Below, piece after piece: positions 1 through 64,000 of a DNA stretch of 64,000 nucleotides (its first letter is position 1; each line of letters starts with the position of its first letter). Under the pieces are notes generated by a model that was not told where the DNA came from, did no database searches, and worked only from the letters and a program-made list of their open reading frames with translations. Made by a program: the position numbers and the translations under genes. Source of the stretch: Streptomyces sp. NBC_01298 (GTDB taxonomy: Bacteria > Actinomycetota > Actinomycetes > Streptomycetales > Streptomycetaceae); contig NZ_CP108414.1 of the NCBI RefSeq assembly GCF_035978755.1, positions 6,634,001 through 6,698,000 on the forward strand, given 5' to 3'.

Positions 1-234
1 CGCACGCACCAGATCCGCGTGCACATGGCCGCGCACAAGCACCCCTGCGTCGGCGACCTGACCTACGGCGCCGACCCGACCGTCGCCAAGCGCCTCGGGC
101 TCACCCGGCAGTGGCTGCACGCGGTGCGGCTCGGGTTCGAGCACCCCTCGGACGGGCAGTGGGTCGAGTTCGCGAGCACCTACCCGGCGGACCTGCAGAA
201 CGCGCTGGACGTGATCCGCAAGGAGAGCGAGTGA
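1..234 (+). CDS. RluA-family pseudouridine synthase, C-terminal part
   Basis: Only the last 77 codons are present; the gene begins left of the window. The opening residues [10 protein letters not shown] and the following GD-x2-YG stretch are the C-terminal signature of RluA/RluD-type 23S rRNA pseudouridine synthases, where the Arg-rich HQIRVH segment contacts RNA. The end, [12 protein letters not shown], also fits. The catalytic Asp domain lies outside the window. The stop TGA (232-234) overlaps the GTG of the next gene, so the two are probably translationally coupled. The exact paralogue (RluD or another) cannot be decided from this fragment. Confidence 0.88.
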
Positions 235-713
235 CCGCGGGCGGTGGCGCCGGCGGCGTCGCCGTACGGGTCGTCGTCACGGACGAGGACCTGAAGGCCT
301 GCTTCGCCGTGCGGACCGAGGTGTTCGTGGTCGAGCAGTCGGTGCCGGAGTCGATCGAGTACGACGCGTACGACGAGATCGCGGTGCACGTGCTGGCCGA
401 GGGGCCGGACGGGATGCCGCTGGGCACCGGCCGGCTGCTGTACGGGCCGCGGGCCCTGGGCAAGACGGGCTCCCCGGAGGTCGGCTCGCTCGGACGGCTG
501 GCCGTGACCAAGTCCGCGCGCGGGCTGGGGGTCGGGGTCCTGTTGGTCAGGGCGATCGAGGCCGAGGCGGTTCGCCTGGGGCTTGCGGCCGTTGATCTGG
601 GCGCGCAGACCCATGCGATGGGGTTCTACGAGCGGCTCGGGTACGTGGCCTACGGGCCGGAGTTCCAGGACGCGGGGATTCCGCACCGGTCCATGCGGCG
701 CGCCCTGCCGTAG
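231..713 (+). CDS. GNAT-family N-acetyltransferase
   Basis: 160 aa from a GTG that overlaps the preceding stop (GTGA). The frame stays open upstream to 111, but only as a shadow of the preceding gene. The order [21 protein letters not shown], then [13 protein letters not shown], the acetyl-CoA loop [24 protein letters not shown] and DAGIPH matches the ElaA/YpeA-like group of Gcn5-related acetyltransferases throughout. The substrate cannot be inferred. A pseudouridine synthase-acetyltransferase pair suggests one transcript but not a shared pathway. Confidence 0.88.
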
Positions 714-724
714 CCCGGCTGGGG

Positions 725-840
725 GTGAGCAGCCCTGCGGGGCCGTCCCCTACCCTCCCTTCCACCGTTCCCCGGGCTGCGCCCGGACCCCCTGCGGCTC
801 CGCCCCAGAGCCCGCGCCTCAAACGCCGGCGAGGCTGGAT
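725..840. repeat. Dispersed Streptomyces-type intergenic repeat, copy A
   Basis: Starts GTGAGCAGCCCTGCGGGG and ends CAAACGCCGGCGAGGCTGGA, with an internal GCTGCGCCCGGACCCC module. Nearly the same sequence recurs at 23955-24069 (same strand), and shorter forms occur at 7941-8092. It fills most of the gap between the GNAT gene and the antiporter. An open frame runs through it but has no coding character. Confidence 0.85.
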
Positions 841-898
841 GTGGGGGAGTCCGACACGCAGTGCGGTCTGCGGCGCCGGGCGCCGTGGCTGGCAGTGT

Positions 899-2497
899 GT
901 GGGAGTGGATCAGCTCCTGCTGTTGTTCGTGTTGTTGCTCGGGGCCGTGGTGACGGTGCCGCTCGGGGACCGGTTGGGGCTGCCCTCGCCGGTGTTGATG
1001 ACGCTCGGCGGGGTGGTGCTCGCCCTGGTGCCCGTGGTGCCCAATGTCGACATCCCGCCCGAGTACATCCTGCCGCTCGTACTGCCCCCGCTGCTGTACG
1101 CCTCCGTGCAGCGGACCTCCTGGCGGCAGTTCGCCGCCAACGTACGGCCCATCCTGCTGCTGGCCGTCGCCCTCGTCTTCGTGACCACGGTGGCCGTCGC
1201 CTGGACCGCGCACGCCCTCGTGCCGGGGCTCTCGATCGCCGCGGCCGTCGCGCTCGGGGCGCTCGTGGCCCCGCCCGACCCCGTCGCCGCCACCGCCGTG
1301 GCCGGGTCGCTCGGGCTGCCCCGGCGCATGGTGTCGATCCTGGAGGGCGAGGGGCTCTTCAACGACGTCACCGCCATCGTGCTCTACCACGTGGCCATCG
1401 CCGCCGCCGTCAGCGGCAGCTTCTCCTGGCCCGAGGCGCTCGGGGAGTTCGTGCTGTCGGCCGTCGTGGCCGTCGCGGTGGGGCTCGGGCTCGGCTGGGC
1501 CACCAACCGGCTCATGGGGCGGCTCGGCGATGCCACGCTCCAGATCGGGCTGACCCTGCTCGTGCCGTTCGTGGCGTACGTACTGGCCGAGGAGTTCTCG
1601 GGCTCCGGCGTGCTGGCCGTACTCACCACGGCGCTGTTCCTCGCCGAGTACGCGACCGACGCCGACGACGTGCTGGGCCGGCTCGCCGGGCACACGTTCT
1701 GGGAGGTCGTCGACATGCTGGTCACCGGTGTGGCCTTCGGGCTCATCGGGCTGGAGCTGCATCACGTGTTCGGGTCGGCCCAGGGGCGGGGCTGGGAGAT
1801 GGCCGGGTGGGGGGCGGCCGTGGTCGCGGTGGTGGTCGGCGTACGGCTGGTGTGGCTGCTGCCGGCCGGCTGGCTCGCGAAACGGCTCCACTCGCGGCGC
1901 GACTACGAGGAGGAGATCCCGCTGAGCTGGCGGGAGTCCGTGGTGATGTGGTGGGCGGGCATGCGGGGCGTGGCCTCGGTGGCGCTCGCGCTCGCCATTC
2001 CCTTCAAGACCGACGCGGGCGATCCCTTCCCGGCCCGGCAGGAGATCGTCTTCATCGCCTTCGCCGTGATCATGAGCACCCTGGTGGTCCAGGGGCTGAC
2101 CCTGCCGTGGCTGGTCCGCCGGCTCGGCGTGGAGGCCGACACGGACGCGGAGGCGGACATCGCCCGCGCGCTCGCGATCCGCGCCGCCAAGGCCGCGAAG
2201 CGGCGGCTGAAGGAGATCGAGGAAGTGGAGGACCTGCCCGAGGACCTGGTGGAGGTGCTCTACCGCAGGGCGTACGACGTGGGCGCCAGGATCAGCCCGG
2301 ACATGGTGGACGAGGAGCGGCGGGAGGCGTACGCGAAGCGGGTGGAGCGGATCCGCGACGTGCAGCGCATCCAGCGGGAGATGATGTCCGCCGCCCGGCA
2401 CGAGGTGCTGGCCGCGCGCAGCGAACCGGGCGCCGATCCGGAGATCGTCGACCGGGTGCTCCGGCACCTGGACGTCCGCAGCCTGCGCAATCCGTAG
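899..2497 (+). CDS. Na+/H+ antiporter, CPA1 family
   Basis: 532 aa from GTG 899; GTG 905 is an equal alternative. The frame is open back to 725, but that part is dispersed repeat. The first ~420 residues are a series of hydrophobic helices. They carry the CPA1 hallmarks APPDPVAATAV (residues ~120-130) and EGLFNDVTAIV, whose Asn-Asp pair is the ion-binding site of electroneutral CPA1 exchangers. About 130 charged residues follow as a cytoplasmic tail. Expected role: proton-driven Na+ extrusion and pH homeostasis at the membrane. The gene appears monocistronic. Confidence 0.92.
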   Translation: MGVDQLLLLFVLLLGAVVTVPLGDRLGLPSPVLMTLGGVVLALVPVVPNVDIPPEYILPLVLPPLLYASVQRTSWRQFAANVRPILLLAVALVFVTTVAVAWTAHALVPGLSIAAAVALGALVAPPDPVAATAVAGSLGLPRRMVSILEGEGLFNDVTAIVLYHVAIAAAVSGSFSWPEALGEFVLSAVVAVAVGLGLGWATNRLMGRLGDATLQIGLTLLVPFVAYVLAEEFSGSGVLAVLTTALFLAEYATDADDVLGRLAGHTFWEVVDMLVTGVAFGLIGLELHHVFGSAQGRGWEMAGWGAAVVAVVVGVRLVWLLPAGWLAKRLHSRRDYEEEIPLSWRESVVMWWAGMRGVASVALALAIPFKTDAGDPFPARQEIVFIAFAVIMSTLVVQGLTLPWLVRRLGVEADTDAEADIARALAIRAAKAAKRRLKEIEEVEDLPEDLVEVLYRRAYDVGARISPDMVDEERREAYAKRVERIRDVQRIQREMMSAARHEVLAARSEPGADPEIVDRVLRHLDVRSLRNP

Positions 2498-2654
2498 ATC
2501 TTGGGGGGTGGGTGTCGGCGCGGCGTTCACTGGTTCGCCTGCGCAACCGGAGGCCGTAGACGCCGGTCATGACCATGGCATATCTTCGGTCGGCTCGGGC
2601 CGCCCATCGGGTGGCCCTTTACGTGTCATACGTTCCCGTGGGGGGTACTCCGTC

Positions 2655-3353
2655 ATGTCCCAGTTGTCCGCGACGCCACTGCCGAAGCCTGCCGGGGGGC
2701 TCCGTTCACCGCAGGGGCTGGCGAGGGCGCTGACCGTGCTTCTGTCCCTCGAAGCCGGGGTCGGGCTCCTGTCGGCCGGGTCCGGCATTTACGCCCGGCA
2801 GCTGATGGAGGACCTGATCGCCGATCCCGGGAGCGTCGCGGAGGACCGCCTCGACTGGGTCGACAACTTCCAGATGGTGCTCGCGTCCGGGTGGAACCTC
2901 CTCGGGCTGGCGCTGGCCGTGGTCTTCCTCATCTGGTTCCACCGGGTCCGCCTCAACGGCCAGGCGTTCCGCCCCGACGGCTTCAGCCAGAGCGTCGGCT
3001 GGGCCATCGGCGGCTGGTTCGTCCCGATCGCGAACTTCGTGCTCCCGTACCGGGTGGCGCTGGAGACCTGGGAGGCCAGCGTCCAGAACGCGCCCGACGG
3101 CTCCTTCCGCCGGATCTCGGCTTCCCCGGTGACCGCGTGGTGGGTGCTGTACTCCTTCAGCTGGGTGCTCAGGATCTACGTCCGACTTCAGAACCAGCCG
3201 GAGACGGCCGAGGAGTTCAGCGAGTACTTCGCCCTCGGTGCGGCGGCGGACCTGAGCACCGCGGCGGCCGCCGTGCTCGCCGTTCTCTTCGTGCGCAAGC
3301 TGACCGTGCTCCAGGAGGTCAGGGTCGTGCACGGGCCGAACGCCACCGCCTGA
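2655..3353 (+). CDS. DUF4328 membrane protein
   Basis: 232 aa from ATG 2655. Four or five hydrophobic segments are visible. The core FLIWFHRVRLN followed by GWAIGGWFVPIANFVLPYR is the signature of DUF4328, a family of unknown function that is abundant and multi-copy in actinomycetes. The frame is open further upstream, but that stretch overlaps the end of the antiporter gene in another frame and is not coding-like. Nothing in the context assigns a role. It is convergent with the following gene and separated from it by a hairpin. Confidence 0.82.
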   Translation: MSQLSATPLPKPAGGLRSPQGLARALTVLLSLEAGVGLLSAGSGIYARQLMEDLIADPGSVAEDRLDWVDNFQMVLASGWNLLGLALAVVFLIWFHRVRLNGQAFRPDGFSQSVGWAIGGWFVPIANFVLPYRVALETWEASVQNAPDGSFRRISASPVTAWWVLYSFSWVLRIYVRLQNQPETAEEFSEYFALGAAADLSTAAAAVLAVLFVRKLTVLQEVRVVHGPNATA

Positions 3354-3385
3354 CCCGGTGGCCGCAAGCGGCTGCGGCCACCGGG
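3354..3385. terminator. Bidirectional hairpin terminator
   Basis: Perfect 13-bp stem CCCGGTGGCCGCA / TGCGGCCACCGGG with a 6-nt loop. It lies in the 39-bp gap between two convergent genes. There is no T-run, as is usual for Streptomyces. Confidence 0.75.
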
Positions 3386-3392
3386 CGTGGCC

Positions 3393-4487
3393 TCAGACCT
3401 GGTAGCGGTCCGGGGCGAAGAGGTGGAGGTGGGCGGCTATCCACTCCGAGGTGCGGGTCAGGCCCTCCTGGAGGGAGACCTCGGGCTTCCAGCCGGCCCA
3501 GTCGCGGGCCCGGGTGTTGTCCGACAGCAGGCGCTGCACCTCGCTGCCCGCGGGACGCAGCCGGGCCGGGTCGACGACCACCTCCGCGTCCCGGCCCGAG
3601 GCCGTGATCAGGGCGCGGGCCAGGTCGCCGATGGAGATCTCCTCCCCGGTGCCGAGGTTGACCACCTCGCCCAGGGCCCGGTCGCATTCCGCGACGGCGA
3701 GGAAGCCCGCGGCGGTGTCGGTGACGTAGGTGAAGTCCCGGGTGGGCGTCAGGGAGCCGAGGCGGACCTCGCGGGCGCCCGAGTGGAGCTGGGCCAGGAT
3801 GGTGGGGATGACCGCGCGGGCCGACTGGCGGGGGCCGTAGGTGTTGAACGGCCGGACCACCGTCACCGGCAGCTCGAAGGCGTGGTGGAAGGAGAGCGCC
3901 ATCATGTCCGAGCCGATCTTCGACGCGGAGTACGGGGACTGCGGCTGGAGCGGGTGGCTCTCGGAGATCGGGGCCGTCAGGGCCGTGCCGTAGACCTCGC
4001 TGGTGGAGGTGTGGACGAGCCGGCGCACGCCGTGGCGGCGGCAGGCCTCGGCCATGTTCTCGGTACCGGTGACGTTGGTCTGGACGTACGCGCCGGGCGA
4101 GGCGTAGCTGTACGGGATCCCGATCAGCGCCGCCAGGTGGAAGACCGTGTCGCAGCCGGCCACCGCGTCGCTGACCCGGCCCGCGTCGCGGACGTCGCCG
4201 GCCCACATCTCCACCGGGCCGCCCGGGTCGGCCAGGTACCGGGCCAGGTGGCCCTTCTCGGCGTACGGCTTGTAGTGCACGAAGGCGCGCACCTTCGCGC
4301 CCCGCGCGACCAGCAGGTCGACGAGCGTGGAGCCGATGAACCCCTCGGCGCCGGTGACCAGGACCGTACGGCCGCTCCAGTCGGCGGGGGTGCGCGCCGG
4401 GGTGAGGGCGAGCGTGGGGGTGGGCTCGGGCGTGGGCTCGGGCGTGTGGACGTGCGTGTGGACGTGCGTGGGGACGTGCGTGGTCAT
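3393..4487 (-). CDS. LegB-like NAD-dependent nucleotide-sugar 4,6-dehydratase/epimerase
   Basis: 364 aa extended SDR protein. The Rossmann motif GAEGFIG is at about residues 40-46. The catalytic set is STSEVYG ... SPYSASK (Ser/Thr, Tyr-x3-Lys). Blocks HLAALIGIPYSY, RPFNTYGPRQSARAVIPT and TRDFTYV read like LegB-type 4,6-dehydratases of legionaminic-acid synthesis more than like generic GalE or RmlB. The ATG shares ATGA with the stop of the upstream MurG-like gene, which fixes the start. The first ~30 residues are a low-complexity His/Thr/Pro leader encoded by 12-bp DNA repeats and absent from typical family members. No other legionaminate gene is nearby, so the product sugar is unknown. Confidence 0.8.
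   Translation of the reverse strand: MTTHVPTHVHTHVHTPEPTPEPTPTLALTPARTPADWSGRTVLVTGAEGFIGSTLVDLLVARGAKVRAFVHYKPYAEKGHLARYLADPGGPVEMWAGDVRDAGRVSDAVAGCDTVFHLAALIGIPYSYASPGAYVQTNVTGTENMAEACRRHGVRRLVHTSTSEVYGTALTAPISESHPLQPQSPYSASKIGSDMMALSFHHAFELPVTVVRPFNTYGPRQSARAVIPTILAQLHSGAREVRLGSLTPTRDFTYVTDTAAGFLAVAECDRALGEVVNLGTGEEISIGDLARALITASGRDAEVVVDPARLRPAGSEVQRLLSDNTRARDWAGWKPEVSLQEGLTRTSEWIAAHLHLFAPDRYQV
4420..4479. repeat. Five tandem 12-bp units in the dehydratase leader
   Basis: Two copies of GTGGGCTCGGGC followed by two of GTGTGGACGTGC and one GTGGGGACGTGC (plus-strand reading), end to end. They lie inside the minus-strand dehydratase gene just after its start codon and encode alternating His-Val-His-Thr and Pro-Glu-Pro-Thr units. 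The 12-bp period keeps the frame, so copy number can change without truncating the enzyme. Confidence 0.85.
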
Positions 4488-5674
4488 ACGAGCTCCAGGT
4501 GAGTGGGGGAGAAGGAGGGGAAGCCGGCGACCCGCAGGACCTGCGAGGCCAGCAGTTCGGCGGCCCGTGCGTGCGGGCCCGGATCGGCGGCGCCGGCCAT
4601 CGCCGCCAGCCGCGCCGGGTCGGCCAGCAACGGGGCGAGCAGCTCCGCGAGGCGCTCGGCCGTGGCCTCGGCGTCCGCCAGCAGGAGGCCGGCGCCCGCG
4701 TCGGACAGCACCCGGGCGTTGTGCGTCTGGTGGTCGCCCGGGGCGTACGGGTAGGGGACCAGGACCGCGGGGACCCCGGTCGCGGCGAGTTCGGCCACCG
4801 TCGCCGAGCCCGCCCGGCACACCACCAGGTCGGCGGCCGCGTAGACCAGGTCCATCCGGTCCAGGTACGCCACGGCCCGCGCGATCCGCCCCCCGCCGGA
4901 GGCGGACAGGGCGGCCAGCGTGTCCGAGAGCGTCGCCGGACCCGTCTTGATCAGCAGCTGTACGTCCTCCCGCGCCTGCCAGGCGGCCGCCAGCCCGGCC
5001 GCGGCCGAGGTCAGGCGCACGGCGCCCAGGCTGCCGCCGTTGAACACCACCAGCCGCCGCCCGTCCGGCACCCCGAGCTCCCGCCGGGCCTCCGCGCGCA
5101 GGGCGGCCCGCTCGGGGCGGGACAGCTCGGCCAGGCCCGACAGCGCGGCGGAGATGGGCATTCCGGTGGTCAGCGCCCGCGCCCCGCCCGCCAGGTGCTC
5201 CCGGCTGCGGTCGAAGGCCACCGCCATGTGCGGGGTCAGGCGGGCCGCGAACTGGTTCGCCCGGCCCGGTACCGCGTTGGACTCGTGGATCACCGCCGGC
5301 AGTCCGGCCAGCCGGGCCCCGAGCACGGCGGGCGCGCTCGGATAGCCGCCCATGCCGACGGCCACGTGCGCGCCCTGGGCCCGGATCACGGCCCGCGCCT
5401 GCCCGGCCGAGCGCAGCAGCGCCGCCGGGAGGAGGAAGCGCTTGGCGCCCAGCGCCGGGTCGAAGGGGATCATGTCCACGGTGTGCAGGCGGTAGCCGGC
5501 GGCCGGGATCAGCTCGGTCTCCAGCCCGCGTTCGGTGCCGATGAACGAGATCGTCGCGCCCGGGACGGCGGCGCGCAGCGCCTCCGCCAGGGCGAGGCCG
5601 GGATAGATGTGGCCGCCGGTGCCGCCCGCACCGATCACGACGGAGAGCGCTGAGGGGGAGGATGAGGAGGTCAT
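4484..5674 (-). CDS. MurG-like glycosyltransferase (murG paralogue)
   Basis: 396 aa, about MurG size. The N-domain lipid-phosphate loop GAGGTGGHIYPGLALAEAL is at residues 15-33. VGMGGYPSAPAVLGARLAG and VIHESNAVPGRANQFAARL follow, as in MurG. The C-domain has VFNGGSLGAVRL and the UDP-GlcNAc-binding block CRAGSATVAELAATGVPAVL-x-PYPYA. MurG adds GlcNAc to lipid I to make lipid II at the inner membrane face. This copy stands outside a dcw cluster and is coupled to a nucleotide-sugar dehydratase, so it is probably a specialised paralogue, perhaps with another donor or lipid acceptor. That is inference. Confidence 0.85.
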   Translation of the reverse strand: MTSSSSPSALSVVIGAGGTGGHIYPGLALAEALRAAVPGATISFIGTERGLETELIPAAGYRLHTVDMIPFDPALGAKRFLLPAALLRSAGQARAVIRAQGAHVAVGMGGYPSAPAVLGARLAGLPAVIHESNAVPGRANQFAARLTPHMAVAFDRSREHLAGGARALTTGMPISAALSGLAELSRPERAALRAEARRELGVPDGRRLVVFNGGSLGAVRLTSAAAGLAAAWQAREDVQLLIKTGPATLSDTLAALSASGGGRIARAVAYLDRMDLVYAAADLVVCRAGSATVAELAATGVPAVLVPYPYAPGDHQTHNARVLSDAGAGLLLADAEATAERLAELLAPLLADPARLAAMAGAADPGPHARAAELLASQVLRVAGFPSFSPTHLELV

Positions 5675-5696
5675 GGACGCAGACTTCCGGTGCGCC

Positions 5697-5720
5697 CTAA
5701 GAAGGTTCTAAGAGGTTCTC
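5697..5720. promoter_or_regulatory. Direct repeat with 11-bp period, candidate response-regulator box
   Basis: CTAAGAAGGTT (5697-5707) is followed directly by CTAAGAGGTTC (5708-5718). Half-sites 11 bp apart are the usual spacing for OmpR/PhoB-family dimers. The element sits in the 72-bp gap between the divergent MurG-like and response-regulator genes, so it could control both. It is AT-richer than its surroundings. Confidence 0.55.
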
Positions 5721-5746
5721 CCGGAGCATTTGGGAGGCTTTGCCGC

Positions 5747-6433
5747 ATGCAGCGGATTCTGGTGGTGGACGACGAGCCCGAGGTGCGGGCCGCCGTCGAG
5801 GACGGCCTCGCCGTCGAGGGGTACGAGGTGCGCGGCGCGGCCGACGGGCTGGCCGCGCTGTCCGAGGTGGCCCTCTGGCAGCCGGACGCGGTGGTCCTCG
5901 ACGTGATGATGCCGGTGCTGGACGGGCTCGCCGTCTGCCGGCAGCTGCGGGCGGTGGGCGACCGGACGCCCGTCCTCGTCCTCACGGCCCTGGACGCGGT
6001 GAGCGACCGGGTCGACGGGCTGGAGGCGGGCGCCGACGACTACCTGGTCAAACCGTTCGCGCTCGACGAGCTCGTGGCCCGGGTACGGGCCCTCCTGCGG
6101 CGGGCCGCCCCCGACGATCCGGCCGGGGGCGCGCCCGTGCTCGCGTACGGGGACCTCGTCCTCGACCCCGCCACCCGCACCGGGCGGCGCGGCGAACGGC
6201 CGCTGGAGTTCAGCCGCACCGAGTCGGCGCTCCTCGAACTGCTGCTGCGCCACCCCGGGCAGGTGCTGCCGCGCGAGCTGGTCCTGGAACTGGTGTGGGG
6301 CCGGGACTTCGGGCCGGACTCCAACTCCCTGGCCGTCTACGTCGGCTACCTGCGCCGCAAGCTGGAGGCGGGCGGCGAGCCCCGGCTGGTGCACACCGTG
6401 CACGGGGTCGGCTACCGGCTGGACGCCGCGTGA
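5747..6433 (+). CDS. OmpR-family response regulator
   Basis: 228 aa from ATG 5747. The receiver domain (1-~115) has acidic-pocket Asp residues in LVVDDEP, phospho-acceptor Asp52 in VLDVMMP and the conserved Lys in YLVKPF. The C-terminal winged helix (~130-228) has the typical RTESALLELLLRHPGQVLPR, NSLAVYVGYLRRKLE and HTVHGVGYRL blocks. The stop overlaps the GTG of the kinase gene. Regulation by its own product through the direct repeat just upstream is likely. The target genes may include the divergent glycosyltransferase/dehydratase pair. Confidence 0.95.
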   Translation: MQRILVVDDEPEVRAAVEDGLAVEGYEVRGAADGLAALSEVALWQPDAVVLDVMMPVLDGLAVCRQLRAVGDRTPVLVLTALDAVSDRVDGLEAGADDYLVKPFALDELVARVRALLRRAAPDDPAGGAPVLAYGDLVLDPATRTGRRGERPLEFSRTESALLELLLRHPGQVLPRELVLELVWGRDFGPDSNSLAVYVGYLRRKLEAGGEPRLVHTVHGVGYRLDAA

Positions 6434-7881
6434 GCGGGCGGGGATCCGGCGGGGGACCTGGCGGGGGACCTGGCGGGGGATCCGGGGCCGGCGCGGGGTG
6501 GCGGCGCAGGTGGCCGCTGCGGACCCGGCTGGCGCTGGCCGTCACCGCCGCGGTGGCCTTCGTGGCCCTCGGCGTGTGCACGGCCGCCTTCCTCGAAGGG
6601 CGCTCCGCGCTCTACCAGCAGCTCGACCTGAGCCTGACCCAGGCCGCCCGGCTCGCCGCGAAGCAGTACGGGGACTCCCCGCCCGGGACCGCCGCCTGGG
6701 ACTGCCGGTACCTGGCGGCGCCCGCCTGCGTCCAGATCGTCCCGGTCGACCCGCGCAAGGACCCGCGGGGAGGGGAGAACGCCTACCGGATGCCGGTGGC
6801 CCCGGCCACCCGGCTGGTGGCCGCCCGGGAACTGGCCCCCTTCTACACGGACATCGTCGTCGAGGGACATCCCGCGCGGATGCTCACCACCGACTTCCTC
6901 AAGGACCGGGCCCTCCAGGTCGCGGTGCGCTCCGACTCGGTGGAGACCGGCATCGACCGGGCCGCCCGCCGGCTCGCCGTCACCGCCGCGGGCGGAGTGC
7001 TGCTCGCCGCGCTGCTCGGGTACTGGGTCGCGCGGACGGGTCTGGCGCCGGTCACCCGGCTCACCGCCACCGCCGAGCGGATCGCCGCCACCCGGGATCC
7101 GAGACACCGGATCGAACTGCCGGCCCCCGGGCACGGCCGCGAGGACGAGATCACCCGGCTGGCCGGGAGCTTCAACACCATGCTCGGCGAGCTGGAGCAG
7201 TCCGTCACCGCGCAGCGGCGGCTCGTCGCGGACGCCTCGCACGAACTGCGGACCCCGCTGACCGCGCTGCGCACGAACGCGGAGCTGCTGGCCCGCGGGG
7301 ACCGGCTGACGGCGGAGCAGCGGGAACGGGCCTCGCTGGCGCTCGGGAGGCAGCTGCGGGAGGTGACGGGGCTGGTCAACGACCTGATCGAGCTGGCCCG
7401 CGACGAGGAGCCGCAGCTGCTGGTGGAACAGGTGCGGCTGGCTCCGCTGGTGGAGTACTGCGTGGGGGCCGCGCGGGCGCACTGGCCGGGGGTGGCGTTC
7501 CGGGTACGGGGGCCGTCCCGGGAGGAGGCCGTGGTGGTGGCGGGAGTGCCGGCGCGGCTGAGCCGGCTGCTGTCCAACCTGCTGGACAACGCGGCGAAGT
7601 TCAGCCCGGCCGGGGCGGAGGTGGAGGTGACGCTGGGCGTCCGGGGGGACGGTGGGGCGGAGGTGACCGTACGGGATCACGGGCCGGGGATCGCGGCGGG
7701 GGACCTGCCGTACGTCTTCGACCGGTTCTACCGGGCGGGGGCGGCGCGGGCCCTGCCGGGGTCCGGGCTGGGGCTGGCGATGGCTCGGCAGATTGCGCGG
7801 GCGCACGATGCGGAGCTCGTCGCCGAGGGTGCCCCGGGTGGGGGCGCGCTGTTCCGGCTGGTCTTCGCAGCTCCCGGCTGA
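6430..7881 (+). CDS. Sensor histidine kinase with HAMP domain
   Basis: 483 aa from GTG 6430, which overlaps the regulator stop (GTGA). After a Gly-rich leader made by a 12-bp DNA repeat comes TM1 (~34-53), an extracytoplasmic sensor region, TM2 (~183-202) and a HAMP linker. The HisKA motif VADASHELRTPLTALRTN places the phospho-His near residue 270. The ATPase boxes are NLLDNAAKF (N), VRDHGPGI (G1), FDRFYR (F) and GSGLGLAM (G2). It is the partner of the adjacent regulator. The sensor domain contains two Cys in a WDCRYLAAPACVQIV stretch, which might form a disulfide. The ligand is unknown. Confidence 0.94.
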   Translation: MSGRGSGGGPGGGPGGGSGAGAGWRRRWPLRTRLALAVTAAVAFVALGVCTAAFLEGRSALYQQLDLSLTQAARLAAKQYGDSPPGTAAWDCRYLAAPACVQIVPVDPRKDPRGGENAYRMPVAPATRLVAARELAPFYTDIVVEGHPARMLTTDFLKDRALQVAVRSDSVETGIDRAARRLAVTAAGGVLLAALLGYWVARTGLAPVTRLTATAERIAATRDPRHRIELPAPGHGREDEITRLAGSFNTMLGELEQSVTAQRRLVADASHELRTPLTALRTNAELLARGDRLTAEQRERASLALGRQLREVTGLVNDLIELARDEEPQLLVEQVRLAPLVEYCVGAARAHWPGVAFRVRGPSREEAVVVAGVPARLSRLLSNLLDNAAKFSPAGAEVEVTLGVRGDGGAEVTVRDHGPGIAAGDLPYVFDRFYRAGAARALPGSGLGLAMARQIARAHDAELVAEGAPGGGALFRLVFAAPG

Positions 7882-7940
7882 CGCCCGGCCTGGTCCCGGC
7901 CCCGCGGAGTCCCCGCTGCGACCTTTGCCGCTGCGCGGGC

Positions 7941-8092
7941 GGAGTTCCCCTACCCGCCCTTCGCCCGTTCCCCGGGCTCTGCCCGGACCCGGTCCTCAAA
8001 CGCCGGACGGGCTGGGGAGGGGCCCCGGGCTGTGCCCGGACCCCCTGGGGCTCCGCCCCAGACCCCGCTCCTCAAACGCCGGAGGGGCTGGA
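7941..8092. repeat. Dispersed Streptomyces-type repeat, copy B (two truncated units in tandem)
   Basis: Unit B1 (7941-8013) has CCCTACCCGCCCTTCGCC, a GTTCCCCGGGCT module and an end CAAACGCCGGACGGGCTGG. Unit B2 (8023-8092) repeats CCCGGGCTGTGCCCGGACCC, GGGGCTCCGCCCCAGACCCC and CAAACGCCGGAGGGGCTGGA. B2 runs into the 3' end of the minus-strand mscS-like gene and provides its stop codon. Confidence 0.85.
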
Positions 8093-9115
8093 TTTCGGTG
8101 GGAGGGATGCCTCCGTGGTGGCGATGTGGGGGAGGGCGTACGGGTGGTGGGTGGTCAGCCAGGTGATCAGGCGTTCGCGGACCGCGCAGCGGACGGTCCA
8201 GACGGCGTCGCCGTCCTTCGCCGTGACCACCGCGCGGACCTGGATGGTGTGCGGGGTGGTGTCGGTGACGGCCAGGGAGCCGGTGCGGCCGTCCCATTCC
8301 GGGATGGTCTTGAGGATCCGCTGGAGTTCCTCGCGCATCAGGTCCACCGGGGCGCTGTGGTCCAGGTGCCAGAAGACGGTGCCCGTCATCTGCGCGCCAC
8401 CGCGCGACCAGTTCTCGTAGGGCTTGCTCGTGAAGTACGACACCGGCATCGTGATCCGGCGCTCGTCCCAGGTGCGGACCGTGAGGAAGGTGAGGGTGAT
8501 CTCCTCGACCGTGCCCCACTCCTTGTCCACCACCACCGTGTCCCCGATCCGGACGGTGTCGCCGAAGGCGATCTGGAGGCCGGCGAAGAGGTTGCCGAGG
8601 GCGGCCTGCGCCGCGATGCCCGCCACGATGCCGAGCACGCCCGCCGAGGCCAGCATCGAGGTGCCGACCGTCCGCATCTCGGGGAACGTCAGGAGCATCG
8701 CGCCGAGGGCCACCACGATCACCACCGCCGTGACCACCCGCTGGATGAGGGTGACCTGCGTGCGGACCCGGCGCACCCGGGCCTGGTCGGAGGCGTCGGC
8801 GGCGTAGCGGGCGTACGTGGAGTCCACGATCGCCGTCGTGATGCGGATCAGCAGCCACGCGGCCGCCGCGATCAGGACCAGGGTCAGCACGTGCCCGGGG
8901 CCGTCCGCGCGCCGGCGCACGGCCTGGAGCAGGGACGCGGCCAGGACCACCAGGAACGGCGGGCGGCAGCGGCGCAGCAGCCCCCACAGCGGGGTCTCGC
9001 TGTGCCGGGCGTCGGCGCGGCGCAGCAGCAGGTCCAGCAGCCAGCCCGCGAGCAGGGTGATGGCCAGGGTGCCAGCGACGGCCGCGATCGGGCGCAGGAA
9101 GGAGTCCGTGTCCAT
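8072..9115 (-). CDS. MscS-family mechanosensitive ion channel
   Basis: 347 aa from ATG 9115; a TTG three codons upstream is less likely. Several TM helices are followed by the pore-lining TM3 and the beta-domain core. The Gly/Ala-rich ASAGVLGIVAGIAAQAALGN and LFAGLQIAFGDTVRIGDTV are the defining MscS sequence, with WGTVEEITLTFLTVRTWDE after it. Expected role: release of solutes on hypo-osmotic shock. The last codons and the stop fall in dispersed repeat B2, so the C-terminal tail was probably set by repeat sequence. Confidence 0.92.
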   Translation of the reverse strand: MDTDSFLRPIAAVAGTLAITLLAGWLLDLLLRRADARHSETPLWGLLRRCRPPFLVVLAASLLQAVRRRADGPGHVLTLVLIAAAAWLLIRITTAIVDSTYARYAADASDQARVRRVRTQVTLIQRVVTAVVIVVALGAMLLTFPEMRTVGTSMLASAGVLGIVAGIAAQAALGNLFAGLQIAFGDTVRIGDTVVVDKEWGTVEEITLTFLTVRTWDERRITMPVSYFTSKPYENWSRGGAQMTGTVFWHLDHSAPVDLMREELQRILKTIPEWDGRTGSLAVTDTTPHTIQVRAVVTAKDGDAVWTVRCAVRERLITWLTTHHPYALPHIATTEASLPPKSSPSGV

Positions 9116-9153
9116 GCAGGCCAACGTAACCGGAGGGGGTCGCTGGAAACTGG

Positions 9154-9159
9154 CACGAT
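9154..9159 (+). promoter_or_regulatory. Putative -10 (CACGAT) of a leaderless gene
   Basis: The hexamer ends 6 nt before ATG 9166 and there is no Shine-Dalgarno sequence. This spacing would put the transcription start at or next to the start codon. Confidence 0.4.
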
Positions 9160-9165
9160 GGGGGC

Positions 9166-9735
9166 ATGAACATCATGCTTTTCCATTCGACGTACGGGCT
9201 GCGGCCCGCCGTGCGGGAGGCGGCCGACCGGCTGCGCGCGGCCGGGCACCAGGTCCAGGTGCCGGACCTCTTCGAGGGACGCACCTTCGAGACCGTCGAG
9301 GAGGGCATGGCCCACCGGGACGCGATCGGCCGTGACGAGCTGCTGAAGCGGGCGGTCCTGGCCTCGGCCCCCTATTCCGACCAGGGCCTGGTCTACGCGG
9401 GCTTCTCCTTCGGCGGCTCGGTCGCCCAGCACCTGGCGCTCGCCGACGAGAAGGCGCGCGGGCTGCTGCTCCTGCACGGGACGGCCGACCTGGAGGAGAA
9501 CGCGTACGTCGACGAGCTGCCGGTGCAGCTGCACATCGCCGACCCGGACCCCTTCGAGCCGCACGACTGGCTGACGGCCTGGTACCTGCGGATGCGCAAG
9601 GCCGGAGCCGACGTGGAGGTCCACGGCTATCCGGGGGCCGGGCACCTGTTCACCGACCCGGGGCTGGACGACTACGACGCCGAGGCCGCGGAGCAGGCCT
9701 GGGCGGTCGCCCTCGCCTTCCTCGACGGTATTTAG
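9166..9735 (+). CDS. Dienelactone-hydrolase-family alpha/beta hydrolase
   Basis: 189 aa, slightly shorter than classical dienelactone hydrolase. The nucleophile elbow is GFSFGGS, so the usual Cys (G-x-C-x-G) is Ser. A candidate Asp lies in HIADPDPF and the His in YPGAGHLFTD. The core RAAGHQVQVPDLFEGRTF is typical of the family. It is probably a soluble esterase/lipase-like hydrolase; the substrate is unknown. It is monocistronic, with a promoter-like CACGAT just before the ATG and a strong terminator after it. Confidence 0.85.
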   Translation: MNIMLFHSTYGLRPAVREAADRLRAAGHQVQVPDLFEGRTFETVEEGMAHRDAIGRDELLKRAVLASAPYSDQGLVYAGFSFGGSVAQHLALADEKARGLLLLHGTADLEENAYVDELPVQLHIADPDPFEPHDWLTAWYLRMRKAGADVEVHGYPGAGHLFTDPGLDDYDAEAAEQAWAVALAFLDGI

Positions 9736-9770
9736 AGGGCATCCGGACGGTGTTCAGGCGCGGACGCGCG

Positions 9771-9798
9771 GAAGGGGCCCCGCTCGCGGGGCCCCTTC
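9771..9798. terminator. Bidirectional hairpin terminator
   Basis: Perfect 12-bp stem GAAGGGGCCCCG / CGGGGCCCCTTC with a 4-nt loop, then TT. It separates the convergent hydrolase and metalloprotease genes and can serve both. Confidence 0.85.
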
Positions 9799-9826
9799 TT
9801 CACGCGTGTGTCGCAACGCCGGTGCG

Positions 9827-10813
9827 TCAGGCGCGGTACGCCGTCCACATGCTCTTCATGCGGGTCACCTGGCCCGCGGTGAACTGGTACATGCAGGAGT
9901 CGTACGTGTAGTCCATGAAGTTGTGGATCGGGTCGACGCCCGCCTTGCTGGCGCAGGTGTCCCGTCCCGTCGGGCACTCGAAGGCCGCGCTCTTCTCGGC
10001 CGGGGTGTCCGAGACGGAGTCGCCCGCGCCGTTACAGCCGCCCTGGAAGGTGTGGTAGAGCCCCATCCAGTGGCCGACCTCGTGGGTCGCGGTGTCGCCC
10101 TCGTTGTAGTTGGCGGCGGAGCCGCCCGGCAGCGAGGTGTCCAGGACGACCACGCCGTCCATCGACGGCTGCGAGGCGTAGGAGCTGGGGAAGGTGGCCC
10201 AGCCCAGCAGCCCGCCGGAGAGGTTGGCGGTGTAGAAGTTGAGGGCGTTCTTGCCGCCCTTGCGCAGGGTGCTCTTCATGGTCTTCTCGGCCGTGGAGCC
10301 GGAAGCCAGGTTGTACCAGCTCGCGTTGTCCGTGTAGTCGGTGCCCGCCAGGGTGAACTGGTAGGTGGTGTCGACGTTTCCGGTGCCCTGGCCGGCGTAG
10401 GCCGCGTTCAGGACCGCCAGCTGCTTGCTGATGTCGGTGGCCGTCAGCTTTCCGGTGGTGCCGGAGTGGATGACGTGGAAGTACACCGGGATGCTCGTGG
10501 CGGCCTCGGCGGCGCGCAGGCTGCGGGGCTGCTTCGAGATCTTGTCCAGCTTCGCCTTGAGCTCGGCGTCCATCGCCTTGGACTGGGCCTCGGTGACCTC
10601 GTTCGGCTCGGCCGCGTGCTGGTCCTTCGGGCGCGCCACACGGGCGTTGGCCGCGGCGCCGGAGGCGTCCTCGGCGCACACCTCCGCGCCGGTCTTGGCG
10701 GCCGCGACCGTGGTGGGGGCGGCGAGCGGGGTGAAGGCCAGGGTGCCGGTGAGTACGGCGGCACCCATGAGGCGGCGGCGAAGAAGGGGGGATATGCGGG
10801 CAAGAGCGCGCAC
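9827..10813 (-). CDS. Secreted zinc metalloprotease, pappalysin-like (M43)
   Basis: 328 aa. A basic N-terminus (RRRLMGAAV) and hydrophobic core ending near TVAAA form a signal peptide of about 38 residues. The zinc site is [11 protein letters not shown] (HExxHxxGxxH) near residue 240, with a metzincin Met-turn NFMDY near 298. Several Cys in the catalytic half ([24 protein letters not shown]) fit the disulfides of M43 enzymes. A pro-region of ~65 charged residues precedes the catalytic domain. It should act outside the cell on proteins. It is transcribed alone and ends at the shared hairpin. Confidence 0.92.
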
Positions 10814-10936
10814 GTGTGCTCCTCGCGAGTGGGGGGTTGAGCGGGAGGGATCTCCTCAGCTGGCGGGAATCTTACGTGCGCATGTCATAAACAGGTCAAG
10901 TGGTCTACGTAAAAGATTTGTTGCTTCTGATGACGA

Positions 10937-10967
10937 AGGGGCACCTGGTCTACGCCAAGTGCCCCTC
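10937..10967 (-). terminator. Hairpin terminator after phoD-like gene
   Basis: AGGGGCAC / GTGCCCCT stem, extended past one mismatch by TGG/CCA, with a 6-nt loop. It lies 24 bp beyond the stop of the minus-strand phosphatase gene. Confidence 0.7.
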
Positions 10968-10990
10968 CGAACCGGAAATCCGGCCGAATG

Positions 10991-12676
10991 TCAGCGCACC
11001 GGCCGGTCCGCCCGCTCGACCTTCTGGGTCCCGTTCAGCGTGCGGTACGAGCGCGCCCAGGCGGCCGTGGCGTCCTGGCGGCGCTTGTCCGAAACCACGT
11101 AGTAGTCCATCTGCGAGCGCTCGGCCGTCACGTCCAGCACGCCGTAGCCGTGGGCGTCCATGTCCAGCCACTTCACGTGCCGGTTGGCCGCCTTGATCGC
11201 CGTCTCGGCCACCAGCGAGACCGTGTCCGCCGGCACGTGCAGCAGGTCGTCGATGTTGTCGGAGGTCACCGACGTCACCACGAACTCCACGCCCGCCGAC
11301 CGCGACCACGGGTAGGTGGCCGCCGTCACCGGGACGTCGTTCGCCCAGGCCATGTGGATGTCGCCGGTCAGGAAGACGGTGTTGCGGACGGAACGGTCCG
11401 TCAGGTGCCCGAGCAGCTCACGGCGGTCGTCCGTGTACCCGTCCCACTGGTCCACGTTGACCGCGAGGCCGCCCGCGGGCAGTCCGAGCAGCTCGGCGAG
11501 GGGTCCCAGCAGGTGCGCGGGCAGCGAGCCGAAGGCCACCGGCGAGATCATCACCGAGGTGCCCACCAGCTTCCAGGTGGCCTGCGAGCCGGCGAGCCCG
11601 GCCTTCAGCCAGTCCAGCTGCGCGCGCCCGGTGATGCTGCGCTCCGGGTCGTCCACGGCGCCGCTGCCGATGCCGGCCTGCTGCGAGCGGAAGGTGCGCA
11701 GGTCCAGCAGGTGCAGGTCGGCGAGGGTGCCGAAGCGCAGCCTGCGGTAGACGGTGCCCTCGGTGGAGGTGCGCACCGGCATCCACTCGAAGTACGCCTG
11801 GCGGGCGGCGGCCGCGCGGGCCGCGAAGGAGCCCTCGGTGGCGGGGTCGTGGTTCTCGGCGCCGCCGGACCAGGTGTCGTTGGCGATCTCGTGGTCGTCC
11901 CAGATCGCGATGACCGGGTGTGCCTGGTGCAGGGCCTGGAGGTCGGGGTCGGTCTTGTACTTCCCGTGCCGGGTGCGGTAGTCGGCCAGGGTGAGGATCT
12001 CGTGCAGCGGCTCGTGCTGTCGTACGACGTACTTCGCCTCCGGGTAGCCGCCGCTCTTGTACTCGTAGATGTAGTCGCCCAGGTGCAGGACGGCGTCCAG
12101 ATCGGCCCGCGCGGCCAGGTGGCGGTACGCGGAGAAGTAGCCGGACTCCCAGTTGGCGCAGGAGACCACGCCGAAGCGGACCCCGGCGGGCGCGGTGGCG
12201 GCGGCGGGGGCGGTACGGGTGCGCCCGGCCGGGGAGACGGCGCCGCCGGCGGTGAACCGGTACCAGTACGCCGTCTGCGGCCGCAGGCCCCGTACGTCGG
12301 CCTTGACGGTGTGGTCGGAGGCGGCGCTCGCGGTGACGGTGCCGCTCGCGACGACCAGGGAGAAGGCCTTGTCCTCGGCGATCTCCCAGCCCACCGCGAC
12401 GGCCGGGCCCGCGCCGGAGCCCGGTACGGCCGCGGCGGTCGGGGTGACGCGGGTCCACAGCAGGACCCCGTCGGGGAGCGGGTCGCCCGAGGCGACGCCG
12501 TGCAGGAAGGAGGGGGCGTCCTCGGTGGCGCCGGTGGCTGCGTGGGCGGCTTCGGCGCCCAGCGCGGCGATCGGGACGAGTGCCGCCGTGGCCGCCGCGG
12601 CCAGGACGACCGTACGGCGGCGGGGAGTCGGCACGGTCGCCGATTCCGGGGCGGAGGGGGAGAGTTGACTGGTCAC
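10991..12676 (-). CDS. phoD: PhoD-family alkaline phosphatase, Tat-exported
   Basis: 561 aa from GTG 12676. The N-terminus carries a twin-arginine signal ([13 protein letters not shown], then AHA). An Ig-like PhoD N-domain (~55-150) includes [19 protein letters not shown]. The catalytic domain holds the metal-site motifs [12 protein letters not shown] (Cys ligand), [21 protein letters not shown] and [10 protein letters not shown], matching Fe/Ca-dependent PhoD enzymes. It hydrolyses phosphodiesters and monoesters outside the cell, usually under phosphate limitation. I did not find a clear PHO box in the short upstream region. Confidence 0.93.
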
Positions 12677-12730
12677 GGACGGGCATATTACTGGCGGGTA
12701 TCGGATCGGTGCCAGACCCGTGAAAGCAAC

Positions 12731-12761
12731 GGACGGGCGAACTCTGGGAGTTCGCCCGTCC
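12731..12761 (-). terminator. Hairpin terminator after DsbA-like gene
   Basis: Perfect 14-bp stem GGACGGGCGAACTC / GAGTTCGCCCGTCC with a 3-nt loop. It sits downstream of the minus-strand thioredoxin-fold gene, in the gap before the phosphatase start. Confidence 0.85.
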
Positions 12762-12788
12762 GTCGGGGGTGCCGCGAGGAGGAGGAGG

Positions 12789-13586
12789 TCAGCCGGCGAT
12801 GGCCTTGTCGATCGCCGTCGTGAACGCCTCGGGCGACTGCGGCAGCGGGTCGATCTTCTTGCCGTCCATCTTGAGCGTCGGCGTGCCCGTCACCCCGCTC
12901 TTGTCGAAGGTCTTGGACATCTCCAGCGCCCACCGGTCGTAGGTGCCGTCCTCGACCGCCTTCTTGAACTCGGCGTTCCCCTTGAGCGCCGGGACCTGAT
13001 CGGCGACCGAGAGCAGGTAGTCGTCCTTGGCGAACTTGTCGTCCTTCTCCTCCGGGTGGTTCGCCGCGGAGTAGAGGGCCGTCTTGTACTCCAGGAACGC
13101 CTCGGGGCTCACGTTGAGGGCCGCGCCCAGGGCGCTCAGGGCGTTCTTCGAACCGGTGCCGGGGAAGCCCTTGTCCAGGAAGGTGGCGCCGATGAACTGG
13201 ATCTTGTACTTGCCGGCGTCGACGTCCTTCTTGACCTGCGGGCCGACCGCCTGCTCGAAGCTCGCGCAGACCGGGCAGCGCGCGTCCTCGTACAGCTCCA
13301 GGGTCTTCTTGGCGTCGGCCTTGCCGATGACCACCGTGGTGTTGTTCTCGCCCGAGGTGTTCTTCGGCGCGACCAGGGGCGCGTCGGCGGCCTTCTCCCA
13401 GGCGCTCGGCTTGCTCGACTGGACGACGGCGTAGCCGACGCCGCCGGCCAGGGCGAGGGCGGCCACGACGCCGCCGGCCACGAACACCTGCCGGCGGATC
13501 TTGGCCTTCTTGGCCTGCTGCTCGCGCTCGACGCGCAGCTTCTCGCGGGCCGCCGCCTTGTTCGCCTGGCTGTTGCGTGCGCTCAT
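12789..13586 (-). CDS. Membrane-anchored DsbA-like thiol oxidoreductase
   Basis: 265 aa. I chose ATG 13586 over the adjacent ATG 13589 because the GGAG upstream is better spaced from it. A charged cytosolic head ([18 protein letters not shown]) is followed by one TM (~35-58), then an extracytoplasmic thioredoxin-fold domain with active site RCPVCASF and the cis-Pro segment [12 protein letters not shown]. The layout matches actinobacterial DsbA-like proteins that oxidise exported proteins. Its membrane-protein neighbour 64 bp away may be co-transcribed. A second protein of the same design lies at 42005. Confidence 0.9.
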
Positions 13587-13650
13587 CATGATCTCCGTGG
13601 GGTGTGGCTCCGCGGTGGAGCCGGCTGGAAGGGGGGACTGTCCTCGTACG

Positions 13651-14340
13651 TCAGGCGCGGGCGAAGGCGCCGTGTGCGCGAGGAGGTCCCCGCCGTCCCA
13701 CGGAGTGCGCGGGGAAGCGGGTACGGGCCACCGTGCTCCGCAGCGCCGCCGGAGGCGAGAGCCGTAGCGGAGCCAGGGCCCGCGCGGCGCGGGCCGAGGC
13801 CATCCGCAGCGGGCGGAAGGCGCAGGCGGACGCCGCGCGCAGCAGCCGGCCGAGCGCCCGCTCCCCGCGGTGCAGCCACAGCGAGGCGAGCAGTCCGACC
13901 GATACGTGCGCGCCCAGCAGCAGCCAGGGCGTCCACGGTCCGGGTGCGGGCAGCAGCGCGGCCGGGCCGGCGGGCCCGCCGACCTCGGCCAGCGCACCGC
14001 CCACCGGGCTGCCGCCACAGAAGTCGGCGAGCCCCATGGCGCGCAGCGGACCCGAGACGGGGCCGCCCGCGGGGCCGTAGCAGAGGTGCTGGCCGGAGGT
14101 CAGGACGGTGTCGGCGGCCAGTTCCAGGGGAACGAGCAGCCCGGCGATGTGGCCGAGGCCCCGCTCGCGTCCGGCCAGGGCGAAGGCGATCGCGAACACC
14201 GCGGCGAAGGCCCCTCCCACCAGGGCGGGAGGCAGCGGCGCCCGGGACATCAGGACGTGCGAGCCGGTCGAGAGCAGCACGACGACCGCGCTGAACAGCG
14301 CGGCCCGCAGCCCTCGGAGACCCACCCCGGATATGTCCAT
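13651..14340 (-). CDS. Integral membrane protein of unknown function
   Basis: 229 aa from ATG 14340. About five hydrophobic helices are visible in residues 10-150 (LFSAVVVLLSTGSHVLMS, VGGAFAAVFAIAFALAG, LLLGAHVSVGLLASLWLH). A conserved-looking loop has two Cys (HLCYGPAGGP and ADFCGG). The tail is Arg/Ala-rich. I do not recognise the family. It is encoded just upstream of the DsbA-like gene on the same strand and may be co-transcribed with it. Confidence 0.72.
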   Translation of the reverse strand: MDISGVGLRGLRAALFSAVVVLLSTGSHVLMSRAPLPPALVGGAFAAVFAIAFALAGRERGLGHIAGLLVPLELAADTVLTSGQHLCYGPAGGPVSGPLRAMGLADFCGGSPVGGALAEVGGPAGPAALLPAPGPWTPWLLLGAHVSVGLLASLWLHRGERALGRLLRAASACAFRPLRMASARAARALAPLRLSPPAALRSTVARTRFPAHSVGRRGPPRAHGAFARA

Positions 14341-14390
14341 CGTCGCGAGTGTGCCACGCGTCCCTGTGTGAGCGGGCCCTCGGTCCCTGT

Positions 14391-15716
14391 CTAGGGGAGG
14401 ATCCGGCCGTTGCGGAAGAGGTCCACGAAGATCTGGTGGTCGGCGCGGGCCCGGGCGCCGTAGGCGTGGGCGAAGTCCACCAGCAGGTCCGCGAAGCCCT
14501 CCTCGTCGGCGGCGATGGCCGCGTCGATGGCCCGCTCGGTGGAGAACGGGACCAGGGTCTGGCCGCTCTCCTGCGCGTCCGCCGCTCCGTGCATGGTCGC
14601 CGTGGCCCGGCCGAGGTCCGCGACCACGGCCGCGATCTCCTCCGGGTCGTCCAGGTCCGACCAGTCCAGGTCCACCGCGTACGGGGAGACCTCCGCGACG
14701 AGCTGCCCGGCCCCGTCCAGCTCCGTCCAGCCGAGCCACGGGTCGGCGTGCGCCTGCAGGGCCCGCTGGGAGATCACGGTGCGGTGCCCCTCGTGCCGGA
14801 AGTACTCCCGCACCGCCCGGTCCGTGATGTGCCGGGAGACGGCCGGGGTCTGCGCCTGCTTGAGGTAGATCACGACGTCGTTCTCCAGGGCGTCGCTGTG
14901 CCCCTCCAGCAGGATGTTGTACGAGGGCAGGCCCGCCGAGCCGATCCCGACGCCCCGGCGGCCCACCACGTCCTTGACCCGGTAGGAGTCCGGGCGGACC
15001 AGGGATTCGTCGGGAAGGGTCTCCAGGTACCCGTCGAAGGCGGCGAGCACCTTGTACCGGGTGGCCGCGTCCAGCTCGATGGTCCCGGGGCCGGGGGAGA
15101 AGCGGCGCTCGAAGTCACGGATCTCGGTCATCGAGTCGAGGAGCGAGAAACGGGTGCGGCGGCGGGCCGCGCGCAGCGCCTCCAGCAGCGGGCCGTCGGC
15201 GGTGTCCAGGGTGAAGGCGGGAACCTCTTCGTTCTTGGCCCCGGTCGCCAGTGCGTGGATGCGCTCCCGGTAGGCGGCCGCGTAGATCCGTACCAGCTCG
15301 CTGATCTGGTCGTCGCTGAGCGCCTTGGTGTAGCCGAGCAGGGCGACGGAGGCGGAGAACCGCTTCAGGTCCCAGGTGAAGGGGCCGACGTACGCCTCGT
15401 CGAAGTCGTTGACGTTGAAGACCAGCCGGCCCTGGGCGTTCATGTAGGTGCCGAAGTTCTCGGCGTGCAGATCGCCGTGGATCCACACCCGGCCGGTGCG
15501 CTCGTCGAGGTACGGGCCGCCGTGCCGCTCGCGCTCCAGGTCGGCGTAGAAGAGGCAGGCGGTGCCCCGGTAGAAGGCGAAGGCCGAGGCCGCCATCTTG
15601 CGGAACTTGACCCGGAAGGCCGCGGGGTCGGCGGTGATCAGCTCGCCGAAGGCGATGTCGAACACGTCGAGTATCTGCTCGGCGCGCTGCTCGTCGGTCG
15701 TCTCGGGAACCGCCAT
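14391..15716 (-). CDS. DUF2252 protein (kinase-like fold)
   Basis: 441 aa. The start is ATG 15716, set by a clear GGAGG eight bases upstream; the frame stays open further but has no ribosome site there. HGDLHAENFGTYMN (near residue 105) and VFNVNDFDEAYVGPF resemble the catalytic loop and metal-binding segments of aminoglycoside-phosphotransferase-like kinases, as is typical of DUF2252. RRGVGIGSAGLPSYNILLEG is another family block. The substrate is unknown. It is divergent from dnaE. Confidence 0.85.
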   Translation of the reverse strand: MAVPETTDEQRAEQILDVFDIAFGELITADPAAFRVKFRKMAASAFAFYRGTACLFYADLERERHGGPYLDERTGRVWIHGDLHAENFGTYMNAQGRLVFNVNDFDEAYVGPFTWDLKRFSASVALLGYTKALSDDQISELVRIYAAAYRERIHALATGAKNEEVPAFTLDTADGPLLEALRAARRRTRFSLLDSMTEIRDFERRFSPGPGTIELDAATRYKVLAAFDGYLETLPDESLVRPDSYRVKDVVGRRGVGIGSAGLPSYNILLEGHSDALENDVVIYLKQAQTPAVSRHITDRAVREYFRHEGHRTVISQRALQAHADPWLGWTELDGAGQLVAEVSPYAVDLDWSDLDDPEEIAAVVADLGRATATMHGAADAQESGQTLVPFSTERAIDAAIAADEEGFADLLVDFAHAYGARARADHQIFVDLFRNGRILP

Positions 15717-15929
15717 GGCGGGTGCCTCCAGGTGGTGCGGGGTGGATCGCATTTCGGACACTGCCGTTGGGTCGTGCAACGCATGACCGTACCCGTCAGT
15801 GCCAGTCTTCTGTCACTGGGGCCACGTAGGATTCATAGCTGCCGCCCCTCTCTCCCCGCCCGCCCGTCACCCGACCGCCGCCCCTCATCGAGGCACTCCG
15901 CGCCACTGTGATCTTCAGGAGCCCCCACC

Positions 15930-18900
15930 GTGACCAAGACGCCGTTCACGCACCTGCACGTCCACACCCAGTACTCCCTGCTGGACGGTGCCGCGCGGCT
16001 GAAGGACATGTTCAACGCGTGCAACGAGATGGGCATGACCCATATCGCCATGTCCGACCACGGCAATCTGCACGGGGCGTATGACTTCTTCCACACGGCG
16101 AAGAAGGCCGGGGTCACGCCGATCATCGGCATCGAGGCGTACGTCGCTCCGGAGTCCCGGCGCAACAAGCGGCGCATCCAGTGGGGCCAGCCCCACCAGA
16201 AGCGCGACGACGTGTCCGGTTCCGGCGGCTACACGCACAAGACGATCTGGGCGGCGAGCTCCACCGGGCTGCACAACCTCTTCCGGCTGTCCTCCGACGC
16301 GTACGCCGAGGGCTGGCTGACGAAGTGGCCTCGCATGGACAAGGAGACCATCTCCCAGTGGTCGGAGGGCCTGATCGCCTCCACCGGCTGCCCGTCCGGC
16401 GAGCTGCAGACCAGGCTGCGCCTCGGCCAGTTCGACGAGGCCCTGAAGGCCGCCTCCGAGTACCAGGACATCTTCGGCAAGGACCGGTACTTCCTGGAGC
16501 TGATGGACCACGGCATCGAGATCGAGCGCCGGGTCCGCGACGGACTGCTGGAGGTGGGCAAGAAGCTCGGCATCCCGCCGCTGGTGACGAACGACTCGCA
16601 CTACACGTACGCGCACGAGTCGGCCGCGCACGACGCCCTGCTCTGCATCCAGACCGGCAAGAACCTCTCGGACCCGGACCGCTTCCGCTTCGACGGCACC
16701 GGCTACTACCTGAAGTCCACGGAGGAGATGTACGCCGTCGATTCCTCGGACGCCTGGCAGGAGGGCTGCCGCAATACCCTCCTGGTGGCCGAGCAGGTCG
16801 ATACCACCGGCATGTTCGAGGCCAAGAACCTCATGCCGAAGTTCGAGATCCCCGAAGACGGCTACACCGAGATCACCTGGTTCAAGGAGGAAGTGCGGCG
16901 CGGCATGGCCCGCCGCTACCCGGGAGGGGTCCCCGAGGACCGGCAGCGGCAGGCCGACTACGAGCTGGACGTCATCATCCAGATGGGGTTCCCGGGCTAC
17001 TTCCTCGTCGTCGCCGACTTCATCATGTGGGCCAAGAACCAGGGCATCGCCGTGGGCCCCGGCCGTGGTTCCGCCGCCGGCTCGATCGTCGCGTACGCCA
17101 TGGGCATCACCGACCTCGACCCGATCACCCACGGCCTGATCTTCGAGCGGTTCCTGAACCCCGAGCGCGTCTCCATGCCCGATGTCGACATCGACTTCGA
17201 CGAGCGCAGGCGCGTCGAAGTGATCCGGTACGTGACCGACAAGTACGGCGACGACAAGGTCGCCATGATCGGCACCTACGGAAAGATCAAGGCGAAGAAC
17301 GCCATCAAGGACTCGGCCCGGGTCCTCGGCTACCCGTACGCCATGGGCGACCGGCTCACCAAGGCCATGCCCGCCGACGTCCTCGGCAAGGGCATCGACC
17401 TGAACGGCATCACCGACCCCTCGCACCCGCGCTACGGCGAGGCGGGCGAGATCCGGGCGATGTACGAGAACGAGCCGGACGTGAAGAAGGTCATCGACAC
17501 CGCCCGCGGCGTGGAGGGCCTGGTCCGCCAGATGGGCGTGCACGCCGCCGGCGTGATCATGTCCAGCGAGCCGATCGTCGACCACGCCCCGGTCTGGGTG
17601 CGGCATACGGACGGCGTGACCATCACGCAGTGGGACTACCCGCAGTGCGAGTCGCTCGGCCTGATCAAGATGGACTTCCTGGGCCTGCGCAACCTCACGA
17701 TCATGGACGACGCCGTCAAGATGGTGAAGGCCAACAAGGGGATCGACCTCGACCTCCTGGGCCTGCCGCTCGACGACCCCAAGACCTTCGAACTGCTCGG
17801 CCGCGGCGACACCCTCGGCGTCTTCCAGTTCGACGGCGGGCCCATGCGCTCCCTGCTGCGCCTGATGAAGCCCGACAACTTCGAGGACATCTCCGCCGTC
17901 TCGGCCCTGTACCGGCCGGGCCCGATGGGCATGAACTCGCACACGAACTACGCCCTGCGCAAGAACAAGCAGCAGGAGATCACCCCGATCCACCCGGAGC
18001 TGGAGGAGCCGCTCAGGGAGATCCTCGGCGTCACCTACGGCCTCATCGTGTACCAGGAGCAGGTCCAGAAGGCCGCCCAGATCATCGCCGGGTACTCGCT
18101 CGGCGAGGCCGACATCCTGCGCCGCGTGATGGGCAAGAAGAAGCCCGACGAACTGGCGAAGAACTTCGTCATCTTCGAGGCGGGCGCCAAGGAGAAGGGC
18201 TTCAGCGACCAGGCGATCAAGGCGCTGTGGGACGTCCTGGTCCCCTTCGCCGGCTACGCCTTCAACAAGGCCCACTCGGCCGCGTACGGCCTGGTCTCCT
18301 ACTGGACCGCCTACCTCAAGGCCAATTTCCCGGCCGAGTACATGGCGGGCCTGCTCACCTCGGTCAAGGACGACAAGGACAAGTCCGCGATCTACCTGAA
18401 CGAGTGCCGCCGGATGGGCATCAAGGTGCTCCCGCCGAACGTGAACGAGTCGGAGCCCAACTTCGCCGCCCAGGGCGACGACGTGATCCTCTTCGGCCTC
18501 ACGGCCGTGCGCAACGTCGGCACCAACGTCGTGGAGTCGATCATCAAGAGCAGGAAGGCGAAGGGGAAGTACTCCTCCTTCCCCGACTTCCTGGACAAGG
18601 TCGAGGCCGTCGTCTGCAACAAGCGCACGGTCGAATCCCTGATCAAGGCCGGCGCCTTCGACGAGATGGGCCACACCCGCAAGGGCCTGGTCGCCCACCA
18701 CGAACCGATGATCGACAACGTGGTCGCCGTCAAGCGCAAGGAGGCCGAGGGGCAGTTCGACCTCTTCGGCGGAATGGGTGACGAGGACGCGAGCGACGAG
18801 CCCGGCTTCGGCCTCGACGTGGAGTTCTCCGACGTCGAGTGGGAGAAGTCCTACCTGCTCGCCCAGGAGCGCGAGATGCTCGGCCTCTACGTCTCCGACC

Positions 18901-19475
18901 ACCCGCTCTTCGGCCTGGAGCACGTCCTGTCCGACAAGACGGACGCCGGTATCTCCCAGCTCACCGGCGGGGAGCACGGCGACGGCGCGGTCGTCACCAT
19001 CGGCGGCATCATCTCGGGCCTCCAGCGCAAGATGACCAAGCAGGGCAACGCCTGGGCCATCGCCACCGTCGAGGACCTGGCCGGCTCCATCGAATGCATG
19101 TTCTTCCCCGCGACCTACCAGCTCGTCTCCACGCAGCTGGTCGAGGACACCGTCGTCTTCGTCAAGGGCCGGCTGGACAAGCGCGAGGACGTCCCCCGGC
19201 TGGTCGCCATGGAGATGATGGTCCCCGACGTCTCGAACGCCGGGACCAACGCCCCGGTCGTCCTCACCATCCCCACCGTCAAGGTCACCCCGCCGATGGT
19301 GACCCGGCTCGGCGAGATCCTGCGCCACCACCAGGGCAACAGCGAGGTCCGCATCAAGCTCCAGGGGCCGCGCACCACCACCGTGCTCCGGCTCGACAAG
19401 CACCGGGTCAAGCCGGACCCGGCGCTCTTCGGCGACCTCAAGGTGCTGCTCGGCCCGTCCTGCCTGGCCGGCTAG
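15930..19475 (+). CDS. dnaE: DNA polymerase III alpha subunit
   Basis: 1181 aa, the normal DnaE1 length, from GTG 15930 with AGGAGC upstream. The PHP domain starts with HLHVHTQYSLLDGAARL and keeps the metal-binding His residues, so exonuclease proofreading by this domain, as known in actinobacteria, is possible. The polymerase core has GPGRGSAAGS and the catalytic Asp block MPDVDIDFDERRR. A C-terminal OB-fold contains VTIGGIISGLQRKMTKQG. This is the main replicative polymerase. It is a single-gene unit ending at a very long hairpin. Confidence 0.98.
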   Translation: MTKTPFTHLHVHTQYSLLDGAARLKDMFNACNEMGMTHIAMSDHGNLHGAYDFFHTAKKAGVTPIIGIEAYVAPESRRNKRRIQWGQPHQKRDDVSGSGGYTHKTIWAASSTGLHNLFRLSSDAYAEGWLTKWPRMDKETISQWSEGLIASTGCPSGELQTRLRLGQFDEALKAASEYQDIFGKDRYFLELMDHGIEIERRVRDGLLEVGKKLGIPPLVTNDSHYTYAHESAAHDALLCIQTGKNLSDPDRFRFDGTGYYLKSTEEMYAVDSSDAWQEGCRNTLLVAEQVDTTGMFEAKNLMPKFEIPEDGYTEITWFKEEVRRGMARRYPGGVPEDRQRQADYELDVIIQMGFPGYFLVVADFIMWAKNQGIAVGPGRGSAAGSIVAYAMGITDLDPITHGLIFERFLNPERVSMPDVDIDFDERRRVEVIRYVTDKYGDDKVAMIGTYGKIKAKNAIKDSARVLGYPYAMGDRLTKAMPADVLGKGIDLNGITDPSHPRYGEAGEIRAMYENEPDVKKVIDTARGVEGLVRQMGVHAAGVIMSSEPIVDHAPVWVRHTDGVTITQWDYPQCESLGLIKMDFLGLRNLTIMDDAVKMVKANKGIDLDLLGLPLDDPKTFELLGRGDTLGVFQFDGGPMRSLLRLMKPDNFEDISAVSALYRPGPMGMNSHTNYALRKNKQQEITPIHPELEEPLREILGVTYGLIVYQEQVQKAAQIIAGYSLGEADILRRVMGKKKPDELAKNFVIFEAGAKEKGFSDQAIKALWDVLVPFAGYAFNKAHSAAYGLVSYWTAYLKANFPAEYMAGLLTSVKDDKDKSAIYLNECRRMGIKVLPPNVNESEPNFAAQGDDVILFGLTAVRNVGTNVVESIIKSRKAKGKYSSFPDFLDKVEAVVCNKRTVESLIKAGAFDEMGHTRKGLVAHHEPMIDNVVAVKRKEAEGQFDLFGGMGDEDASDEPGFGLDVEFSDVEWEKSYLLAQEREMLGLYVSDHPLFGLEHVLSDKTDAGISQLTGGEHGDGAVVTIGGIISGLQRKMTKQGNAWAIATVEDLAGSIECMFFPATYQLVSTQLVEDTVVFVKGRLDKREDVPRLVAMEMMVPDVSNAGTNAPVVLTIPTVKVTPPMVTRLGEILRHHQGNSEVRIKLQGPRTTTVLRLDKHRVKPDPALFGDLKVLLGPSCLAG

Positions 19476-19484
19476 GCACCTGCC

Positions 19485-19546
19485 CCACCCCGCATGCGGA
19501 AGGCCCGCCCCTGTCGACGGGGGCGGGCCTTCCGCATGCGGGGTGG
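19485..19546. terminator. Very long bidirectional terminator hairpin
   Basis: A perfect 27-bp stem (19485-19511 with 19520-19546) closes an 8-nt loop TGTCGACG. It includes CGCATGCGGAAGGCCCGCCCC and its complement. It lies between the convergent dnaE and 56-aa-protein genes and ends six bases before the latter's stop codon. Confidence 0.92.
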
Positions 19547-19551
19547 AGGCG

Positions 19552-19722
19552 TCAGTTGTGGCCGAACTTCTTTTCCTTGCGCTTGCCGGCCATCTGCAGC
19601 GGGCTCGGGGCCGCCGGGGTCGAGGACGAGGACGAGGAGTCCATCGAGCTCTTCGCCGGATCCTGTGCGGCCGAGCGCTCTTCGGACTTGGCGGGCTGCT
19701 GGCGGTTCTTGTTCTTGGCCAT
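19552..19722 (-). CDS. 56-aa hydrophilic protein of unknown function
   Basis: ATG 19722 has GGAGG upstream (reading the minus strand), and the frame closes at TGA 19552. The protein starts MAKNKNRQQPAKSEERSA, has a run of six Ser (MDSSSSSS) and ends QMAGKRKEKKFGHN. It is very charged, with no membrane segment or Cys, and probably disordered. Good codon bias, a ribosome site and its own terminator make it a real gene. I do not recognise the family. Confidence 0.75.
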   Translation of the reverse strand: MAKNKNRQQPAKSEERSAAQDPAKSSMDSSSSSSTPAAPSPLQMAGKRKEKKFGHN

Positions 19723-19774
19723 GGGATGCCTCCGTGGGGGGTGTAGGGGCCAGGGCCGCCTTCACACTCACACA

Positions 19775-19790
19775 GCGCCGTAAACGGCGC
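19775..19790. promoter_or_regulatory. Inverted repeat in the divergent promoter region
   Basis: GCGCCGT-AA-ACGGCGC, perfect 7-bp arms followed by ATTTT. It lies in the 220-bp gap between the divergent 56-aa-protein and NYN-protein genes. The spacer is too short for an efficient terminator loop, so an operator is the better guess. Confidence 0.4.
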
Positions 19791-19942
19791 ATTTTGGATC
19801 ATTACCGCGCGTAGTCGGGGCTCCTGCCGGGGGACTCCGGGAGATACGCCACGCCGATGATCGAGTTCCGGCCGTCAAGGCCGTTGCCGTCGGGCAGACT
19901 CGTGGAAACCGCGAAAGACACAGAGGACCCCCAGGGAAGAGG

Positions 19943-21292
19943 GTGGTACGCGTGGACCGCTGCGTCGTCCTGGTGGACGCCGGCTATCTGCTGGGCGCCG
20001 CCGCGAGCCTCCTCGCAGGAGAGCCGTCCCGCTCCCGGATCACCGTCGACCATGCGGCGCTCATCCAGGGCCTGCGCGAACGCGCCGAAGCCGACACCGA
20101 GCAGCCGCTCCTGCGGATCTACTGGTTCGACGGCGCACCCGACCGGGTACCCCAGCCCGAGCACCGGCGACTGCGCGTCATGCCCCGCGTCACCGTCCGC
20201 CTGGGCGCCCTGACCCGCAGCGACGGCCGCTGGGCCCAGAAGGGCGTCGACGCGGCCATGCACGCCGAGCTCACCGAGCTCGCCCGCAACCGGGCCTGCT
20301 CGGACGTCGTGCTCGTCACCGGCGACGGAGACCTGCTGCCCGGCCTGATGTCCGCCAAGGAACACGGGGTCGCCGTCCACCTGTGGGCCGTCCAGGCCGC
20401 CGACGGGGACTACAACCAGTCCGAGGACCTCGTCGCCGAAGCCGACGAACGCCGCGTCCTGGACCGCACCTGGATCACCCGGGCCGTCCGCGCCCGCGAC
20501 CTCACCGGACTCTGCGCCCCCGCGCCCGCCCCGCGCCCCGAGATCGCCGCCATCCTCTCCGCGCCGCTGCCCGAGGCCGCCCTCGCCGAGGCCGCCCGCG
20601 GCAGCGGCGACGGAACCCGGCCCGCGGCCCCCGTGGAGCCGGAGGAGGGCGGCGTACCGGCCGCCTCCGGGGCCGCCACCGCCAACGGCAAGACCGTCCC
20701 GACCCCCAAGGACCTCGCGGGCGCCCTGCGCGCCCCCGGCACCGCCGCGCCCGCCCCCGGGCCCGGCCAGGCCCTCGGCGGGGCCCCGGCGGGCAGCGCC
20801 CTGCGGTGGTCCTCCGACAAGGGCTGGGTCGACCGCGCCGGGCCGCTCGGCGAGCCCGCCGAGACCGCCTCGCTGCCCACCCTCGCCCAGCTCACCTCCG
20901 CCGAGCAGCGCTGGGCGGACCGCGAGGAGGACATCACCACCGTCGGCGGCGACCCCTTCGAGGTCGGCCAGGTGTTCGCCCGGCGCTGGATGGAACGGCT
21001 CCCGGAGACCGTGCACCTGCAGAAGCTCGCCACCATGTACCCGCGGATCCCGCACCGGATCGACGGGGAGCTGCTGCGCTACGCCGCCCGCTTCGGGCTC
21101 CTCGCGCACAAGGACGACCAGATCGACGAGCACGACCGCTACGCCATCCGGGCCGGCTTCTGGCGCGAGATCGACGTACGGGCGGCCGCGGAACACGTGG
21201 CCGGCGGCGGTCCGGTCGCCACCCCCGGGGCTCCCGCGGCCCCGGTGGCGGCCCCTGTGGCGGTGGCCCAGGCGGCCCCGGCAGCCGAGTAG
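19943..21292 (+). CDS. NYN-domain (PIN-like) putative RNase
   Basis: 449 aa from GTG 19943 (GTG 19952 possible); AGGGA lies upstream. Residues 4-170 are a NYN domain. Acidic residues occur in VVLVDAGYLLGA, GVDAAMHAELTELA and VLVTGDGDLLPGL, consistent with a metal-dependent nuclease site. A Pro/Ala-rich linker follows, then a conserved C-terminal helical region (EVGQVFARRWMERLPE, RIPHRIDGELLRYAARFG) that looks like an RNA- or DNA-binding winged helix. The tail is Ala/Pro-rich. Expected role: RNA processing. The target is unknown. Confidence 0.82.
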   Translation: MVRVDRCVVLVDAGYLLGAAASLLAGEPSRSRITVDHAALIQGLRERAEADTEQPLLRIYWFDGAPDRVPQPEHRRLRVMPRVTVRLGALTRSDGRWAQKGVDAAMHAELTELARNRACSDVVLVTGDGDLLPGLMSAKEHGVAVHLWAVQAADGDYNQSEDLVAEADERRVLDRTWITRAVRARDLTGLCAPAPAPRPEIAAILSAPLPEAALAEAARGSGDGTRPAAPVEPEEGGVPAASGAATANGKTVPTPKDLAGALRAPGTAAPAPGPGQALGGAPAGSALRWSSDKGWVDRAGPLGEPAETASLPTLAQLTSAEQRWADREEDITTVGGDPFEVGQVFARRWMERLPETVHLQKLATMYPRIPHRIDGELLRYAARFGLLAHKDDQIDEHDRYAIRAGFWREIDVRAAAEHVAGGGPVATPGAPAAPVAAPVAVAQAAPAAE

Positions 21293-21306
21293 GGGCCGCA
21301 ACCCCG

Positions 21307-21312
21307 TAGGCT
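21307..21312 (+). promoter_or_regulatory. Putative -10 (TAGGCT) before the ABC transporter
   Basis: TAGGCT fits the Streptomyces vegetative -10 pattern TAnnnT and ends 8 nt before GTG 21321. No Shine-Dalgarno sequence is present, so a leaderless transcript is likely. Confidence 0.5.
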
Positions 21313-21320
21313 GCTCCCTC

Positions 21321-22361
21321 GTGAGTACGGGGACAGCACAGGCGGATACGGACACGGCAGGGCCCGCGGGACCGGCTTCCGACGTGGTCTGCGCGGTACG
21401 CGACCTGGTCAAGACGTATCCCGCGGTACGAGGACGGCGCGGGGCCCCGGCCCTGCCCGAGACCCGTGCCACCGACGGGATCTCCCTGGACGTGCGGCGC
21501 GGTGAGATCTTCGGGCTGCTCGGCCCCAACGGCGCCGGCAAATCGACCCTGGTCCGCCAGCTGACCGGCCTGCTGCGGCCCGACTCCGGCTCCGTGACCC
21601 TGCTCGGCCACGACCTCGTACGCCACCCCGACCGCTCCGCCCGGCTGCTCTCCTACCTGGGCCAGGAATCCACCGCCCTCGACGAGCTCACGGTCTCGCT
21701 GGCCGCCGAGACGACCGGCCGGCTGCGGGGCCTCGGCCTGCGCGAGGCGCGGGCCGCCCGGGACTCCGTACTGGAAGAGCTCGGCCTGACCGGCATCGCC
21801 GGACGCCCCCTGAAGAAGCTGTCCGGCGGGCAGCGGCGCCTCGCGTGCTTCGCCGCCGCGCTGGTGGGGGAGCGGCCCGTCCTGGTGCTCGACGAGCCCA
21901 CGACCGGCATGGACCCGGTGGCCCGGCGGGCCGTCTGGGCCGCCGTCGACCGCCGCCGCGCCGAGACCGGGGCCACCGTGCTGCTGGTCACCCACAACGT
22001 CATCGAGGCCGAGACCGTCCTCGACCGGGTCGCCGTCATCGACCAGGGCCGGGTCATCGCCTGCGACACCCCCGCCGGGCTCAAGGCGGCGGTGTCCGGC
22101 GAGGTCCGGCTCGAACTGGTCTGGCGTACCGCGCCGCCGCTGGAGCTCCCGGAGGTCGCCGCGCTCGCCGCCGCGGCCACCGAGTCCGGTCGGCGCTGGG
22201 TGCTGCGGCTCGGACCCGACGAGGCGCGGGCGGCGGTGGCCGCCGTGACCGGCGGCCCGGCGTTCGCCGCCCTCGACGATTTCACGCTGGCCACGCCGAG
22301 CCTGGAGGACGTGTACCTCGCCCTGGGCGGACGCACCTCGAAGGGACTGGTGAAGGCGTGA
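21321..22361 (+). CDS. ABC transporter ATP-binding protein (ABC-2 type)
   Basis: 346 aa from GTG 21321. It has Walker A GPNGAGKST, signature LSGGQRR, Walker B VLVLDEPTTGMDP and an H-loop in LLVTHNVIEAE. A ~90-residue C-terminal extension is typical of drug or polysaccharide exporters of the CcmA/DrrA type. It is coupled by a GTGA overlap to the permease gene. The pair forms a two-gene exporter; the substrate is unknown. Confidence 0.93.
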   Translation: MSTGTAQADTDTAGPAGPASDVVCAVRDLVKTYPAVRGRRGAPALPETRATDGISLDVRRGEIFGLLGPNGAGKSTLVRQLTGLLRPDSGSVTLLGHDLVRHPDRSARLLSYLGQESTALDELTVSLAAETTGRLRGLGLREARAARDSVLEELGLTGIAGRPLKKLSGGQRRLACFAAALVGERPVLVLDEPTTGMDPVARRAVWAAVDRRRAETGATVLLVTHNVIEAETVLDRVAVIDQGRVIACDTPAGLKAAVSGEVRLELVWRTAPPLELPEVAALAAAATESGRRWVLRLGPDEARAAVAAVTGGPAFAALDDFTLATPSLEDVYLALGGRTSKGLVKA

Positions 22362-23191
22362 GCGCCACCGCCGCCACCACGGCCACGGCCGCCGCCGACA
22401 GCGCCGCCGACGCCGTCGCCGCACCTGTCACCGCCGCCGGCGTACTGGCACCCCGCGCCCGGTTCTTCCCGGCGCTGGCCGCCGTCTACCGGGCCCAGCT
22501 GTCCCGCGCGCGGGTCTCGCGGATCCCGCTGCTGTTCGTGGCCACCTTCCAGTCCGTCGGGATCATGATCCTGATGCGGGGCGTGGTCGACGGGGGCTCC
22601 GAGGCGCGGGCCGTCGTCGCCGGTTCCTCGGTGCTGGTCGTCGCCTTCGTCGCGCTGAACCTGCTCGCCCAGTACTTCGGCCAGCTCCGGGCCAGCGGCG
22701 GGCTCGACCACTACGCCACCCTGCCCGTGCCGCCCGCGTCCGTGGTGCTGGGCGCGGCCGCCGCGTACGCCTCCTTCACGCTGCCCGGCACGCTGGTGAC
22801 GGCCGTCTTCGGCAGCGTGCTGTTCGGGCTGCCGATGGGCGGACTGTGGATCCTGGCCGCCGTGGTGCCGCTGGCCGGCGCCGCCCTCGCCGGGCTCGGC
22901 GCCGCGCTGGGCCTGCTCGCCCCCCGGCAGGAGCTGGCCACCCTCGCCGGACAGCTCGGCATGTCGGCGGCCCTGCTGCTGGGCGTGCTGCCGCCCGAGC
23001 GGATGCCGGACGTCATCGTCTGGGCGCGGGACCTGCTGCCGTCCACGTACGGCGTGGAGGCGTTCGCGCGGACCTTCGAGCCGCACCCCGACTGGACGGC
23101 GGTCCTCCTCGACCTCGGCGTGTGCGCGGGGGTGGGCGTGCTGTCCCTCGCCGTCGCGACCTGGGCCTACCGGCGGGCAGCGGTCCGCTGA
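22358..23191 (+). CDS. ABC-2 type transporter permease
   Basis: 277 aa. GTG 22358 overlaps the ATPase stop. After an Ala/Thr-rich cytosolic head of ~35 residues there are six hydrophobic helices, including IPLLFVATFQSVGIMILM, VVLGAAAAYASFTLPGTLV and LLPSTYGVEAFARTF. The last is the usual ABC-2 membrane motif region. It should form a dimer with the ATPase in the membrane. Confidence 0.88.
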   Translation: MSATAATTATAAADSAADAVAAPVTAAGVLAPRARFFPALAAVYRAQLSRARVSRIPLLFVATFQSVGIMILMRGVVDGGSEARAVVAGSSVLVVAFVALNLLAQYFGQLRASGGLDHYATLPVPPASVVLGAAAAYASFTLPGTLVTAVFGSVLFGLPMGGLWILAAVVPLAGAALAGLGAALGLLAPRQELATLAGQLGMSAALLLGVLPPERMPDVIVWARDLLPSTYGVEAFARTFEPHPDWTAVLLDLGVCAGVGVLSLAVATWAYRRAAVR

Positions 23192-23242
23192 CGCCCGCCG
23201 GAGGGCAGGGCGGCGCCGATCGTTAAATCAAACACTTCCTGG

Positions 23243-23248
23243 CACGAT
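23243..23248 (+). promoter_or_regulatory. Putative -10 (CACGAT) of the DUF2567 gene
   Basis: The hexamer ends 6 nt before GTG 23255 and there is no ribosome site. It favours this GTG over the in-frame GTG at 23249. Confidence 0.4.
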
Positions 23249-23254
23249 GTGGGG

Positions 23255-23938
23255 GTGACCGAAGCCGTGACCCCCTATGACAAGCCCGACCAGCCGCCGT
23301 CGGAGCCGTCTTCCGCCCCGGCCGCCGAGCCCGCGTCCGAGCCCGCCTTCTCCCCGTCCGACATCCGCGACGGGGCCGCCATCGCCCTCGTGCTCGGCGT
23401 GGCCGGCGTGCTCCTCGGGCTGCTGTGGGTCTGGCTCGCGCCGCGCGTCCAGTACGTCTCCAACGGCGAGGCGGTGTTCCTGCGGGACACCGAGAGCGAG
23501 GCGCGGATCGGGGCCGACGGAACCTTCCTGCTGCTGTCCGTCGCCTTCGGCGTGCTGAGTGCGGTGGCCGTGTTCCTGTGGCGCCGGAGCGGGGGCGCGG
23601 CGCAGGTCGTCGGGCTCGCGGTGGGATCGGTCTTCGCCGCGCTGGTCGGCTGGCGGGTCGGTCTGTGGCTGGGGCCGTCCTCGGACCTGGTCGCGGTCGC
23701 CCGGAAGGCGGGGAAGGGCGTCCCCTTCGACGCTCCGCTGGAGCTGCTCGCGCACGGCGCGCTGCTCGGGTGGCCGATGGCCGCGGTCGTCGTCCACCTC
23801 GCGCTGACCGCCCTGTGGGGGACGCGGGATCCGGCGCCGGAGCTCGGGCTGTGGCCCTCCGGGTATTACCAGGCCCCTGCGGGCCCCGGCCCCGCCGTGT
23901 CCCCGGACCCGTCCGGTACGGAGCCTCCGCGCGCGTAG
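23255..23938 (+). CDS. DUF2567 membrane protein
   Basis: 227 aa from GTG 23255. A Pro/Glu/Ser-rich cytosolic head of ~40 residues is followed by four hydrophobic segments (IALVLGVAGVLLGLLWVWL, LLSVAFGVLSAVAVFLW, VVGLAVGSVFAALVGW, GALLGWPMAAVVVHLALTAL). The extracytoplasmic loop VQYVSNGEAVFLRDTESE is typical of DUF2567. The function is unknown. The stop is close to dispersed repeat C. Confidence 0.8.
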   Translation: MTEAVTPYDKPDQPPSEPSSAPAAEPASEPAFSPSDIRDGAAIALVLGVAGVLLGLLWVWLAPRVQYVSNGEAVFLRDTESEARIGADGTFLLLSVAFGVLSAVAVFLWRRSGGAAQVVGLAVGSVFAALVGWRVGLWLGPSSDLVAVARKAGKGVPFDAPLELLAHGALLGWPMAAVVVHLALTALWGTRDPAPELGLWPSGYYQAPAGPGPAVSPDPSGTEPPRA

Positions 23939-23954
23939 GCCGAGCGGCCGGTGG

Positions 23955-24069
23955 GTGAGCCCTGCGGGGCTGTCCCCTACCCGCCCTTCCACCGTTCCCC
24001 GGGCTGCGCCCGGACCCCGCCTGGGGCTCCGCCCCAGACCCCGCGCCTCAAACGCCGGCGAGGCTGGAT
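23955..24069. repeat. Dispersed Streptomyces-type intergenic repeat, copy C
   Basis: Same order of modules as copy A: GTGAGCCCTGCGGGG, CTTCCACCGTTCCCC, GGGCTGCGCCCGGACCCC, CTCCGCCCCAGACCCC and CAAACGCCGGCGAGGCTGGA. Here the terminal module is followed by its own reverse complement, which makes a terminator-like hairpin. Confidence 0.87.
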
Positions 24070-24091
24070 TCATCCAGCCCCGCCGGCGTTT
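24050..24091. terminator. Hairpin formed by the end of repeat C
   Basis: 24050-24069 and 24072-24091 are complementary over 20 bp with one mismatch, with a 2-nt spacer. It separates the convergent DUF2567 and ybaK genes and can end both transcripts. Confidence 0.8.
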
Positions 24092-24579
24092 CACCCGCGG
24101 GCGATCGGAGACGTTTCGGCTGCTGTCAGGGCGGCCAGGGTGGACGGGGCGAGTTCGACCTCCAGGCCGCGGCGGCCCGCCGAGACGCAGATCGTGGGGA
24201 AGGCCGAAGCCGAGGCGTCCAGGACCGTGCGCAGGCGCTTGCGCTGGCCCAGGGGGGAGATGCCGCCCAGGACGTAGCCCGTGGTGCGTTCCGCCAGTGC
24301 CGGGTCGGCCATCGCCGCGCGCTTCCCGCCCACCGCGGCGGCCAGGGCCTTCAGGTCGAGGCTGCCCGAGACCGGGACCACGGCGACCACCAGGGAGCCG
24401 TCCACGTCGGCGAGGAGCGTCTTGAAGACCTGCGCGGGGGAGACCCCGAGGGCCTGGGCCGCCTCCTCGCCGTAGGACGGGTGGGCCGGGTCGTGTTCGT
24501 AGGCGTGCACGGTGAAATCGGCGCCGGCCGCCGTCAGGGCCACGATCGCCGGAGTGCCCGCCGGCTTCTTCTTCGCCAT
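24091..24579 (-). CDS. ybaK: YbaK/EbsC-type aminoacyl-tRNA deacylase
   Basis: 162 aa. TPAIVALTAAGADFTVHAYEHD, VFKTLLADVDG, VVPVSGSLDLKALAAAVGGK, the Gly loop GYVLGGISPLGQRKRL and TICVSAGRRGLEVELAP cover the whole YbaK fold, including the catalytic Lys in KTL. The family removes Cys from mis-charged tRNA(Pro). The stop codon is formed at the edge of the repeat C hairpin. It may share a transcript with the Lon-domain gene 10 bp upstream. Confidence 0.93.
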   Translation of the reverse strand: MAKKKPAGTPAIVALTAAGADFTVHAYEHDPAHPSYGEEAAQALGVSPAQVFKTLLADVDGSLVVAVVPVSGSLDLKALAAAVGGKRAAMADPALAERTTGYVLGGISPLGQRKRLRTVLDASASAFPTICVSAGRRGLEVELAPSTLAALTAAETSPIARG

Positions 24580-24589
24580 GGGTCCTTCG

Positions 24590-25327
24590 TCAGTTGGGGC
24601 TCGTCGGCGCGCGGGTGAGGTCCACGGCCGGGAGCGAGGGGAGGTGGCGGATGACGGCCGTCTCGGTGCGCAGCAGCTTCAGCTCCTCCGCGAGGCGGGT
24701 CGCCGTGTCCGGGGCCTGGAGGAGGCGCTGCTTCGCCGGGATGTCCAGCACCGCGGCGGCCGCGACCAGGTACGAGACCACCGACGGCTCGTCGGGGAGG
24801 TCCATGCCCGTCAGGGATCGTTCGCGGGCTCCGGCGAGGCGCTTCTGATAGGTGCGGAACGCCCGCAGCACGCCCTCGGCCAGCGCGCCCGCGCCGTCGC
24901 CCGCATCCTCCGGGAGCTCCTCCAGCTCCGCCACGAGGAACGGGCCGGACGCGTCGACCGACAGCAGCCGCACCCGGACGGTGCCGGTGGCCATGACCTC
25001 GAAGCTGCCGTCCTCGCGCTCCCGGATGGAGGCGGCGTCCGCGATGCAGCCCACCCGGTGGAAGGCCTGGACCGGGTCCGCTCCGAAACCGGCGGCCGGG
25101 CCGCGCTCGGGCACGGCCGTCTGGTCGGGCAGGCCGGGCGCGGTCGGGGCGACCTCCCGGCCGTCGCGGATCGCGACGACCGCGAAGCGGCGGGGCTCGT
25201 CCTCTCCCGCCTTCAGCAGCTCGCGCATCATGGCGCGATAACGCTCCTCGAAGATGTTCAGCGGGAGGACGAGTCCCGGGAACAGCACCGAGTTCAGCGG
25301 GAAGAGGGGCAGGCGAACGGTGGTCAC
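24590..25327 (-). CDS. Lon N-domain (LON substrate-binding) protein
   Basis: 245 aa from GTG 25327. RLPLFPLNSVLFPGLVLPLNIFEERYRAMMREL is the classic N-terminal domain of Lon, followed by GCIADAASIREREDGSF and a helical second half. No AAA+ or Ser-Lys protease domain is present, so it is a stand-alone LON substrate-binding protein, common in actinobacteria. Its role is unknown; adaptor or folding functions are only guesses. It lies 10 bp before ybaK on the same strand. Confidence 0.9.
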   Translation of the reverse strand: MTTVRLPLFPLNSVLFPGLVLPLNIFEERYRAMMRELLKAGEDEPRRFAVVAIRDGREVAPTAPGLPDQTAVPERGPAAGFGADPVQAFHRVGCIADAASIREREDGSFEVMATGTVRVRLLSVDASGPFLVAELEELPEDAGDGAGALAEGVLRAFRTYQKRLAGARERSLTGMDLPDEPSVVSYLVAAAAVLDIPAKQRLLQAPDTATRLAEELKLLRTETAVIRHLPSLPAVDLTRAPTSPN

Positions 25328-25361
25328 GAGGCACAGGGTAATGGCCGGGGCCGGGGGGTGG

Positions 25362-26966
25362 TCACCCCCGCCTCAGGACGCGGGAGGCGCCCGCCGCGAC
25401 CGTGGTGGCCAGGATCCAGCCCAGGATGACCAGGGCGGCCGTGCCCCACTGCCAGGCGCCCCGCAGAATCCACTGGTCCTGCTGGCCCAGGTCGACCACC
25501 GGCAGCAGCAGGTCCAGGGCGAACAGCACCGGGTTCCAGTCGGGGTGCTCCTCCGCCTTGAGCGGCGGGGGCTTGCCGTGCACCTCGAAGAGCACGGCCC
25601 CGGCCGCCCACAGCACGGCCATCCACAGCGCCGCGCGGCCCGGCCGGTAGCCGTAGACCACCGTCCAGTCCTGGAGGTGGCCCCACGCGCGCAGCGCCGG
25701 CGGCAGCGTCGCCCGCCGGCGCCGCTGTTTGGCCAGCAGCACCCCGCGGGCGTCCGAGTCCTCGCCGGAGGCCCGCAGGACCGCGGCGAGCCGCTCGTAC
25801 GGTTCCGGGGAGTACTCGGGGGTGGCCGCCTCGATCCACTCCAGCCGGCGGGCCGGCGGGAAATCGCCCCGGGGCGCGAGGTTCTCGTAGGCGAAGCCCT
25901 CGATGGACAGCCGGCCCGGGCGGGCCGGCCAGCTCGTGGCCGTGTCCACGAGCTTGACCACCCGCGAGCCCGACAGCACCACCCGCCCCAGCTCGGGGCG
26001 CTCGCCCACGAACCGCAGCTCCGGGGTGTGGATGCGGCGCAGCGAGACCTCCTGGTCCTCCGTGAGGGTGAACCGGGCCCCGTAGAAGTCCACGGCGTCC
26101 CCGAAGCGGCCGTCGTCCAGCCGCAGGCCGCCCCGGCATTCGAAGTGCTGCGCGGGTCGGCCCCGCAGCGGGGTGTGGCCCAGCCCGTAGGGGGGAGTGG
26201 AGGAGCCGGAGCCGCCCGAGACGTAGTCCAGGGCGATGGAGGTCAGGTAGAGCGTGCGCTCGACGGTGAGCTGCGGCGCGTTCAGCGCCCGCTTCCCGGC
26301 CGGATTGCTCAGGCGGGCCCCGCGCAGGCTCATCGAGACGCCGACCTTGGCGCCGCGCAGGCTCAGCTCCCCGTAGGTCTGGAGCAGCTCGCCCTGGAAG
26401 TCCTGGGCCACCGACATGCCGTCGGCGGCCAGGGCCCGTCCCTTGGCGTCGCGCCGCACCACCGCCTCGCTGATCAGCAGGTCGGTGCCGATCTGCGCGT
26501 CGGTCAGCCGGATCCCGCGCGCCACCCGGCAGCGCGCCAGGTGCAGATCGCCCTCGGTGTGCAGCCGGGCCGCGTCCAGCCGGGGTATCGCGCAGTTGAC
26601 CAGGCGCAGGGTGCCGAAGCGGGTCTCGGAGAGCTGCACCTCGCCGTCGAAGCGGCAGGACTGGAGCTCCACGTACGGGGTGACCGTGCCCCCGGAGAGG
26701 TCGAGGCGGCCCGTGATCCGTCCGCCGCGCAGCTTCAGGGAGGCCACCCGGCCCCGCACCGGGCCCGGCCCGTGGAGCAGCAGCAGGGCCACCACGGCCG
26801 CGCGGACGCTGCGCTCGGGGCCCCAGACCCGGTCGGCGTGCGGATCGTCCCGCTCGGCGGTGCGGGTGCTGAGATCGCAGACGCTGCCGGTCCGGTACGC
26901 GTCCCACATGAGCCGCTCGGGGCCCGTGAGATCCTCGGGTTCCCCGTCCGGGCGTGCTTCGGCCAT
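25362..26966 (-). CDS. Large membrane-anchored beta-helix-like protein (often annotated oxidoreductase)
   Basis: 534 aa from ATG 26966. Residues ~75-330 form a succession of short repeats with regularly spaced Leu/Phe and Arg (LKLRGGRITGRLDLSGG, VELQSCRFDGEVQLSETRF, LSLRGAKVGVSMSLRGARL), which suggests a pentapeptide-like right-handed beta-helix. The last ~110 residues hold two or three TM helices (ALWMAVLWAAGAVLFEV, TAALVILGWILATTVAAG). No nucleotide- or flavin-binding motif is visible, so the common oxidoreductase label looks unsupported. It is divergent from hisD. Confidence 0.75.
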   Translation of the reverse strand: MAEARPDGEPEDLTGPERLMWDAYRTGSVCDLSTRTAERDDPHADRVWGPERSVRAAVVALLLLHGPGPVRGRVASLKLRGGRITGRLDLSGGTVTPYVELQSCRFDGEVQLSETRFGTLRLVNCAIPRLDAARLHTEGDLHLARCRVARGIRLTDAQIGTDLLISEAVVRRDAKGRALAADGMSVAQDFQGELLQTYGELSLRGAKVGVSMSLRGARLSNPAGKRALNAPQLTVERTLYLTSIALDYVSGGSGSSTPPYGLGHTPLRGRPAQHFECRGGLRLDDGRFGDAVDFYGARFTLTEDQEVSLRRIHTPELRFVGERPELGRVVLSGSRVVKLVDTATSWPARPGRLSIEGFAYENLAPRGDFPPARRLEWIEAATPEYSPEPYERLAAVLRASGEDSDARGVLLAKQRRRRATLPPALRAWGHLQDWTVVYGYRPGRAALWMAVLWAAGAVLFEVHGKPPPLKAEEHPDWNPVLFALDLLLPVVDLGQQDQWILRGAWQWGTAALVILGWILATTVAAGASRVLRRG

Positions 26967-27057
26967 GGCGGCCCCCCTCCGCTCGTCCGCGCGGACACCA
27001 CCGCGCCTACCGGCAACGCTAGAGGGCCGCTGTGACATCGGAAAACGTCCGTGGCCT

Positions 27058-27074
27058 GTATCAGCCAGTGATAC
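27058..27074. promoter_or_regulatory. Inverted repeat upstream of hisD
   Basis: GTATCA-GCCAG-TGATAC, perfect 6-bp arms, centred ~49 bp before the hisD start in the divergent intergenic region. It is AT-richer than its surroundings and fits a dimeric repressor or activator site. Confidence 0.45.
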
Positions 27075-27102
27075 GGACGGACGGCGGCGTGAAACGGTCT
27101 GA

Positions 27103-27108
27103 GAGAAT
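27103..27108 (+). promoter_or_regulatory. Putative -10 (GAGAAT) of the his operon
   Basis: The hexamer ends 6 nt before GTG 27115, with no Shine-Dalgarno sequence between. This fits a leaderless his transcript and leaves no room for a leader-peptide attenuator. Confidence 0.45.
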
Positions 27109-27114
27109 TGGCGG

Positions 27115-28437
27115 GTGATCTCTCGTATCGACCTGCGCGGCAACACCCTCCCCGAGGGTGGCGCCCTGCGCGATCTGCTGCCCCGTGCCGAGTTCGACGT
27201 GGAAGCCGCCCTGGAGAAGGTGCGGCCCATCTGCGAGGACGTCCACCATCGTGGAACGGCGGCGCTGATCGAGTACGCGCGGAAGTTCGACGGGGTCGAG
27301 CTGGAGCAGGTCAGGGTGCCCGCCGAGGCCCTCAAGACCGCCCTCGACGAGCTCGACCCGGCCGTCCGCGCCGCCCTGGAGGAGTCGATCCGGCGCGCCC
27401 GGATCGTGCACCGCAGCCAGCGCCGGTCCGAGCACGTCACCCAGGTGGTCCCCGGCGGCACGGTGACCGAGAAGTGGGTGCCGGTGGAGCGCGTGGGGCT
27501 GTACGCCCCGGGCGGCCGTTCGGTGTACCCGTCCTCCGTCGTCATGAACGTGGTCCCGGCCCAGGAGGCGGGCGTCGAGTCCATCGCGCTCGCGTCCCCG
27601 CCGCAGAAGGAATTCGACGGTCTGCCGCACCCGACGATCCTCGCCGCGTGCGCGCTGCTCGGCGTGGACGAGGTGTACGCGGCCGGCGGCGCCCAGGCCG
27701 TCGCGATGTTCGCGTACGGGACGGAAGACTGCCCGCCCGCCAACATGGTGACCGGCCCCGGCAACATCTGGGTCGCCGCCGCCAAGCGCTACTTCACCGG
27801 CAAGATCGGCATCGACACCGAGGCCGGCCCCACCGAGATCGCGGTCCTCGCGGACTCCACGGCCGACCCGGTGCACGTCGCCGCCGACCTGATCAGCCAG
27901 GCCGAGCACGACCCGCTGGCCGCCGCCGTACTGGTGACGGACTCCGAGGAGCTCGCGGTCGCCGTCGAGAAGGAGCTGGAGCCGCAGGTCGCGGCCACCA
28001 AGCACATCGAGGACCGGATCAAGCCCGCGCTGGCCGGCCGCCAGTCCGCGATCGTGCTGGTCGACAGCCTGGAGGACGGCCTCAAGGTCGTCGACGCGTA
28101 CGGCGCCGAGCACCTGGAGATCCAGACGGCCGACGCGGCCGCCTGGGCTGCCCGCGTGCGCAACGCCGGAGCGGTCTTCGTCGGCCCGTGGTCCCCGGTC
28201 TCGCTCGGCGACTACTGCGCCGGCTCCAACCACGTGCTGCCCACCGGCGGCTGCGCCTGCCACTCCTCGGGCCTGTCCGTGCAGTCCTTCCTGCGCGGCA
28301 TCCACATCGTGGACTACACGCGCGACGCCCTCGCCGAGGTCACCCACCACGTGGTGACCCTGGCCGAAGCCGAGGACCTGCCCGCGCACGGCGCGGCTCT
28401 GAAGGCACGATTCGGTTGGAAGGTTCCGCAGGCATGA
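27115..28437 (+). CDS. hisD: Histidinol dehydrogenase
   Basis: 440 aa, normal length. Family blocks include [51 protein letters not shown], the zinc-site region [11 protein letters not shown] and [18 protein letters not shown]. It catalyses the last two steps of histidine synthesis, L-histidinol to L-histidine, with NAD+. It is the first gene of the his operon, and its stop overlaps the hisC start (ATGA). Confidence 0.97.
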
Positions 28438-29549
28438 CCCGCACCATCGGTATCGACGACCTCCCCATCCGGGACGAGCTGCGCGGCAAGACCCCGTACG
28501 GCGCCCCGCAGCTGGACGTGCCCGTCCAGCTCAACACCAACGAGAACCCGTACGGGCTGCCCGAGCCGCTCGTCGCGCGCATCGCCGAGCGCGTCGCGGA
28601 GGCCGCCCGCACCCTCAACCGGTACCCCGACCGGGACGCCGTCGAGCTGCGCACCGAGCTCGCCGCCTACCTCACCCGTACCGGCAAGCACCCGGTCGCG
28701 CGCGAGAACGTATGGGCCGCCAACGGCTCCAACGAGGTCCTCCAGCAGCTGCTGCAGACCTTCGGCGGGCCCGGCCGCACCGCGATCGGCTTCGAGCCCT
28801 CGTACTCGATGCACGCGCTGATCGCGCGCGGTACCGGGACCGACTGGATCTCCGGTCCGCGCAACGAGGACTTCACCATCGACGTGGCGGCGGCCGAGCA
28901 GGCCATCGCCGAGCACGCCCCCGACGTCGTCTTCATCACCTCGCCCAACAACCCCACGGGCACCGCGGTCGGGGCCGAGACGGTCCTGGCCCTCTACGAG
29001 GCGGCGCAGGCGGCCAAGCCCTCGCTCGTCATCGTGGACGAGGCCTACGTGGAGTTCAGCCACCGCGACTCGCTGCTGCCGCTCATCGAGGGCCGCCCGA
29101 ACCTGGTGGTCTCCCGGACCATGTCCAAGGCCTTCGGCGCCGCGGGCCTGCGCCTGGGCTACCTGGCCGCGCACCCCGCCGTGGTCGACGCCGTACAGCT
29201 CGTACGCCTGCCGTACCACCTGTCGGCCGTCACCCAGGCGACCGCGCTGGCCGCCCTGGAATTCACCGACACCCTGCTCGGCTACGTCGAGCAGCTCAAG
29301 GCCGAGCGCGACCGCCTGGTCACCGAGCTGCGGGGGATCGGCTTCGAGGTCACCGACTCCGACTCGAACTTCGTACAGTTCGGCCGGTTCGAGAACTCCC
29401 ACACCGCCTGGCAGAAGATCCTCGACCAGGGCGTCCTGGTCCGGGACAACGGCGTACCGGGATGGCTGCGGGTCACCGCGGGCACCCCGGCCGAGAACGA
29501 CGCGTTCCTGGAAGCGGTTCGCGCACTGAACAAGGAGCAGCACGCATGA
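28434..29549 (+). CDS. hisC: Histidinol-phosphate aminotransferase
   Basis: 371 aa. ATG 28434 overlaps the hisD stop. The frame is open far upstream, but only as a shadow of his[12 protein letters not shown], the aromatic-rich ring region, [18 protein letters not shown] and the PLP-lysine motif [17 protein letters not shown] identify a class I/II aminotransferase of the HisC group. It converts imidazole-acetol phosphate to histidinol phosphate. It is followed by hisB with a 4-base overlap. Confidence 0.97.
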
Positions 29550-30139
29550 GCCGCATCGGACGGGTCGAACGGACCACCAAGGAGACCTCGGTCCTCGTCG
29601 AGATAAACCTCGACGGCACCGGCAAGGTCGACGTCTCGACGGGCGTGGGCTTCTACGACCACATGCTCGACCAGCTCGGCCGCCACGGCCTCTTCGACCT
29701 CACGGTCAAGACCGAGGGCGACCTGCACATCGACAGCCACCACACGATCGAGGACAGCGCCCTCGCGCTGGGCGCCGCCTTCAAGCAGGCCCTCGGCGAC
29801 AAGGTCGGCATCTACCGCTTCGGCAACTGCACCGTGCCGCTCGACGAGTCCCTCGCCCAGGTGACCGTCGACCTGTCCGGCCGCCCGTACCTCGTGCACA
29901 CCGAGCCCGAGAACATGGCGCCGATGATCGGCTCGTACGACACGACGATGACCCGGCACATCTTCGAGTCCTTCGTCGCGCAGGCCCAGATCGCCCTGCA
30001 CATCCACGTGCCGTACGGCCGCAACGCCCACCACATCGTGGAGTGCCAGTTCAAGGCGCTGGCCAGGGCCCTGCGCTACGCCGCCGAGTTCGACCCGCGC
30101 GCCGCCGGGATCCTGCCCTCCACGAAGGGCGCCCTCTAG
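29546..30139 (+). CDS. hisB: Imidazoleglycerol-phosphate dehydratase
   Basis: 197 aa, the monofunctional actinobacterial form without the phosphatase domain. The paired metal-binding motifs are DSHHTIED (~70) and GRNAHHIVE (~165), with [12 protein letters not shown] between the N-terminal strands. It dehydrates imidazoleglycerol phosphate to imidazole-acetol phosphate using Mn. The ATG overlaps the hisC stop. Confidence 0.97.
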
Positions 30140-30140
30140 C

Positions 30141-30308
30141 GTGAACGGGCTCAACACGATCCTGATCGTCCTCGGCCTGTTCCTGGCCGGCGGCGTCTAC
30201 TCCTTCAAGAAGCAGGAGATGCCGGCGTCGGTGATCATCCTGCTCGCCATCGGCTCCGTGATGTGCCTGGTCGCCGGAGTGCTGCGGATCCAGGGAATTT
30301 GGGAGTGA
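30141..30308 (+). CDS. 55-aa membrane protein inside the his operon
   Basis: GTG 30141 begins one base after the hisB stop, and the TGA at 30306 sits two bases before the hisH ATG. The protein has two TM helices ([17 protein letters not shown] and [18 protein letters not shown]) joined by a short charged turn KKQEMPAS. The tight packing between hisB and hisH, with no spare bases, argues for a real translated gene. The family and function are not known to me. It is not one of the biosynthetic enzymes. Confidence 0.75.
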
Positions 30309-30310
30309 GC

Positions 30311-30955
30311 ATGTCGACCCCCACCAAGAAGGTCGTGGTCTTCGACTACGGCTTCGGCAACGTCCGCTCCGCCGAGCGCGCTCTGGCGCGCGCCGGCGCG
30401 GACGTGGAGATCACCCGCGACTACGACAAGGCCATGGACGCCGACGGACTCCTCGTCCCCGGCGTCGGAGCCTTCTCCGCCTGCATGCAGGGGCTCAAGG
30501 ACGCGCGCGGCGACTGGATCATCGGCCGCCGGCTCTCCGGCGGCCGTCCGGTCATGGGCATCTGCGTCGGCATGCAGATCCTCTTCGAGCGCGGCATCGA
30601 GCACGGCGTGGAGACCGAAGGGCTCGACGAGTGGCCCGGCACGGTCGGCCCGCTGCAGGCCCCGATCGTCCCCCACATGGGCTGGAACACCGTGGACGCG
30701 CCGGCCGACAGCCAGGCCTTCGCCGGCCTGGACGAGGACGCCCGCTTCTACTTCGTGCACTCCTACGCGGCCCACGACTGGTCGCTGGAAGTCACCAACC
30801 CGCTGATCAAGGCGCCCAAGGTCACCTGGGCCACGCACGGCGAGCGGTTCGTCGCGGCGGTGGAGAACGGGGCCCTGTGGGCCACCCAGTTCCACCCCGA
30901 GAAGTCCGGGGACGCCGGCGCCCAGCTCCTCACCAACTGGATCGAGACCCTGTGA
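30311..30955 (+). CDS. hisH: Imidazole glycerol phosphate synthase, glutaminase subunit
   Basis: 214 aa from ATG 30311; in-frame GTG 30305 would overlap the small protein's stop. It is a class I glutamine amidotransferase with oxyanion loop [11 protein letters not shown], nucleophile Cys in MGICVGMQ and the His/Glu pair in QFHPEKSG. It supplies ammonia to HisF to form IGP and AICAR. The stop overlaps the next ATG. Confidence 0.96.
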
Positions 30956-31689
30956 TGACGACGTCGAAGAAGCTCGAACTGCTCCCCGCCGTCGACGTCC
31001 GCGACGGCCAGGCCGTCCGCCTCGTGCACGGCGTCTCCGGCAGCGAGACCTCCTACGGCTCCCCGCTCCAGGCCGCCCTGGCCTGGCAGGCCTCCGGCGC
31101 CGAATGGCTGCACCTGGTCGACCTGGACGCCGCCTTCGGCACCGGCGACAACCGCGCGCTCGTCGCCGAGATCACCGGCGCCATGGACATCAAGGTCGAA
31201 CTGTCCGGCGGCATCCGCGACGACGCCACGCTCGCCGCGGCCCTCGCCACCGGCTGCACCCGCGTCAACCTCGGCACCGCCGCCCTGGAGACCCCCGAGT
31301 GGGCCGCCAAGGCCATCGCCGAGCACGGCGACAAGATCGCGGTGGGCCTCGACGTACGCGGCACCACCCTCAAGGGCCGCGGCTGGACCAGCGAGGGCGG
31401 GGACCTCTACGAGACCCTCGCGCGCCTGGACTCCGAGGGCTGCGCCCGGTACGTCGTCACCGACATCGGCAAGGACGGCACCCTCACCGGCCCCAACCTG
31501 GAGCTGCTGAAGAACGTCTGCGCCGCCACCGACCGGCCCGTCGTGGCCTCCGGCGGCATCTCCTCCCTCGACGACCTGCGCGCGCTGGCCGGGCTCGTCG
31601 GGGCCGGCGTCGAGGGCGCCATCGTAGGCAAGGCCCTGTACGCCAAGGCGTTCACGCTCGAAGAAGCCCTGAAGGTGGTCTCCGCATGA
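30955..31689 (+). CDS. priA: Phosphoribosyl isomerase A, bifunctional HisA/TrpF
   Basis: 244 aa. ATG 30955 is the in-frame start overlapping the hisH stop; GTG one codon earlier is also possible. It is a beta/alpha barrel with catalytic Asp residues in [15 protein letters not shown] and [14 protein letters not shown]. The loop [20 protein letters not shown] is the PriA-type Arg/Trp loop. PriA enzymes of actinomycetes isomerise both ProFAR (histidine) and phosphoribosyl-anthranilate (tryptophan). No trpF accompanies the trp genes in this window, which agrees with dual function. Dual activity is inferred from family knowledge. Confidence 0.93.
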
Positions 31690-32126
31690 GTTCCGACAAC
31701 GGTTCCGCGCACACGTCCGCGAACAGTTCCACGAGCCCTTTCGAGGGCCGGCGCATCTCTTCCGGCGGCGCCTACGAGGACGTGCTCGGCTACTCCCGCG
31801 CCGTCCAGCTCCCCAACGGGCTGGTCCTGGTCTCGGGCTGCACCGGAGCCGACGCGGGCGGCCCGTACGACCAGACGAAGAAGGCCTTCTCCGTGGCCTT
31901 CAACGCGCTGGAGCAGGCCGGGCTCGGCCCCGAGCACGTGGTCCGCACCCGCCTCTACCTCACGCACGCCCGTGACGTGGACGAGGTCGGCCGCGCGCAC
32001 AGCGAGCTCTTCGACAAGATCCGCCCCGCCTCGACGCTGATCATCGTCAACGGGTTCGTGGACCCCAGCATGGTCGTCGAGGTGGAGGTCGAGGCCTTCG
32101 GCCCCGTCGCCGGAGGCTCCGCATGA
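31686..32126 (+). CDS. RidA/YjgF-family protein in the his operon
   Basis: 146 aa. ATG 31686 overlaps the priA stop, and its own stop overlaps the hisF start. The Ser/Asn-rich head of ~20 residues is followed by a full YjgF fold ([52 protein letters not shown]). The Arg of the archetypal deaminase motif (PARS) appears replaced (PAST), so enamine/imine deaminase activity is uncertain. It may bind or detoxify a reactive pathway intermediate. Confidence 0.87.
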
Positions 32127-32878
32127 CCCTCGCCGTACGGGTGATCCCCTGCCTGGACGTGGACAACGGCCGGGTCGTCAAGGGCGTCAACTTCCAGAAC
32201 CTGCGCGACGCCGGCGACCCCGTCGAGATGGCCAAGCTCTACGACGCCGAAGGCGCCGACGAGCTGACCTTCCTCGACATCACCGCGTCCTCCGGCAACC
32301 GGGAGACCACCTACGACGTGGTGCGCCGCACCGCCGAGCAGGTCTTCATCCCGCTGACCGTCGGCGGCGGCGTCCGCACCGCGGACGACGTGGACAAGCT
32401 GCTGCGGGCCGGCGCCGACAAGGTCGGCGTGAACACCGCCGCCATCGCCCGGCCCGAGCTCATCCAGGAGATCGCCGAGCGCTTCGGCCGGCAGGTGCTG
32501 GTGCTGTCCGTGGACGCCCGCCGCACCGCCTCCGGCTCCTTCGAGGTGACCACCCACGGCGGCCGGCAGAGCGCCGGCATCGACGCCGTCGAGTGGGCGC
32601 ACCGGGCGGCCGAGCTGGGCGCCGGGGAAATCCTGTTGAACTCGATGGACGCGGACGGTACCAAGGACGGCTACGACACCGAGATGATCGCGGCCGTGCG
32701 CAAGCACGTCACGGTCCCGGTGATCGCCTCGGGCGGCGCGGGCAGGCTCGCGCACTTCCCGCCGGCGATCGCGGCGGGCGCCGACGCGGTGCTCGCGGCG
32801 TCGGTGTTCCACTTCGGAGACCTGCGCATCGGGCAGGTCAAGGACGCACTGAGGGAAGCGGGCCACCCGGTCCGCTGA
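32123..32878 (+). CDS. hisF: Imidazole glycerol phosphate synthase, cyclase subunit
   Basis: 251 aa. ATG 32123 overlaps the ridA-like stop. Catalytic Asp residues lie in [15 protein letters not shown] and [13 protein letters not shown], and the phosphate loops are [10 protein letters not shown] and ASGGAGRL. It pairs with HisH to make imidazole glycerol phosphate. It ends the tight part of the operon. Confidence 0.97.
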
Positions 32879-32906
32879 GGTTCGCTTCGCCCGTGGGGGG
32901 CTTGTC

Positions 32907-34133
32907 GTGAACGGGAACGTCTGGCGGGACGCCAATGTCCTGCGCTGGCTGGCCGCCTACGGGGCTTCGCTCGTCGGGGACGGGGTCTACTTCCTCGCCC
33001 TCGGCTGGGCGGCCGCCCAGAGCGCCGGCCCGGCCGAGGTCGGCCTGGTCATGGCGGTCGGCGCGATACCGAGGGCGCTGCTGATGCTGGGCGGCGGGGT
33101 GGTCGCCGACCGCTTCGGGCCCCGGCTGGTGGTCATCTCCTCCGACGCGGTGCGCTGCGCCGTCGTCCTGGGACTGGCGCTCGCCTTGGCCCTCGGCTCC
33201 CCGGGCCTGTGGGTCCTGGTGCTCGTCGCGCTGGTCTTCGGCATCGTGGACGCCCTGTTCATGCCGGCCGTCGGCGCGCTGCCGCCGCGGATCGCGGGGC
33301 CCGGCCAGCTGGTACGGGTCCAGGGGCTGCGCAGCCTCGCCGAACGCGTCGGGCACACCGCCGGGCCGCCGGTGGCGGGGCTGGCGATGGGGCTGGGCGG
33401 GCCGGCGTCGGCCTTCGCGGTGGCTTCGGCGCTGTTCGGGGTCTCGCTGGTGCTGCTGGTGGCGGTACGGATCGCCCCGCTGCCGGCTCCCGCGGAGCCC
33501 GCCGCGGCCGCCGCCCCCCAGACCCCTTGGCGGCAGCTCCGCTCGGGGCTCGGCTACATCCGGCGGCACGGGCTGATAGGCCCCCTGGTGCTGTCGGGAG
33601 CGCTGAGCCAGCTCGGCACCTCCGCGCCGATGACGCTGGGGCTGATCCTCGTCTCCGAGGAGCGCGGCTGGGGACCGGCCGGGGTCGGCTGGATCATCGG
33701 CGGGATGGGTGTGGGCGCGGCGTCGAGCGCGCTGGTGCTCACCCTGATCCCGAGGTTCCCCCGGGCCGGGGCGATCCAGAACCTCACCCTGATCATCGGC
33801 TCCGCGGGCATCGGCGGGCTGGTGCTGGCCCCGAACCTGCCGTTGGCGGTGGGACTGGCGGTGCTGACCGGCCTGGTCTGCGGGATCTGCGGCGGCCTGG
33901 CCATCGCCCTCATCCAGACGGCCACGGACCCCTCGTACCTGGGACGGGTCAGCTCCGTGATGGCCTTCACGGCGGTCGGCCTGGCCCCGCTGGCCTATCC
34001 CGTCTTCGGCTTCGCGGCGGACGCGTGGGGCGTGACCCCGGTCTTCCTGGCGGGGGCGGCGGTGAGCATGGCGGGCGCGATCGTAGGAACCTCGGCCCCC
34101 GCGGTCCGCCGCGCGGAACTGGCCTTCGCCTGA
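32907..34133 (+). CDS. MFS transporter
   Basis: 408 aa from GTG 32907, 28 bp after hisF with a purine-rich GTGGGGGG upstream. About 11-12 hydrophobic helices; GVVADRFGPRLVVIS is the loop 2-3 MFS signature. It looks like a drug/metabolite efflux permease of the DHA-type. It may be co-transcribed with the his genes. The substrate is unknown. It is convergent with the following gene. Confidence 0.88.
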   Translation: MNGNVWRDANVLRWLAAYGASLVGDGVYFLALGWAAAQSAGPAEVGLVMAVGAIPRALLMLGGGVVADRFGPRLVVISSDAVRCAVVLGLALALALGSPGLWVLVLVALVFGIVDALFMPAVGALPPRIAGPGQLVRVQGLRSLAERVGHTAGPPVAGLAMGLGGPASAFAVASALFGVSLVLLVAVRIAPLPAPAEPAAAAAPQTPWRQLRSGLGYIRRHGLIGPLVLSGALSQLGTSAPMTLGLILVSEERGWGPAGVGWIIGGMGVGAASSALVLTLIPRFPRAGAIQNLTLIIGSAGIGGLVLAPNLPLAVGLAVLTGLVCGICGGLAIALIQTATDPSYLGRVSSVMAFTAVGLAPLAYPVFGFAADAWGVTPVFLAGAAVSMAGAIVGTSAPAVRRAELAFA

Positions 34134-34161
34134 GCCCCGCCCCTTCTTCGGCGGGCGGGCC

Positions 34162-34794
34162 TCACATGCCCAGGCGGGCCACCGTGAGCTTCGCGATGGC
34201 TTCCTTCGGGCCGTCCAGTTCCACCGCGGCGGCGTCCTGACGGCCGAAGCAGAACAGGGTCAGCTCGCCCGGCTCGCCCGTGACCGTCACCACCGGCGCG
34301 CCCTTGTGCGCCACCGCCGTCTGGCCGTTCGGGCGGCGCAGGACCAGGCCCACCGGGGAGCGGCGGCCCGTCAGACGGGACAGCTTCTCCAGGCGGGACC
34401 ACAGGGAGTCGGAGAAGACCGGGTCCAGGACGCGCGGGGACCAGTCCGGCTGGGCGCGGCGGACGTCCTCGGAGTGGACGTAGAACTCCACCGCGTTCGC
34501 CAGCTCGTCGATCTGCTTCAGCGAGTAGAGGGACATCTTCGGCGGGCCCGTGCGGATCAGCTGGATGAGTTCCTCGTACGGCTTGGCCCCGTACTCCGCC
34601 ATCGCCTTGTCCAGGCGGGCCTTCAGCGCGTTCAGCAGCAGTCCGCCCGCCGCGTCCGGGCGACGCTCCCGGACCACCACGTGCGCGGCGAGCTCCCGCG
34701 TCCGCCAGCCTTCGCACAGCGTCGGCGCCTCCGGGCCCGCGGACTCCAACAGGTCGGCCAGCAGCAGTCGTTCACGCTTCGCATGGGTAGACAT
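34162..34794 (-). CDS. TIGR03085-family metal-binding (DinB-like) protein
   Basis: 210 aa from ATG 34794. [43 protein letters not shown] is the N-terminal mycothiol-isomerase/DinB-like helical bundle, with His in AAHV and HSED as likely metal ligands. The C-terminal half has a beta-rich domain ([21 protein letters not shown]). The name comes from a HMM family with no established activity; thiol-dependent transfer or isomerisation is only a family-level guess. It is divergent from hisI. Confidence 0.83.
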
Positions 34795-34874
34795 GCGGGC
34801 CAGCCTACGGCTGGAACCCGTCCCGTGCCTGCCCATCAGGCGGACAGGGATCCTTGATCGTCCCCCGGGCCCGG

Positions 34875-34880
34875 CACAAT
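34875..34880 (+). promoter_or_regulatory. Putative -10 (CACAAT) of the hisI-trpE unit
   Basis: The hexamer ends 6 nt before ATG 34887 and no ribosome site is present. It resembles the other probable leaderless starts in this window. Confidence 0.4.
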
Positions 34881-34886
34881 GGCTCC

Positions 34887-35267
34887 ATGAGTACGTCCTC
34901 CCTCGATCCCGCCATCGCCGCCCGCCTCAAGCGCTCCGCCGACGGCCTGGTCCCGGCCATCGCCCAGCAGTACGACACCGGCGAGGTGCTCATGCTCGGC
35001 TGGATGGACGACGAGGCCCTGCACCTCACCCTGACCACCGGCCGGTGCACGTACTGGTCGCGCAGCCGTCAGGAGTACTGGGTCAAGGGCGACACTTCCG
35101 GCCACTTCCAGCACGTGAAGTCCGTCGCGCTCGACTGCGACGCCGACACCGTGCTCGTCCAGGTGGACCAGGTCGGCGCGGCCTGCCACACCGGTGCCCG
35201 GACGTGTTTCGATGCCGACGTCCTCCCCCTGGCCGGTCCCTCCGGCCCCACCGCCGAAGCCGAATAG
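34887..35267 (+). CDS. hisI: Phosphoribosyl-AMP cyclohydrolase
   Basis: 126 aa, single-domain HisI without the HisE pyrophosphatase. [30 protein letters not shown] and the metal site [27 protein letters not shown] are all present. It opens the ring of phosphoribosyl-AMP in the third step of histidine synthesis. It lies 31 bp before trpE and is probably co-transcribed, linking histidine and tryptophan genes. Confidence 0.96.
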
Positions 35268-35298
35268 CCGAAGCCGATCACGAGTAAGGTCCCACGCC

Positions 35299-36789
35299 AT
35301 GGATCTTGAGACGTTCCGCAAGCTCGCGGCCGACCGCCGCGTCATCCCCGTCAGCCGCAAGCTGCTGGCGGACGGTGACACGCCCGTCGGGCTCTACCGC
35401 AAGCTGGCCGCCGAACGCCCCGGGACGTTCCTCCTGGAGTCCGCCGAGAACGGCCGCTCCTGGTCGCGCTACTCCTTCGTCGGCGTCCGCAGCGCCTCCA
35501 CCCTCACGGTCAAGGACGGCCAGGCCCACTGGATCGGCACCCCGCCCGTCGGCGTCCCGACCTCGGGCGACCCCCTGGAGGCCCTGCGGCAGACCGTGGA
35601 GGCCCTGCACACCCCCCGGGACCTCGCCTCCGGCATGCCGCCCTTCACCGGCGGCATGGTCGGCTACCTCGGCTACGACATCGTGCGCCGCCTGGAGCGC
35701 ATCGGCGAGCACACCGAGGACGACCTGCGACTGCCCGAGCTGACGATGCTGCTCACCTCCGACCTGGCGGTCCTGGACCACTGGGACGGCACCGTCCAGC
35801 TCATCGCCAACGCCATCAACCACAACGACCTCGCCGCGGGCGTGGACGAGGCCCACGCGGACGCCGTGGCCCGCCTCGACGCCATGGAGGCCGACCTCGC
35901 GCGGCCCGCCCCGTACGCGCCGATGCCGCTGCCCGACTCGCAGCTCCCGGAGTACTCGGCCCTGTGGGGCGGCGAGAAGTACCAGGCCGCCGTGGAGGAC
36001 GTGAAGGAGCGGATCCGGGCCGGCGAGGCCTTCCAGGTGGTGCCCTCGCAGCGGTTCGAGACCCCGTGCAGCGCCTCCGCGCTCGACGTCTACCGGGTCC
36101 TGCGGGCCACCAACCCCTCCCCGTACATGTACCTCTTCCGCTTCGAGAACGGCTTCGACGTCGTCGGGTCCAGCCCCGAGGCGCTGGTCAAGGTCGAGGA
36201 CGGGCGGGCCATGGTCCACCCCATCGCCGGCACCCGGCACCGGGGCGCCACCCCGCAGCAGGACAACGAGCTCGCCGACGAGCTGCTCGCCGACCCCAAG
36301 GAGCGAGCCGAGCACCTCATGCTCGTCGACCTCGGCCGCAACGACCTCGGCCGGGTCTGCGAGCCGGGATCGGTGGAGGTCGTCGACTTCATGAGCATCG
36401 AGCGGTACTCGCACGTCATGCACATCGTCTCCACCGTCACCGGGCGCGTCGCCGAGGGCAAGACCGCCTTCGACGTGCTCACCGCCTGCTTCCCGGCCGG
36501 CACCCTGTCCGGTGCGCCCAAGCCCCGCGCCATGCAGATCATCGAGGAGCTGGAGCCCACCCGCCGCGGGCTCTACGGCGGCTGCGTCGGCTACCTCGAC
36601 TTCGCCGGGGACTCCGACACCGCCATCGCCATCCGCACCGCGCTGCTGCGCGACGGGAAGGCGTACGTGCAGGCCGGCGCCGGGGTCGTCGCCGACTCGG
36701 TGCCCGAGCTGGAGGACGCCGAGTGCCGCAACAAGGCCGCCGCGGTGCTCCGCGCGGTGGCGGCGGCGAACCGCCTCCACGGCGCCTGA
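35299..36789 (+). CDS. trpE: Anthranilate synthase component I
   Basis: 496 aa from ATG 35299. The N-domain has the tryptophan feedback motif [17 protein letters not shown]. The chorismate-binding domain has [42 protein letters not shown] and [15 protein letters not shown]. It makes anthranilate from chorismate with a glutaminase partner not present here. No Trp-rich leader peptide fits in the 31-bp gap after hisI, so this copy is not controlled by a classic attenuator directly upstream. Confidence 0.97.
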
Positions 36790-36799
36790 GCCGGTAGGG

Positions 36800-36805
36800 G
36801 ATAGT
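36800..36805 (+). promoter_or_regulatory. Putative -10 (GATAGT) before the TIGR02234 gene
   Basis: The hexamer ends 7 nt before GTG 36813. It suggests an internal leaderless promoter and favours GTG 36813 over the GTG at 36804. Confidence 0.35.
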
Positions 36806-36812
36806 GGGGTAC

Positions 36813-37478
36813 GTGAGTGCCGTGCCCCCGCCCCGAACCGAACACGCCGATGCCGCCGCCGAACCCGAGGCCCCCTCGGGCCGCGGCGGCCGCCGCAGCG
36901 TGGCCGTCGCCCTGCTCCTCGGCGCGCTCGGCGCCACCGTCGTCCTGCTCGCCTCCGGCCGCGTCTGGGCCCGGGGCGTCGCCGCGGTCGGCGGCGGCTC
37001 GCTGCCGGTGACCGCCGACGGGCGGGCCGTCACCGGCCTGCCCGCCGCCCTGGCCATCGTCGGACTCGCCGCCCTGGTCGCCGTCTTCGCCGTACGCGGC
37101 CGCAGCCGCCTGCTGGTCTCGGGGCTGCTCGCGCTGAGCGGCCTGGGCGCGGCGCTGGCGGCGCTGGCCAACGCGGACGGCCGTGGCGCGCTGGACGCGG
37201 AGGCGGCCCGTACGACGGCCGACGCCGCGGCCCACGTGGCCGGCCTGACCCATACCGCCTGGCCCTACGTGACGGCGGCCGGCGGGGCACTGATCCTGCT
37301 GGCGGGACTGCTCGCGCTGCGCTTCGGGAGCGCCTGGCCCGCGATGGGCGGCCGCTACGAGCGCGACGGCAGCCCGCTACCGCGCAAGGCGGCCGTGGTG
37401 GACCCGGACCGGCCGGAGGACATGTGGAAGGCCCTGGACCGGGGCGAGGACCCCACCGGCCCGGAGCCCACCCGCTGA
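36813..37478 (+). CDS. Trp-region membrane protein (TIGR02234)
   Basis: 221 aa from GTG 36813. A cytosolic head rich in Pro/Glu/Ala precedes four hydrophobic segments (VAVALLLGALGATVVLLAS, AALAIVGLAALVAVFAV, LLVSGLLALSGLGAALAAL, AGGALILLAGLLALRFG). The tail RPEDMWKALDRGEDPT is a conserved actinobacterial block. The family is defined by its place next to trp genes. A tryptophan-related transport or regulatory role is often supposed but not shown. Confidence 0.85.
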   Translation: MSAVPPPRTEHADAAAEPEAPSGRGGRRSVAVALLLGALGATVVLLASGRVWARGVAAVGGGSLPVTADGRAVTGLPAALAIVGLAALVAVFAVRGRSRLLVSGLLALSGLGAALAALANADGRGALDAEAARTTADAAAHVAGLTHTAWPYVTAAGGALILLAGLLALRFGSAWPAMGGRYERDGSPLPRKAAVVDPDRPEDMWKALDRGEDPTGPEPTR

Positions 37479-37628
37479 ACCCGCGATCCGACGCGTCAAC
37501 CCGGACCCGACCCCGTGAACGAGGCCGGGTCCCGGTGCGGGACAATGACCAGCGAGCGTTGACCACATCACCGTTCACACAGCATGTGCGGCGTGCGACA
37601 GAGCACACCCGAGTACGAGGAGCAACTC

Positions 37629-37880
37629 ATGGCGGGCACTAGCCACGGACACACCCCGGCCGCCTGGACCGGTGTCATCATCGCGGTCATCGGTTTCTGC
37701 ATCTCCGGTGCCTTCATGGTGCTGGCGAACCCGCTGGGCTTCTACGCGGGCCTCGTCGTCGTCGTCATCGGCGGTGTCGTGGGCATGGCGATGAAGGCCG
37801 CGGGCATGGGCGCGCCCAAGGCCGCGCACCAGGACCTCGCCGAGGTCATCGCCGCGAACCGCGTCGCCGCGAAGGTCTGA
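37629..37880 (+). CDS. HGxxPAAW-family small membrane protein
   Basis: 83 aa from ATG 37629 with AGGAG (37618-37622) upstream. It begins MAGTSHGHTPAAWTGV, the naming motif of this actinobacterial family. Two TM helices follow (VIIAVIGFCISGAFMVLAN and LVVVVIGGVVGMAMKAAG), then a short basic/Ala tail. The function is unknown. The association with trpE/trpC is typical for streptomycetes. It ends at a clear hairpin. Confidence 0.88.
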   Translation: MAGTSHGHTPAAWTGVIIAVIGFCISGAFMVLANPLGFYAGLVVVVIGGVVGMAMKAAGMGAPKAAHQDLAEVIAANRVAAKV

Positions 37881-37917
37881 CGCGCCGACCGGGCGGTAGC
37901 CGGTACGCCGGTTTTCG

Positions 37918-37948
37918 AAAGGCGCGGCCCTGTCGGGCTGCGCCTTTT
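37918..37948 (+). terminator. Hairpin terminator with T-run
   Basis: AAAGGCGCGGCCC / GGGCTGCGCCTTT, 13 pairs including one G-T, a 4-nt loop and TTTT at the 3' end. It closes the hisI-trpE-HGxxPAAW unit. Confidence 0.85.
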
Positions 37949-37972
37949 GTCATGAGCGGAGAGAATCAGCGG

Positions 37973-38443
37973 GTGGACGCCTCCTCCGGAACGACCGATC
38001 TCGCGCCGCCTCCCGCGCCCGTGTCCCGGGCCGGCCGGCTGGTGCGTCCGGCGCTCACGCTGACCGCGGCCGCCGCGGCCCTCGCCTACGTGGGGACCGT
38101 GGACCCGAACGAGCCGGGCCACTATCCGGTCTGCCCGCTGTTCCGGCTGACCGGGGTCCTGTGCCCCGGCTGCGGCGGGCTGCGCAGTGCCCACGCGTTC
38201 GCCCACGGCGATCTCGTGACAGCTATCGGGGCAAATGCCCTGGCGGTCGCGGGCTACTTCTTCTTCGCCGGTTTCATGGTCCTGTGGCTGGTTCGGGCCT
38301 ATCGGGGGGTACGGGCCCCGAGGCCCGTAGTACGGCGGCCGCACTGGTGGGGGATCGGCACGGTCTGGTGGGCGATCGGTGCGGTGGCCCTGGTCTTCTC
38401 CGTTGTCCGGAACCTGCCCGTGGGCTCTTTCCTGGCGCCCTGA
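37973..38443 (+). CDS. DUF2752 membrane protein
   Basis: 156 aa. I chose GTG 37973 because GGAGAG lies nine bases upstream; the in-frame ATG at 37952 falls directly behind a terminator hairpin and has no ribosome site. YPVCPLFRLTGVLCPGCGGLRSAHAFAHGD carries the CPxxRxTG-xxCPGCGG motif of DUF2752, and three TM segments follow. The paired Cys could bind metal or form disulfides. The function is unknown. Confidence 0.83.
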   Translation: MDASSGTTDLAPPPAPVSRAGRLVRPALTLTAAAAALAYVGTVDPNEPGHYPVCPLFRLTGVLCPGCGGLRSAHAFAHGDLVTAIGANALAVAGYFFFAGFMVLWLVRAYRGVRAPRPVVRRPHWWGIGTVWWAIGAVALVFSVVRNLPVGSFLAP

Positions 38444-38605
38444 GGTATAGCTGAAGTAAATATTCCGGATGTCCATTTAATGGGACGCCGTCAACCGCGT
38501 GCGGAGGGCAAGGCGTCCTGCGGATACCATTTGAACTGCTGACCTTGCAGTTGTACGTGTCTGCAAGGCGGCCGACCGTCATCGACCCGGAAGGGGGCCG
38601 CTCGC
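38444..38605 (+). promoter_or_regulatory. trpC promoter region with 8-bp inverted repeat
   Basis: This 162-bp gap is markedly AT-rich (AAGTAAATATTCC, CCATTTAATGG). It contains CCTTGCAG (38543-38550) and CTGCAAGG (38561-38568), perfect 8-bp arms separated by 10 bp, 38 bp before the trpC GTG. An operator for a dimeric regulator or an RNA hairpin are both possible. No Trp-rich leader peptide is visible. Confidence 0.55.
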
Positions 38606-39415
38606 GTGAGTGTGCTCGACGAGATCATCGAAGGGGTCCGCGAAGACCTTGCCGAACGGCAGGCGCGCGTCAGCCTCGACGAGCTCAAGGAGCGTGCCGC
38701 CAAGGCGCCCCAGGCCAAGGACGGCGTCGCTGCCCTGCGCGGCGACAGCGTCAAGGTGATCTGCGAGGTCAAGCGTTCCAGCCCCTCCAAGGGTGCGCTG
38801 GCCGCCATCGCCGATCCGGCCGGGCTCGCCGCCGACTACGAAGCGGGCGGTGCGGCGGTCATTTCCGTCCTCACCGAGCAGCGTCGTTTCGGTGGCTCGC
38901 TGGCCGACCTGGAGGCCGTCCGCGCCCGCGTGGACATCCCGATCCTGCGCAAGGACTTCATCGTCACGGCGTACCAGCTGTGGGAGGCCCGCGCCTACGG
39001 CGCCGACCTCGTGCTGCTGATCGTCGCGGCCCTGGAGCAGGAGGCCCTCGTCTCCCTCATCGAGCGGGCCGAGTCCATCGGCCTCACCCCGCTCGTCGAG
39101 GTCCACGACGAGGAGGAGATCGAGCGTGCGGTCGCGGCGGGCGCCAAGATCATCGGCGTCAACGCCCGCAACCTGAAGGACCTCAAGGTCGACCGCTCCA
39201 CCTTCGAGCGGATCGTCGGCGAGATCCCGGCCCACATCGTGAAGGTTGCCGAGTCCGGCATCCGCGGGCCGCACGACCTGATCGCCTATGCGAACGAGGG
39301 CGCCGACGCCGTCCTCGTCGGGGAGTCCCTGGTGACCGGCCGCGACCCGAAGGCGGCCGTGGCCGACCTCGTCGCCGCCGGAGCCCACCCCGCCCTGCGC
39401 CACGGGCGGAGCTGA
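38606..39415 (+). CDS. trpC: Indole-3-glycerol phosphate synthase
   Basis: 269 aa from GTG 38606 with GGAAGGGGG upstream. The barrel motifs are [53 protein letters not shown] and [10 protein letters not shown], with the catalytic Lys/Glu residues all present. It closes the indole ring in tryptophan synthesis. It is the first gene of the trpC-trpM-trpB-trpA cluster. Confidence 0.97.
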
Positions 39416-39424
39416 CCCGCACCC

Positions 39425-39634
39425 ATGGCCCGAAACCGCCCCTCCGTCCGCACCCGGCCGGGCTCCGGCCTGGCCGGCGTGCCGACGGCGCACGCGCCCC
39501 TGGCGCGCGGCTGCCGCCCTCGCGGCTGCCGCGCCCCGGCCCGGCGCGTGCGGGGGCGGCGGGTCCGGTACGTGATCGGCTCCGAGCCCGGTCAGGTCAA
39601 CGGCATGCGATGGCGACCCGGAGTCGCGTCGTAA
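39425..39634 (+). CDS. trpM: Small basic protein TrpM (TrpX) between trpC and trpB
   Basis: 69 aa from ATG 39425, nine bases after trpC, with CGGAG upstream. It is extremely Arg-rich in the middle (ARGCRPRGCRAPARRVRGRRV) and ends VRYVIGSEPGQVNGMRWRPG. Position and size match TrpM/TrpX, described in S. coelicolor as a modulator of tryptophan biosynthesis and differentiation. I assign it by position, size and composition, since I could not align it. The C-terminal third looks more conserved than the head. Expected role: cytosolic regulator. Confidence 0.7.
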   Translation: MARNRPSVRTRPGSGLAGVPTAHAPLARGCRPRGCRAPARRVRGRRVRYVIGSEPGQVNGMRWRPGVAS

Positions 39635-39649
39635 CGAGGCCCGCCGGAC

Positions 39650-39666
39650 GGTGTACGTCGTACACC
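39650..39666. promoter_or_regulatory. 17-bp perfect palindrome between trpM and trpB
   Basis: GGTGTACG-T-CGTACACC, 8-bp arms around one base. It lies 166 bp before the trpB ATG in a 197-bp gap that holds no gene. The length and symmetry fit a GntR/TetR-type operator, suggesting separate control of trpBA. Confidence 0.55.
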
Positions 39667-39831
39667 CGTCTCCGTCGGCGTCCTCTTACGGTCCGTTCCC
39701 CCGAGCCGCCGGCTCCTGGACGGGCCGCTCCGCACCCTCGTACGCCCATGCCCCAGCGGGGTGTGCGCATCGCGGGCGGACGGCGCAATACGGTGAAGAC
39801 ATCCGCGTCGCATCCGTAGGAGTACCTGGGC

Positions 39832-41082
39832 ATGTCCAGCGCCAGCAGTTTCTTCATCCCGGACCCCGAGGGTCACATCCCCAACGCCGAGGGCTACTTC
39901 GGCGACTTCGGCGGCAAGTTCATCCCGGAGGCGCTCGTCGCCGCCGTGGACGAGGTCGCCGTCGAGTACGAGAAGGCCAAGGGCGACCCGGCCTTCGCGG
40001 CCGAGCTCGACGACCTGATGGTCAACTACACCGGCCGTCCCAGCTCCCTGACCGAGGTGCCCCGCTTCGCCGAGCACGCGGGCGGAGCGCGGATCTTCCT
40101 CAAGCGCGAGGACCTGAACCACACCGGCTCGCACAAGATCAACAACGTGCTGGGCCAGGCGCTGCTCACCAAGCGCATGGGCAAGACCCGCGTCATCGCG
40201 GAGACCGGAGCCGGTCAGCACGGCGTGGCCACCGCCACCGCCTGCGCGCTCTTCGGCCTCGAGTGCACGATCTACATGGGCGAGATCGACACCCAGCGCC
40301 AGGCGCTGAACGTGGCCCGGATGCGCATCCTGGGCGCCGAGGTCATCGCGGTGAAGTCCGGCTCCCGGACGCTGAAGGACGCCATCAACGAGGCGTTCCG
40401 CGACTGGGTCGCCAACGTGGACCGCACCCACTACCTCTTCGGCACGGTCGCGGGACCCCACCCCTTCCCCGCCATGGTCCGCGACTTCCACCGCGTCATC
40501 GGCGTCGAGGCCCGCCGCCAGATCCTGGAGCGAGCCGGACGCCTCCCCGACGCCGTCGCGGCGTGCGTGGGCGGCGGCTCGAACGCCATCGGCCTCTTCC
40601 ACGCCTTCATCCCGGACGCCGACGTCCGCCTGGTCGGCTTCGAGCCCGCCGGACACGGCGTGGAGACCGGCGAGCACGCGGCGACCCTGACCGCGGGCGA
40701 GCCCGGCATCCTGCACGGATCGCGCTCCTACGTCCTGCAGGACGAGGAGGGCCAGATCACCGAGCCCTACTCCATCTCGGCCGGTCTGGACTACCCGGGC
40801 ATCGGCCCGGAGCACTCGTACCTCAAGGACGCGGGCCGCGCCGAATACCGCGCGATCACCGACGACCAGGCGATGCAGGCCCTGCGGCTGCTCTCGCGCA
40901 CCGAGGGCATCATCCCGGCCATCGAGTCGGCGCACGCCCTCGCGGGCGCGCTGGACCTCGGCAAGGAGCTCGGCAAGGACGGGCTGCTCGTCGTCAACCT
41001 GTCCGGCCGCGGCGACAAGGACATGGACACCGCCGCCCGCTACTTCGACCTGTACGACGCCTCCGAGGGGGAGACCAAGTGA
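39832..41082 (+). CDS. trpB: Tryptophan synthase beta chain
   Basis: 416 aa from ATG 39832 with TAGGAG nine bases upstream. [27 protein letters not shown] (PLP lysine), [24 protein letters not shown] and SGRGDKDM are all present. It condenses indole with serine. The stop overlaps the trpA GTG. Confidence 0.98.
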
Positions 41083-41891
41083 GCGGCACCATCGAACTCC
41101 TCTCGGCCACCCTCGCGAAGGCGAAGTCCGAGGACCGCGCGGCCCTCGTCGCCTACCTCCCGGCCGGCTTCCCGACCGTGGACGGGGCCATCGAAGCCGT
41201 CAAGGCCGTCATCGCCGGCGGCGCGGACGTGGTCGAGATCGGCCTCCCGCACAGCGACCCGGTCCTGGACGGCGCCATCATCCAGACCGCCGACGACATC
41301 GCCCTGCGCGGCGGGGTCAAGATCGCGGACACCCTGCGGACCGTCCGCGAGGCGTACGAGGCCACGGGCGCCCCGATCCTCGTCATGACGTACTGGAACC
41401 CCATCGACCGCTACGGCGTCGAGCGGTTCACCGCCGAGCTCGCCGAGGCCGGCGGCGCGGGCTGCATCCTGCCCGACCTGCCGGTCCAGGAGTCCGCGCT
41501 GTGGCGCGAGCACGCGGCCAAGCACGGTCTGGCGACCGTCTTCGTCGTGGCTCCCAGCAGCAAGGACGAGCGCCTCGCCACCATCACGGCGGCCGGCTCC
41601 GGCTTCGTCTACGCCGCCTCCCTCATGGGCGTCACCGGCACCCGCGAGTCGGTCGGCAACCAGGCCGCCGACCTGGTCCGGCGCACCCGCGCCACCAGCG
41701 ACCTGCCGGTCTGCGTCGGACTGGGCGTCTCCAACGCCGTCCAGGCCAAGGAGGTCGCGGGCTTCGCCGACGGCGTCATCGTCGGCTCGGCCTTCGTGAA
41801 GCTGCTGCTCGACGCGCCGGACCTGCCCGCCGGGCTGGCCGCCGTCAAGGCACTGGCGGGCGAGCTCGCCGCGGGAGTGCGCCGGAGCTGA
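41079..41891 (+). CDS. trpA: Tryptophan synthase alpha chain
   Basis: 270 aa. GTG 41079 overlaps the trpB stop (GTGA), and GAGGGGGAG lies upstream. [15 protein letters not shown], the catalytic Glu/Asp region [29 protein letters not shown] and [13 protein letters not shown] are the alpha-chain blocks. It cleaves indole-3-glycerol phosphate to indole. It is followed by a strong terminator. Confidence 0.97.
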
Positions 41892-41961
41892 CGTGTTGCG
41901 CGTTCGATAGGGCAGCCGGACCCCTGAGCGGGTTCTGTAGCCCGATCGGGTGGAAGTAGGG

Positions 41962-41989
41962 GCAGGGAGGCACGAGAGTGCCTCCCTGC
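41962..41989 (+). terminator. Hairpin terminator after trpA
   Basis: Perfect 12-bp stem GCAGGGAGGCAC / GTGCCTCCCTGC with a GAGA tetraloop, followed by TTCGTTT. The next gene starts 15 bp later. Confidence 0.87.
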
Positions 41990-42004
41990 TTCGTTTGGCC
42001 GAAC

Positions 42005-43042
42005 GTGAGCGACATGAACGACGGTGCGAACCGCGATGCGACGAAACGATCGGCCCGCGAGCGACTCCAGGCGGAGCGCGAGAAGCAGAAGGCGAGGGAC
42101 AAGCGGCGGCGGACCCTCGTCGTGTCGGCGGCGGTGGTCGGCGTACTCGGGCTGGCGGCCGTCGTCGGCCTGATCGCGGCGAACACCGGCAAGGGCGGAT
42201 CCTCCGCCAAGGGCGGCCCGCTGGTGGCCCCCTCCGGAGCCACGGGCAAGGACGCGCTGGCCATCCAGGCCGGCAAGGACGAGGCCCCCTCCACGCTGAC
42301 CGTGTGGGAGGACTTCCGCTGCCCGGCCTGCAAGGCCTTCGAGACCAATTACCGGGACACCGTCCACGAGCTGGAGGCCAAGGGCCTCCTCAAGGTCGAG
42401 TACCACCTCGTCACCCTGATCGACGGGAACATGGGCGGCACCGGCTCGCTCAAGAGCGCCAACGCCGCCGCCTGCGCGCAGGACGCCGGGAAGTTCTCCC
42501 CTTACCACGACGTGCTCTTCGACAACCAGCCCGAGGAGACCAACGACGCCTACGGCAAGAACGCCAAGCTGCTGGAGCTGGCCGGGAAGGTCGACGGACT
42601 GGACACCCCCGCGTTCCGCACCTGCGTCGAGGACGGTACGCACGACAGCTGGGTGAACAAGTCGCAGGACGCCTTCCGCGCGGGCAAGTTCCGCGGGACC
42701 CCGACCGTGCTGCTCGACGGCAAGGACATCTTCGCGGACCAGGCCAACCCGCTGACCCCGCAGAAGCTGAAGGAGAAGGTGGAAGCGGCCGGCAAGGGCG
42801 GCCCGGGCGGGGTGAAGGGCTCGCCGTCGGCGTCTCCGTCGGCGTCGGCGTCAGCATCGGCGTCGGCGTCCGGATCCAAGTCCAAGTCGAAGTCCGGATC
42901 GCCGTCGTCCTCCGTTTCCGCGTCGGGCTCGGCGAAGGCCTCCCCGTCCTCCTCGGCCCGCTCGGCGGGACGGTCGGCCACGGGCGGTTCGGGCTCCGCC
43001 GACGCCTCTGCGGACCACGACGGGATGCCCATGGGGCACTGA
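42005..43042 (+). CDS. Membrane-anchored DsbA-like protein with Ser/Ala-rich tail
   Basis: 345 aa from GTG 42005 (ATG 42014 possible). The charged head RERLQAEREKQKARDKRRR is followed by one TM (LVVSAAVVGVLGLAAVVGL) and a thioredoxin-fold domain with active site FRCPACKAFE and cis-Pro region FRGTPTVLLDGK. The last ~70 residues are a low-complexity Ser/Ala/Gly/Lys tail ending DHDGMPMGH, which could bind metal ions. The design matches the protein at 12789, apart from the tail. Expected role: extracytoplasmic disulfide chemistry. The next gene, lgt, is also envelope-related. Confidence 0.9.
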   Translation: MSDMNDGANRDATKRSARERLQAEREKQKARDKRRRTLVVSAAVVGVLGLAAVVGLIAANTGKGGSSAKGGPLVAPSGATGKDALAIQAGKDEAPSTLTVWEDFRCPACKAFETNYRDTVHELEAKGLLKVEYHLVTLIDGNMGGTGSLKSANAAACAQDAGKFSPYHDVLFDNQPEETNDAYGKNAKLLELAGKVDGLDTPAFRTCVEDGTHDSWVNKSQDAFRAGKFRGTPTVLLDGKDIFADQANPLTPQKLKEKVEAAGKGGPGGVKGSPSASPSASASASASASGSKSKSKSGSPSSSVSASGSAKASPSSSARSAGRSATGGSGSADASADHDGMPMGH

Positions 43043-43120
43043 CGGCCGTCTCGATTCGGCAGCAGCTTGCCGGACGGGTTGCGGTCACCACCGTCCGGCA
43101 AGGTAGCGTCGGCTCTTGCC

Positions 43121-44194
43121 ATGAACCTTGCCTTCATTCCCAGTCCGTCGACGGGCGTGCTCCATCTCGGGCCGATCCCGCTGCGCGGCTACGCGTTCTG
43201 CATCATCATCGGCGTCTTCGTCGCCGTCTGGCTCGGCAACAAGCGCTGGATCGCGCGCGGCGGTAAGCCGGGCACGGTCGCGGACATCGCCGTGTGGGCG
43301 GTGCCGTTCGGCCTGGTCGGCGGTCGCCTCTACCACGTGATCACCGACTACCAGCTCTACTTCGGCGAGGGCCGCGACTGGGTCGACGCCTTCAAGATCT
43401 GGGAGGGCGGCCTCGGCATCTGGGGCGCCATCGCGCTGGGCGCGGTCGGTGCCTGGATCGGCTGTCGCCGGCGCGGCATCCCGCTGCCGGCCTGGGCCGA
43501 CGCCCTGGCCCCCGGCATCGCGCTGGCCCAGGCCTGCGGACGCTGGGGCAACTGGTTCAACCAGGAGCTGTACGGCCGCGCCACCGATCTGCCGTGGGCG
43601 GTGAAGATCACCGACGGCCCGAACCGGGTCGCCGGGACCTACCACCCGACCTTCCTCTACGAGTCCCTGTGGTGCGTCGGTGTCGCCCTGCTGGTGATCT
43701 GGGCCGACCGGCGCTTCAAGCTCGGACACGGGCGGGCGTTCGCGCTGTACGTCGCGGCGTACTGCGTGGGGCGCGGCTGGATCGAGTACATGCGGGTCGA
43801 CGAGGCCCACCACATCCTCGGTCTGCGGCTCAACGTCTGGACCTCGATCGTCGTCTTCGTGCTCGCCGTCGTGTACCTGGTGCTGTCGGCGAAGCTGCGG
43901 CCGGGCCGCGAGGAGGTCGTCGAGCCGGACACTGACTCCGTGGCCGGAGCCAAGGACGGCGACACCCCGGCCGGGGAGGCCGGCGCCGAGGGCGACAAGG
44001 CCGGAGACAAGGCCGAGGCCAAGGACAAGGCAGGGGCCGAGACCGGGGACAAGCCCCCGGGCGAGGTCACCGCGGACGCCGAGGGCGAAGTCGCGGCTGA
44101 CGCCGGGGCCGAGGCCGGTGCCGAGCCGGTGGACGCCGAGGGCGAAGCCGACGGCAAGGACAAGGCCGAGGTCCCCGGGGCCAAGAAGCTCTGA
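43121..44194 (+). CDS. lgt: Prolipoprotein diacylglyceryl transferase
   Basis: 357 aa from ATG 43121. Seven TM segments. The Lgt signature GRWGNWFNQELYGR is at ~145-158, with LRGYAFCIIIGVFVAVWL near the N-terminus and YHPTFLYESLWC. It transfers diacylglycerol from phosphatidylglycerol to the lipobox Cys of prelipoproteins. A C-terminal tail of ~85 residues is very acidic with Lys/Ala repeats (GDKAGDKAEAKDKAGAETGD), longer than in most Lgt proteins and probably disordered in the cytosol. Confidence 0.96.
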   Translation: MNLAFIPSPSTGVLHLGPIPLRGYAFCIIIGVFVAVWLGNKRWIARGGKPGTVADIAVWAVPFGLVGGRLYHVITDYQLYFGEGRDWVDAFKIWEGGLGIWGAIALGAVGAWIGCRRRGIPLPAWADALAPGIALAQACGRWGNWFNQELYGRATDLPWAVKITDGPNRVAGTYHPTFLYESLWCVGVALLVIWADRRFKLGHGRAFALYVAAYCVGRGWIEYMRVDEAHHILGLRLNVWTSIVVFVLAVVYLVLSAKLRPGREEVVEPDTDSVAGAKDGDTPAGEAGAEGDKAGDKAEAKDKAGAETGDKPPGEVTADAEGEVAADAGAEAGAEPVDAEGEADGKDKAEVPGAKKL

Positions 44195-44213
44195 CCGCAG
44201 CGACGGTCGAAAC

Positions 44214-44250
44214 GGGAGGGGCGCCGCGCACATCGCGCGGCGCCCCTCCC
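44214..44250. terminator. Hairpin terminator between convergent genes
   Basis: Perfect 16-bp stem GGGAGGGGCGCCGCGC / GCGCGGCGCCCCTCCC with a 5-nt loop, then CTTT. It lies 20 bp after the lgt stop. Confidence 0.88.
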
Positions 44251-44284
44251 CTTTCGCGTGCGCGGGCAACCACGGGGCCGCGCC

Positions 44285-44332
44285 CCCGCACCGCCCCCGT
44301 CGGGGCCGTCCGCCCGCCGGGGGCGGTGCGGG
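44285..44332. repeat. Second inverted repeat before the CoA-lyase gene end
   Basis: CCCGCACCGCCCCCG and its exact complement CGGGGGCGGTGCGGG, 15 bp each, with an 18-nt spacer. It could be a terminator for the seven-gene minus-strand operon. The rest of the 253-bp gap is GC-rich sequence without visible genes. Confidence 0.7.
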
Positions 44333-44447
44333 TCCTGGGCGGTCGGGGGGTGGGCGGCGACTGGGCCCGCCCGCCCGGGTGCGGGGCCGGACGGGGGCAC
44401 CGTTCCGGACAGCAGGCCGCTCGCGTGCGGAGGCGGGTGGCTGTCGG

Positions 44448-45269
44448 TCAGGAGAGGACCGGTGCGACCCTGTGGGACAGGGCCACCACCCGTTCCGCGC
44501 CCGCCAGCATCGCCGGGTCGACGAAGCGGCCGTCGGGCAGGGCCACCGCGCCCGGGGTGCGGCGGGCCGCGGCCACGATCTCCGCGGCGGCGCTGACCTC
44601 CGCCGGGCCGGGCAGGTAGGCCCGCTCGATGACCGGGAGCTGGCGCGGGTGGATCGCCGCGCGGCCCAGGAAGCCGAGGGCGCGGCCCCGGGCGCAGGAG
44701 GCGGCCAGTGCCTCCAGGTTCCGGATGTCGGGGAACACCGACTGGGCCGGCGGCGCCAGCCCGGCCGCGCGGGCCGCGACCACCACCCGGGAGCGCGGCC
44801 AGTCCAGGCCCGACTCCGCGGTGACGCCGAGGTCGGCCCGCAGGTCCGCCTCGCCCAGGGACAGCCCGCGCAGGGCGGGGTGCGCGCGGGCGATGTCGTA
44901 GGCCCGTTCCACGCCGATCGCCGATTCCAGCAGGGCGTACAGGGCCACCCCGGGGGCGCGGTCGGCGGTGGCGGTGATCTGCTCCGGCGAGGAGATCTTG
45001 GGCAGGCGCAGCCCGGCGAGGCCGTGGAGCCCGCCCAGCGCGCTGAGGTCGGCGCCGCCCCAGGGGGAGTCCAGGGCGTTGACGCGTACGTGGACCGGGA
45101 CCGGATGCCGGTCGCCGAGCAGTTCGGCCGTGGCGGCGCGGGCGTACTCCTTGCGGGAGGCCGATACCGCGTCCTCCAGGTCCACGATCACGGCGTCGGC
45201 CCCGGCGTGCAGTGCCTTGGACACCACCTCGGGGCGGTCGCCGGGTACGTAGAGCCAGGTCAGGATCAC
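44448..45269 (-). CDS. HpcH/HpaI-CitE-type CoA ester lyase
   Basis: 273 aa from GTG 45269, which overlaps the CoA-transferase stop. LTWLYVPGDRPEVVSKALHAG and ADAVIVDLEDAVSASRKE (Asp/Glu metal site), RLPKISSPEQI and ALLESAIGVERAYDI are CitE/malyl-CoA-lyase-like blocks. It should cleave or form a beta-hydroxyacyl-CoA such as citramalyl- or malyl-CoA. It is the last gene of the operon that also carries a CaiB/BaiF CoA-transferase, which could activate its substrate. Confidence 0.88.
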   Translation of the reverse strand: MILTWLYVPGDRPEVVSKALHAGADAVIVDLEDAVSASRKEYARAATAELLGDRHPVPVHVRVNALDSPWGGADLSALGGLHGLAGLRLPKISSPEQITATADRAPGVALYALLESAIGVERAYDIARAHPALRGLSLGEADLRADLGVTAESGLDWPRSRVVVAARAAGLAPPAQSVFPDIRNLEALAASCARGRALGFLGRAAIHPRQLPVIERAYLPGPAEVSAAAEIVAAARRTPGAVALPDGRFVDPAMLAGAERVVALSHRVAPVLS

Positions 45270-46480
45270 AGGGCTCCTTCCGTGCGCAGTGCGGTGATCT
45301 CGGCCGGGGTGAGGCCGATCTCGGCGAGTACGGCATCGGTGTCCGCGCCGTGCGGGCGGCCCGCCCAGCGGATGGAGCCCGGGGTGTCCGAGAGCCGGAA
45401 GAGGACGTTCTGCATGCGGATCGGGCCCAGCTCCGGATCGTCTACCTCGGTGATCGTGTCCAGGGCCGCGTACTGCGGATCGGCCATGACGTCCCGTACG
45501 TCGTAGACCAGCGCGACCGCGGCCTCGGCCTCCTCGAAGGCGGCCGTCACCTCGTCCGCCTTGTGGCGGGCGATCCAGCCGCCGACCGCCTCGTCGAGCA
45601 CGTCCGCGTGACCGGCCCGCCCGGAGCCCGTGGCGAACCACGGCTCGGCGATCAGCTCGGGCCGCCCCACGAGCCGCATCACCCGCTCGGCGATGGACTG
45701 GGCGGAGGTGGAGACCGCCAGCCAGCGGCCGTCCAGGCTGCGGTACGTGTTGCGGGGCGCGTTGTTGGTGGAACGGTTGCCGGTGCGCGGCTGGACGTAG
45801 CCGAGCTGGTCGTACCAGAGCGGGTGCGGCCCGAGGACGGTCAGGATCGGCTCGATGATCGCCAGGTCCACCACCTGCCCGTGCCCGGTGCGGTCGCGCC
45901 CGGCGAGCGCCGCCATCACGGCGTACGCGGTGGTCAGCGCGGCGATGGAGTCCGCGAGCCCGAACGGCGGCAGGGTCGGCGGCCCCTCCGGCTCCCCGGT
46001 GATCGCCGCGAAGCCGCTCATCGCCTCCGCGAGGGTGCCGAAGCCGGGGCGGTGGGCGTACGGGCCCTCCTGGCCGAAGGCCGTCACGCGGGTCAGGATC
46101 AGCCGCGGGTTCGCGGCGGACAGCTCGGGCCAGCCCAGGCCCCAGCGCTCCAGGGTCCCCGGGCGGAAGTTCTCGATCACCACGTCGGCGGTGGCGACCA
46201 GGCGCAGCAGGGTGTCCCGGCCGCCGGGGCTGGACAGATCTAGGGTCATCGTCCGCTTGTTGCGGCCGAGCAGCTTCCACCAGAGGCCGATGCCGTCCTT
46301 GGCGGGGCCGTGGCCGCGGGAGGGGTCGGGGCGGGTCGGGTGTTCCACCTTGACGACCTCGGCGCCGAAGTCGCCGAGCAGGGTGGCGGCGAGGGGACCG
46401 GCGAAGAGGGTGGCGAGGTCGAGGACGCGGAGCCCTCGCAGGGGCGGGGCGGGGGCGGCGTCCCGGTCGGCGGGCGTCAT
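45266..46480 (-). CDS. CaiB/BaiF family CoA-transferase
   Basis: 404 aa. The ATG overlaps the ribokinase stop (ATGA), and its stop overlaps the lyase start. LRGLRVLDLATLFAGPLAATLLGDFGAEVVKVEHP is the class III CoA-transferase N-terminus, and the catalytic Asp lies in HGQVVDLAIIEPIL (near residue 170). NAPRNTYRSLDGRWLAVS is another block. It moves CoA between carboxylic acids. With the downstream lyase it forms a two-step acid activation/cleavage pair. Why it is joined to ADP-ribosylglycohydrolase genes is unclear. Confidence 0.92.
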   Translation of the reverse strand: MTPADRDAAPAPPLRGLRVLDLATLFAGPLAATLLGDFGAEVVKVEHPTRPDPSRGHGPAKDGIGLWWKLLGRNKRTMTLDLSSPGGRDTLLRLVATADVVIENFRPGTLERWGLGWPELSAANPRLILTRVTAFGQEGPYAHRPGFGTLAEAMSGFAAITGEPEGPPTLPPFGLADSIAALTTAYAVMAALAGRDRTGHGQVVDLAIIEPILTVLGPHPLWYDQLGYVQPRTGNRSTNNAPRNTYRSLDGRWLAVSTSAQSIAERVMRLVGRPELIAEPWFATGSGRAGHADVLDEAVGGWIARHKADEVTAAFEEAEAAVALVYDVRDVMADPQYAALDTITEVDDPELGPIRMQNVLFRLSDTPGSIRWAGRPHGADTDAVLAEIGLTPAEITALRTEGAL

Positions 46481-47382
46481 GAGGCGGCTCCGGAGCGGGC
46501 GAAGGTGTCGGTCTGGGAGCGGGTCGGCATCGAGTCCTGGGCGCCGGGGCGCTGCACGGACAGGGCGGCGGCCGCCGAGGCCCAGCGCAGCGCCCCGGGC
46601 ATCGGCCGGCCCTCGCCCAGGGCCACGGCGAGCGCGCCGACGAAGGTGTCCCCGGCGGCGGTGGTGTCCACGGCCCGTACGCGCGGCGCGGGCACGGCCA
46701 GCGGCTCGCGGCCGCGGGCGGCGTACAACACCCCGGCCGCGCCGAGGGTGACGACCACCTCCGGCACGTCCTGGAGCAGGGCGGCCGCGGCCAGGTGCAC
46801 GTCGGTGAGCCCGGTGAGGGCGGCGGCCTCGTGCTCGTTGGGCACCAACAGATCGGTGGCGGCAAGGAGTTCGGCGGGCAGCGGCTGGGCCGGGGCCGGC
46901 GTGAGGATGGTCCGTACGCCGTGGTCGCGGGCGGCCAGCGCGCCGGCGAGCACGGCCTCCAGGGGCAGTTCGAGCTGGAGGAGCAGGGAGTCGGCGGCGC
47001 CGATCCGGGCGGCGTCGCCCGGCTCCAGGGCGGTGACCAGGGCGTTGGCGCCGGGGATGACGATGATGCTGTTGCCGCCCTCGTCGTCCACGGTGATGTG
47101 CGCGGTGCCGCTGGCGCCCTCGACGGTGCGCAGGGCCGCCGTCCCGACCCCGGCGCCGGTGAGCGCGGAGCGCAGCCGTACGCCGAACTCGTCGGCCCCC
47201 ACCGCGCCGATCATCACCACCTCCGCGCCGCTGCGGGCGGCGGCGACGGCCTGGTTGGCGCCCTTGCCGCCGGGGACGGTGCGGAAGTCGCGGCCGGTGA
47301 CGGTCTCCCCGAGGCGGGGGGCCTTGGCGACGTAGGCGACGAGGTCCATGTTGGTACTGCCGAGCACGGCGATGGCCGTCAT
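46477..47382 (-). CDS. rbsK: Ribokinase-like PfkB sugar kinase
   Basis: 301 aa. The ATG overlaps the stop of the upstream glycohydrolase gene. GSTNMDLVAYVAKAPRLGET, VPGGKGANQAVAAARSG, LVPNEHEAAALTG and the catalytic Asp motif DTTAAGDTFVGAL (near residue 250) are close to RbsK. It probably phosphorylates ribose or a nucleoside-derived sugar with ATP. Its position directly after four glycohydrolase-fold proteins suggests it uses the sugar released by one of them. The exact sugar is inference. Confidence 0.9.
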   Translation of the reverse strand: MTAIAVLGSTNMDLVAYVAKAPRLGETVTGRDFRTVPGGKGANQAVAAARSGAEVVMIGAVGADEFGVRLRSALTGAGVGTAALRTVEGASGTAHITVDDEGGNSIIVIPGANALVTALEPGDAARIGAADSLLLQLELPLEAVLAGALAARDHGVRTILTPAPAQPLPAELLAATDLLVPNEHEAAALTGLTDVHLAAAALLQDVPEVVVTLGAAGVLYAARGREPLAVPAPRVRAVDTTAAGDTFVGALAVALGEGRPMPGALRWASAAAALSVQRPGAQDSMPTRSQTDTFARSGAAS

Positions 47383-49079
47383 GGGCGGGCTGCCTCCTGT
47401 GCGGTGAGGTGGGCGAGGGTGTCGAAGCCGATGCCGTCGAAGCCGGGGACGGTGGTGGCGAGGCGGTTCTTCAACGGGGCGGTCCAGCGGTGCGGGATGG
47501 CGTCGGGGGAGCCGGCGAGCAGTCCGGCGAGGGCGCCGGCGGTGGCGCCGTTGGAGTCGGTGTCCCAGCCGCCGGACACGGCGCGGCAGACGGAGTGGGT
47601 GAAGTCCCCGTCGGCGTGGGTGAGGGCGGCGGCGATCACGGCGGCGTTGGGGACGGCGTGGACCCAGTGGTAGTGGCCGTAGCGGGCGTGGAGCAGGTTG
47701 ACGACGGTATCGAACTCGGCGCCGGTGCGGTGCGCGTCCGAGGCCGCCCGGATCCCGTAGCCGACCGCCTCGGCGAGGCGGGAGCGGGGCGGTACGACGG
47801 CCAGGCCGGCCCGGAGCGCGGTGTGCACGTCGGCCCGCCCGGTGGCCGCGGTGGCGGTGGCGGCGGCGACGAACGCGGCGGCGTGGGCGCCGTTGCCGGT
47901 GTGGGTGAGCGCGGCGTCCCGGTGCGCCTGGGCCGCGGCGGCGGCCGGGTCGCCCGGGTTGGTCCAGCCGTGGACGTCCGCGCGGATCAGGGCGCCGATC
48001 CATTCGCGGAAGGGGTTGTGGTGGGTGGCGGTGGCGGGGGGCTCCAGACCTTGCAGCAGATTGCGGTACGCGACCCGCTCGGCGGTGAAGGTCCGGCCGG
48101 CCGGGAGCTCGTCGAGCCAGAGCCGGCCGACGTCGGCGGTGGTGAAGCCCTTGCCGTGGCGCTGGAGGAGGAGCAGGCCGAGGAGGGGGTAGTTGAGGTC
48201 GTCGTCCTCGGGCGTGCCGTCGATGTTCTCGGCGAGGGAGGTGGGCGCGGAGCGGCGGTTCCAGGGGTGGGCGGCGAGCACCTCCGGTGGGACGCCGCGC
48301 TCGGTGAACCAGTCGGCCAGGGGCCAGTTCCCGGCGGCCCTGGCCAGGGCCCGGATCCCGTGCAGGGGCAGCTTCTCCACGGGCTTCCCCAGCACACACC
48401 CGACGGCCCGCCCGACCCAGGCCGCCTCCAGCCTCCGGCGCAGCCCGGAGCCGGGGGCGGCCGCCCCGGCCCAGCGCCCCGCGGTGCCGTAGCCGGCCCG
48501 GGCGCCGGTGGCGGCCTCGGCCCCGGCCCCGGGCAGGCCCTCGGCCCCGGGTAGGCGCTCGGTTCCGGGCACGTCCCCGGCCTCGGTTCTGGGCCCCGGG
48601 GGGTGGGCGGGCTCGTGGCTCTGGGGGGCGGCGGGCCACGGGGCCGGGTCGGTGGGGGTGGGGAGGGCCGCCAGGGCCGTCAGGAGGTCGGTGGCCAGGA
48701 CTCGGAGTTCCGGCGGGGCCGGGGCGGGGGAGGCGCCCGCCCGGGCCGGGGCGAGGTGGCCGCCCGCCGCGAGCCAGACCCGCAGCAGGGGCTCCGCGGC
48801 CTCCCCGCGGCCGTCCTCGGCGGCCTGCCGGAACTCGTGGCCGACCAGATCCTCGGGCTGCACCCAGGTCAGCCGGACGGGGACCGGGGGCTTGCCCCCG
48901 GTTTCGGGAAGGGGCGGGGTGGGGGAAGTCCCGCCCCCGGCCCGGTCCGGGCCGCGGGCCGCAGGTCCGGAGCCGGGCTCAGGCGGGGCCGGGCCGAAGG
49001 CCACCGCTCCCGTGGCGCCGCGCGTGTTCGGGGCCGGGGCCGGGGAAGCCGGTGGGAGCGCCGGGCGGGTGGGGGTCAT
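47379..49079 (-). CDS. ADP-ribosylglycohydrolase-family protein with N-terminal extension (paralogue 4)
   Basis: 566 aa. ATG 49079 overlaps the previous stop. Residues ~210-560 are the DraG-type helical domain. Metal-ligand blocks are EDDDLNYPLLG (usual T-D-D becomes E-D-D) and GGWDTDSNGATAGALAG (D-x-D-S kept). The first ~200 residues are different: a Pro-rich stretch that includes translated dispersed-repeat sequence (TSPTPPLPETGG), a folded-looking block LTWVQPEDLVGHEFRQAAED, then another Pro/Gly linker. It probably cleaves an N- or O-glycosidic bond to a ribosyl group. The substrate is unknown. Confidence 0.85.
   Translation of the reverse strand: MTPTRPALPPASPAPAPNTRGATGAVAFGPAPPEPGSGPAARGPDRAGGGTSPTPPLPETGGKPPVPVRLTWVQPEDLVGHEFRQAAEDGRGEAAEPLLRVWLAAGGHLAPARAGASPAPAPPELRVLATDLLTALAALPTPTDPAPWPAAPQSHEPAHPPGPRTEAGDVPGTERLPGAEGLPGAGAEAATGARAGYGTAGRWAGAAAPGSGLRRRLEAAWVGRAVGCVLGKPVEKLPLHGIRALARAAGNWPLADWFTERGVPPEVLAAHPWNRRSAPTSLAENIDGTPEDDDLNYPLLGLLLLQRHGKGFTTADVGRLWLDELPAGRTFTAERVAYRNLLQGLEPPATATHHNPFREWIGALIRADVHGWTNPGDPAAAAAQAHRDAALTHTGNGAHAAAFVAAATATAATGRADVHTALRAGLAVVPPRSRLAEAVGYGIRAASDAHRTGAEFDTVVNLLHARYGHYHWVHAVPNAAVIAAALTHADGDFTHSVCRAVSGGWDTDSNGATAGALAGLLAGSPDAIPHRWTAPLKNRLATTVPGFDGIGFDTLAHLTAQEAARP
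48881..48930. repeat. Dispersed repeat embedded in paralogue 4 (orientation 1)
   Basis: Contains the palindrome CCGGGGGCTTGCCCCCGG, then TTTCGGGAAGGGGCGGGG and GGGGGAAGTC. The same element occurs inverted at 51812-51867 inside paralogue 2. It resembles the GC-rich repeats that normally sit between Streptomyces genes, but here it is read as protein. Confidence 0.75.
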
Positions 49080-50266
49080 CGGGGGGTCGTCAGGGTCGCG
49101 AAGGCGGCTTCGTGGGTGCGGCGGCGGGAGGCGTCGCGGGCGAAGACCTCCCGGGTGGTCGCGGCCAGCGAAATCGCCGGGGCGCGCAGGTCCAGACGGC
49201 TGGCCTCCGCGACCCGGTCCGCCCAGGCGGCCGGGACGGCAGCCTCGCCCGACAGGGCGCCCGCGATCGCACCGGCCATGGTCGCGATGGAGTCGCAGTC
49301 CCGGCCGTAGTTGACCGCGCCGAGCACGGAGGTCTCGTAGCGGCCGTCGGCCACGAGCAACATGCCGAGCGCGATGGGGAGTTCCTCGATGGAGTGCAGG
49401 CGGGACGGGCGCCGCGCGCCCAGGGACGGGGCGCGGTAGTCCGGGCCGACCGAGTCGTACGGGGCGACCGCCGCCCGGAGCGGCGACAGGGCCGACTCGA
49501 AGTCCCGGTGGCGGGCCGCGACTTCGCAGACCGCCGCGATGGCCTCGCGGGTGCCGTCCTTGGCCAGGGAGAGCGCGGTGTCGATGACCGAGGTGGCCGT
49601 CGCGCCCGGTGCGCACGCAGCCGCCACCGCCGCCGCGAACACCCCCGCGGCCTCCCGCCCGTACGAGGACTGGTGCGCGCCGGTGACGTCCAGCGCCTCC
49701 GCGTACGCCCCGGCCGGATTGCCCGCGTTGACGAGGCCGACCGGCGCCATGTACATCGCCGCGCCGCAGTTGACGATGTTGCCGGTGCCCGCCTCCCGCG
49801 GGTCCGCGTGCGCGTAGTGCAGCCGGGTCACGATCCACTTCTCGGCGAGGAAGATCCGCTGGAGGGGGAGGGCGTCCGCCTCCAGTTCGGGGATCCAGCG
49901 GGGGACCGTCATCAGATCCGGGACCAGGTGCTCGGCGATCGCGTACGCGTCCAGGTGGTCCCGTACGGCCTCGTAGACCCGGACCAGCGCGTGCGTCATC
50001 AGGGTGTCATCGGTGACGTGGCCGTCGCCCTTGTGGTACGGGGCGATCGGGCGGGCCGTACGCCAGTCCTCGTGCCACGGGCCGACGATGCCGCGCACCC
50101 GGCCGCCGTGCCGCTCCACGATCTGTTCCGGCGTCCAGCCCTCCACCGGGCCGCCCAGCGCGTCGCCGACGGCCGCGCCGACGAGGGCGCCGGTGATCCG
50201 GTCGTCCAGGGTGGGGGAGGGGGTGTGGGTGTGGGGCGTGGGGTCCACGGGGGTCAGGGTCGTCAT
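49076..50266 (-). CDS. ADP-ribosylglycohydrolase-family protein (paralogue 3)
   Basis: 396 aa. ATG 50266 overlaps the preceding stop. A short His/Pro/Thr-rich head leads to ALVGAAVGDALGGPVEGW. Then come the metal-site motifs GHVTDDTLMT and NYGRDCDSIATMAGA, with SSYGREAAGVFAAAVAAA between. All expected DraG-fold ligands (T-D-D and D-x-D-S) are present, so it should be active. Members of this fold remove ADP-ribose from arginine or act on related ribosides. It is the most canonical of the four together with the first gene. Confidence 0.88.
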   Translation of the reverse strand: MTTLTPVDPTPHTHTPSPTLDDRITGALVGAAVGDALGGPVEGWTPEQIVERHGGRVRGIVGPWHEDWRTARPIAPYHKGDGHVTDDTLMTHALVRVYEAVRDHLDAYAIAEHLVPDLMTVPRWIPELEADALPLQRIFLAEKWIVTRLHYAHADPREAGTGNIVNCGAAMYMAPVGLVNAGNPAGAYAEALDVTGAHQSSYGREAAGVFAAAVAAACAPGATATSVIDTALSLAKDGTREAIAAVCEVAARHRDFESALSPLRAAVAPYDSVGPDYRAPSLGARRPSRLHSIEELPIALGMLLVADGRYETSVLGAVNYGRDCDSIATMAGAIAGALSGEAAVPAAWADRVAEASRLDLRAPAISLAATTREVFARDASRRRTHEAAFATLTTPR

Positions 50267-52347
50267 GTGCGGGGCTTTCCTTGGGGCTTGGGTGAGGTGA
50301 GTTCCGTACGGGTGAGCAGCGCGGCCAGTTCGACGAGGTCGGTGCCCGCGAGGCGGGGGAGGGCGCAGCCGGAGAGGACGCGGCACGCTTCGCGCCAGGC
50401 GGCGGGGAGCGAGTCGCCGCCGCCGAGCGCGCCGGTCAGCGCGCCGGCGAGGGCGGGGGCGGAGTCCGCGACGCGCGACAGGCAGGCGGCGGCCGGGACC
50501 GCCTCCCCGACCCGGCCGCGGGCGGCGGTGGCGAGGGCCAGGGCCACGGGGACGGTTTCCGCGGCGGCGATGCCGTAGCTGTAGACGTGGTCGACGATCT
50601 GGTGCTCCAGGAGCGGGACGATCGCGAAGGCCCCGCCGGCCGCGCCCCTCTCGGCGCGGGCGAGTTTCACCGCGTGCCGGGCGTTGCGGCCGATCTCGGT
50701 GGACTCGGGGAGCTGCGCGAGGGCGGCGTCGACGGCGGCGTCCGTATCCGCCGCGGTGCAGGTCCCGGTGCTCGCGAGGGCGGTGGCGATGGCGGCGGCC
50801 ATGGCGCGGGCGCCGTGGACCCCGTCGCCGTCCTGGGTGTAGCGGGCGTCGAACTCGGCGAGGTCCGCGGCCGCTTCGGGGTCCCCGGGGTGCACGACGG
50901 CGAGGACGCAGGCACGGATGCAGGCGGCGTCGTCGAAGTAGTGCGGGTTGTCGTGGCCGGTGGCGGGCGGACGCAGGCCGGCGGCGAGGTTGCCGAGGCC
51001 GGCCCGGACGGAGATCCGGGCCCGGAGGGGCAGGACGGCGGACTCGACCTCGGGCGCGCGTTCCGCTGCCGCGGCGACCTCGCTGGCCAGGGCGTTCCAG
51101 GCGAGGTCGATGGCGGCGCGCATGCGGCGGGACCGGGAGAGGTCGCTGAGCAGCACCCCGGCGGCGGTGAGGACCGACTCGGCGGCGAAGGCGGCCCATT
51201 CGGCGTCGTCGGAGGGGCCGAGGCGCAGCGGCTCCGGGGGCTGGTTGAGGGCGATGGGGACGGGGAGGGTGGTGGTGGCGTTCTGCTCGGCGAAGGTGTC
51301 GAGCTCGCGGGTGAGGCGGCGGGTCCACTCGGGCATCCGGCTGGCGCGGTGGCGGGCCGCGGGCCATCCGGCGGCGTCGCCGGCGGCGAGCCCGAGGAGG
51401 AGCCCCTCGATCCGGCGGGGGCCGACGGGGTCGGCCTCGGTTCGGGGGGCTGTGGCCGTGGCCGTGGCCGTACGGGGCTGCGCGTCCCGCGGTGCGGGTC
51501 CCGACGGGGCGGTGAGCGGGCGGCCCGCACCCTCCGCCGGGGCGGTGCGGGTCGCCGCAACGGTGTCGGTGCCAGTGGTGGCCCGGGCCCCTGGCGAGGT
51601 GGTGCCCGGCGGGGCTTCCGGCGGGGCGGTGTGGGGCCGTCCGGGCCCGGTCGCGGCACGCGGCGGCGGGGCGTCCCGGCCGGGGGCGGTCCCGTTCGGG
51701 GGCGGGGTGCCGCCCGTGGTCCCCCGGCCGGGCGCGTCCACCGCGCCGGCGGTACGGGCCTGCGCGCGCGGCGGGGCGTCGTGCTCGGCCGGGGCCGGCT
51801 CCGGGGCGGGGGGACTTTCCCCGTACCCGCCCCTTCCCGAAACCGGGGGCAGGCCCCCGGGCCCCCGGACGGGGGCGGCCGTCGTCCCCGCCGCCCCGGG
51901 AGCGGCGTGGCCCCGTACCGCGGGAGCGGATCGGAGGAACTCGGGCACCGGCGTGCCGGCGGCCCCCCGGCCCAGGGCCGAGCCGGTCGGGGTACCGCCG
52001 CGTGGGGTCTCCCCGGCCGGGGTATCGCCTTCCGGGTCCCGCCCGGTGAAGGCGTCGGCCGGATTCCGCCCGGTCAGGGTGTGGCCCTCCGGGCTCCGCC
52101 CGGCCGGAGTGTCGCCCTCCGGGTCCGACTCGCTGAGGGCGTCAGCCGGGTTCGGTCCGGCCGGGGTGTGGCCCTCCGGGTCCGGCCCGGGCAGGGTGTC
52201 GGCCGGGTTCGGCCCCGGCAGGGTGTCGGCCTTTCGGGGCTGCTCGGCCTCGGGGGTGTCCCGTGGGGGCGGGCCCGGTGGGTCCGTGAGGGGGGCCGGT
52301 TCCCGGGGCGGGGTCTTCGTGGACGGGGGCGTCGGGGTCAGGGTCAT
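50263..52347 (-). CDS. ADP-ribosylglycohydrolase-family protein with ~320-aa Pro-rich leader (paralogue 2)
   Basis: 694 aa. ATG 52347 overlaps the preceding stop. The first ~320 residues are disordered Pro/Gly/Thr/Ala sequence with tandem NPAD/DPEG peptide repeats and a translated dispersed repeat. The C-terminal DraG-like domain starts RRIEGLLLGLAAGDAAGWPA. Its metal sites are altered: SDDAEWAAF replaces TDDT, and SRVADSAPALAGAL replaces GRDADT, so the first Asp of the D-x-D ligand is missing. It may be inactive or regulatory. Operon position between two intact paralogues. Confidence 0.82.
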   Translation of the reverse strand: MTLTPTPPSTKTPPREPAPLTDPPGPPPRDTPEAEQPRKADTLPGPNPADTLPGPDPEGHTPAGPNPADALSESDPEGDTPAGRSPEGHTLTGRNPADAFTGRDPEGDTPAGETPRGGTPTGSALGRGAAGTPVPEFLRSAPAVRGHAAPGAAGTTAAPVRGPGGLPPVSGRGGYGESPPAPEPAPAEHDAPPRAQARTAGAVDAPGRGTTGGTPPPNGTAPGRDAPPPRAATGPGRPHTAPPEAPPGTTSPGARATTGTDTVAATRTAPAEGAGRPLTAPSGPAPRDAQPRTATATATAPRTEADPVGPRRIEGLLLGLAAGDAAGWPAARHRASRMPEWTRRLTRELDTFAEQNATTTLPVPIALNQPPEPLRLGPSDDAEWAAFAAESVLTAAGVLLSDLSRSRRMRAAIDLAWNALASEVAAAAERAPEVESAVLPLRARISVRAGLGNLAAGLRPPATGHDNPHYFDDAACIRACVLAVVHPGDPEAAADLAEFDARYTQDGDGVHGARAMAAAIATALASTGTCTAADTDAAVDAALAQLPESTEIGRNARHAVKLARAERGAAGGAFAIVPLLEHQIVDHVYSYGIAAAETVPVALALATAARGRVGEAVPAAACLSRVADSAPALAGALTGALGGGDSLPAAWREACRVLSGCALPRLAGTDLVELAALLTRTELTSPKPQGKPRT
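51812..51867. repeat. Dispersed repeat embedded in paralogue 2 (orientation 2)
   Basis: Reads GACTTTCCCC, CGCCCCTTCCCGAAACC, then GGGGGCAGGCCCCCGGG. It is the inverted counterpart of 48881-48930, with a few mismatches and one 1-base length difference. Translated on the minus strand as PGGLPPVSGRGGYGESP. Confidence 0.75.
51990..52235. repeat. Tandem peptide-coding repeat in paralogue 2 leader
   Basis: Degenerate units of about 18 codons with cores NPAD, DPEG and TPAG (NPADTLPGPDPEGHTPAG, then NPADALSESDPEGDTPAG and further variants) occupy residues ~40-118. It is recent-looking internal expansion within the disordered leader. Confidence 0.75.
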
Positions 52348-53330
52348 CGGGGGGTCTCGGTTTCCGGGGTGAGGAGGTCCGCGATGTCCAGGACGTGGTA
52401 GCCGCGCATCGAGGGGAGGCAGCTGCCGCGGACCGGGCCGATCACCGAGGACCAGGCGGCCGGGATGGCGGGGGCGCCGGACATCGCGCCGGCGAGCGCG
52501 CCCGCGACGGCGGCCGTGGTGTCCGCGTCGCGGCCCATGTTGACCGCCATGAGGACGGAGGAGGCGAAGTCGCCGCCGCACGCGGCGAACGCGCCGAAGG
52601 CGAGGCCGACCGCCTCCGGGGCCAGGTCCGTCCAGGGGTAGCCGCCGATGACCACCGCCGAACGCACCGCCCGCTCGCCGCGCGGAGCGGCCGTCACGGC
52701 CCGGCGCAGGGAGCGGGCCGTCCAGGAGTCCGAGGGGATGACCGAGAGGGCCGCCGAGATGACGGAGGCCGCCGAGCCCCCGGCCATCGCCGCCGCGACC
52801 CCCGCCGCGACGGCCTGGCCGCCGTAGATGCCCTCGCCGTCGTGGCTGACGCAGCCGTCGATGGCGACCAGCCGGGCGGCCTCGGCGGGCCGGCCCGCCG
52901 CGAAGACGCCGAAGGGGGCCGCCCGCATGGCCAGACCGTCCGACCAGGCGTGCCGGTGCTGGGCGGAGATGGGGGCCGCCAGGCCCCGGCGGAGGTTCTC
53001 CAGGGTGCCGCGTTCCGAGAAGCCCGCGCCGCGGAACGGGCCTTCGTCCAGGTCCGCGATCCAGTGGTGCCACGCCCGTTCCACGTGCGCGACCGTCAGC
53101 GCCGATCCGTGGCGGGCCAGCAGCAGCCCCGAGAAGATCGCGTACTCGGTGTCGTCCGTGCCCGCCGGGTCGTCCGAGACGAAGCCCTCGATCCGGCCCC
53201 ACTTCGCCCGGATCTCCGACGGCTTCATGTTCTCCGCGGGGGCGCCCAGCGCGTCACCCACCGCGAGTCCGAGAAGAGCGCCCCGGGCCCGTTCGAGGAG
53301 GACCTGCGGATTGCATGCAATCAGCTCCAT
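52344..53330 (-). CDS. ADP-ribosylglycohydrolase-family protein (paralogue 1, operon head)
   Basis: 328 aa. The start is ATG 53330, with GGAGAGG six bases upstream; the frame stays open to 53573 but that part is promoter sequence. LLGLAVGDALGAPAEN, GTDDTEYAIFSG, SHDGEGIYGGQAVAAG and NMGRDADTTAAVAGALAGAMSG give a complete DraG-type dinuclear metal site. It should hydrolyse ADP-ribosyl or related ribosyl bonds in the cytosol. It is the first gene of a seven-gene polycistron in which every junction is a 4-base overlap. Confidence 0.9.
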   Translation of the reverse strand: MELIACNPQVLLERARGALLGLAVGDALGAPAENMKPSEIRAKWGRIEGFVSDDPAGTDDTEYAIFSGLLLARHGSALTVAHVERAWHHWIADLDEGPFRGAGFSERGTLENLRRGLAAPISAQHRHAWSDGLAMRAAPFGVFAAGRPAEAARLVAIDGCVSHDGEGIYGGQAVAAGVAAAMAGGSAASVISAALSVIPSDSWTARSLRRAVTAAPRGERAVRSAVVIGGYPWTDLAPEAVGLAFGAFAACGGDFASSVLMAVNMGRDADTTAAVAGALAGAMSGAPAIPAAWSSVIGPVRGSCLPSMRGYHVLDIADLLTPETETPR

Positions 53331-53599
53331 GGCGCGCCTCTCCACTTGATGGGACTCATATTGAGCCCTTGGGGGATTTGTGCCATGGCATGTGGTTTGT
53401 CGCTCGTCGCGAAACACCCGCCGCGCACCGCCGTCACCCGGTCGCCGATCCCCAAAACCCCAGGTAAGTACGGCCTTCCTTGCTGGCGGGCGGCGAAAAT
53501 CGTGCGTAGTTTCGAGGTGTTCAGGGGGAGTGGGTGTCCGCGCGTCGTCCATGGCACAGCTCTGCGCACTCATTCGTACAAAAGGGGAGATAGGCCGAC
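53331..53599. promoter_or_regulatory. Divergent promoter region, glycohydrolase operon / VIT1
   Basis: 269 bp without a gene. It holds the 10-bp palindrome TGCCATGGCA (53381-53390) and an imperfect inverted repeat GGTTTGTCGC / GCGAAACACC just after it. It is AT-richer than its surroundings. I cannot name a regulator. Confidence 0.45.
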
Positions 53600-54331
53600 A
53601 TGTCCATCATCGATATCGAAGCACCGCTTCACACCGCCCACCGCGACAACCACACCCACCGTGACGTCAACGGCGGATGGCTGCGCCCGGCGGTCTTCGG
53701 TGCGATGGACGGGCTCGTCTCCAACCTCGCGCTCATGACCGGCGTGGCCGGCGGCGCCGTCGCCCCGCACGTCATCGTGGTCACCGGCCTGGCCGGCCTC
53801 GCCGCCGGAGCCTTCTCCATGGCGGCGGGGGAGTACACCTCGGTCGCCTCGCAGCGCGAGCTCGTGCTCGCCGAACTGGACATAGAGCGCCAGCAGTTGC
53901 ACAAGCACCCCATCGATGAGATGGAGGAGCTGGCCGAGCTCTACGTCTCGCGCGGCGTCGAGCCGGCGCTGGCCCGCGAGGTGGCCATGCAGCTGTCCCG
54001 CGACCCGGAGCAGGCGCTGGAGATCCACGCCCGCGAGGAGCTCGGGATCGACCCGGACGACCTGCCGTCGCCGATGGTCGCGGCCGTGTCCTCCTTCGGA
54101 TCGTTCGCGCTCGGCGCGCTCGTCCCGCTGCTGCCCTACCTGCTCGGCGTGAGCGTCCTGTGGCCCGCGGTGCTCGCGGCCCTGGTGGGGCTCTTCCTCT
54201 GCGGCGCGGTGGTCTCCCGGGTCACGGCCCGGTCCTGGTGGTACAGCGGGCTGCGCCAGCTCGTCCTGGGTGGCGCGGCCGCGGGTGTGACGTACATCCT
54301 GGGAACCTGGATCGGCGGAGCCGTAGGCTGA
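53600..54331 (+). CDS. VIT1/CCC1-family metal transporter
   Basis: 243 aa from ATG 53600 with AAGGGGAG upstream. WLRPAVFGAMDGLVSNLALMTGVAGG and GLAAGAFSMAAGEYTSVASQREL are the two signature membrane blocks of the VIT1/CCC1 Fe/Mn transporter family. A charged cytosolic helix with many Glu follows (ELDIERQQLHKHPIDEMEEL), then three TM helices. It should export or store Fe2+/Mn2+. It is divergent from the glycohydrolase operon and could share its promoter region. Confidence 0.9.
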   Translation: MSIIDIEAPLHTAHRDNHTHRDVNGGWLRPAVFGAMDGLVSNLALMTGVAGGAVAPHVIVVTGLAGLAAGAFSMAAGEYTSVASQRELVLAELDIERQQLHKHPIDEMEELAELYVSRGVEPALAREVAMQLSRDPEQALEIHAREELGIDPDDLPSPMVAAVSSFGSFALGALVPLLPYLLGVSVLWPAVLAALVGLFLCGAVVSRVTARSWWYSGLRQLVLGGAAAGVTYILGTWIGGAVG

Positions 54332-54650
54332 CCGTGCAGGGAGTGAGACACTATGCAGTAGGCAACATAAGTAGTCAGTTACTCGGCGGTTTCGAACCTG
54401 TGTCCGCCGGGCATCACTCCCTGGGCGCCGGGCAATGAGGCCCGCCCCGTACCGGGACCTTCGTCCCGTGTCCCGATGGCAGGACACCTGCGAAAGTCCC
54501 CTCTTGCCTGCCCCGTGCAGTGTCCGCATGCTGGAATGGCATATCCGCTTCTCGGGATTGTCGTCATCATGTAATCTGCACGAAATTTCGCAGAGGGCCA
54601 ACGTCGTCCCTCGGCTATGCACATATGCCACGACGACGACGGGAGAGCCG
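54332..54650 (+). other. gltB upstream region (319 bp, no gene)
   Basis: The gltB frame is open back to 54435, but the part before ATG 54651 is AT-rich and lacks coding character. It contains a GlnR-like box at 54571-54586 and several AT-rich stretches (ACATAAGTAGTCAGTTAC) that could hold promoters. No small gene with a ribosome site was seen. Confidence 0.6.
54571..54586 (+). promoter_or_regulatory. GlnR-like binding box upstream of gltB
   Basis: GTAAT-CTGCAC-GAAAT matches the published Streptomyces GlnR half-site pair gTnAc-n6-GaAAc except for the last base of each pentamer. It is 65 bp before the gltB start. GlnR is the global nitrogen regulator of Streptomyces, so control of glutamate synthase by it is reasonable. 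Confidence 0.5.
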
Positions 54651-59250
<4,600 letters not shown>

Positions 59251-59258
<8 letters not shown>

Positions 59259-60711
59259 CCCGAAGGGCTTCCTCACCACCCCCCGCGAGACCGCCTGCAC
59301 CCGTCCTGTGGCCGAGCGCCTCAAGGACTGGAACGAGGTCTACGTTCCGGGCTCGCTGCTGCCGATCATCAGCAAGCAGGCCGGCCGCTGCATGGACTGC
59401 GGCATTCCGTTCTGCCACAACGGCTGCCCGCTCGGGAACCTGATCCCCGAGTGGAACGACTTCGCGTACCGCGAGGACTGGACCGCGGCCTCGGAGCGCC
59501 TGCACGCGACGAACAACTTCCCGGAGTTCACCGGGCGGCTGTGCCCGGCTCCCTGCGAGTCGGCGTGCGTGCTCGGCATCAACCAGCCGGCCGTCACCAT
59601 CAAGAACGTCGAAGTCTCGATCATCGACAAGGCGTGGGACAACGGCGACGTCACCCCCCAGGCGCCCGAGCGCCTGTCGGGCAAGACCGCCGCGGTCATC
59701 GGCTCCGGCCCGGCGGGTCTCGCCGCGGCCCAGCAGCTGACCCGGGCCGGCCACACCGTGGTGGTGTACGAGCGCGCCGACCGCATCGGCGGGCTGCTGC
59801 GCTACGGCATCCCCGAGTTCAAGATGGAGAAGGTGCACATCAACCGCCGCATCGAGCAGATGCGCGCGGAGGGCACCAAGTTCCGTACCGGCGTCGAGGT
59901 CGGCCGCGACATCACCGCCACCGACCTGCGCAAGCGGTTCGACGCGGTCGTCATCGCGGCGGGCGCGACGATCTCCCGCGACCTCCCGGTCCCGGGCCGC
60001 GACCTGAACGGCATCCACTTCGCGATGGAGTACCTCCCCCTCGCGAACAAGGTGCAGGAGGGCGACTTCATGGCGCCCCCCATCACGGCCGAGGGCAAGC
60101 ACGTGGTCGTCATCGGCGGCGGCGACACCGGCGCGGACTGCGTGGGCACCGCCCACCGCCAGGGCGCGGCCTCGGTCACGCAGCTGGAGATCATGCCGCG
60201 TCCCTCCGAGGACCGGCCGACCGGCCAGCCCTGGCCGACCTTCCCCATGCTGTACAAGGTCACCTCTGCTCACGAGGAGGGCGGCGAGCGGATCTACTCC
60301 GTCTCCACCACCCACTTCGAGGGCGACGAGGACGGCAACGTCAAGGCCCTCCACCTCGTCGAGGTCGCCTTCGAGGACGGCAAGCTCGTCCAGAAGCCCG
60401 GCACCGAGCGCGTCCTCCCCGCGCAGCTGGTCACCCTGGCGATGGGCTTCACCGGCACCGACCAGGAGAACGGCCTCACGGCGCAGTTCGGCCTGGCGAT
60501 GGACGCCCGCGGCAACATCGAGCGCGACGCCTCCTACGCGACCAACGTCGACGGCGTCTTCGTCGCCGGCGACGCCGGCCGCGGCCAGTCGCTCATCGTC
60601 TGGGCCATCGCGGAAGGCCGCTCGGCCGCCCGCGGCGTGGACCGCTTCCTGACCGGCACCAGCGCCCTCCCGTACCCGGTCAAGCCGACGGACCGCTCGA
60701 TCACCGTCTGA
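59251..60711 (+). CDS. gltD: Glutamate synthase (NADPH) small subunit
   Basis: 486 aa. ATG 59251 lies inside the last codons of gltB. N-terminal Cys motifs [17 protein letters not shown] and [13 protein letters not shown] bind 4Fe-4S clusters. FAD-binding [14 protein letters not shown] and NADPH-binding [13 protein letters not shown] follow, with the closing FAD block [19 protein letters not shown]. It feeds electrons from NADPH to GltB. The gene ends before a hairpin. Confidence 0.98.
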
Positions 60712-60820
60712 TCCTCGACGCCGTGCTCGCACCGTCGGGTGGTCATTGAGGTTGAGCAGTACCCCCGGCCCGGGCCGGGACCCCTCATACGGTCCGTACA
60801 ACGGTGTACGGGACTCTGAC

Positions 60821-60862
60821 ACAACGCCCGCCACGTCCCCGACCAGGGGTGGCGGGCGTTGT
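60821..60862. terminator. Terminator hairpin between gltD and GntR gene
   Basis: ACAACGCCCGCCAC pairs with GTGGCGGGCGTTGT (14 bp) and is extended inside by CCC/GGG past a GT bulge. It serves the convergent gltD and GntR genes. Most of it lies in a 51-bp block duplicated at 62461. Confidence 0.83.
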
Positions 60863-60874
60863 GGCGTTCCGGGG
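60824..60874. repeat. 51-bp exact direct repeat, left copy
   Basis: Identical over 51 bases to 62461-62511, in the same orientation. The two copies flank the pair of GntR/UTRA genes and the ATPase-gene remnant. Confidence 0.93.
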
Positions 60875-60877
60875 CAG

Positions 60878-61660
60878 TCAGGCTTCGGGCGTGAACTCGT
60901 ACTGGAGCTCGTACAGGTGGCTCGCCTTCAGCATCACGGTGACCTCGATCGGCTGCGTCTCCGCTCCGTACACCGTACGGAGGGTCCGCAGGACGGGCAG
61001 GTCGCCGGGCAGCCGTAGGGCGGTGTACTGCTCCTGGGTCGCGACGCGGGCGGAGAGCCGGTCCACGCTGCGGTGGGGCGGGAAGCCGAGCTCGGCCAGG
61101 AGGGTCGGAGTGCCGCCACGGATTCGGCGGGGTTCCGCCAGGGCGGTGCCGCGTGCGAGGTCGGGCGGGTAGTACGAGCTCACCAGCTCGGCGGGTTCGC
61201 CGTCGATGCTCAGGAGTTGGTGCCTGCACACGGCGGGGCTGCCCACCGCGAGGCCGAGCGCGGCAGCGACGTCGCCGACGACCGGGACCTCTTCCACCGC
61301 CAGCAGGGTGCTGTGAGCCGCGCGGGCCGGTTCCGACGCTTCGGCGAGCCATGGGTAGGCGGCCCCGTCCACAGCCGGTGTCAGGGAGCCGGCCGGGCGA
61401 ACGGTCCGTTGCCGGGTGTCCCGTACGGTCACGGCCGAGCCCGCACGGCCCAGAGCCAGTCCCTCGTCCTTGAGGAGCTGGACGGCCTTCTGGATCGTGG
61501 CGTTGGAGGCGTCGAACCGGGCTTTCAGCCGCGCGGTCGAAGGCAGCTTCGATCCGGGCGCGAGGCCGCCGCTCATGATCTCGTCCCGCAGATCGGCGGC
61601 GATGCGGGCGTGGAGCGGCCGGGGGTCGGGGCCTGCGGCTTCGGAAGGGGACAGGGTCAT
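60878..61660 (-). CDS. GntR-family regulator with UTRA domain (HutC type)
   Basis: 260 aa. The N-terminal winged helix (~14-80) has IAADLRDEIMSGGLAPGSKLPS and KARFDASNATIQKAVQLLKDEGL. The UTRA effector domain (~95-250) includes RHQLLSIDGEPAELVSSYYPPDLARGT and IRGGTPTLLAELG. Its ATG overlaps the stop of the upstream UTRA-only gene. The ligand is unknown; HutC-type regulators bind sugars, amino acids or related compounds. Confidence 0.92.
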   Translation of the reverse strand: MTLSPSEAAGPDPRPLHARIAADLRDEIMSGGLAPGSKLPSTARLKARFDASNATIQKAVQLLKDEGLALGRAGSAVTVRDTRQRTVRPAGSLTPAVDGAAYPWLAEASEPARAAHSTLLAVEEVPVVGDVAAALGLAVGSPAVCRHQLLSIDGEPAELVSSYYPPDLARGTALAEPRRIRGGTPTLLAELGFPPHRSVDRLSARVATQEQYTALRLPGDLPVLRTLRTVYGAETQPIEVTVMLKASHLYELQYEFTPEA

Positions 61661-62205
61661 GCGACCTCGATGTCGATCTCGTACCGCAGTTGCTGGCGTC
61701 CGGCAGGCATGATCATCACGTCGGCCTGGATCGGCCGGCCCGCGGAGTCATAGGTGGTGCGGGCGAGTTGGAGGACCGGCTCGACCGGCCCGAGGCGCAG
61801 TTGCTCCTGTTCCTCGGGTCCCGGCATCCGGGCCGTCACGTTCTCGACCGCCCGTACGCCGATGTATCCCAGCCCGGCCAGCAGGGTCACCGCACCACCT
61901 CGGATCTTCGCGGTTCCGGCCAGAGGGGTGCCCGCGGCGATGTCGGCAGGGTAGTAGGTGTCGGTCAATTCGGTTGGTTGGCCGTCGAGTTCGATGATCC
62001 GGCGGCGGGCGATGACGGTCTCCCCGCTCGCGAGGTCGAGCATCAGGGCGACCTCGGCCGGGGTGTCGGCCTCGCCGGCGTGCAGGATGCGCTGCGCGCC
62101 GCGGCGGCCCGCGGCCTCGGCCTCGGCGGTCCAGGCGTCTGAGGCCCCGTCGGCGCGCGGGGTCAGGTAAGGCATCGACGTGCTGGTCCATCCGCTGCCG
62201 TTCAC
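61657..62205 (-). CDS. UTRA-domain protein lacking the GntR DNA-binding domain
   Basis: 182 aa from GTG 62205, with AGGAGG four bases upstream. It is almost entirely a UTRA domain (RRRIIELDGQPTELTDTYYPADIAAGT, KIRGGAVTLLAGLG, LARTTYDSAGRPIQADVMIMP), parallel to the second half of the next gene. No winged helix is visible in front, and none was recognised in the other frames upstream. It may be a truncated regulator or a partner that forms heterodimers with the full GntR protein encoded after it (ATGA overlap). Confidence 0.85.
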   Translation of the reverse strand: MNGSGWTSTSMPYLTPRADGASDAWTAEAEAAGRRGAQRILHAGEADTPAEVALMLDLASGETVIARRRIIELDGQPTELTDTYYPADIAAGTPLAGTAKIRGGAVTLLAGLGYIGVRAVENVTARMPGPEEQEQLRLGPVEPVLQLARTTYDSAGRPIQADVMIMPAGRQQLRYEIDIEVA

Positions 62206-62297
62206 GCTGCCTCCTGAGTGTCCGTCGAGCTCTGGCGGTGCCCACGTTAAGCGACGCCTTCGCGCGATCCCAGCCTGCAACCTTGCTGGCTTTCGCG

Positions 62298-62441
62298 AAT
62301 AGCGATACGTCCTGTGTGGCCTTGGAAGCCCGGAGCGGCCGGGGGCTGTGGCTGGTGGCCGAGCTTGCGGACGAGTTCAAGATCCGCGACGAGTGAGTGG
62401 GCAAGACGGTCTGGGCTGGATTCAAGCTGGGCTCGGCGTGA
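62298..62441 (+). pseudogene. Remnant of an anti-sigma/HATPase-type ATP-binding protein
   Basis: The frame reads ARSGRGLWLVAELADEFKI, then RDE, a TGA at 62394-62396 and, without a frame change, VGKTVWAGFKLGSA and a stop. SGRGLWLV-x-LAD followed by GKTVWA-F is the C-terminal end of RsbW-like ATPases common in Streptomyces. The N-terminal ~100 residues are gone and an in-frame stop interrupts the end. No ribosome site is present. Confidence 0.7.
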
Positions 62442-62460
62442 GGTGAGTGACGGTGACACC

Positions 62461-62511
62461 ACGCCCGCCACGTCCCCGACCAGGGGTGGCGGGCGTTGTG
62501 GCGTTCCGGGG
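62461..62511. repeat. 51-bp exact direct repeat, right copy
   Basis: Identical to 60824-60874. It includes most of the hairpin stem (ACGCCCGCCAC / GTGGCGGGCGT), so it can act as a second terminator before the next gene. Confidence 0.93.
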
Positions 62512-62627
62512 GCGGGGCCGTTCGCCGGGCCGAGCTGCGGGGACCGTGGGGGCGGGTTATCAAGGGGGGTGAAGGCGAGCCCGGTGGGTGTGGGGGTCGC
62601 CGCCGCCCACGCTGAGGAGTGCTTCCC

Positions 62628-64000
62628 GTGGAGTTCGAGGTCAATGGCGTCCCCTGTGCGGTGGACGTGGACGGTGATCCGGCCGCCGTCGAGGTGGTGC
62701 GGGAGCGGTTGGGGCTGACCGGGACCAAGGTGGTCTGCGCCGGCGGGGTGTGCGGGGCGTGCACGATCCAGGTCGACGGGGAGCCCCGGGTGGCCTGTCT
62801 GACGCCGGCCGCGCGGCTGGGCGGGCGGCGGGTGACGACCGTGGAGGGGCTGGCCGGTCACCCGGTCGGGCGTGCCTTCGCCGGGGAGGACGCCTTGCAG
62901 TGCGGTTACTGCACGCCCGGGTTCGTGGTCGAGGCGGCCGCGTTCTTCGAACGGTGGCGGGCCGCGCACGGAAGGCGCAGGCCGGGGCGGGAGGAGATCG
63001 CGGAGGCGCTGGCGGGGCACCTGTGCCGGTGTGGCGCCTACGAGGGGATCTTCAGCGCCGTCGCGGCGGCGTGTGCGGGGGAGTACGACGGGGAGGCGGG
63101 CGCCGTTCCGCGCGCCGAGGCTCCCGAGAAGGTCGACGGGTCCGCGCGGTACACCACCGACCAGCGGGCCGAGGGGCTGCTGGAGGGGGTGATCATCCGG
63201 TCGCCGCACGCGCACGCGTACGTACGGTCCCTTGAGGCCGGGGATGTCGCCGTGGTGCCGCTGCTTCCGCCCGACGGCGTGGTGCGGTACGTCGGGCAGC
63301 CCGTTGCGGCGGTCGCGGCGGCGGACCGGGCCTCCGCGCGGGCGGCCGCCGCGCGGGTCACGGTGGAGTACGAGGTGCTGCCGGCCGCACTCGACGTGGG
63401 CCGGTCCCGGGCCGGTGAGGGGCCGCTGGTCTACGAGGACAAGGCGGCGCGGAAGCTGGCGCCCGGGTCGGGGGAGGCTCCTCAGCTGACGCCCGCCCGC
63501 TGGCGCGGGAACCGGCGGGGACCCTCCGCCATGAGCAAGCGGCCCGCCACGGCCGTGCGCCGCATCGTGGAGGCCCGTAAGAACAGCCCCGAGCGGGTGG
63601 TCGAGGGGCTGTTCACCACCGCCGCGCAGAGCCATACGCCGCTCGAACCGCACGCCTGTCTCGCGGAGTGGGTCGACGGCGCCCTCCACCTGGAGGTGTC
63701 CACGCAGTCGGTCAGGCAGGTGGCCGTGCTCGCCGCCGAGCGCTTCGGCGTGCCCCTCGAACAGGTGCGGGCCCGGGCCGTCCACGTGGGCGGAGGCTTC
63801 GGCTGCAAGATGGGGCTGACCTCCGACGTCGTGGCCGCGGTGGAGTTGGCCCGGCTGCACGGCGCCCCGGTACGGGTGGTGCTGGACCGGGACGAGGAGC
63901 TCACCGACGGCGGGTACCGGCCCGGGACCCGGATCCGGCTGGCGATGACCGCGGACGCCGAGGGCGGGCTGAGCGCGCTGGCCATGGACGTGGACACCGA
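62628..64000 (+). CDS. Xanthine-dehydrogenase-type fused [2Fe-2S]/molybdopterin enzyme, 5' part
   Basis: At least 457 codons from GTG 62628 (GAGGAG eight bases upstream), running off the window. Residues 1-~75 are a plant-type ferredoxin domain (VVCAGGVCGACTIQVDG, then ACL). Next is the second [2Fe-2S] domain (LQCGYCTPGF and HLCRCGAYEG). After ~150 a molybdopterin-binding domain starts (KVDGSARYTTDQ, GVIIRSPHAHA, YVGQPVAAVAA, HVGGGFGCKMG). Iron-sulfur and Mo domains are joined in one chain and no FAD domain lies between them. It belongs to the xanthine/aldehyde oxidase family; the substrate is unknown. Confidence 0.9.
   Translation, partial: MEFEVNGVPCAVDVDGDPAAVEVVRERLGLTGTKVVCAGGVCGACTIQVDGEPRVACLTPAARLGGRRVTTVEGLAGHPVGRAFAGEDALQCGYCTPGFVVEAAAFFERWRAAHGRRRPGREEIAEALAGHLCRCGAYEGIFSAVAAACAGEYDGEAGAVPRAEAPEKVDGSARYTTDQRAEGLLEGVIIRSPHAHAYVRSLEAGDVAVVPLLPPDGVVRYVGQPVAAVAAADRASARAAAARVTVEYEVLPAALDVGRSRAGEGPLVYEDKAARKLAPGSGEAPQLTPARWRGNRRGPSAMSKRPATAVRRIVEARKNSPERVVEGLFTTAAQSHTPLEPHACLAEWVDGALHLEVSTQSVRQVAVLAAERFGVPLEQVRARAVHVGGGFGCKMGLTSDVVAAVELARLHGAPVRVVLDRDEELTDGGYRPGTRIRLAMTADAEGGLSALAMDVDT

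Follow-up and report, generated by a model that had tools for sequence, protein, structure and literature searches.

Four proteins of the ADP-ribosylglycohydrolase (ARH) fold encoded in a row, together with a ribokinase, a CoA-transferase and a C-C lyase, raise the question of which substrate could call for such a combination of enzymes. We examined this arrangement in a 64,000-nucleotide stretch of DNA from Streptomyces sp. NBC_01298 (hereafter the window), wherein seven minus-strand genes, G1 to G7, occupy positions 44448-53330. All six junctions are 4-base overlaps, five ATGA and one GTGA, and the genes and overlaps lie where the original prediction had placed them. Its proposal that the seven proteins are made jointly is also supported, with the genes likely forming one transcription unit. 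No paper on such an operon emerged from the literature when ADP-ribosylglycohydrolases were paired with ribokinase, CoA transferase, LacI or the utilization of ribose.

A conserved seven-gene operon

The ARH-fold proteins are G1 (52344-53330; 328 aa), G2 (50263-52347; 694 aa), G3 (49076-50266; 396 aa) and G4 (47379-49079; 566 aa, with an N-terminal extension), and they match PF03747 with 201, 109, 170 and 159 bits, respectively. Next come the PfkB-type ribokinase G5 (46477-47382; 301 aa), the family III (CaiB) CoA-transferase G6 (45266-46480; 404 aa; CoA_transf_3 PF02515, 406 bits) and the CitE-type C-C lyase G7 (44448-45269; 273 aa, GTG start; HpcH_HpaI PF03328, 110 bits).

Counterparts were counted in 94 Streptomyces loci, a subset of 105 genomes with a match that excludes the window and ignores matches under per-gene identity limits. 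The genes found share one strand and the same order in all 94 loci, and 56 of these hold a full-length set of all seven. Among 80 related loci found by a search with the amylase-barrel/FGE protein of relatives, junctions are mostly -4 (50 of 73 adjacent G3/G4 pairs, 47 of 69 for G4/G5), and the G6/G7 junction is -4 or -1 in 68 of 74. With order and strand kept in the 94 Streptomyces loci and overlaps mostly kept in the 80 related loci, the arrangement is not a product of chance. All seven window genes are under purifying selection, with a dN/dS of 0.06-0.08 for G1. The steadiest members are G3, G4, G6 and G7.

Two plus-strand genes that are not part of the operon flank it, and we name them by resemblance only: a convergent lgt (43157-44194), present beside the operon in 92/94 Streptomyces loci, and a divergent VIT-family gene (53600-54331), present in 88/94. 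A gltB-like gene (54651-59258) lies beyond the latter. Within the intergenic region between G1 and the VIT-type gene (53331-53599), which matches no Rfam family, a block at about 53375-53515 is conserved in 87 aligned sequences (the window and 86 Streptomyces loci) and could be linked to either of the two genes. That a known RNA precedes G1 was considered and set aside, as an Rfam search over 43000-54700 gave only one sub-threshold, snoRNA-like match.

All four ARH-fold proteins exceed the PF03747 cut-off of 26.2 bits and cover positions 1-286 of the 287-position profile. We take the identities of their metal-binding residues from DraG and ARH3. Judged in this way, the metal-site motifs of G1 are complete (GDAxGxPAEN, GTDDTEY and GRDADTT) and are kept in 25 sequences, and those of G3 (TDDT, D323, D325 and S326) are invariant over 11 sequences. 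In G4, E235, D292-D294, D506 and D508 are invariant over 11 sequences that include two from alphaproteobacteria; its acidic ligands are complete, with a T changed to E and a D506-T507-D508 motif. In both G3 and G4 the metal ligands are retained in more than one phylum. G2, which begins with about 310 aa of low complexity, has a degenerate site: in alignments SDDAE is present, VADS replaces DxDT, and the E is lost. Thus, of the two intact metal sites originally predicted, those of G1 and G3 stand, but the acidic ligands of G4 are kept as well, leaving only G2 without a full set.

The AlphaFold model of G3 (pLDDT 85) is closest among solved structures to DraG (2woc and 2woe) and MJ1187 (1t5j), with about 17-23% identity to these proteins. 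G1 to G4 thus have the fold in common with DraG and ARH3, and the dimetal-site motifs occur in G1, G3 and largely G4; what sets these paralogues apart is that relatives carry them in a sugar-import gene context. None of the operon's proteins reaches the equivalog cut-offs for DraG (TIGR02662; best 77.1 of 337.05 bits) or Tri1 (NF041672; best 50.1 of 490 bits), and the G4 domain, searched by sequence against the PDB, returned no match at 0.001.

Association with a sugar-type importer

In other actinomycetes and in two alphaproteobacterial loci, the operon genes are preceded by those of a carbohydrate ABC importer, in most cases together with a LacI regulator. The order LacI-permA-permB-SBP-G3-G4-G5-TIMFGE-G6-G7 is found in 54 of the 80 related loci, and eight more have the same order plus G1-G2. 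Among 15 non-Streptomyces loci found with G4, ten carry the complete set of seven, preceded by four genes whose sizes and order are those of an importer. Importer genes in this set (L047-L061) are named by size and order, except for one gene of L048 and those of L050, which Pfam identifies as LacI, two BPD_transp_1 permeases and SBP_bac_1. When the LacI protein of one relative was scored against NCBIfam, RbsR was the best match, at 191.6 bits and below its cut-off of 531. A Trueperaceae locus (L212) combines the enzymes with a LacI-type gene; no importer was seen within it.

Relatives thereby resemble actinobacterial LacI-regulated sugar-import operons of what we take to be the CUT1 type, sharing the regulator, two permeases, the binding protein, a kinase and intracellular hydrolases. 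They differ in that the hydrolases are ARH-fold proteins and that the steady members include a CoA-transferase and a CitE-type lyase.

Many related loci add an esterase with a signal-like start and the amylase-barrel/FGE protein. The frequency of the latter among the 80 loci carries no information, since they were chosen by that protein. It was found in none of 101 Streptomyces, although the same search was positive in 3/3 Jiangella-type carriers, nor in either of two carriers of another family (G229 and G278) with the importer and G1-G7; it is therefore not a general part of the system. As for a possible FGE (sulfatase maturation) activity of its C-terminal domain, only the last of the two FGE cysteines is plain in the sequences read.

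No LacI, permease or SBP genes lie beside the operon in the window. In two Streptomyces, however, LacI-permA-permB-SBP stands directly before G1 at the same site (L274 and L275; the assignment uses a LacI cluster spanning the two loci, with 13 of 16 contexts viewed fully and L266-L268 partly). Elsewhere in the genus the SBP gene is mostly unlinked to the operon and still tracks its presence: 54 of 73 operon-bearing Streptomyces have an SBP orthologue (53 full-length), versus 1 of 25 without the operon (Fisher 3e-10), the latter being defined by the lack of a full-length G2 match, so that some keep G5 at the site. The remaining 19 of the 73 carriers, including the genome of the window, give no SBP match at 1e-30. 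A test on the tree (97 of 98 tested genomes; 2 of 120 rows dropped for missing data) comprised about 10 independent pairs, of which 6.8 run in the same direction, 0.2 in the opposite one and 3.0 show no difference, with a median p of 0.016 (range 0.004-0.25); the direction is thus kept. As a control, a ribokinase outside the operon shows no association with it (60/74 versus 21/25, p 1.0; or 19/25 after subtraction of site copies, p 0.58).

The ribokinase and the acid branch

G5 passes the equivalog cut-off for D-ribokinase (TIGR02152; 313.5 versus 299.65 bits), as does its counterpart in L050, while that of L048 falls 4 bits short. Comparison of gene neighborhoods, as proposed with the original prediction, finds the kinase beside the paralogues in 69 of the 80 related loci. 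Together with the TIGR02152 match and the RbsR-like LacI, this supports the predicted removal and capture of ribosyl groups.

G5 is missing from 33/94 Streptomyces loci (one cut by a contig end) and was not seen in L059 and L060, while G3, G4, G6 and G7 stay. All 31 G5-less Streptomyces tested have another ribokinase elsewhere, located in an rbs-like operon in 6/6 contexts read, and most such enzymes score just below the TIGR02152 cut-off. Any ribokinase at all is found in 74/74 operon carriers versus 21/25 non-carriers. The relation between kinase loss and a second ribokinase is not significant on the tree (1.2 informative pairs), so that a need of the pathway for ribokinase activity is only suggestive. 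In two genomes (L253 and L254) G5 is the only operon gene left at the site, and hence it may serve general ribose metabolism.

The original prediction treated G6 and G7 as an unexplained acid branch. Both persist in 30 of 94 Streptomyces loci where the kinase is lost, which argues against an odd addition, although in the 80 related loci the kinase (69) is almost as common as G7 (73). G6 lies below the curated cut-offs of the named family III CoA-transferases (NF052585, NF041294, TIGR03253 and others; best 223.5 of 750 bits), its best sub-cut-off matches including succinate-glutarate and mesaconate CoA-transferases. G7 likewise falls short of RipC (146.4 versus 375 bits) and CitE (136.8 versus 443.4 bits). 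The itaconate/citramalate branch places the same two families side by side, with the CitE-type lyases RipC and Rv2498c and a CoA-transferase, according to the portion of its description consulted (PMC6689899). It differs from G1-G7 in that no hydratase gene is among the seven, and in the cut-offs that G7 does not reach.

A candidate glycoside pathway and its alternatives

On balance we favor the view that the operon encodes cytoplasmic enzymes of glycoside utilization, in which the ARH-fold proteins would act as metal-dependent (ribo)furanosidases, passing ribose to G5 and a hydroxy-acid part to G6 and G7. In the more complete version, the enzyme genes come behind those for a LacI-type regulator and an ABC importer of the sugar type; in many lineages the esterase would strip an ester outside the cell and the amylase-barrel protein would help inside. 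The dimetal proteins G3 and G4, joined in some lineages by the G1-G2 pair, might then cleave glycosidic linkages, among them that of a ribofuranoside, and G5 or RbsK would phosphorylate the D-ribose. G6 would activate a hydroxy-dicarboxylic acid, which G7 would split into acetyl-CoA and a keto acid in a reaction of the malyl-, citramalyl- or HMG-CoA type. In Streptomyces the enzymes would have stayed between lgt and VIT-gltBD, and the importer would mostly have been relocated or lost. The substrates considered were arabinofuranosides, apiose, HMG or malyl esters, cobamide alpha-ribosides and aminoglycoside ribose, and the data single out none of them.

In a salvage pathway for ribonucleosides, NAD or modified nucleosides (including cobamide alpha-ribosides), the ARH proteins would be N-ribosidases that feed the ribokinase. 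ARH enzymes cleave both alpha-N- and alpha-O-ribosyl bonds, which together with the TIGR02152 assignment of G5 speaks for this idea. So does a Bacteroides ribose-scavenging locus, which in the part of its description available to us pairs a ribokinase with a nucleoside hydrolase. However, the importer of relatives is of the SBP_bac_1/BPD_transp_1 type, which we take to suggest sugars over nucleosides, and salvage has no need for a CoA-transferase and a C-C lyase, or for the esterase and amylase-barrel protein of many relatives; we consider it unlikely. That Bacteroides thetaiotaomicron locus (Rus, BT2803-2809; Glowacki 2020) resembles the proposed pathway, as far as the excerpted account goes, in combining transport genes with a ribokinase and a hydrolase for the use of ribose. 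By the same account it has TonB/SusD-type import and a nucleoside hydrolase, neither of which Pfam finds among the seven genes, whereas the CoA-transferase and lyase are present in G1-G7. The Rus locus reportedly also includes an ADP-ribosylglycohydrolase gene. Alternatively, the substrate could be a sugar acid, or a furanoside whose sugar is not ribose (arabinofuranose, apiose or a unit resembling ribitol), with G5 handling only a side product. The loci that lack G5 and retain the steady genes fit this proposal, but its presence in most related loci and the D-ribokinase scores argue otherwise, and we judge the proposal to be about as improbable.

Finally, G1-G4 could de-ADP-ribosylate Streptomyces proteins or nucleic acids, with the kinase, CoA-transferase and lyase as loosely linked metabolic genes. 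The fold and the DraG/ARH-type metal sites agree with such a role, and the parts of the literature consulted describe both ADP-ribosyltransferases and endogenous ADP-ribosylation in S. coelicolor, whose counterparts SCO2028-2031 are listed there as uncharacterized DraG homologues or putative hydrolases (PMC5087735, PMC9411070). On the other side stand the sugar-type importer and LacI linkage, kept in genera beyond Streptomyces as well as in two Streptomyces, the DraG and Tri1 cut-offs that are far from reached, and the other five PF03747 genes of the genome, which by eye lie outside such operons. Moreover, SCO2028 and SCO2030 are inactive on U-alpha-ADPr, the one ADP-ribosyl probe covered in the portion seen of PMC13036486. 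De-ADP-ribosylation of protein or RNA as the main role is therefore set behind the glycoside reading on gene context, and appears improbable.

A bolder form of the glycoside proposal, which we advance tentatively and hold to be somewhat less than an even prospect, is that ARH/DraG-fold proteins include an unrecognized class of intracellular dimetal furanosidases. Two to four of these would dismantle an imported, often ester-decorated and undescribed ribose/hydroxy-acid glycoside in actinomycetes, alphaproteobacteria and Trueperaceae, and the version in Streptomyces, which is dispersed, would until now have been taken for protein de-ADP-ribosylation machinery. Potential ADP-ribosylhydrolases are reported to far outnumber transferases in S. 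coelicolor, for which eight DraG homologues are listed in the sections consulted (PMC5087735 and PMC9411070, respectively); if four of the eight were glycosidases of a nutrient pathway, this surplus would shrink. The operon is also a pointer to a glycoside, as yet unnamed, that many soil bacteria would use; the binding protein of the importer is the protein most likely to reveal it. If the proposal is true, the ARH fold has an unexpected role in nutrition, and its annotation in bacteria would have to be read by context.

The operon in the window and in other Streptomyces

Seven genes run on the minus strand of the window from 53330 to 44448, with a 4-base overlap at every junction. Their products match the Pfam families PF03747 (G1–G4, the ARH/DraG-fold proteins), PfkB (G5), CoA_transf_3 (G6) and HpcH_HpaI (G7). 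G5 scores above the curated ribokinase cut-off (313.5 versus 299.65 bits). G1, G3 and G4 fall far under the DraG cut-off, and neither G6 nor G7 reaches the cut-off of any named CoA-transferase or lyase that it matches. Pairwise identity among the four DraG domains is 27–37%, and G1–G4 are thus old paralogues. The N-terminus of G2 (gene at 50263–52347) consists of ~310 low-complexity residues with degenerate NPAD and PEGDTPAG repeats. All seven genes are under purifying selection, with dN/dS values of 0.06–0.41 against three relatives and the minimum for G1. The 9.7 Mb genome contains nine PF03747 matches, four inside this operon; the other five genes are single and occur in different contexts. 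One of them (L255, G000:C1:7022546) adjoins genes that we take to be PnuC-, NadR- and NrtR/Nudix-like, and its context does fit NAD/ADP-ribose metabolism.

The G2 domain matches 105 of 147 Streptomyces genomes at 1e-10. In all 94 Streptomyces loci fetched, the genes present lie on a single strand in identical order. All seven are full-length in 56 of these loci and the ribokinase alone is absent from 30, which makes the kinase the only member frequently absent. Four loci have no G1 match (one also lacks G5, and three stop at a contig end), and four are degraded or cut. On one flank are genes presumed to be trpC/B/A-, DsbA- and lgt-like, and on the opposite flank what we take to be a VIT-type gene, transcribed divergently, and genes resembling gltB and gltD. 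Ahead of G1, a block at 53375–53515 (AA..TACGC ... CCGCCAGCAAGGaAGGC ...) is conserved across 87 aligned sequences, the window and 86 Streptomyces loci. It has no match in Rfam, and may serve to regulate G1, the VIT gene or both.

The neighbourhood was matched to S. coelicolor by the gene numbers that we assume for lgt and gltB. Judged by the trp-lgt/gltBD neighbourhood, SCO2028–2031 are probably the counterparts of the window genes, with SCO2028 and SCO2030 presumably corresponding by position to G1 and G3; an abstract places SCO2038 in the trpCXBA locus. Two papers describe SCO2028, 2029 and 2030 (and 2031) as uncharacterised DraG/ARH homologues (PMC5087735, PMC9411070), and a third reports recombinant SCO2028 and SCO2030 to be inactive on uracil-alpha-ADP-ribose (PMC13036486). 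Our literature searches found no publication on this operon.

The ribokinase

Another ribokinase is present in 31/31 tested operon carriers that lack G5 versus 29/43 carriers with G5 (p 2e-4 on raw counts, with too few independent tree pairs). In six contexts read among the carriers that lack G5, the non-operon ribokinase sits in an rbs-like operon, with genes that we take to be RbsR-RbsA-RbsC/B-RbsK-RbsD-like. In two Streptomyces without the ARH operon (L253 and L254, in G079 and G075), G5 is the sole gene of the set left in the interval from lgt to the VIT gene; judging by coordinates, G046, G098 and G105 probably share this layout. Given these counts and the lone G5 at the site, G5 looks like a general D-ribokinase.

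Relatives and a sugar-type importer

A class-wide search at 1e-20 detected G4 relatives, including paralogues, in 54 of 296 genomes. Ten of 15 non-Streptomyces loci (L047–L061) contain all seven genes preceded by four more, which in L050 encode a LacI regulator, two BPD_transp_1 permeases and an SBP_bac_1 binding protein (SBP). The best matches of the L050 LacI and SBP are RbsR and MalE, respectively, both under cut-off. A ~640-aa protein, with an FGE-type domain in L050, is encoded in 9 of the 15 loci, mostly between G5 and G6. In L061 (2648–5638), the ribokinase and this amylase-barrel/FGE protein share a single 996-aa open frame, either a fusion or an assembly error (the genome is 72% complete).

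A scan of the collection with the 640-aa protein as query gave 178 loci, of which we retained the best 80; these come from Jiangella, Micromonospora, Amycolatopsis, Prauserella, Oerskovia, Devosia, Paracoccaceae, Trueperaceae and others. Among these 80, which were selected by that protein and are in some cases cut at contig ends, G6 occurs in 78, G4 in 76, G3 in 75, G7 in 73, SBP in 70, G5 in 69 and LacI in 68, and the least frequent are G2 (11) and G1 (10). The order LacI-permease-permease-SBP-G3-G4-G5-640-aa protein-G6-G7 is found in 54 of the best 80, and in 8 more with G1-G2 added. Alphaproteobacterial loci L206 and L223 encode the permeases, binding protein, G3, G4, G6, G7 and the 640-aa protein, with an ABC ATPase additionally in L206. 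The Trueperaceae locus L212 carries G1–G4, G6, G7, the 640-aa protein and a LacI-type gene, with no importer gene seen there. L060, from a 1.8 Mb genome of 47% GC, has LacI, permeases, SBP (importer genes judged from sequence starts), G3, G4, the 640-aa protein, G6 and G7; G1, G2 and G5 are absent from this set. An esterase-motif gene is present in 24 of the best 80 of 178 loci; all five esterase-type proteins scanned, from four loci, match PF00756, and most have signal-like starts by eye.

Using the Jiangella SBP as query (1e-30), we found full-length orthologues in Streptomyces at 44–50% identity, one match per genome. They occur in 16/25 and 37/48 operon carriers (plus one partial) versus 0/10 and 1/15 Streptomyces without a G2 orthologue, or 54/73 versus 1/25 when pooled (Fisher 3e-10). 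A tree-aware test retains this direction: among ~10 independent pairs, 6.8 change the same way, 0.2 oppositely and 3.0 show no difference (median p 0.016, range 0.004–0.25). A control trait, ribokinase outside the operon, is not associated (60/74 versus 21/25, or 19/25 once genomes with only the site copy are removed). Among the 16 Streptomyces importer contexts listed, two have LacI before the operon (L274:7984–9027 and L275:8946–10427). In both, importer and LacI lie in the space separating G1 from the VIT gene and immediately precede G1, giving the fuller arrangement at the site that the operon occupies in the window. In the other 14 listed, the permease-permease-SBP trio lies elsewhere in the genome. 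No SBP match at 1e-30 was obtained in the window genome or its five nearest by G2 identity (G020, G119, G062, G107 and G052), which is the main weakness of extending the importer model to the window strain.

A possible pathway

By family and association, the sugar-type importer would take up a glycoside, from which an ester may be stripped outside the cell in some lineages. G3 and G4, whose metal ligands are conserved across phyla, would cut the glycosidic bond of this presumed substrate with two metal ions, probably joined in many lineages by the amylase-barrel protein. Within the best 80 of 178 loci, G1 accompanies G2 in 10 of the 11 with G2, the remaining one beginning at a contig edge, and G1/G2 are therefore likely an active/degenerate pair. 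At the family level, G5 or RbsK would convert ribose to ribose-5-phosphate. G6 might turn an acid into an acyl-CoA that G7 would then split; Rv2498c and similar CitE-type lyases reportedly use citramalyl- and HMG-CoA.

The original prediction of ribosyl removal and capture fits these data, and the operon is real and conserved; a framing in terms of ADP-ribosylation does not fit the gene context. We file the operon as a sugar-utilisation operon variant built on the ARH fold, a role for which we know of no precedent except the Rus locus, which we take to be one. Since G4-type paralogues of an actinomycete (G271, L068, L069) also adjoin LacI, SBP_bac_1 and PfkB-like genes in other loci, the presence of ARH-fold proteins in sugar operons may extend beyond this case.
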